From NCBI RefSeq assembly GCF_021917145.1, contig NC_061067.1, forward strand, positions 5,561,874 to 5,625,873: a stretch of 64,000 nt of DNA, given 5' to 3'. This DNA comes from Hypomesus transpacificus. Lineage: Eukaryota > Chordata > Actinopteri > Osmeriformes > Osmeridae. A program made the translations under genes and the position numbers. Positions within the stretch are counted from its first letter, which is position 1, and every line of letters starts with the position of its first letter. The notes under the pieces were generated by a model. The model searched no databases. It saw only the letters and a list, made by a program, of their open reading frames with translations, and had not been told where the DNA came from. Positions 1 through 64,000 of the stretch are shown in pieces.

Positions 1-880
1 ATAGCTGTGGTTGTTTGTTGTGAATACCCCAAGGCATTGTGGTCTGTAGTCTCCAGGCTTTACATCTGCAGTCTTAAACAGTGGTGGCCAAGCCAATGGC
101 CTTATATTGACCAACTTCGAGTTATGTCCACAAAGGAGACATTGCCAAAGTACCTGAAAACTGTTCTTCTGTTTTACTTATTGAATGGAAACAATTGTGA
201 AATCAAACCAGTGGCAAAGATAAATATTTATATTTCTTTTTTTTATGGGTCATTAAGAAAACATGTAAACCAGTACAAACAAATTGTGCAATTATAATTT
301 TTTTATACTGAGTGTCACCTAGGTGTCAAAGTTGTTACATGTCACTTTTAACTTTAACTTTCGAGACTCAAGTCAGTACGGTAGCCTGTGTGATTGAGAA
401 TTATCTGCAGATGGTCCAATGATTTAATTTAAGGGCTTTGTACAAAGTTGTGAAATCATCTTTTGTTTAGAATATGAAGAAAATTGCGATGCCATGTTCT
501 ATGGTGGTATAGTGAAGAAATAACTACGGTTTGAATACGAATCTGAGGAATTTGTACAGTTGAAAAATAAAACATTTCTGATTTTAAATCGCCTAACACT
601 TTCTTTTGTTTATCTTGAGTTGAAGGACATTTAAGATGAATGAATTTTAACATTCTGATCTTGAATTTACTTATTAGTCATGATACAGGAGTCCTACTGT
701 ATACTGTACTGTACTTATTAATTTAAATCATACAGCTACACTGGCACTCTTCAAAAGTCATGTGACAATCACATTGTATACCTACGCAATGGTTTTTCAC
801 AACCAATCCGAAGTCTGGGTGGGTTAAAACAGTTTGTAACTTTGCATGAGAGACGAAGTGACAGCAGTCTGGTCATACAA
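1..880. other. Region upstream of enosf1, possible neighbour 3' UTR
   Basis: No exon of a recognised gene is visible. The 96-residue open frame at 7-297 has no recognisable domain and low-complexity codon content, so I do not call it. An AATAAA signal lies at 566-571 on the + strand. In human the gene beyond ENOSF1 is YES1, transcribed toward ENOSF1 in the relative orientation this + strand tract would have. The tract could therefore be the end of a yes1 3' UTR. That is inference from synteny; the sequence itself does not show it. Confidence 0.25.
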
Positions 881-3800
881 ATGGCACATAAAATTACGAA
901 GTTGACTGTCAGCGATGTAAGATTTCCAACGTCTCTGGAGCACCATGGTTCAGATGCAATGGTAGACATTGCGCTTCTGCTTTTATTACCAACTTTATTG
1001 CTATTAAAAAATACTGTCTAATATCCTAGTACAGGCCTACTGAACCAGTGATGTACCTTATCCTGTAGCCTAACAAAGACTCTGACAAATGAAATAACCG
1101 CATTTTACGATCGACGCGGTTTTCAGCACACCGATCCAGACTACTCAGCCGCATATGTTGTGATCGAAACTGAATCCTGTCTGAAGGGGTATGGCCTGAC
1201 ATTCACTGTAGGAAGAGGAACAGAAATTGGTATGATTGCGTTTTACTACTCACCACTACTATTTATTCTAGCATGATTTGGATATTTTTGGAAACAACAT
1301 ACCAAATATATTGGATTACAGTTGTCAGTCTGACATAGAAAAGTTTGTGTTTATTTCGCCAAGTGCAAAGTGTGCTAACAGCGCCATTGTGTGGTTGTAG
1401 GTATAAACGCAATGATCAACTTTTTCCTTCATGAACTGTCCTCTTTACTACTACGTATGAAAAAACGAGTTGTTAATCTGAGTTATGTATCGTCCCATTA
1501 GTGAACAGCAAATGAGACAGGGTATCTCTAGTCTCGTGGTTGTCTGATAAGATGACATAGATGTTAGACTTGTTAGACTTGTTTGACAACATGCTCTTTG
1601 GTTTCTTCCCATTGGCACTTATTTGCTTTTCACAATGTGTGCTTCATGTTTTGGCTGCCCACAATGTTCTTTTGTTTATGATTATTGACCTATGCACTTT
1701 TGTAAAGCTCTCTCTTGGAAGTCGCTTTGGATAAAAGCATCTGCTAAATGAATATATGTAAATGTAGATAACTTATGTGTGCAGTGGTGTGTGCTGTGGA
1801 GGCCTTGACTGGGTTTGTGGTGGGGAAATCTCTGGAGGAGATTGTGAGTGACTTCCGTGGATTCTACCGCCTCCTGACCAGTGATGGACAGATGCGATGG
1901 GTGAGAACAAGGACGTTTGGTTTCAACATAGAAGAATGTGGGGAAGCATTTTTTCTTTTTTGTCACCCTGTATGCCTCTTAATCCTCTGTCAATTGAGAG
2001 AAATTAATTTCAGTCTAATTCTGTCTACAACAGATTGGACCAGAGAAAGGCGTTATCCAGCTGGCCACTGCAGCCGTCCTCAACGCAGTGTGGGACCTCT
2101 GGGCCAGAACCGAGGGCAAGGTGGGATGCCACTCATGTCACTTAAGGCTTTGAAAACACACCTGTACACCTGGCCAATGGCTAGCCATGCCAAATACAAA
2201 ATAACAATAGTCTGTGTTCTTTTTGCTCACCCGTTTTTACACCAGCCACTGTGGAAGCTACTTGTTGACATGGTATGTTGGTGAAATATCGAGTCTGCCT
2301 CTTATATCCAACTATTGTTTGCTGTCGTTGATCCAAGTTGATCTCAATACATGTGTGTAAACCCCCAGTTAGTTACCATGTAGCATGTCGTGTACTGTGT
2401 TGTGTTGCTGTTCTAGGATCCCAGAAATCTTGTCTCATGTATTGACTTCAGATATATAACTGATGCTCTGACAGAGCAGGAAGCGTTGGGTAATGTTCAC
2501 ACGCACGCACGCACACCCACACACACACACCCACACACACACCAACTGTCACTATGAACAGACACACTTCACTATCTCTCTGTAACTGTCTCTCAGATAT
2601 GCTCATGAAAGCTCAAGAGGGCAAGGACCGACGAGGTAAGCACATCGATGAAACATGAATAGCTGTGGTTAAGGGCTCCTGCTTTAATTAAGAGCGCAGA
2701 TAGAGATATGGTGCCTGGGAATTGTACCATTTAATAACATACTCCATGGGTATCAGTGTATCATCTAAATTTCCATCTGTTCCTGTGCAGAGGAACACAT
2801 GCTGACGGAGGGTTACCCCGCCTACACCACCTCCTGTGCCTGGCTAGGATACTCTGATGAGCTACTCACACAGGTAACGGATCTGCACATCACTGAATTC
2901 TTGACTGGTTCACTGGTTAGCTTGATTGATTGATTGATTGTCGGATGGATTGCCAGACTGACTCGTTTCTATGGTGTTTCTCAAGCTGTGCTCAGATGCC
3001 CTCAACAGTGGATGGACCAAGTTTAAGGTGAAGGTTGGAGCCGACCTAGAGGACGACATCCGCCGCTGCAGTCTCATACGGAAGCTGATTGGTCCCAACA
3101 ACACTTTGGTAATTATCTGCCAGGCTATTGGTCTCAGTAATCCTCACTGTTGATGAGGCACACAGGTTTAAATTTTTTCACCTACCGACACACACACTTT
3201 TAGTAACATCATCCAACACCACATATGATGGATACATGTTCTTCACAGAAAATATGTCCAGGCCAATGAGTCTTAGTTTGCCAAAAATAATTCATTTTTT
3301 GATTTTCTATTTTAGTAGACATTCAAATAGGCCCTGAGTCTTAATCATTACCTAGCATTTACCCAGTCTTTTTATTCAGTATGTTTCCTGATGGCAAAGT
3401 GATAGTACCTGATCTGTGTCAGATGATCGATGCCAACCAGAGGTGGGATGTTGGAGAGGCCATCACCTGGGTGTCTGAGCTGGCCCAGTACAAGCCCCTG
3501 TGGATTGAGGAGCCCACCAGTCCTGACGATATCCTCGGCCACGCAACCATCTCCAAGGTGACAAACAGTAGTAGGATGGATGGAGTTTTAGAGGTTTGAC
3601 ATTTGTGTCTGTCTGAATGCTGGTGAGATTGAGATCCATGTTTGATTGTTCCAGGCCCTGGCTCCTCTGGGGATTGGGGTAGCCACAGGAGAAATGGTAG
3701 GTCCCACTATGCTGGGGTTTAACCTACTTGTCCTCTGTGTCAATGTGGATCTGAAATGGCGTAACATGATGATATTGCCCATTATCACAGTGCCACAACA

Positions 3801-4566
3801 GGGTGATGTTTAAGCAGTTCCTACAAGCATCGGCACTTCAGTTTGTCCAGATTGACAGCTGCCGAATGGGCAGTGTCAATGAGAACCTGGCTGTTCTGCT
3901 CATGGCCCACAAGTTCCAGGGTATTACCTTTATTTACTGTGTGTGTACAGTATCTCCATGTGTTTATCTTGGTGTGTGGGGGGCTCATGCCTGGCATGAT
4001 AGCGTTGCCGTGTTAAGCCTTCCCCTCCGTTTCCAGTCCCTGTGTGTCCTCATGCTGGGGGAGTTGGACTGTGTGAGTTGGTCCAGCACCTCATTCTCTT
4101 TGACTACATCTCTGTGTCTGCCAGCCTCCACAACCGGTCAGTGCCAACCACAATAACATGAGTAATTGCTGTTCTGTGACTGCTGTCGCATGACCCTGTC
4201 TCCTCTGTCAGGATGTGTGAGTACGTGGACCACCTCCATGATCACTTTATCAGTCCTGTGGTGCTGAGGAACACCCACTACATGCCCCCCAAGGTATAAT
4301 ACATTTCAACACCACTGCGTCAACCCCACACCAGACTGAAAGTTATCACCGGCGATGCTGTGGGTGGAGTTTTTCCATTCTCTGCAGCAGCAGTAGATGC
4401 ACAGCTAGACATTTACCACCGTCATCTTTAGACAGGCTACTGAGCCAGTGCTGTTTGATCCCTGTCCAATCAGGATCCAGGATACTCCTGTGAGATGGTG
4501 GAGTCGTCTGTGCAGAGACACCAGTACCCTCAGGGAGAGGTCTGGAAGAAGCTCCTGAATCCATGA
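881..4566 (+). CDS. enosf1: Mitochondrial enolase superfamily member 1 (L-fuconate dehydratase type), 15 exons
   Basis: Exons read as 881-961, 1127-1229, 1785-1900, 2034-2120, 2246-2272, 2417-2489, 2597-2635, 2791-2873, 2986-3108, 3423-3557, 3655-3696, 3791-3920, 4037-4136, 4212-4293 and 4474-4566; phases join without a break. The product starts [16 protein letters not shown] and ends KKLLNP. It belongs to the enolase superfamily (mandelate racemase-like), whose members abstract a proton alpha to a carboxylate using Mg2+; the human protein acts on L-fuconate. Visible active-site blocks are the KxK base in FKVKVG, metal ligands in DANQRWD, IEEP and ATGE, and the catalytic histidine in CPHAGG. 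Human has Gln after ATGE, whereas here the exon 11/12 junction gives Met. The short exon 5 (27 nt) encodes PLWKLLVDM. The gene is convergent with tyms. Confidence 0.93.
1716..1767 (+). repeat. 3' tail of a teleost SINE/LINE family
   Basis: The run contains GTCGCTTTGGATAAAAGC followed by TCTGCTAAATGAAT and ATGTAAATG. This is the 3' tail shared by V-SINE-like retroposons and their partner LINEs in fish. Only the tail is recognisable, with no tRNA-like head. It lies a few bases before the acceptor of enosf1 exon 3 at 1784. Confidence 0.55.
2499..2543. repeat. (CA)n microsatellite in enosf1 intron 6
   Basis: Imperfect CA repeat, interrupted by ACGC and CCCACA units, between enosf1 exons 6 and 7. 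Confidence 0.75.
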
Positions 4567-4817
4567 GGAGGAAAATAAGAGCGAAGAAACAGACATCACA
4601 GAGAATTATTTGATTTAGTTTTTGATTTTCAGTTGGCACCGACCCATTCACTTCACTGCAGGGAGTGATAAATCAAGTACACTAAAGTACTTGATGAATA
4701 ATTTAGTGACTATCAAACTGTGCACAAAATCTGATAATTTATTATGTTTTGTTCATTTTAAACCAATGTCACTGCATTTTTTTAAGACTTGAGCTTACAT
4801 TGTTGTATAATAACTAC

Positions 4818-4848
4818 ATTAAACAATGGAATATATAAATTATTTATT
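4818..4848. terminator. Back-to-back poly(A) signals of enosf1 (+) and tyms (-)
   Basis: An ATTAAA on the + strand at 4818-4823 and an AATAAA on the - strand at 4848-4843 lie about 20 bases apart in the 426-bp space between the two stop codons. If used, the two transcripts would end within a few bases of each other or overlap slightly. Further A/T-rich ATTAAA-like words lie downstream, so actual cleavage sites are uncertain. Confidence 0.4.
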
Positions 4849-4992
4849 TTCAGAAATTAAAACATTCACAAGAATTAAAAAGACAAACAATTAACCTAAA
4901 AAGGAAACATTAAAGCAGGTAGATACAGCAGAAATCAACTCCATTGCAGGCCACACAATACAACATATGGTTTCATTCCATGGAATTCTGAT

Positions 4993-6736
<1,744 letters not shown>

Positions 6737-6789
6737 TTTGACTTTAAAATGGATTAACTGCACGCACGAAAGTCGTACTGACAACTGCA

Positions 6790-6865
6790 ATCATCAGACA
6801 AATATTCGCGGGTTATTTTGACGCGTGAGCCGGAAGCCAATAGAATGTAAAGAAAAACGCGCACA
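6790..6865 (-). promoter_or_regulatory. Probable tyms core promoter (ETS and CCAAT motifs, CpG-rich)
   Basis: Just upstream of the tyms start the - strand reads ATTGG (6841-6837, an inverted CCAAT box) abutting CTTCCGG (6836-6830, an ETS-type site). CpG-rich GCGCG and ACGCGT words flank them. There is no TATA box. ETS/Sp1-type TATA-less promoters are known for vertebrate TYMS. Use of these particular sites is inferred. Confidence 0.45.
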
Positions 6866-7123
6866 CTTTAAGACCCGCCTACTGAACAACCCACTCCACA
6901 CGTTAAAGGCAGAGCCATGCCTATGGTTAAAGCCATATCTTCATTCACGCATAAATGGAAGCATCATTTTGAAATGTTTTATTTTACAGTTCAGTTATCA
7001 CAAAATCAAGAACTATGTCAAATTCTTCTACTTGGAGAAAGATGAAAAATACAGTGCAATACACTTTACATAAATACCAGAACTTGAATATTGAGTCACG
7101 GAGGTTTCTTGCAGATATCCTTA
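6866..7123. other. Spacer between tyms promoter and clul1 stop codon
   Basis: About 260 bp carrying the presumed clul1 3' UTR. A - strand AATAAA (TTTATT on +, near 6977) is the likely clul1 poly(A) signal, placing the clul1 3' end within about 250 bp of the tyms start. No other gene is seen. Confidence 0.4.
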
Positions 7124-10100
7124 TCACTGCAATTCTGTAAAAATAAATAAATAATGGTTTTTATCAGGGTTTGGATCGACAGTAAACTCTCTGGAGTAAA
7201 TTTGTAACATTTAACAGTATGATGGAATATTTGCCCCAGTTGTATACGGGTCTGATGCTTACTGTTCAACTTCTGTTTGTATAGCACCAAGGCCTCTTTG
7301 GCCACATACTGGATGAAGGCAGGGTCCTGCATCTCCAATTCAGCTGGAACTGAGAGGGTCAACAATGGAGAGTCCAGGACCTTCACAGCCACTGTGGTGT
7401 CCACCTTAGACCCACTCTCCCTCATCTTTATGTGTGGAACCACCTAGAAACCACCAATAATCATAACACATAACCACAACAGTTTGAATCACAAAGCTAA
7501 TATGCTACCTCTGCTTTTTCAATCAAATGAGTAAAGAGCTGCCATCAGTATCACTGCCATCAGTATCACTGCCATCAGTGTCACTGCCATCAGTGTCACT
7601 GCCATCACTGTCACTTACTGAAGTGATGCTAAAGATGTGCGGCGGGCCCAGAGTGTCATTAGCCAGCAGGGTCACCCAGCCGTACTTCTCTGCTGTGACG
7701 TCCAGCCATGTGAGCGTATCGTCCGTGTGTCTCTGGACCACCAGCAGCGTGTCCTCGTACTGCTGCAGAGAGGCGTTCAGCAGGAGGTGGATCTCCTCCA
7801 GCTCAGAGTGAAGCTCCCTCATGCTGGGGCACTCTGGAGAGGAGCAGAGAAGACACACGTGCATTTGCAGACATTGTATGTAGCTGTGCATCGATCAACT
7901 ATGCCACAGATACTGTAGGCAGACACTGTATTTACACTCTATTCACACATTTTGATCTTTAACATTCACCTCTTCTTAGAGCCTCTTGACAGTTGTCACA
8001 CTGGTCCTGCAGCAGCCAGCAGTCTGAGGCCTGCCTGCGCAGCCGCCTGCACAGGTACCTGCTGTGGCCCGCATCCCCATCGAAGGACGACCCTGGAGCT
8101 GGAGACAGGTGCATGGCACACGGCCAAACAAATCAGCCCCGTGAATTATTGCACTCACAGGAAACGTGTTAGCTTCATCGTGGAAACACACATTTTATGT
8201 CAATGAGATCAGGTACTGTTGCAGGAGATTTTATTTGTAACGGAAATATCGATTGCTTTTTATCATCAATGTGTGTATGATCGTTCCCTAAAACTTTTGA
8301 TTGGAAATCAGGGATCAACAATATGTCCGTAAAGAGTGCAGAGTGCAGACCTATGACGTTGTATCTTAGAATATTGTCCGCATACCTCTCTGCTGCTGAG
8401 TCTCTTTCACCTCGTCCAATGTGTCTGTCATCGCATAACTGAACTCTTCCAGCATAGTCTTGCCAAAGTCATACACTGAGTCCAGGATGTGCTCCAGACC
8501 CATTCCCCTAAGGAAGCCCAGACTAGGGGTCTCCTCGGTGGGGGTGAGCAACCTGGGCTTCAAATCGGTGGTAAAGGCTACATGGAAGGTATGGCCAAAC
8601 TCCTGGTGCATCCTGTTGACCAGCTCCACGCTCGTGTTGTAGAGGACGCCCACTCTGCTCTTCAGCTGTCTGAAGGAGGCGTCCACTTGTACCAGCTCCT
8701 GTTCCATCCCGTCGGGGGTCTGGGTCTGAGATTCGGGCTTTTGGCTCTGGTCTGGGTCCTGGTTCTGGTTGTAGACCTCGTCTTGAGTTTCCAACTGGGC
8801 CGACATCTTCTTGAAGAACTCTTCCACCTAAGGAAGAGGAAAAGAACTCCTGAACTACAGCACACAGTACAACACACAGCCTGGTTTACACATAGGTTTA
8901 CAGTGGCACAGGCCTGGAACCAATACTATTCACAAATACTGCAATTGGTTTATCTCATGTTGCTGTGAATGCAATGGATCAGTGCAATTAATACCACCTG
9001 TGGGATTTACCTTGAAGGAGAAGGATGAAAAGCCCCTCCGGCAGGTGGAGGTGTAGAAGTTCCTACAGGTGTCCTCTAAGCAGGGACGACACTCCTCAAA
9101 TGACATCCTCAGCGAATCACGGCACTGCTGCTCAGCCTCCTGAAGCTTGTGTTCCGTCTCCGTGGCCAACTGCACCGCCCCCTTAGTGCAGAGCACAGTA
9201 AAGGGAAATGATGAATGGAGAGACTGTCTCTGAATTCTCTTGTAGTGCAAGCTCCCTTCTTCCTCCCCTACTCAAGGTCACCTCTGATGTAACGTGTTGG
9301 AATAGGTGCAAACAGCTGCCTCACCACACAGCCGTCACCAATCCAGTCGAGATCAGTTGAGCAAGCAGGAGTGAGGAAAACATTACAATTTAAAAATAAA
9401 CATCAGTCTGCTGATGATTGTTTGGCTGGGATTTTTTGGGGGTCCTTTTCTTATGATCTTTGTCGGGCTGCTTTCAGTGTAGGAGGACTGTGGTGAGTGT
9501 ATTGTCTATTGAAAGAAGATGCTGTGGTTTAGAACCCTGGCTCTCGGCAGCTCGTTTGTACTGAACACGGACACATCTACAGACAGTTCATTAATCCTGA
9601 ATGTGCTGTAACTATACTTTCTACTCCCTACTCCCCTTTCCCATAACCACACTACTCACTGTCTGCCTTGTGGGTTTCTCTATCAACATTTGCTTGTGAA
9701 GCAGAAAATATGTGGCCGTTAAACGTGTCGTTGCTTGGGAAAGACAGAGAACAGACGTTGGGTCTTCCGTGGGTGTGAACGTGTGGTGAGTAAAATGTTT
9801 AGGATGGTTTGAGGCTGTTTTAGCCACAATCATACAAAAGCATACAAAACAGTTACTAAGTCATCTAGTGAAAAAAGATGCGGACGTTTCTAAGGTGTGA
9901 ACAATCTGTCTGTTTATTTCCTCTGCATTCTTACTTTTCTCTTGTCACTGCTGTGTTGCAGGCTGTTCATGAACTGCTTGTGTTTCTCCTCTTTCCTCTC
10001 CATCGTCTCCTTCATCTGTTTGACTCCAAAAAGGGCTCTCTTCATCTCCTCGTCAACATGCCTCTCGCCTTCCCTAGACAGCTCTGCACACACAGCCAGA

Positions 10101-10315
10101 GAGAACACGAACATCAGCGACATGTCTCTCACACATGCATGCCTTGTAGTCGGGGGGTGAGGGCTGCACGGGTTTCCACCCTATCCTAACCCTCAAACTC
10201 CTTAAGAACACTCACGTTTGAGAACCTCCTCATTTGGCCCCACTGGGTAGACAGGGGTGCAGAACAGGAACTCCAGAGAAGACACGAGGAACGTCAGAAC
10301 AACCAGGGTCCTCAT
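7124..10315 (-). CDS. clul1: Clusterin-like protein 1, 8 coding exons
   Basis: Exons on the - strand: 10315-10216, 10083-9935, 9181-9011, 8827-8386, 8098-7970, 7833-7619, 7443-7263 and 7134-7124. The total of 465 residues is almost exactly the human length. The start MRTLVVLTFLVSS forms a signal peptide ending near FCTPV. Exon 2 gives the family block ADEE-like VDEEMKRALFGVKQMK. Exon 3 has the first cysteine cluster (CRDSLRMSFEECRPCLEDTC). Exons 5-6 carry the second (YLCRR, DCWLLQDQCDNC, ECPSM), the antiparallel disulfide scheme of clusterins. The last exon contributes only three residues plus the stop. Human CLUL1 is a secreted retinal protein; expression here is inferred. It sits between tyms and colec12 as in human 18p11.32. 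Confidence 0.9.
7541..7615. repeat. 15-bp minisatellite abutting the clul1 exon 6 donor
   Basis: Five copies of GCCATCAGTRTCACT run directly into the exon 6 splice donor at 7618-7613 (- strand). Read through on the - strand they would encode repeated Ser-Asp-Thr-Asp-Gly. Confidence 0.85.
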
Positions 10316-10331
10316 CTTAGCAGGACACTCG

Positions 10332-10467
10332 CAGACACAGACACAGACACAGACACAGACACAGACACAGACACAGACACAGACACAGACACAGACACAG
10401 ACACAGACACAGACACAGACACAGACACAGACACAGACACAGACACAGACACAGACACAGACACAGA
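10332..10467. repeat. (CACAGA)n hexanucleotide microsatellite next to the clul1 start
   Basis: About 22 nearly perfect copies of a six-base unit, beginning 17 bases upstream of the clul1 ATG. On the clul1 strand it reads (TGTCTG)n, followed by TCCTGCTAAG and then the ATG. It may therefore serve as the pyrimidine-rich part of a 3' splice site if clul1 has an upstream non-coding exon. Confidence 0.9.
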
Positions 10468-11099
10468 GCTAAAACATCACAAAGTGAAGTCAAATTCATC
10501 TTTCTTACCACTGGAGGGTTAAGTTGAGGTCTTACACAACAGTGATAACAGATAACCTTATAAACGCTTCCTAGAAGTCACTGCGGTGCAAAGGAGGATT
10601 GATCTCATTAGATTTTTAGGACTAATCTATGAGAAGGGGATACTTTTTTCCAATTAAAAAAAGATCAACCACCAGGTAGTGCTGTTTATCAACAGCTCAA
10701 GCAACTGCAAATGCAGTACAAATTTAGCATAGCCAGAAAAGTTTCTTTCAAAACAGGATGACTTAAAGTATCCAGTCCCATGTAAAGGGTCCCGTGTAAA
10801 TGAGAGTTATCTAAAAAAAAATTAAACAATGGACACAACTGTATTCTGCAGTTGCTGCATTTAGTGTAAGTCTCAGCATGTCCAAATAACTATTCTGAAT
10901 ACATCTAAAAGTAGTTTACCAGGTCTTTACACAGTCTTTTTCAGCCAATGGCACTACCCTGTCTGTGTAAAGAGGTCTGTCAATGCTATCACAACAAGTC
11001 ACCAATGAGCCTCATCTAAACAGCTAACCAGAGAAAAATATTGCAATCCTGCAGTATCAGATGATGGTAGAGAAACTAGCATTTATTACCTTAAGAACT

Positions 11100-11232
11100 G
11101 AGAAAGCATCAGCAAATTTGTCGAAATTGGAAACGTGGTGGTTGACAGACTACTTGACCGAAAGCGAGAGAAATTGAGTGTGAGAGAAAGAGGTACACAG
11201 TGATAACACTGCAGAGGATTGTTCTATTTATA
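11100..11232 (-). promoter_or_regulatory. Probable clul1 promoter with TATA box and non-coding first exon
   Basis: On the - strand a canonical TATAAATAG lies at 11232-11224. About 30 bases further is the expected start site (near 11200). A good splice donor, TTAAG followed by GTAATA, ends a putative exon at 11100. The matching acceptor could be the CTAAG immediately before the clul1 ATG (10316). This gives a simple model of a ~100-base 5' UTR exon and a ~780-base intron. Evidence is motif spacing only. Confidence 0.4.
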
Positions 11233-13354
11233 AGGCTCCACTTAGCAGCTCCGATCCTATTAGTGTATTTGTATAGCTGACCATTAAGCCTTCCACCATC
11301 CTAACCAAATGAATGTCATCACCTAACCTACAGGCACTTTCAGTATTTTGACTAGTTCTCAAGCCATAATCTATCTAACATATAATTCAGGGGTCTATCC
11401 TTGACACTGTTCTGTCACCTCCTTAACTTAGATTGTCCTGAAACTCACGTCTGTACTGGAATCCTTGGCAGACACACATGGTTTATTCCTCTTAATCTGT
11501 GTATATCTGTCTACCTGGCACAGGCGGCATCATGTCTACTGACATTGCCATTTGTGTGGGTATCTAAACATTGCAGCACCGGACTGGAAAATGTGGAATT
11601 TCCCTGCAGTATCAGTCCTTCTTGTTAATTTCAACCCTCTGCTGAGAGCTATGACCCAGCAAATGAGGTCCCAACCTCTAAACGAGACTCAAGCAAGCCT
11701 CTGGCTGTGAGGCTACCTGACCCACAGCTGCGTTTGATCATCTCACAGTGATCCCTACCTGAGCCCTAATACCAACCTGCTGCTCCAATTATGGCTAACG
11801 GTAAAACACACAGTTTTGCTGCCCTTATAAAAACACAAAATGACCTCTATTATCATTTCAGACGGGCTTGGAACTTAATCCACGCCGGACTGTGTCCTAA
11901 CCCAAGCAAAGGGGTTGGAGTTATAGGCTCTAGTATCCAAAGAGAAGCTTTGGGATGTGATCTTTTGACTACTCCAGAAAGCCTAGGATTTGAATTCTGT
12001 TCAGAAGCAGTGTACTTCGTCTTTTCTTTGGCCTGAAATCGATCTGTTTGTAAAATCCGATTGCGACTGAACGCGTGCCAAGAGACCAGCTCGAGGGCAA
12101 ACAGACGTCACACACATACACACACTGCCAAAGAGTGTATGGTTGAGACGTTCACCGTTCTGAGACAATAGCCAGACACAGTGAGATTGCGGTGTGTGAT
12201 CTCATCTGTAACCCATTCACACTCCAACACAAGTGTTTCAGAGATAAGATAAAAGTGTCTCTCCCGCTAATTGCATTGATGTTCTTATTAGTCTGAGAAG
12301 AGATCCTGACTGACTGTGATAGTTGAGTTGGGCTACGTCTTTGATCGGTGAACTGTATCTGCTGGGCACAGAGGCAGGGGTGGAGATAGATGGATACAAG
12401 TCTGTGTTTGGGGTCTTGTTACTTTCTAGGATGAATGTCTATCAATCTCTCTCTACAGAAAAACAATTACAAAAAGTATTGTCCCTCAGATTATTTGAAA
12501 GATCTACCATCAAACTCAAATAGAAACTTGCAGTATGAAAATGGGCAAAATGTGTTTCACCAGCATTGTTAGCTAATCTCATAATTGACTAATAGCATAA
12601 CGTGCTCTGATGCACAATATTCTGTACATGTCCCAAAAAAGGAATGCAGGAGAGGATTAGTAAAACAATGAGCCATCCCCACAACGTTGCTGTTTTAGTG
12701 ACGTTAAACTTCTCTCCCCACTCCCCTTGAAAAGATCTCTAATAGGTTCCACATTTTTCACCCGGGGGACACGTTAGCCATCAGGCCAGTAATTTAATCT
12801 CATCTCCGGCTATCCAAACTCCGCACGACGTCCTAGGGTTTGCACTGAAACATAACCTCACCTATCCTCCTCTCCAAAGCAAACCTTCAGTGGAGGAGCG
12901 GACAGATGTAGAAAACACGTGGTTATACGGAGAACACTCTGCAGACGCGGGACTTTGCGCGTTGACATTTTTGTGGGTTTGAAAGGTGGTTAACCAGCGC
13001 ACTGGCAAACAGATATCAATATCCCTACACTCTTAACTTGCAGTCTACAGGAAAACAACTCAAAAGGCCAGGTTTCAGGAATATTCCATCTTTTTATGCT
13101 GAAATAATCTTTTTGCAAACGCACAGACTCAAACGATATGGGACTCTAACGGGACGCTCATCATGAAGAAGTAAAGTTTGGATTTGAAGTTGGAAGACTG
13201 AAACTTTATTTTGTTTTTTAATAGTATCATAAACTGTTTTAAGAAACGCTGATCAGACGTGTTTGATTGCACTGGATGTGGGGATGCGCAAAAAGTGAAC
13301 GTGGTACCGTCAACTTCTTACTCATACACCATTCTTATAGATTTATAGAACGCC
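11233..13354. other. Divergent intergenic region between clul1 and colec12, with colec12 5' UTR
   Basis: No coding exon or known repeat family is recognisable. It should contain upstream elements for both clul1 (-) and colec12 (+). The colec12 transcription start is probably in the last few hundred bases, but no TATA box fixes it. Confidence 0.35.
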
Positions 13355-40180
<26,826 letters not shown>

Positions 40181-40643
40181 GTCAGAGAGGGTGTGGCGAT
40201 GAGCAGATAGACTCCACCCACAAAGTGTCACAACCCACTGACATCCTGCATGGACATCCCCTATGGAAAGAGAAGAGGGACATACAGGGCACAAGTCTGA
40301 ACATAGGCTATGGTTGTATTCACTGGGTTCCTCCCACTGGTGGTCAGATTGATCTTCACTTCAAAGTGAATTCAGATCACACATTCCAGCATTTGCAATC
40401 CTGCCACTGGACAATCGAAGAGTTAAGATGACTGATTGTGTTTCATTTTTTACCAAATTATCAGACTTATACAGATATTTTTCATTGTATTTTTATAGTA
40501 TTGATTTTATATGACTGTATTCCACACTTACAAATGATTATCTGAATGTACATTGTACTGCGTATGTTTTCTATGCAAAAATTATTTCATCAATGCCACC
40601 AATGACTCACCCTAGTGTCTTTAAGATCTGAAAGTAGTTCCTG

Positions 40644-40690
40644 AATAAATTGTGTGATGTGCAAAATGATGCGTAAAAATAAAAAAGATA
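40644..40690 (+). terminator. Candidate colec12 poly(A) signals
   Basis: AATAAA at 40644-40649 and again at 40677-40682, about 465-500 bases after the stop codon. A further AATAAA lies near 41053, so a longer 3' UTR is possible. Confidence 0.45.
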
Positions 40691-42438
40691 TCGCTGATAT
40701 GCTATCCTTAAGGAACGTGGCCCAAACCTCAAATTCTATTTGACTACAGTTCAGCTACAATATCACATACCTGAAAATGAGTAAGTTAAGTATTTACCTA
40801 TATGAATTGTTAGAAAAAATGCTTGATTGTAAGTCACGACTGCAAGTTTACAATTTAGCATTATTGTATGTATGATGTGAGTGATGATGAAGTCTGTATT
40901 GATATTAACTTGAGATAAACTTCCAACATCATACTGTAGCAATAAGAGACTGTGGATCTTAATAGATTATATTAAGCTACCAACTTGCTCTCATAATGCA
41001 CATTTCCTGATTTAAGGCTAGCTTCCAAACTTCCACAAACCAAAAAACAAGAATAAAGATGCAATTTATGAAGGAATTGTGTGAATTGGTAAGTTCATGT
41101 ACATCTGTCATATTGTATGTGTAAGTAAAGTTATGTTTCTTTTTGTCATTGTCTTAAACCATATTCTTATAAACATTAAGGACAATCCTAATGCATAGCT
41201 ACTTTGGATGAAAAGAAAACAAATCTGTGACACCAAGCTCAATCAAATGTTACCTGTGATGCCATTAGGTTGGATAACATCTTTATTGTTTTCTGCATAA
41301 ATTATAATAGACGTGATTTTTGTCAAATTTTTATTGTTTGTTTCTTGTCTAGTCCTGATTCCAAGTACGATGGTGATTCAAAGCACAATGGTGATTCAAG
41401 CCATGGGCTAGTCCATGGGTTAACATTACTTAAGTCACATTTTCCTCCAAATCATTTCACATTCTGGTTTTCCATCTCTCGGTCGACCCCAGTCACAGTC
41501 TCTCCTTCAAAAAAGAAATTATCTCACAGTAGCACCTTAGGTAGGGGTCTGGGGGTCAAAAACAAACTACAGTTCTACAGAACTACAGACCCTGAACAAA
41601 AAAAAGTTGTAACTAAATGAAACAGTGATGAAGACTGAGTGTTCAGAAGTAACTGGTTATGTGGTCTTGTCTACTGATTCCACATGTTGACTTTAACACA
41701 CAGACAAGTACTTATCTCTAAACTAATTTAAGATGCACTCTACATTAATTTGATTGAAATTCTTGGTAAATATTAAAGCAACATCAGAGAACGTAAGCGT
41801 GAAGCAAAGCTGAAGAAACACATTTGAATGGTCTTGGTTTCATGGTTACTTTCAAAACTCAAAATTGCCAACCGTAACATGTGAATAAATAACTTAAGTC
41901 CTCCTAAAGATATGAGACCTGCACATGAAACACAAACGATCCTTCCACATTGCATAGTTTACAAATAAGATAAAACACACATACGCAAAGGAAGCAGCAT
42001 CTTACCCAAATGTCTGTTTATTGTTGAGGTATCATTAGTTTAATAATAACCTTGTTAACTGTCTAGTCATGGTTGCCACATGCTATTTACATAAAAAATA
42101 ACTGGTGGAAAACACTTACAAAATGAGTTGCCAATCGGTAAAATAAGTAAACTGCTGGGAACCTAATCTCTCTCTTCCCTGCTCTCCGTTCACCCTTTTG
42201 TCTACATCCCTCTATCTGACAGGTTATCTAGCTGCTGCTGGGCTTTGGGTGGTGGGGTGGGGGTTGTGTATCAGGATGACTGGCTGGTAGGTTGTTATCA
42301 GGCTGTAGAGGGGCTCCAATGTGATTAGACAGGCTGGTTAGTGGACTCACCAGAAGTATATATCTTTACAGCGGCTGAGGAGGAACAGTAGACTGTCAGG
42401 AAGTGTTCCACACAGTGCCGGAGACTCCTTGGTGATCC
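40691..42438. other. Intergenic space between colec12 and hacd1 (convergent)
   Basis: AT-rich sequence with no gene recognised. It is the junction between the block matching human 18p11 and the block matching human 10p12. The open frame at 41270-41620 shows no domain and is not called. Confidence 0.5.
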
Positions 42439-42444
42439 TTTATT
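42439..42444 (-). terminator. Candidate hacd1 poly(A) signal
   Basis: AATAAA on the - strand (TTTATT on +), about 390 bases beyond the hacd1 stop. Another lies near 42012. Confidence 0.4.
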
Positions 42445-42831
42445 ATTCCAGTAATACAATGTATGTTTATTCCTGTTTCCATGGAGATCATTCAGATGGT
42501 GATTACTCCTGATATGTAACGTCCTGGCTGTCACGAATGAATGGATCCCTGTTGTTTGTCCGTGGTGATTCATATTGTTGAGGATAACTTTCAGGGGGGC
42601 TGTACTATTTTTTTTTTAACTCCTGTTAAGACTTGTGGTGTCTCCATGTGTAGTAGTAATCATATCCAGATTGTGTTTAATCCAAGTTGGTGCTTTGTAG
42701 TCTGGTTCTCCCAGGGCATAGTGGGACATAGAGGAGAGGTTGGCAGGGTTGCAGAACTGGTGGGGTCGGGTGGGCTTGGGTAGGCTGTGCAGGCTGGCTG
42801 GCCCAAACGTAAAGACCAGGTAAGGCATCAG

Positions 42832-45800
42832 CTAGTCATCCTTTTCCACTATGACTTCCCCGAGAAGCATCTTTCTCCTCTGACGGAGCATGTGGAAGTA
42901 GAGCTGAGGAAACACTGGAGAGAGAGAGAGAGACATGTGGGAAGAGAGGGCATGAGAAAGAGGACAGCAATGAAACACCGAAAGAGAGAGAGAGACAGAT
43001 GCTTGCTCTGCCTGTGCATCATCAATAAAGGAGGAGGGACAATTGAGGGAGGCGCTCCTTACGTGGGATGTAGGACAGCATGACAATGATGAGGAAGATG
43101 TAGTAGTCAAAGGAGACGTTGTACTTGTTTGGGAGCCTCATGGAGTACATAGCTGATCTACGGACGTAAGGCAAGGCGGCGTAGATAGTCAGCAGCTCTC
43201 CAGCCACACCCAGTGGGTACAGGATGAGGAACAGGTTGTATCTGACAGAGAGGTGATAGGCCAGAGTCAGAAACATACATTTGAAGGGATCATGATGCAC
43301 ACATTATCCCAAAACACTCATGTACACATGCCCACGCACACCCACACTCATCAATTAATGATCCACACGCTCACATGCCACGTAACCAAGAAAACATGAG
43401 TAGACACAGTTGCTGTGCTGTTTGCACTATCATTCCACCGCTACACAGACTTTGGAATTCCACTAAAACATTACAGATAGCAAAAGCATAACAGGGCAAG
43501 GAGTGACGGATAGAGGGTATGGAATCTGTTCTACATTGTGACAAGGGCCAGAAGAATCCCTGTATTTACTCAAGAACACGGCGGCAGCTCTGGGAAGCGT
43601 CTCGGTGGATGGGAGAGAAATGTTGGGCCGAGCATTCCATGCCCAAAACAGATGGTCTTAAAAAACAGGAGCAGCTGAACATGAGCCCCTCTCGGAGGGC
43701 CTGTCGTCTTTTTCTTGCTTAAACACTCCTCCCCACCCTCGCACCCCTCCTTCCAAATGGAACAGGGGGGTTAGGGGGGATGTGAGGGTGAGGGACATGA
43801 TGAGAGGGGGCAGGGGGAGGGAAACAAGAACTTCACTGAACGTCAAGATTAGGGAACCAGACAAAGGTAGGCCTCATGAGTCAAGCTCTAATTCTCTTTC
43901 TTTGAGGCTGCCACTAAGGGAATCTCACACCCGTTGAAGGGTGTTTACGAAAGCTCTGTGTCTAAGTAATATTTTAAAACCAAGAGGAAACCATCTTCGC
44001 AGCAATACGAGTCCAGGGCTATGAATCGGATAGCTGCTCCGTGTGTAGCTGGCATTCCACGCGGCTGCTCCTGTTTCCCATGGGAGCGCTCAGGAACATC
44101 CAAAACACACGTCACAGGCAGCTCCTCACAGGCCAACATGATGTCACTCCTGGCCTGGCCCTGTCTTCAGTCATAAACGGTGCATTATGCGCATAACAGA
44201 GAATTGTAAACTACATCATGTTGCCTTGAGCAGGATCTGAAACAAATCTTAAACGTCTTCTGTGCAATGGGAGGTTTGAACCTTGCTTTGTTCTGATGAC
44301 ATATGTGAATAGTTACATGAAACATGCATGTGTCCATGCCAAATGCTTAAACATAGCCCGAGAACCCAGTGTTAGCTGTTAGTTCACAGAGTATGGCTCA
44401 CAAGGTGCTAATCAATAAACACACTGTCTGACCTACAGAGAGCAGGGTGACACCTAACACATGGCTGCACCACTTCCTACGAAAACACGACACTGACAAT
44501 CAGTCAGTCTTGATAGTATGGGAGGCAGGCATGTCAGGGTGAACAGAGACGTGACCAGAGCCAAACCAGCATGCAGAAAAAAGGACAACTCCCAAACACT
44601 GCCATTGACATGTTGTTCTCCACCTGGCCCATTTGATGAAGTAGGGCAGGTGGTTGAGCAGGTTGAATGTATAGAAGGAATATCTTATAATCTCTGTCAT
44701 CGTCCATACGACCAGGAAAAGGACAACGCTTTCTTCGTTCTGGATCTTTTAGGTCAAAATATAAAAGGAGCGATAGAAGGAAAGGGAGGAGTGTGGTGGG
44801 AGAAGAGAAGGAAAACAGTTTCAAAAGGGCCATCTCTGTACTAGTTTATTCTACAAGACCAATTAGTTACATACTGTACGGTAACAAAGCCCTAACCCTT
44901 GAAGATTATTACCTGTCTGATGCTGTTGGTGATGAACCAAACCATGAAAATTCTTGAGCACACTTGAACCCCAGTTACAATTACCGAGGTCCTCACAATC
45001 CCTATAGCGACAAGGAAAACATAAACTCTGATTAAATCAGAAATCAACAGTGCTGTACAGCTCGTTTAGTTAAATAAACTGAAAAAGAATGCTACATACC
45101 GATCGCACAGTGTCCCACCTGAAAAACAAGTGATACTGTAATCAAATATTCAGCTGCAATCTCTTCTCAACCTTGCAGAGGTGAACTGCTCGCTCAAGTG
45201 AGCCTCCAGGAACTTACCTCAAGTAAAGCAAAGGTCTGGAAAAACTTGAGTGTCCTTGCTATACTTTTGTACAGACCCTTGTGTGTGCCTTTCTGCATGT
45301 AGAAGCGCATCATTGCCACAGCCAAAACCAGCCACCTGTAACAGAACAGAGAATTGCTACTTTACATAACACTTAAATAGCAAGAAGCAAAGGTATTGAA
45401 AACAACCACTGCTGTCATTGTACTGTGTATATTAAGGATACCAAACTTCAGTAACAGTTGGATTGGGAAAGAAAGAAAGCTAAATGTAAATCAAGAAATT
45501 TCTTTGTGAATTCCTTTTTGAAACAGTACCGTGAACATAGTTTTAACATGGAACCAATAACCCCCTTGTGAGTACTTAGGCTGGGATATCCATCATTACA
45601 GCAAGGTCATACTGTATACAATAATGTAAACAAACAAAGCACTTGCGAAGCTGTACAGTTAATTGATTCTGGTATTTATTTTAGTTACTTAAAACATTGC
45701 CCCCCTACAGTTAACACGTTTTCTCTCCATGTAAAATATAGAGAATGTCCACTTTTGTGAAAACGTCTGCCTGCGCGACACTGAGAAGACAACAACATTT

Positions 45801-47161
45801 AAACAAACCAGCCCTTTTAATGGTTCATCACAGGAGTTACACTGCAACTGATGAAGGGGTCAAGCTGGTTCAACAGTAGCATGTTCCTTTGTCACATACT
45901 GTGAACATTATGAAATCCATCACTAAGTTTTAGATAACTTCAAAGTTTACTCTGAAAACGCAATTTAAATGAGGGAGATTTACAAGTAACCTATCCTCAT
46001 GGCCATATGACATCTGAGAGGATTTAGATGGTGTTGCTGTGATGCTGAAGAAGACTAATTCCACTCTGAGCTCTCTTCTTGATTAACGACAAATGAAGCA
46101 ACAACAGGGGCTTGATCATTTGAATATGTAGACTGTAGGCTGATTGTAAAAAATAAATAATAGTATCTCAATAAGACTAATCGATCTGTAGACGATAGTG
46201 TAAAAGTACCTAGTCTAGATGTAGCCCCATTTTTTCGTATTAAAATAATTACCACATCGGTACATCTACATTCTTTCAAACTGTCTAACTCTCTGTTCCG
46301 AGATAAAGTCCCCACCTTAAACACAGAGATAGCATGATATGAACCAGAAACACATGCACCTGTGCAGGTGAACTTGTGGTTGGTGCTCAATTACGCATGT
46401 TTCCAAATGTCTCATTTGCCAATATGCTTTGCCTACATTTAAAGTCTGGCATTTCCGAAGGCATTTGATTTACATGTAGATACCAAACATAATAAAAATT
46501 ACTTTAATTGACTTACTTCTAAAACGTAAGTTCAATTCTGAATAATATCAATAAACAGTTCGCTTGATCGTGCACACAAGAGTGCACACATTTAAACAAG
46601 TTATAAAAATTTGCCAATTGAGCATTTCAGTCTCCCAGTCCGCAGCTCCAGTGTCAGGTCTGGCTATACTTATCACTGCAACTGTCAGAGTAGTGGGCAT
46701 GACGCTGACACCGTATAATCGACCGTATTTGGAAAGGCTGTACCAGCGCCGGGGGCCGCTCAGTCACGGGCGTCTTTCACAAAAATACCCTTAATCGCCA
46801 CACAGTAGTTTTGACAAACTGGACAGGCTTTCAAACAAGTCCTTTGTTTATGTTTTTCTGTCTGGTTTAACTTCAGGGCCGCAATCCGTCACTAAATTAT
46901 TCAAAGAGAATGGTCACTTGCACTGTCATAGACACGGTCCTATAAACAGCAACACGCTTGCCGACAGAGCTCTCTACTGCATGGCGAAGTTTCAGGGAGT
47001 GGCTAGTTATTAATCAGCTATAGGGCAGATTAATCCACATACCCGGCCGTCATGGCGATGTTGTAAAATGTGAGCCATGCGATAGCGATGGCACTTTTCG
47101 ATCTCTTCTTATTGTTGTTTTCCTTCTCCTCAACCGTGCCGTCCTCCTCGCTGGACGCCAT
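42832..47161 (-). CDS. hacd1: Very-long-chain (3R)-3-hydroxyacyl-CoA dehydratase 1, 7 exons
   Basis: Exons on the - strand: 47161-47043, 45335-45218, 45118-45100, 45001-44913, 44745-44624, 43241-43063 and 42914-42832. They give 242 residues. The enzyme removes water from 3-hydroxyacyl-CoA in the ER fatty-acid elongation cycle. HACD1 (PTPLA) rather than HACD2 is indicated by [51 protein letters not shown] and the C-terminus GEVIVEKDD. The conserved [17 protein letters not shown] and [14 protein letters not shown] segments, where the family's catalytic residues lie, are intact. Several hydrophobic spans fit a multi-pass ER protein. Exon 3 is only 19 nt. The N-terminus is shorter than human HACD1 (288 residues), starting [17 protein letters not shown]. 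Confidence 0.94.
43755..43825 (+). repeat. G-rich tract in hacd1 intron 5
   Basis: Runs of three to six G separated by short spacers on the + strand (C-rich on the coding strand). Possible quadruplex former. Confidence 0.45.
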
Positions 47162-47690
47162 GGTACCGGGGACAGAGTGGGAAAGTCAGAAACGGTGCGC
47201 GAGCGCAGCTGACAGCTGGGGCAGCAGGGTCATGCATCCATGTACCCAAGGCACCTCTCTCGCGGGACTATTGCTGCAACAAGTGCTTGGCAAAACCCTG
47301 ATAAAAGAGACTTCGGTTATTCTGCCCGTCATTCAATTCAACAATGCAATTACATTAAGAATGTCAAATACACGCTGTCTCATATTGAGGTCCTTCGAGT
47401 AGCCCACTGCTTAGTGTAAATTGAACCACCGTGGGCAGGCAAGCTTAAAACCAGCTCATGAAATAGCCTATGAGGAGATGTGAAAGATATATATTTTGAT
47501 ATATATATATAAAGATATATACATTGATTGGGTGTTTTGGTGTTCTCATGGTTGTGTTAATGTTAATAACTAACTAATAGCGAGGTGAAGTTAGTTTCAT
47601 ATTCGACTTTAAACGATCGTCTCATATTCGGGAAACGCTATTGGCAGCGTCGCGTTAGGGACCGGGTTTAAACTAGGCCTACCCATACAA
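47162..47690. other. hacd1 upstream region
   Basis: GC-rich near the start codon, then AT-rich with a TA-rich run at about 47487-47522. It presumably holds the hacd1 5' UTR and promoter. No TATA box at a convincing distance and no other gene were seen. Confidence 0.4.
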
Positions 47691-47701
47691 TTAAAACAAA
47701 T

Positions 47702-48575
47702 TATGACCTTTATAATATTTATATGAATATAAAACCTCAAACGGACACCAGAGTATTCTAACAATATCTGGTATACTTCCACAGCCTTTAATTTTTAAAT
47801 TACGTTCCAAACAAAATTAAAGAATATCGCTATCTATGAAAATAGTTTAATCCTCGCAAATTTTAGTAACCTTTTCACACCCTTCAAAAAATCTCAAATA
47901 TCTCTGGCCTACTTCCATACTCTTTGAATTTTCAATTAAGTTTCAAACAAAATGATACAAAATTGCTCATCTCTGGAAAGAGCATGAAATCCTCACTAAT
48001 CTTAATAGCTTTTTCAGAATTGTACTGACAATTTTCAAATATACACCATATTATTCTAATAAAGTCTGGCCTAGTTTCTCAACCTTTACATTTTCAATTA
48101 CTTTTCAAACAAAATTCAAATAAATTGCTAATCTCTGAAAATGGCATTAAATCCACGCTAATCTTTATAACCTTTTCAAATTTGTGATAAAAAATCTAAA
48201 ATTGACACTAGATTATTCTAATCATGTCTGGCCTACTTCCACACCCTTACCTTTTCAATAACGTTTTTAAAAGTCAAATTAATTGCTAATCTCTGAAAAT
48301 AGCATGAAATCCAAGATAATCTTAATAACTTTTTCAAAATAGTGTCAAAAAATCTCAAATATACACCAGATTATTCTAATAAAGTCTGGCCTACTTCCAC
48401 AAATTATTAAAATCATCCAGGATTTCATGCTATTTTCGGAGATGAGCAATTGTTTTTGAGTTTTTTTAAAACTTAATTGAAAAAGTAAAGGCTGTGGAAG
48501 TATACCAGACATTGTTAGAGAGCTCTTCTGTCCGTTTGAAGTTTTATATTCATAAAAATATTTTAAAAGTCAACA
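47702..48575. repeat. Array of ~155-bp tandem repeats with inverted ends
   Basis: Five diverged units follow one another from about 47740 to 48410. Each carries words like ATTATTCTAATAAAGTCTGG, CCTACTTCCACA and TCTCTGAAAATAGCATGAAAT. From about 48415 to 48575 the same unit runs in the opposite direction. The outermost arms match as inverted repeats (ATGAATATAAAAC, CTCAAACGGAC, TATACTTCCACAGCCTTTA at left; reverse complement at 48480-48570). The structure fits a non-autonomous DNA transposon with internal tandem repeats, or a satellite that folded back. It has no open frame. Confidence 0.7.
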
Positions 48576-48625
48576 TTTTTGGGTGGTTTTCAACTGGACA
48601 CTGCAAAGTAGCCGTGAAAAAAATT

Positions 48626-48734
48626 ACCTTGTGTCCTTGAGCAAGGCACTTCACCCTTCTTGCCTCGGGGTAAATGTCTCTGTACTCACTGTAAGTCGCT
48701 CTGGACAAGAGTGTCTGCTAAATGACTAAATGTG
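48626..48734 (+). repeat. Truncated tRNA-derived SINE (3' half)
   Basis: Reads CCTTGTGTCCTTGAGCAAGG, CACTTCACCC, CTGTAAGTCGCTCTGGACAA and CTGCTAAATGACTAAATGT. This is the body and tail of the SINE seen full length at 54773-54970, but without the tRNA-like head. Confidence 0.8.
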
Positions 48735-49106
48735 AACTTCACCTCGGTCTAATAAATCAGCTATTTTTACCCATTCATTTAAATAACCATCGTTTTTTGG
48801 TGAGAAAATAGAAACTGGTGCTGATACCCAAATCATGGTGGATTTTTTTCAAGTACATGTTTGAGTATTTATACTTGTCCTCTTAAATTGTACAGCAGGG
48901 AGCATACTGCCCTCTATTGTCAGGGCTTGGAGAAGAGGATTTGGGTTGCATTCAAAAACGGCAAGTTTAGCTGTGTTGTTCTGATGTTAGATTATATTTG
49001 TAGGAATGTTGAGGCTGAGTAATATCGGAGCCCAGAGGATGGATTATCCTGGCCTGTAGGGTTTTATGATGGTGTTGGACTAGGGCTAAAAAGAAATGTG
49101 GGCTAC

Positions 49107-49350
49107 AGGCATGTACTGTAGTGTGCTGGGGTTGAGGGCTGTACTGTAGTGTACTGGGGTGTAGGGCTGTACTGTAGTGTGCTGGGGTGGAGGGCTGTAC
49201 TGTAGTGTACTGGGGTGTAGGGCTGTACTGTAGTGTACTGGGGTGGAGGGCTGTACTGTAGTGTACTGGGGTGGAGGGCTGTACTGTAGTGTACTGGGGT
49301 GTAGGGCTGTGCTGTAGTGTACTGGGGTGGAGGGCTGTGCTGTAGTGTTA
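49107..49350. repeat. 28-bp minisatellite
   Basis: About 8.5 tandem copies of a 28-base unit containing GGCTGTACTGTAGTG and TACTGGGGTG, with G/A and T/G variants between copies. It produces repetitive His-Tyr-Ser-Thr-Ala-Leu open frames on the - strand that are not genes. Confidence 0.92.
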
Positions 49351-50773
49351 TGCCTGGTGTTGAGTGGTGGAGGCACAGCCTGAGAAAGTGCATCATTGCC
49401 GGATCTAAAATTAGATCCTGTCGTAGTGCTCTGTAGAAATGTGTGTAAACTAAAGACACCACCAAATATAATGCAGGCCTCCTAATCCTGATCCAGTTAC
49501 TTTATTCAGGACCATTTTTGTTTGTCATGGCGGCCCAGACCCGTCACAATGAGACACCTAATGTGAGGTTCCAGGGTTTAAGCCTAGATCAACAGCACAC
49601 CTCACACATTTCTAATTACCTCTACTCTCTATCATTTGGGGGTGTGCATAAAAAACTGTACCCAATCAAAACTCGGAAATAGAGACCACGTAGGATCATT
49701 TGATGCTGTACGTAAGAGTCAATGAAGTGAATCTTCTGGGAGAGAGCCCCTGTTAGCCTGCAGCCTCAGGCTTCCACAGGAGCTAAGCTCAGAGGGGGAC
49801 GAACACAGAAGACTCAACACCACAAGGCCAGCTTGGATACCTTCCCTTCAGATGTAAATATGTGATGTATGTGAATCATGTCTGTGTACTGACAGGGAGA
49901 GATGCAGAGACATGCTCATTATCCTGAGGTCTGCACTGTCAAAAAGGGAGCACATATCTCACAGTCTGTAAAGGGGCACTGGAGTAACCTGATGCGGGTA
50001 AAAGCAATTGGGACTGTTGCCCTGCTTGCCAGTTGATCCAAACGAAATGTGTGTGTTTTACGATGGTCATCTCTTGACCAACATGGGGCCACAGAGGCAG
50101 GGAATTACAAGACATAATTGTGTGTCTCATTACTGCTACATTGTCACTTTGCAGAGGAAGATACTCAATCACATTGTATCATCTCCCGTTACACCATGTT
50201 ATAGTACATTAAGTGAATGGATTCATTTATACTGTGCAACATGTTGACAGTGTACAGTAAAACACCACTAGATGGGGATGTGCAGCCATCATAGACTGGA
50301 CAAGTAAATCAGACTCCTGCCCTGCAGTTAGACAGACAACAGTGTTGTGTCCCAGAGGTACAGGGTCTTCCTGTCTGGTATTGAATGACCTGTCTCATTC
50401 CTTAAAGACCAGGATTGAGATAGTCATACCATCTATGTTTCAGATAAATACCCCATATGTGATGTGGAGGGTGGGAGATGATTTGTTTGCAAGCACCATA
50501 TAAAGAGTTTACATGGCCAGTCACATCCCCGTCACACCGACAGTCATAAAGGTACACAATGCCTAGTGCAGTGTAAGCAATCGGGTGAGTAGACAGCCAG
50601 GCCTGTGGTGTGTGGAAAATGCTAGTGGATAGAGACAATGCCGTGGTCCCAGGCCTGACCGGCCCTCAGAGAGACAGGGGTCGCCTCACTGCGACAACAG
50701 CCCCTCTCTCTCTCTCCCTCCCTCTTTTTTTTTCTTTTTTTCTGGTCCCCCCCAGCGCAGGGGCTGCCACAGC
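49351..50773. other. tmem236 upstream region with a probable 5' UTR splice acceptor
   Basis: No gene is recognised. At 50702-50755 a long pyrimidine tract ends in CCCCCCAG, followed after 18 bases by the tmem236 ATG. This looks like a splice acceptor, so tmem236 probably has an upstream non-coding exon that I could not place. Confidence 0.45.
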
Positions 50774-53700
50774 ATGGGCTCGGGGAGGACGCTGAAGTTC
50801 GCCCTGTGCGAGGTGCTGCAGTTCGCGGGCATGTGCGTGCCGCTCTTCGTCGTCATGCAGAGGTTTGCCATCATCGTGGCTAAGGTTAAAAGTGTCAGGC
50901 AGCCCACCACTGATGGAGGGGCGGCCTACTGGCTGATCGTGGCGTCCTCCATCGCCTACGTGACCTCCACAGCCCTGCTGGTCTGGGTCCCCTTGAAGTA
51001 CATGCTGTTTGTGAAAAAGAAATTCCTGGTTGGGAAGAGAAAGTGGTGAGTAGTCTAAACTGGTGGCGAGAGGATGGATGAGTTCAAGGCCTGTTTAGGG
51101 CCTGAGTTTGGATGTGTGGACTTGGTGCTGGAATGTGGGGCCTGGATGCAAGGGTTGGGCCCAGGTGTAGGGCCCACGTTGTGGAGATTGATGCTTGGCT
51201 TTGGTTATGAAGGCTAGGGGCTAGAGATAGGGGTCTAAGGCATTGAAGCCAGGCCTTCAGGATTGTGTCTCTAGATAAGGCCTGGTGTGAGACTGATGTA
51301 ACGTGTGTCCAGATAAGAAGCTTGACTCACACTGCAAATGTCTGGCTGACTGGTCTGGTCTGTATTACAGAATGTATAGGCTAAACAACAATTGTGTTGG
51401 TTCTGAACTGACTGTGGATTGGTTCTGGCTTCTAGCAAAGTAAACCATTGTGAAGTTGTTTTGGTTGTAATTATGTTACATGCGAATGCAATAGTTTGAA
51501 TGTCGATATCTTGGTAGCCTGATAGGCAACTGCAAAATAAACAAAATTAGGCAACTTTTTCTCTCTTTCACTCTCTTAGGAGGCCGGTGGCACTGGTCTA
51601 TGTTATCCTCTCAACATTACCCTGCTTTGCTTTTCTCATCGCCAGCTCAGAGGTAAACCATGTGACACCAATCGTTGGTCATTGTCATCTGCGCCCTCTG
51701 TCTCAGTTCAACTGTTTATTTGACCTTTAGCTTAGATCCACCTCTGGAGGTGACCTTTGTTCTTTGACCTGTAGTCTTAACCCTGGCATGATAGGAATAC
51801 TCTCCCAAATGTACTCGAATCTTCAGTTCAGGTCCGTTCACTTCAGTTTATTTTGTTCCCAAGGGGTGATTTTTGGTGTGACAGGTAACCTTGCTTGTCG
51901 GTTGTATACATTCAAATTATGTCCATAAAAGACTTAAACTGTTCTACAAGACACAAATGATCACAAGTCATGGAAGAGATCGTTACCACAATACACTGCT
52001 GTACCAACCCCTATAACTGTAGTTTGATATCCTCCATTTCTAACATTACTGCCAGGCTAGTGAAGAAGCCATGGTAAAAGTGTGATCTATTACATTGGGG
52101 ACCTTCTGAGAGAGGAGTAAAAGGTGATGAGTTGAGACCAGCAGTTTGGTCCTCGGGGGAGCAATCTACAGCCCTAAGGCTAAGGAGCTACTGATAAGCA
52201 GCTGACGTCCTCTTCCTGTTCAAATCACTCTCTCAAAATCAGCCATCCTGGGTTACTTCCTGTCTGAGAGATGGCCTGCTTTCATTTACTGTCTATGAGG
52301 AACTTTGAAAAGGTCTGGGCCTGACCTCAGCTCCTTCCTTATCTGATGTAATTTACATAACAACCATAAATTCAGCCCAGATGACCGCTACATTTTTTTG
52401 TTCTCTGCCCTGCACCAGTGAAGTCCTGAGTTAAGCACATACCAAAGATGCTAGAGATTAGTCCACTAAACCAGTGTCAGAGAGGGTCTGTTGCACTTAC
52501 ACACAGTAGCCATTTAACCTCTTTGGCTGTCATTTGGGATATTGAGATTTCCATTGGAATTTAAACTAGCAATTGACTGGAATTTTGTTTTGTTCAGTGA
52601 GTCAGTGATGCAGGATAGGAAGAGACCATGGAAATCATATGGTCTGAGTCTAAGTGTTGTTTCCTCTAAGGTGCAGATCAGAAACAACTTAAAACACGAC
52701 ACCTTTACGGAGCTCCCTGTGTCGCTGGTCCTCTTCTGTCTCATCTGCATCGACATTGTCGAAAGGATTCGCCACTGTAGACTCACAGGACAGGGTAAAT
52801 GGTTTATTTTATTTACTTTTTGTCAACCTTTGTTTAACAGTGCAAGAATTATGAGGTCAAATTGTGTATAGCCATGGTGGCCTAAAACATCATATGTTAA
52901 ACAGACAGACATCATGAAACATGAAGGTGAACTGCTGTGCCTGCTCAATGTCTTAGCAGAATATAAACCACTAAAGACAAACCTGATATTCAGTCATACT
53001 GTGCTGGGCCTGTGCATTAAAGAGTGCCTATCTGTGGCAGGCCAAACACCTTAGGGTTGCATGGGATCAGTCCTCAAGGTGAGGAACTGGGCAGGAAACA
53101 GGTTGTCAGCCAAGTGCTGCTTGTAGAGCTAAATTGGCAAAATACCGCCATCTCAGGATGGTTTGTGATTGACAATCATATTTGTTTTTAATTTTTATCA
53201 TCATATTTTCCCTTTTCCTGTATATAGTACAGTAGATCTGCTCAGCTTATACCAACTTTATCATGCAGACGCCTTCTGACGTGAACTCTTTCTGTACTGT
53301 TGTGTTTCTCTCCAGCCAATGACTTGGAGCGGGATGCTGACATCCCCACCACGGTCCTCACGAACGTGGAGCAGGTCGCTTCAGGGACGCCTGCAACGCC
53401 AGCAGCGGCCGCGGCAACAGACCCTGCCGCTGCGCCCACCACACCGGGCCAGCAGAGCGAGAAGGACCAGAACAGTGCGGGGTCACGATCAGAGGCCAAT
53501 GGGATTGTTTCCGGGTTTCCAGGCAATCAGGGACGGCAGTTTAGCATCTCGGGCATGAGCTCACGCTCTGCCAGCATGACGGCACAGTACCACGTGTCGC
53601 CCTACGCATACACGGGCCCGCTGCGCTTCCTGTGTGCCAGTGACGCGAGAGCTGAGATGTTCGTTGAGAGCTTCCTGTTCTGGATGGATACAGTGGAGAT

Positions 53701-54004
53701 GGTTAGGTCAGCAGGACACCCGGCATTGTTCTTCTCTGGCTGGGTGTTCCCCATATACATCTTCAGCTACCTGTCATGCCTGAGGCTGGTGGCCATGCCC
53801 CATAGTCCCCTATTATCATCCCTAGGCGTGGCCCTCCAGGACCTGCCCTTTCTGTTCATCCGTATTGGCCTCATAGCCTTTTTTGGCTTCATCACACCAC
53901 TTCTGTACCTGATGAAGAACTTGCTGGTCTGCTTGGCCTTTATTTACTTCAACTTCATGACCAAGCTGAGAATCTTCAACACTGAGAGGATGTTTTTCGG
54001 ATGA
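50774..54004 (+). CDS. tmem236: Transmembrane protein 236, 4 coding exons
   Basis: Exons: 50774-51045, 51580-51652, 52671-52794 and 53316-54004. They give 385 residues (human about 351). Function is unknown in the family. The start MGSGRTLKFALCEVLQFAGM opens the first membrane span. Further hydrophobic stretches are YWLIVASSIAYVTSTALLVW, ALVYVILSTLPCFAFLIA, a span in exon 3, and two or three in exon 4 near the C-terminus (ending NTERMFFG). Exon 4 opens with a low-complexity Ala/Pro/Thr segment at about residues 165-195, probably extramembrane and the likely cause of the extra length. From intron 2 rightward the gene lies inside a tandem duplication. A poly(A) signal AATAAA follows at 54571. 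Confidence 0.92.
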
Positions 54005-54570
54005 TACAAAAGCCAGATGATAGTACCTGGAAATAGACTGAGGAGTCACTGAGACAAACTGTAGTTTCTTATCAGTCCCCATACAGAGTAGCAGAGGCAC
54101 ATCAAGAGAAGAAGATGTAAATTGATGTGACTCTGATGAGACTGCTGAAAGGAGGAACAGAACAGGACTACATTGGTGGTGCTTTTTGCAGGCCAAAAGG
54201 GAGCTCTTTTGCAATGTGTTCCTGTGAAAGGAAGGACAACATGAGCTGTCAGAGAGCTAAGTGTTGTCTTACTGTTATCTTGTTTCCTACTTGTTCTTGT
54301 TGTTTTTTACCCCCCAACCCCCCATTCATCCCCAACCTGAACCATGGCACTTTGAGAATGTAAAGAACATGTCAAATCACTTCTTACTGATTTTATAACA
54401 GATATTTCTATTACCATAAAGTGCAGTGAATGTGTATGAGCTTAAGAATAATGTGAACATCAATGTTGTTGACATCTCAGATTTTTTCTTTGCAAGGTTA
54501 TGATCATTATACACAAAATGAAAACAAAGCGTGAGTTTGTACCAATGATACCTATTTTTTGGATCAAATT

Positions 54571-54576
54571 AATAAA
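54571..54576 (+). terminator. tmem236 poly(A) signal
   Basis: AATAAA 567 bases after the stop codon, in an AT-rich context. Confidence 0.5.
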
Positions 54577-54656
54577 GAAAAGAATGAAAAATTTAAGCTT
54601 TTTTAATACAATATAATTTGGCAACAGATCAAAAGTTGTATTGTACACTGTGACTT

Positions 54657-54689
54657 TGTGTGTGTGTGTGTGTGTGTATGTGTTGTGTA
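54657..54689. repeat. (TG)n microsatellite
   Basis: Short TG array just beyond the tmem236 poly(A) signal. Confidence 0.75.
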
Positions 54690-54772
54690 TACCTATTATT
54701 CTGTGAAGTGATGATGCATTTATCACGTCACTCATTTCCCAATGTGTGCATTTTCCCAGGCACGCTCAGTCT

Positions 54773-54970
54773 TTACATTTACATTTAGTCATTTAGCTGA
54801 AACTCTTATCCAGAGCGACTTTAAGTTAGTACGGGGGACATTCCCCAGAGGGAAGTAGGGTGAAGTGCCTTGACCATGGACACAACGTCAATTGCACAGC
54901 CGGAAATTGAACCAGCAACCTTCTGATTAATAGCCCGATTCCCCAACCGCTCAGCTATCTGACTCCCCCC
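54773..54970 (-). mobile_element. Full-length tRNA-derived SINE
   Basis: On the - strand the 5' head reads GGAGTCAGATAGCTGAGCGG, with an RNA polymerase III A box (TAGCTGAGCGG) and, about 35 bases on, a B box (GGTTCAATTTC). The body follows (GTGTCCATGGTCAAGGCACT, TCACCCTACTTCCCTC). The tail is AGTCGCTCTGGATAAGAG-like and ends in CTAAATGACTAAATGTAAATG. It is a V-SINE-like retroposon, inserted in the same orientation as neither neighbouring gene. Confidence 0.85.
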
Positions 54971-55093
54971 GTCTTCCTCAGCCCAGGATGGTTCAGGATG
55001 ACTTGGTTGACATGGCTCCTTCATGATGTGTCTGCCAGCCTGGTCTGGTCAGGCCTCCTTCTGGCCTAGCTCCTGGAGAGCCATCTTGCCTGC

Positions 55094-55342
55094 CCTGTGC
55101 CCGCACGCTAGGGGCTACCCTGTGCCCACACACTGGGGGCTGCCTTGTGCCCACACACTGGGGGCTGCCCTGTGCCCGCACGCTGGAACCTGCCCTGTGC
55201 CCGCACACTGGGGGCTGCCCTGTGCCCGCACGCTGGGGCCTGCCCTGTGCCCGCACACTGGGGGCTGCCCTGTGCCCGCATGCTGGGGGCCGCCCTGTGC
55301 CCGCACGCTGGGGGCTGCCCTGTGCCCGCACACTGGGGGCAT
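55094..55342. repeat. 25-bp GC-rich minisatellite
   Basis: About ten copies of a 25-base unit (CTGTGCCCGCACRCTGGGGG plus CTGCC). It keeps long frames open on both strands (for example Pro-Val-Pro-Ala-His-Trp-Gly repeats), which are not genes. It lies inside the left duplication copy; no counterpart is seen in the right copy. Confidence 0.93.
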
Positions 55343-56411
55343 TCTCATCCCTTTTGTTGAAATCCACTGATGAGTCCATCAATGGTTGTTGTATTCCTTT
55401 TCAGTCTTCTAATTTGAGATGAATTCCTTGTGACACTGCTGTTTTCGCTCCTTGTCGGACACCGTCAGGACATATAGGAATGTTATGTGTGTCTCATCCT
55501 GCATTTTGTATGATGCATGCATCGTTTTTTTCTATCTTGCTTGACACACATCCAATCACATGTCTGGTGGGAGGGGGGCTTTTGTCAAACAAAAACACTG
55601 TTACGCTGTATCAGTTCAACAGAATTGTTTTACTTTGCTGCCTGATCCAGAGTCCATGACTACTGTACAGTAGCATCCTGTTGATATTGTCTAGTTGCCC
55701 TCAATTCACCCACACCTTGTCCCAAAAAATTAGAGCGGCATATTTCCTCCTTTGCTTCTCCTTTCCTTTTCGTCTCATCTCCATGGTGAAAACTTTGTTT
55801 AAAATTACCTTGTTTTAAGGAAGTCAAATTGAAGTCATGACTGAGTGGTGTAGATGGAATGAGTTGGTGTAGTCTTCTACCTCAATTTCTTTTTCAGGGC
55901 ATTAAGATTTTCTTTTGATTGGATTATTTGCTCCTTTGTCAAGTCACATGCAGTTCTTCCCCTGTTGGGATGTATGATGTCTTTGGGGCTAGAGAATGAG
56001 TCAGAAATACTTGGGTCAACAGAAAATCAAGGGGTTCTCTAAACCCAACAAGGCAGTTCATCTTCCACCACTGCTTGTAATTCAGCTGAATTGTCCCTTC
56101 CATTAGAACAGTTTGATTTCCTGTTTAATTTACTGTGACATTGTCAGAGGTTGTGGAGGTCAGTGCTGACTGGGTCTGGTCTCTGACCCCTTGCACATAC
56201 TGTAAAAACATGTTTCCTCTCATTTTCAGCGCTGTGGACACAACACTGTTTTCCCTCAACTTGACTGGGACACAATCTTTTCTTTGCCTTGACACTGCTT
56301 CACAACTTGTATAGGAAGAGCCAGGAAGCCGAAAAGTAAAGCATGAGTTAGTGTGATTTTTGTACTGATTTGCTGAAAGCTCCGTCTCCCCATCTTCCTC
56401 CCCTTCCACAG

Positions 56412-56563
56412 CCTCTGAAGGCAGGGACAGTGACCCAGTGACGGGAGTGTTGTACCGGAGGAACACCCAGTCAGTTCTGACCTGGCACCAGGCCCGGGTG
56501 AGCTGCCAGAAACAGGGGGTAGACCTGTTCAGCATCGTGGAACTTCACGAGAAGACGTATATC
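56412..56563 (+). pseudogene. Broken copy of mrc1 exon 4 (start of first C-type lectin domain)
   Basis: Follows a good acceptor (CCCTTCCACAG) and reads [40 protein letters not shown] and KTYI. This is over 80 percent identical by eye to mrc1 exon 4 at 60399-60554. The Gly-Trp before the first Asp has become Gly-Arg. The splice donor (TCTGGTGAG in the real gene) is replaced by ATCATAGACATGG, so the exon cannot be spliced onward. The remaining mrc1 exons are absent nearby. It belongs to the left copy of the tandem duplication. Confidence 0.88.
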
Positions 56564-56904
56564 ATAGACATGGTTTACAAGATCAACACAGCACAGAAGT
56601 TTGCCTCCCTACTCTCCTATTTCCCTTTCATTGCAATGCATTGCAATATCACTGCCAAAGTCAAAACATTTTTCAAGTCTTGGTTTACGTGGTTGTAAGT
56701 AACACTGACTGATGCAAGAAGCTGCTACGGCAAACAAGAGATATATAGTTATTTAAGAGTTGTCAATGTGTAAATCATTTGTTTCATCAAAGTCAGGCAG
56801 TTTATCATTTATTGCAATATTCAAAATCAAATAAAAAATCGAATACTCTCAAATAGACAGTTCATTAGTGTATTAGCTGCTGTTCCCTCTTTATCGGCTG
56901 TCTT

Positions 56905-57720
56905 TTACAGAACAACTATAAATTCAGCCCGGATGAACGCCGGATCATTTTGTTCAGTGCCCTAGCTGTGCCGGTGAAGTCCTGAGCTAAGCACATACCA
57001 GACATACTCGCCAAGGTGAGGGATATAAGGGACCACTTAAACTACAATGGAATCACGGTTCGGAAACAGCATGGAACATGACACATTTACGGAGCCTCCC
57101 TGCGTCGCTAGGCTTCTTCTCCCTCTCTCTGCTGACATGCAAAGTCACACTGTGTGTGCATCAAAGACTAATGCTTAGCGGTGATGTCAAACACCTTGGT
57201 GTAGCATGGGATCTGTTCTCAAGTTGAGGAAATGAGTAGGAAACAGGTCGGAAGCCCAACCAAGTGCTGCTCCTGATACAGCACTGAATTGGCACATTTT
57301 TAACAATGCTGTCTCACAGGATGGTTTGTGACTTCTTGGAATTGCTGTGTGCATGTGACTAAACAGACAGCCGAGAATTGTTGTCATCATGTCCAACGGG
57401 TTTGATGTGAATTAAAACTGAATTATCCCCATAGATCAACATCAATGACCATACAGACTAGGATTAAAGGAAGAAAAGGTTGTGTTATTTTACATTGATA
57501 AATATGATGACAGAAAGAACAGAACAGGATGACTTTCTTGATAATACCTTATTACCTTTTTGATTTAATTAGTTTAATAAAGAAAATAATGGAAAACAGA
57601 GGCACTTTTCCACAATATCATTGGGCTAAACATCTGTAATTTTGTGTTGGTGTGTGTTTACTTACTCTATTTGAGGTTATGATGACACCCGGACTTCATA
57701 ATGTATGCATTTTCCCTGAC
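56905..57720 (+). pseudogene. Remnant of tmem236 exon 3 and 3' flank (right duplication copy)
   Basis: Around 57060-57140 the sequence matches tmem236 exon 3 (ACACATTTACGGAGCCTCCC against ACACCTTTACGGAGCTCCCT). It has an in-frame stop (ATGGAACATGA) and further indels. The following intron matches to about 57340 (CAGGATGGTTTGTGA). The counterpart of the 689-nt exon 4 is missing. Matching resumes with the 3' UTR (GAACAGAACAGGA at 57517, AATAAAGAAAA at 57578). It cannot encode a protein. Confidence 0.82.
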
Positions 57721-60563
57721 AGATGATCTAGCCTTCTGGTGGATAGATGGTGCATGGTGCAGCAGGAGTGGGGTGACATGGCTTCACACTAGACTTCCTT
57801 TGATACTTTGGGCAGGAAGCAGGATATCCTCCTGTCTTCTTTCTTCTGGAGCACTATCGTTGTCTCAGAAATCCCCTGCGTCAGCGCTATGAAGAGACTG
57901 CCCGTCCTCCTTAAATCCCTCTTTGTTGATAATTTTCCTTCTTTTTCACTACTTCTTACATTGTCATAATATTCTTCTTCATTCTTTTGATTTCTGGTGA
58001 CCTCCCTGTGACACTGTCGGACACCTTCCTGGTGTGATTTGGCGCCCTAGGGACACTACCAGGAAATGTAAAGGGATGACTTGACATGACATTGTATGAT
58101 GAAAATATATCTTTAGCTTTGCTGTGTAATAAAAAGTCCATGATTATTGTGGCATCCTGTTGATATTTGGTTATCCTCATTTCCCCCTCGCATTGAAGTG
58201 AAATACGGGAACTGTTAAATGTTTTATCCCACCTCTTCAGCGTTTCTGAAAAGAGGTATTGGCTCACTGAGATGTGGTGACAGGACACAATGACACCAGG
58301 AACCTGTACATGCTTGGTGGCATCCTGTCCTCTGCACACTCCAGATAAGTGAAGGCATAAGCACATTTCCACCTTTTCCTTCTCTTTTCCTTTCATCTCA
58401 TCCCAATGGAGGGAAAGCTTGTTGAAAAGGACCTTGTTTGGCCACAGCCCCATCATGCCATGTGACAGGATGCTCATCGGTGAGATTAAGGGGGGGGGCG
58501 CACTCCACTTCCCTCTCACTGCTCTTCTTGCAGACACCTGAGCACACAGACGGACCCCATCTCAGAGGACTGGAGGACTATCTGACCTTTTGTCTGAGAC
58601 AGCAAACTATGCACCAGCTATGATGGCACCCAGTCCCTCCTTGGTGGTGCTTCTCTGCCTCACACAAGCCCTCCTCTGCACAGCGGTAATAGGTATGTCA
58701 GGCCGACCCTGTCTTACTCTACTTTTAAGAAATCCTACTGGAAATGGTACCCTAACCCATTCAGTGTTATTGGGGGCTGCCAACTATGCTGCACTGATGA
58801 TGTGATTTTACTGTCGTATGTGCAAATTATTTCTGTTAACTTCTTTGGGGGATTATGTCAATAGAACGTTTGAAAATGAAGGCAACAAAAGATTTCGGTA
58901 TCAGTAGTTGTAGCCTTGAGTGGTTTAGGAATTGTCTTCCACCTGAGACTAGTCAGACAATTGTTCTCTACTCCCTCATGTCACAGACACCGGCTCCTTC
59001 CTGATCTACAATAAAGACCATAACAAGTGTGTAGTTGCTGTGAGCCCCACGGTGGTCCATGCAGGAACTTGTAACCCCACAGCCAAGAACCAGAACTTTC
59101 GTTGGGCCTCACAGTTCCGCCTCCTCAGCCTGTCCGAGAAGCTGTGTCTGGGGGCCCAGGAAATAAAGGACTGGGTCAAGGTGATGCTCTATCCCTGCGA
59201 TGAAACTAGTCCTCTACAACAATGGGAGTGTAAGAATGAGACGCTTTTTGGTCTCAAGGGCCAGAACCTGCACTTTAACTATGGCAACCGCAATGAGAAG
59301 AACGTGATGATCTACCAGGGATCAGGAACATGGAGCCGCTGGACCATGTACAGCCCACAGAATGACCTCTGCTCCAAGGGATACCAAGGTAAGAGGCACC
59401 ATGCTTACTTGGAGTAGTCTCAAACTAACACTGAACACTATTATCCCAGGTGTTTTAAGTCTGGTGTGGTTGAAATACAAACTTGAACCACATCCACATA
59501 TTTTCTTCCTCCATCTTTCTGTTATCTGCTTGTCTCCTCATCTCAGAGATTTTCACCTTAGGCGGAAATGCCTTTGGCAGTCCATGCCAGTTCCCCTTCA
59601 AGTTTAATCGGAAGTGGTTTGCAGAGTGCACGATTGAGGGCCGCTCAGATGGACAGTTATGGTGCGCCACAGTGACAGACTACAATAACGACAAAAAATG
59701 GGGATTCTGTCCAAGCAAATGTAAGTCTGTGAGGCTGTGTTTTATCTTAGATTCCATATTAAATTATCCTGTTTTCTGATGTTGGGCAAGAGTTTATGAT
59801 GTGTTTGGGCTTAGAGTACGAGTCAGAAATGCATGATAATATAGAAAATGAGGGTGTTCAGTGAGTCTCTAGATCCAACAATGTAGTTTATCTTCCACCT
59901 CTGCCTGTGAATATTCTGAATTTCAGCTCTCTTGAGTACTCAGAATGGTTTTATTTTCCTGTTTTGCTGTGACCTTGTCATGGGCCATCTTTGCTGAGGT
60001 CAGTACTTACCAGGTCTGGTCTCTGACCTCTTGTACAGAAAAACATTTCCTCTTGTCTTCAGAGCTGTAGATGCAACCCTGTCATTCTTATCCTCCCGAC
60101 CTGACTTGCACACAATCCTGTCTATCCCCTGATACTGTTTCATTACTGGGACAGGAAGAGCCAGGAAGCTGCTGCTCACTGGTGGAATGGCAAAGCAGGT
60201 CTAGATCTGAGGGAAGTTGAGTAAAATGAATGGTCACTGGGATTTTCTCTTGAGGATATTGCACAGTTCAAAAACAATGTTGGTCTCAATGCCCAGCTGT
60301 TTATATTAATCACAAAATATGAAAACATGCAAGCAGCATTCCGATTTGTTGAAAGGTTGTTCACCGCCTTTCTCCCACCTCCTCCTCCCCTTTCCCAGCG
60401 CCTCAAGGCTGGGACAGTGACCCAGTAACAGGAGTGTTGTACCAGAGGAACACCCAGTCAGTTCTGACCTGGCACCAGGCCCGGGTGAGCTGCCAGCAGC
60501 AGGGGGCAGACTTGCTCAGCATCGTGGAACTTCACGAGCAGACGTACATCTCTGGTGAGAGTT
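56905..60563 (+). repeat. Tandem duplication, right copy (tmem236 wreckage to functional mrc1 exon 4)
   Basis: Counterpart of 52355-56904. The functional mrc1 exons 1-4 lie here, while tmem236 is reduced to a partial exon 3 and 3' flank. Similarity is not detectable beyond the end of mrc1 exon 4 at about 60563, where the left copy diverges. Both copies carry many substitutions and indels, so the event is not recent. Confidence 0.8.
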
Positions 60564-63500
60564 TACCTGTCAAGGTTGTCCCCCTTCATCTAATACATGA
60601 GGGTGGCATTTTGTACATCAAAAATATTGTATGTCACAATCACACCTGAATGTCATCAAACAGCATTGCTTAAACTACCTATACATGTCTAAAGGGTGTC
60701 TTTCATGCAGGGTTGACCCATATCTTGAGCACAGCTCTTTGGATTGGGCTCAACAGCCTGGACTTTGAAAGTGGATGGCAGTGGAGCAATGGAAACCCAT
60801 TTAGATACCTCAATTGGGCTCCAGGTAAAGTTGGACACATATTACATGATCAACACAGAATCCTTATAATACTGCTGCACAAATGTTGTTGTCTTGGAGG
60901 AGGGTGTACCCTTTGATGTACGTGAAAGGTGAGAAGCCTAATTGGTCAACATGATTTTGTCAATGATTTTGACAGGGCACCCATCAACTGAACCTGGTCT
61001 CAACTGTGGTGCTCTGCATGCGGGCAAAGCCTCCAAGTGGGAGAGCCTGTCCTGCTCTAACAAACTTGGTTACATCTGTCGCAAAGGCAACTCCACCAAT
61101 CTCCCCCCTCCTCCCATAGGTAAGAATATCCATACATGATTAAAATATTTACACCGACTTTATGCAATGTCATGCCAAGGTAATGTTGATACTGAAGTTC
61201 AAAATGTCTGTTTCATCCCCACCACCTAACACTACTGATCCCTTTAACTTCTCTTTATCTTTACCAAAAGACCAGCCCAGTTTCTGTCCCAATTACTGGG
61301 TACCTTATGCTGGTCACTGTTACTTCCTGGAACGTACCAAGAAGATGTGGCGGGAAGCTCTGGCTGCCTGTCACAAAGAAGGAGGGGACTTGGCCAGCAT
61401 CCATAACATTGAGGAGCAAAGTTTTATCATATCACAGTCTGGTTACTGTAAGTACCTCAAATGGTTATTTTTTGTGAAAAAGGTTCTACTTAGTGAAACA
61501 TTTTAGATCTGAGATGCTTTGAAAGTAGATATTCTCACATGTCCTGATTGATGATGAAGTGTAACCGAGTTGAACTGGTTAAACTATAAATACCACCCAC
61601 CCACTGTGGCTTGGCCTGATTTGCTGGATCCAAGATCAAAACCCAGAAAGGGAGGAGGCAATACTGAGCGACTCTTGCTACATTTACTGAATAATGTAGC
61701 TTCCTGGTGGACTCCTTCCTGTGGTCTAAGCACATCCATGTCAAGTTTCACATCTGTAGGCCTGTGACATTTAAAAACTCCTCACTTCCTGTCATGACCC
61801 CAGTGGCCTCAGATGAGCTGTGGATTGGGCTCAACGACCAGAGGAACCAGAATTTGTTTGAGTGGTCAGACCGCTCCCATGTGACGTTCGCCCAATGGCA
61901 GCCGGGTGAGCCGTCCCATGATACTAACTTCCAGGAAGACTGTGTCCTCATCAGGGGAAAGGTAACATCCACAGTATTCCTAAGAGGGAGATTTTTATTG
62001 AAGCTCCTTTTTTGTGTTTATTTTACATAATACCTGTTTTAAAAATGCACACATTTAGTGTGATTAGATAGGTCAAAGTATGTGTTAATCAATACAGGCA
62101 TGACAAATTGTCAAATCGTGTCAGATCTTTAGTTAACTAATGAGGGGGAAGAAATAGATAGTAGAGAATACAAACTGGGTCCTTTTACAATAACATTGGC
62201 ATGGCTGTGGTCCACCTCTTCCTCCAAAAAGGATGGCAAGTGGGCTGATCACATGTGTGAGAAAACTCATGGATACATCTGTAAGAAGAAGGCCTCTATC
62301 AAGCCACCAGCAGAAGCCACAGAAGAAGTCATCTCAGGATGCAAAGCTGTAAGCAATGTTGTCTCTTGTGTACAGTGTTTTGCCATAAGGTTGTCCCAAG
62401 TGAGAGGCATCATTCATAATGTGTGTTGCATGGAAAAAAGAGTATTGTTTAAATATCAACTACTGTGCAATTGTATTAGTCCTTTCTGGGCTTTCCTAAT
62501 GTTGTGTTTTAAATGTTTGTCTTTCTCCACTATAGGGGTGGATCAGGTTTGGAATACACTGCTATAACATTGGATCAGAGACCAAAACATTTGAAGAGGC
62601 GAAAACTGTTTGCCAAAAAAGTGACTCCAATCTGGTGCATGTGGATGACAGGTAAAACAACCTTTTCACATTCCATGTTTGACTGCACAAATATTTTGTA
62701 AAAAAAAATTCATAAATGTTTGCTCTTCACATATAATGTGTCTATTTTTGTCCTACATATAGATATGAGAGTGCTTTCCTGATTAGTTTGGTGGGTTTGA
62801 GACCGGAGAAGTACTTCTGGACTGGCCTGTCCAATTTGGCAGATATAGAAACATTCTTGTGGAGCAGTGGAACACAAGTCAAGTTTACTCATTTCAACGT
62901 GGGAATGCCTGGTACAGTGTAGCCTTCTATCAGTGGCTCCTAACCATACCTACACATATGAATCTGCCATATTTTCAGTTTTGCAATGGTCATATTGTTA
63001 TATCTCACACTTGTCAAATCTCACAACTTCTTAAACTTATAATCTTGTATTCATTTACCATCTCCATTTTTTGTTTCTTTTTTTGTGTGTTTCTGTTTTG
63101 TTTGTAAAAGATAGAAAACAAGGCTGTGTTGCCATAGCAACTGGGATGTTTGCTGGACTATGGGATGTTTTAAGTTGCGACAGGAAAGAAAAGTACATCT
63201 GCAAAAAGATGGCGGACGGTGTCACAACAACAGCTGTCCCTCCCACCACTGCAGCCCCAAGATGTACGGCCGGGTGGTTTGGGTCTCCTAAAAGAAACAT
63301 CTGTTACAAGGTAAAAAGATGCACTTCCACGGACAACCATTAAATAATGCTAATGATGATTATGATCATGATTATTATTATTACAAGACATATGACTGAA
63401 CTCTAACCTCTCAAGTATAGTCGATGAAATCTCAATCTTTCCTCTGTACAAGTTTTTCAAAAAGCCTGTCGTAAACAAGAAGAACTGGCAAGAGGCAAGA

Positions 63501-64000
63501 GACTTCTGCAAGGCCATTGGAGGAGACTTGTTGAGTATTCACTCTGGCTCTGACATCGACAATCTCCCGTGAGTTCTCTCTTCAGAGCTTTCACATTTAT
63601 AATGCTGCATCTATTTCGTGGTTTATTTTGGGACTGGCCATTTTAAAACCCTCAAAGCCTATACATTCTCACTGTCAATGTGCAATCGTCTTAGTGAGAG
63701 TTTTTTTCCCTAGTTATGTTAGTTCAGCCTGGATCGGCCTCAGCATCCAGGATCCAAATGCAGGTTTTGTCTGGACTGATGGGAGCCCAGTGAGTATATC
63801 GTTGTTCTTTTCTAAGACGGCCACCATTCATTTCTGGGATTCTTTTAGTACAGAAACCCAGTTTTTTAAACAACCAATGTTGCCTTTTATATAACAACTC
63901 GTTGTTATTCCCCAGTTTTCATATGAGGAGTGGGAATTAGGAGAGCCTAACAACCACAATGACGCAGAATTATGTGTTGAGACCAAGTCTTACTTTGGGA
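58620..64000 (+). CDS. mrc1: Macrophage mannose receptor 1, 5' part (exons 1-15, continues past window)
   Basis: Exons: 58620-58692, 58987-59388, 59547-59720, 60399-60554, 60711-60824, 60976-61119, 61271-61447, 61804-61961, 62232-62348, 62536-62651, 62763-62911, 63111-63310, 63453-63568, 63714-63789 and 63916 to the edge. About 752 residues are present of the ~1450 usual. It is an endocytic type I receptor for mannosylated and sulfated glycans. Order: signal peptide ([19 protein letters not shown]); ricin-type cysteine-rich domain (about 27-155); fibronectin type II domain (about 162-215, [18 protein letters not shown]); C-type lectin domains 1-3 (about 218-345, 360-490, 505-635); and the start of domain 4. 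Domain 4 carries EPN (GEPNN), the mannose-type motif, as in the main sugar-binding domain of human MRC1. The second of two adjacent ATGs (58623) could also start it. Confidence 0.93.

Follow-up and report, generated by a model that had tools for sequence, protein, structure and literature searches.

The interval between tmem236 and mrc1 in Hypomesus transpacificus holds broken pieces of both genes, which raises the question of how they came to lie there. The window analyzed here is a 64,000-nucleotide stretch of contig NC_061067.1, all coordinates are positions in that window, and all features described lie on the + strand. Two adjacent segments, 52332-56563 (left copy) and 56884-60550 (right copy), were found to match each other collinearly and on the same strand. 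Eleven ordered local matches form a chain that sums to 902 bits, as compared to a maximum of 267 bits and a median of 26.8 bits for 48 random segment pairs of similar size, taken from positions 1-46400 and in part overlapping each other. Local matches and a chain were preferred to a plain global alignment because the latter put gaps opposite the beginning of the left copy and set the long deletions in the wrong places. The offset between the copies is 4552 at 52332/56884, then 4382, 4149, 3370, 2997, 2959, 2766, 2578, 2486 and 2623, followed by 3822 at 55973/59795 and 3987 at 56388/60375, a pattern that indels in both copies would give. Of 15 matches at E up to 1, these 11 make up the chain. 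One further match (54071-54174 / 57441-57536) also lies in collinear order, sharing 27 bases with the match next to it, one is a self match, and two are off the diagonal, namely 41 bases at 52323/58986 and a match at 56503/61368 that we read as CTLD1 against CTLD2 of the same family. An earlier note on this DNA had proposed a collinear diagonal in place of scattered short matches, and this is what was found: adjacent, same-strand copies beyond chance, as expected of a tandem segmental duplication. The bounds given there, 52355-56904 and 56905-60563, did not hold and are replaced by those above.

The left copy contains the working 3′ end of tmem236. Exon 1 (coding part, 50774..51045) and exon 2 (51580..51652, with AG/GT boundaries and frame) lie outside the duplication, while exon 3 (52671..52794, with its splice sites) and exon 4 with its stop (53316..54004) lie within the left copy; joined, the exons form an open frame of 385 amino acids. 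A Pfam search with this protein found no family, so the name rests on human TMEM236, to which it is 41% identical and of which we take it to be the counterpart. In the right copy, no counterpart of exon 4 was found (best match E 1.1): only 109 bases (57332..57440) stand opposite 902 on the left (53169-54070), a net loss of about 0.8 kb. Both the retention of exons 3 and 4 on the left and the loss of exon 4 on the right had been noted earlier, and exon 3 must now be added to the list of casualties. When compared with 52671..52794, its right-copy relic (57053..57132) has lost the acceptor AG, has gained one extra base that shifts the frame, and is missing the donor along with the last 46 of the 124 bases. 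Read in its own frame, this relic contains no stop codon.

The situation is reversed for mrc1, where the earlier note had rightly assigned exons 1-4 to the right copy; these exons join in frame and yield domain matches. Exon 1 (58620..58692), which by position and composition encodes a signal peptide, joins the frame of exon 2; a nearer GT was ruled out as its donor by frame, and the donor lies 7 bases further on. Exon 2 (58987..59388) encodes the cysteine-rich domain (Pfam CysR_MRC2_N, 1.5e-17 for the joined exons), and a sub-threshold Pfam match of this region to another beta-trefoil family was disregarded. Exon 3 (59547..59720) encodes the fibronectin type II domain (Pfam fn2, 2.2e-17), and exon 4 (60399..60554) the first half of CTLD1. 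Among 39 PDB matches of exon 4, 5xts, ‘Macrophage mannose receptor 1’, ranks second (E 1.1e-21), behind 9wyt, ‘yolk sac IgY receptor precursor’ (3e-24). On the left, exons 1-3 are not recognizable (best match E 0.23, with queries for exons 1 and 3 that stopped 6 and 2 bases before the ends finally adopted). The 157 bases remaining there (55816..55972) do not align beyond shuffles (43/300 as good) to the 1355 opposite them (58440-59794), a net loss of about 1.2 kb. Beyond this gap, a relic of intron 3 (55973..56329) matches 59795-60169 with 22% mismatch at aligned sites, and a relic of exon 4 (56412..56563) aligns to 60399-60550 with 14 of 152 sites differing and with no indel and no stop. This relic has kept its acceptor AG and its frame, but the match stops 4 bases before exon 4 would end. 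It has no donor, as the earlier note had reported along with the loss of exons 1-3; the donor has perhaps been absent since birth. The remnants look like fragments of unprocessed pseudogenes, in which introns are kept next to disabling changes: the intron 3 relic persists, while exons 1-3 and the exon-4 donor on the left and tmem236 exon 4 on the right are missing, and the right tmem236 exon 3 bears a frameshift and a lost acceptor.

The two copies are far apart in sequence. Over 1197 aligned noncoding sites, the K2P distance is 0.274, with 23% mismatches and 42 gap events, which is far beyond allelic difference in a vertebrate. A distance of this size indicates an old duplication rather than an assembly artefact in which two haplotypes were set side by side. 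Such an artefact would account for two similar segments adjoining, but it is refuted by the divergence, and we give it next to no credence.

The positions of the breakpoints suggest why these particular exons survived. The left edge (52332/56884) falls within tmem236 intron 2 and the right edge (56563/60550) within mrc1 exon 4, where a later deletion may also have acted, so that one breakpoint lies inside each of two genes, as in a chimera-forming duplication. We consider it probable that this arrangement arose when some 4 kb was duplicated once in tandem, with breaks 5′ in tmem236 intron 2 and 3′ where mrc1 exon 4 ends, and that the interior then decayed. The 5′ half of tmem236 would have stayed attached to the left 3′ exons and the body of mrc1 to the right 5′ exons; because the two genes read in the same direction, each could keep its connected copy, and both would have survived. 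The interior, consisting of left mrc1 exons 1-4 followed by right tmem236 exons 3-4, would have been a stranded junction with no essential role, eroded by point changes and lesser indels in addition to two large net deletions. What is directly observed is the diagonal, the absence of some exons and the broken state of other remnants, together with mrc1 exons 1-4 and the open frame of tmem236. The order of events, their origin in a single duplication and the dispensability of the interior from birth are what we infer. The surviving exons are those still joined to their own gene. With a breakpoint inside each gene, either gene end would have had a single copy still attached to the rest of its gene, and which copy was expendable would have been settled at birth. 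One duplication followed by loss therefore stands as first proposed, but the ‘reciprocal’ or ‘complementary’ loss of equivalent sets does not, as this appearance would follow from the geometry of the breakpoints. The scar is of an ordinary kind, but well preserved.

Two observations sit uneasily with this history. The junction segment between the copies (56564..56883) is 320 bases long and shows no match above shuffles to the sequence on either side, whether mrc1 intron 4, exon 5 and intron 5 or tmem236 intron 2. Attempts to extend the copies into or beyond it were rejected. Running the left copy on past exon 4 gave at best 16/17 bases to mrc1 intron 5, equalled by 69/200 shuffles, and its best match against 60547-62600 was equalled by 62/200; for the right copy, continuing upstream in tmem236 intron 2 was equalled by 184/200, or 39/200 close to the edge. 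Elsewhere, a seeming continuation of the left copy in the direction of the mrc1 start was equalled by 0/200 shuffles when a known anchor was partly included, but it vanished without the anchor (65/300).

The other observation is that mrc1 exon 4 on the left has changed less than it should have if it had decayed neutrally from birth onward. It shows 13 coding differences from the right copy, as compared to 23.0, 24.3 or 26.2 expected at a right-copy omega of 0.05, 0.15 or 0.3 (P 0.017, 0.009 and 0.003, respectively), a deficit that weakens to P 0.18 with a low local rate (K 0.188). No indels are seen against 2.7 expected (P 0.07), and the data do not reject a model in which both copies were constrained all along (P 0.10 at omega 0.15, 0.67 at omega 0.3). 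In favor of the preferred history, the pairwise dN/dS is 0.45, as would be seen if one copy were constrained and the other relaxed. Eight codons differ in amino acid, six of them within the stretch aligned to the PDB mannose receptor 1; by eye, the right copy has the PDB residue in 6/6 and the left in 0/6, placing those changes on the left. The right tmem236 exon-3 relic, with 14 mismatches in 71 sites as compared to 10.9-12.4 expected, fits neutral decay since birth, and this is compatible with a duplication of about 4 kb or larger. The slow decay of the mrc1 relic could stem from a period of use, a slow spot or gene conversion, and it is the sole hint of former use.

A serious, if tentative, possibility is that the left exon 4 was never used and stayed similar through a low local mutation rate or through conversion by its right counterpart. 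Synonymous differences are also under expectation, but not significantly so (5 seen vs 7.9 expected, P 0.20), and one identical run, of 52 bases, is longer than expectation (permutation P 0.03). The mismatch fraction, on the other hand, shows no sharp tract edge, declining from 0.22 in intron 3 through 0.14 over the 28 sites that immediately precede the exon to 0.09 inside it. Like this reading, the next is an elaboration of the preferred history rather than a departure from it. The orphaned mrc1 5′ end would have comprised the promoter, signal peptide, cysteine-rich and FNII domains and half of CTLD1, and chimeric or paired genes possibly existed at the locus in the past. It is unlikely, but conceivable, that this end was once expressed, either fused to 3′ exons of tmem236 as a chimera or by itself as a truncated protein that was secreted. 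Of the two measurable stranded exons, slowed decay is seen in the one expected to have carried a promoter, and, as computed from the present-day letters of the working exons, mrc1 exon 4 (ending in phase 1) would splice in frame to tmem236 exon 4 (starting in phase 1). Chimeras from tandem duplications often alter expression in Drosophila yakuba, in 24 of 76 cases according to PMC5460883. Against this, the exon-4 donor is absent, the splice to exon 3, the first tmem236 exon past the junction, which starts in phase 0, would be out of frame and meet a stop after 36 codons, and the deficit of changes is modest and comes from one 150-base exon.

Less likely still is a larger duplication of tmem236 exons 3-4 and the whole of mrc1, giving two full mrc1 genes, the left of which worked for a while before one large deletion took exon 5 through the last exon and a second took exons 1-3. 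It would account for the slow decay of exon 4, and MRC1 arrays are described at this locus in birds, turtle and lizard in PMC4229073. It requires one extra large deletion, however, and the junction segment carries no mrc1 intron 4, exon 5 or intron 5 start above shuffles. A use of the stranded mrc1 exon 4, whether in the past or to this day, is very improbable; one form of it would be an alternative C-terminus of TMEM236 of lectin origin. Exon 3 of tmem236 ends in phase 1 and the left mrc1 exon 4, with its acceptor and frame kept, starts in phase 1; the predicted frame would stay open until a stop at 56696, with AATAAA at 56830. Such splicing, if true, would be a case of exon capture by an upstream gene after tandem duplication.

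The preferred history, a single 4-kb duplication with a decaying interior, has parallels in known systems. Tandem duplications with intragenic breakpoints give rise to chimeric genes and gene fragments in Drosophila yakuba (PMC5460883) and strand gene ends at the junction as here; those cases come from a population sample, and such duplications are termed recently derived and segregating in PMC4503668, whereas the tmem236-mrc1 duplication is old and its interior exons are mostly gone. The MRC1 locus of birds, turtle and lizard also underwent tandem duplication, but according to PMC4229073 the copies there comprise entire genes, and those identified have intact frames, unlike the segment described here, whose share of mrc1 is exons 1-4 only and whose extra copy is broken. 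That paper also describes a double annotation of TMEM236-MRC1 on human chromosome 10, the same two genes doubled in tandem, that is >99% identical and was judged much likelier to be a mis-assembly; the 23% mismatch between the present copies marks a real, old event. A literature search for tmem236 in fish gave no fish locus, as judged by titles and abstract openings, and one for tandem duplication of the teleost mannose receptor gene mrc1 found nothing. A pattern scan for relatives of mrc1 exons 2-4 in prokaryote and virus contigs gave 35 and 2 matches, respectively, with 0 confirmed. The locus offers a worked example of why two same-direction genes can both come through a tandem duplication that cuts them, with a chimera left to decay in the middle. 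If relatives hold earlier stages of decay, the duration of selection on a promoter-bearing as compared to a promoterless fragment could be read at this one locus. In the meantime, the open mrc1 exon-4 relic could mislead gene predictors.

The four coding exons of tmem236 (50774–51045, 51580–51652, 52671–52794 and 53316–54004, plus strand) join into a single open frame of 385 amino acids. Its product falls in no Pfam family and is 41% identical to what we take to be the human TMEM236 sequence. Exons 1–4 of mrc1 (58620–58692, 58987–59388, 59547–59720 and 60399–60554, plus strand) together encode cysteine-rich and fibronectin type II domains (Pfam). Exon 4 corresponds to the first part of CTLD1 in PDB mannose-receptor proteins, the top match being the yolk sac IgY receptor precursor (3e-24), followed by Macrophage mannose receptor 1 (1.1e-21) and then LY75, MRC2 and PLA2R.

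Local matching of 51650–56750 against 56570–62000 (E up to 1) returned 15 matches, of which 11 formed a chain, two lay off the diagonal, one was a self match and one was collinear with the chain and overlapped a neighbor. The chain, running from 52332/56884 to 56563/60550, sums to 902 bits, as compared to a maximum of 267 bits (median 26.8) for 48 random segment pairs of like size from positions 1–46400. Two further comparisons recovered these blocks as well. The tandem duplication proposed in the earlier note is thus real, and the diagonal expected from a self-comparison is present as ordered same-strand matches rather than scattered short ones. It is an old and ordinary scar of a known type. 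PMC5460883 describes chimeric genes and fragments arising from tandem duplications; a search of titles and abstracts found no published description of the tmem236–mrc1 relic itself.

The losses claimed for each copy were also borne out. In the left copy (52332–56563), 157 unalignable bases replace 1355 in the right copy where mrc1 exons 1–3 sit; no residual match to these exons was found there, most simply reflecting one net deletion of ∼1.2 kb. The left exon 4 relic (56412–56563) retains its acceptor and frame, but the match ends 4 bases short of the exon end and the GT donor is gone. In the right copy (56884–60550), 109 bases replace the 902 that hold tmem236 exon 4 on the left, with no residual match to that exon. 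The right exon 3 relic (57053–57132) has AA where the acceptor AG should be, carries one extra base, is truncated by 46 of its 124 bases at the 3' end together with the donor, and contains no stop codon in its own frame. Only the left copy has a 25-base minisatellite (55090–55340, 10 copies; none found in the right) and a dispersed repeat (54778–54893). The latter is an inverse match (83%) to 48622–48736, a region containing a UnaL2 LINE 3' element (48678–48731, plus strand; Rfam RF00436, 56.1 bits, cut-off 55), and is therefore UnaL2-related; it was not seen in the right duplicate. A 28-base minisatellite (49112–49348, 8.5 copies) lies upstream of tmem236.

Given plus-strand genes and a duplication that begins within tmem236 intron 2 and ends within mrc1 exon 4, tmem236 exons 1–2 would be followed by exons 3–4 of their own gene in the left copy alone, and mrc1 exon 5 would be preceded by its exons 1–4 in the right copy alone, so that duplication would have stranded the left mrc1 and right tmem236 exons. 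Judging from these positions, breakpoint geometry would explain the complementary loss, and no chance sorting between equals is needed. "Reciprocal" loss therefore holds as a description but misleads as a cause. By splice phases read from the present-day letters of working exons, joining mrc1 exon 4 to tmem236 exon 3 would shift the frame (a stop after 304 residues, 268 of them from mrc1), and joining it to tmem236 exon 4 would keep the frame through to that exon's own stop. With the left donor and the right copy's tmem236 exon 4 lost, the interior can no longer support either splice. The 320 bases between the copies (56564–56883) have no match in the neighborhood above shuffles. This segment contains an AATAAA at 56830, downstream of the relic's open frame (stop at 56696), which may be a chance occurrence in AT-rich DNA.

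Noncoding sequence differs between the copies at 273 of 1197 aligned sites, with 42 gap events and per-block mismatch fractions of 0.14 to 0.31. The resulting K2P of 0.274 is a lower bound, since unalignable stretches were left out. Assuming neutral rates of 4e-9 to 1e-8 per site per year, the duplication would be very roughly 14 to 34 million years old.

Against this background, the two copies of mrc1 exon 4 differ at only 14 of 152 sites, without indels, as compared to 25 to 49 differences (median 35) in 210 overlapping 152-site windows of noncoding blocks strung together. Constraint on the right exon should account for some of this shortfall. Even so, neutrality of the left exon since birth would predict 23.0, 24.3 and 26.2 coding differences at right-copy omega of 0.05, 0.15 and 0.3, against the 13 seen (5 synonymous, 8 nonsynonymous; P 0.017, 0.009 and 0.003). 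At the rate of a slow noncoding block (K 0.188), this deficit has a P of 0.18. A model in which both copies stayed constrained all along can be rejected at omega 0.05 (P 0.0002); at 0.15 and 0.3 it cannot (P 0.095 and 0.67). Six of the eight amino acid differences fall where the exon aligns with PDB mannose receptor 1, and by eye all six changes are on the left. The tmem236 exon 3 relic, by contrast, has 14 mismatches in 71 sites, with 10.9–12.4 expected under neutral decay since birth. On the evidence of this one short exon, the promoter-bearing mrc1 orphan may have been used for a time, or it may have been converted or sit in a slowly mutating spot. Past use, like conversion or a slow spot, bears on exon 4 alone and is compatible with a single tandem duplication whose stranded interior decayed.

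For birds, turtle and lizard, PMC4229073 describes arrays made up of intact MRC1 genes; it considers the human TMEM236–MRC1 double annotation much more likely a mis-assembly, and reports TMEM236 from mammals only among the species compared. If the TMEM236 identity holds in this fish, tmem236 adjoins mrc1 outside mammals too.

Elsewhere, an uninterrupted 358-codon Tc1/mariner-type transposase frame (22501–23574, minus strand; Pfam HTH_Tnp_Tc3_2 3.5e-25, DDE_3 3.7e-13) is, from its reading frame, apparently an intact coding copy. Clusterin-family exons at 7099–8827 (minus strand; Pfam Clusterin in all three frames tried there) presumably belong to clul1. At 35981–37846 (plus strand), a coiled-coil-like frame matches Filament weakly, short of the cut-off, and after it comes a collagen-repeat frame (Pfam Collagen 6.9e-25); together they are probably the scavenger receptor colec12.
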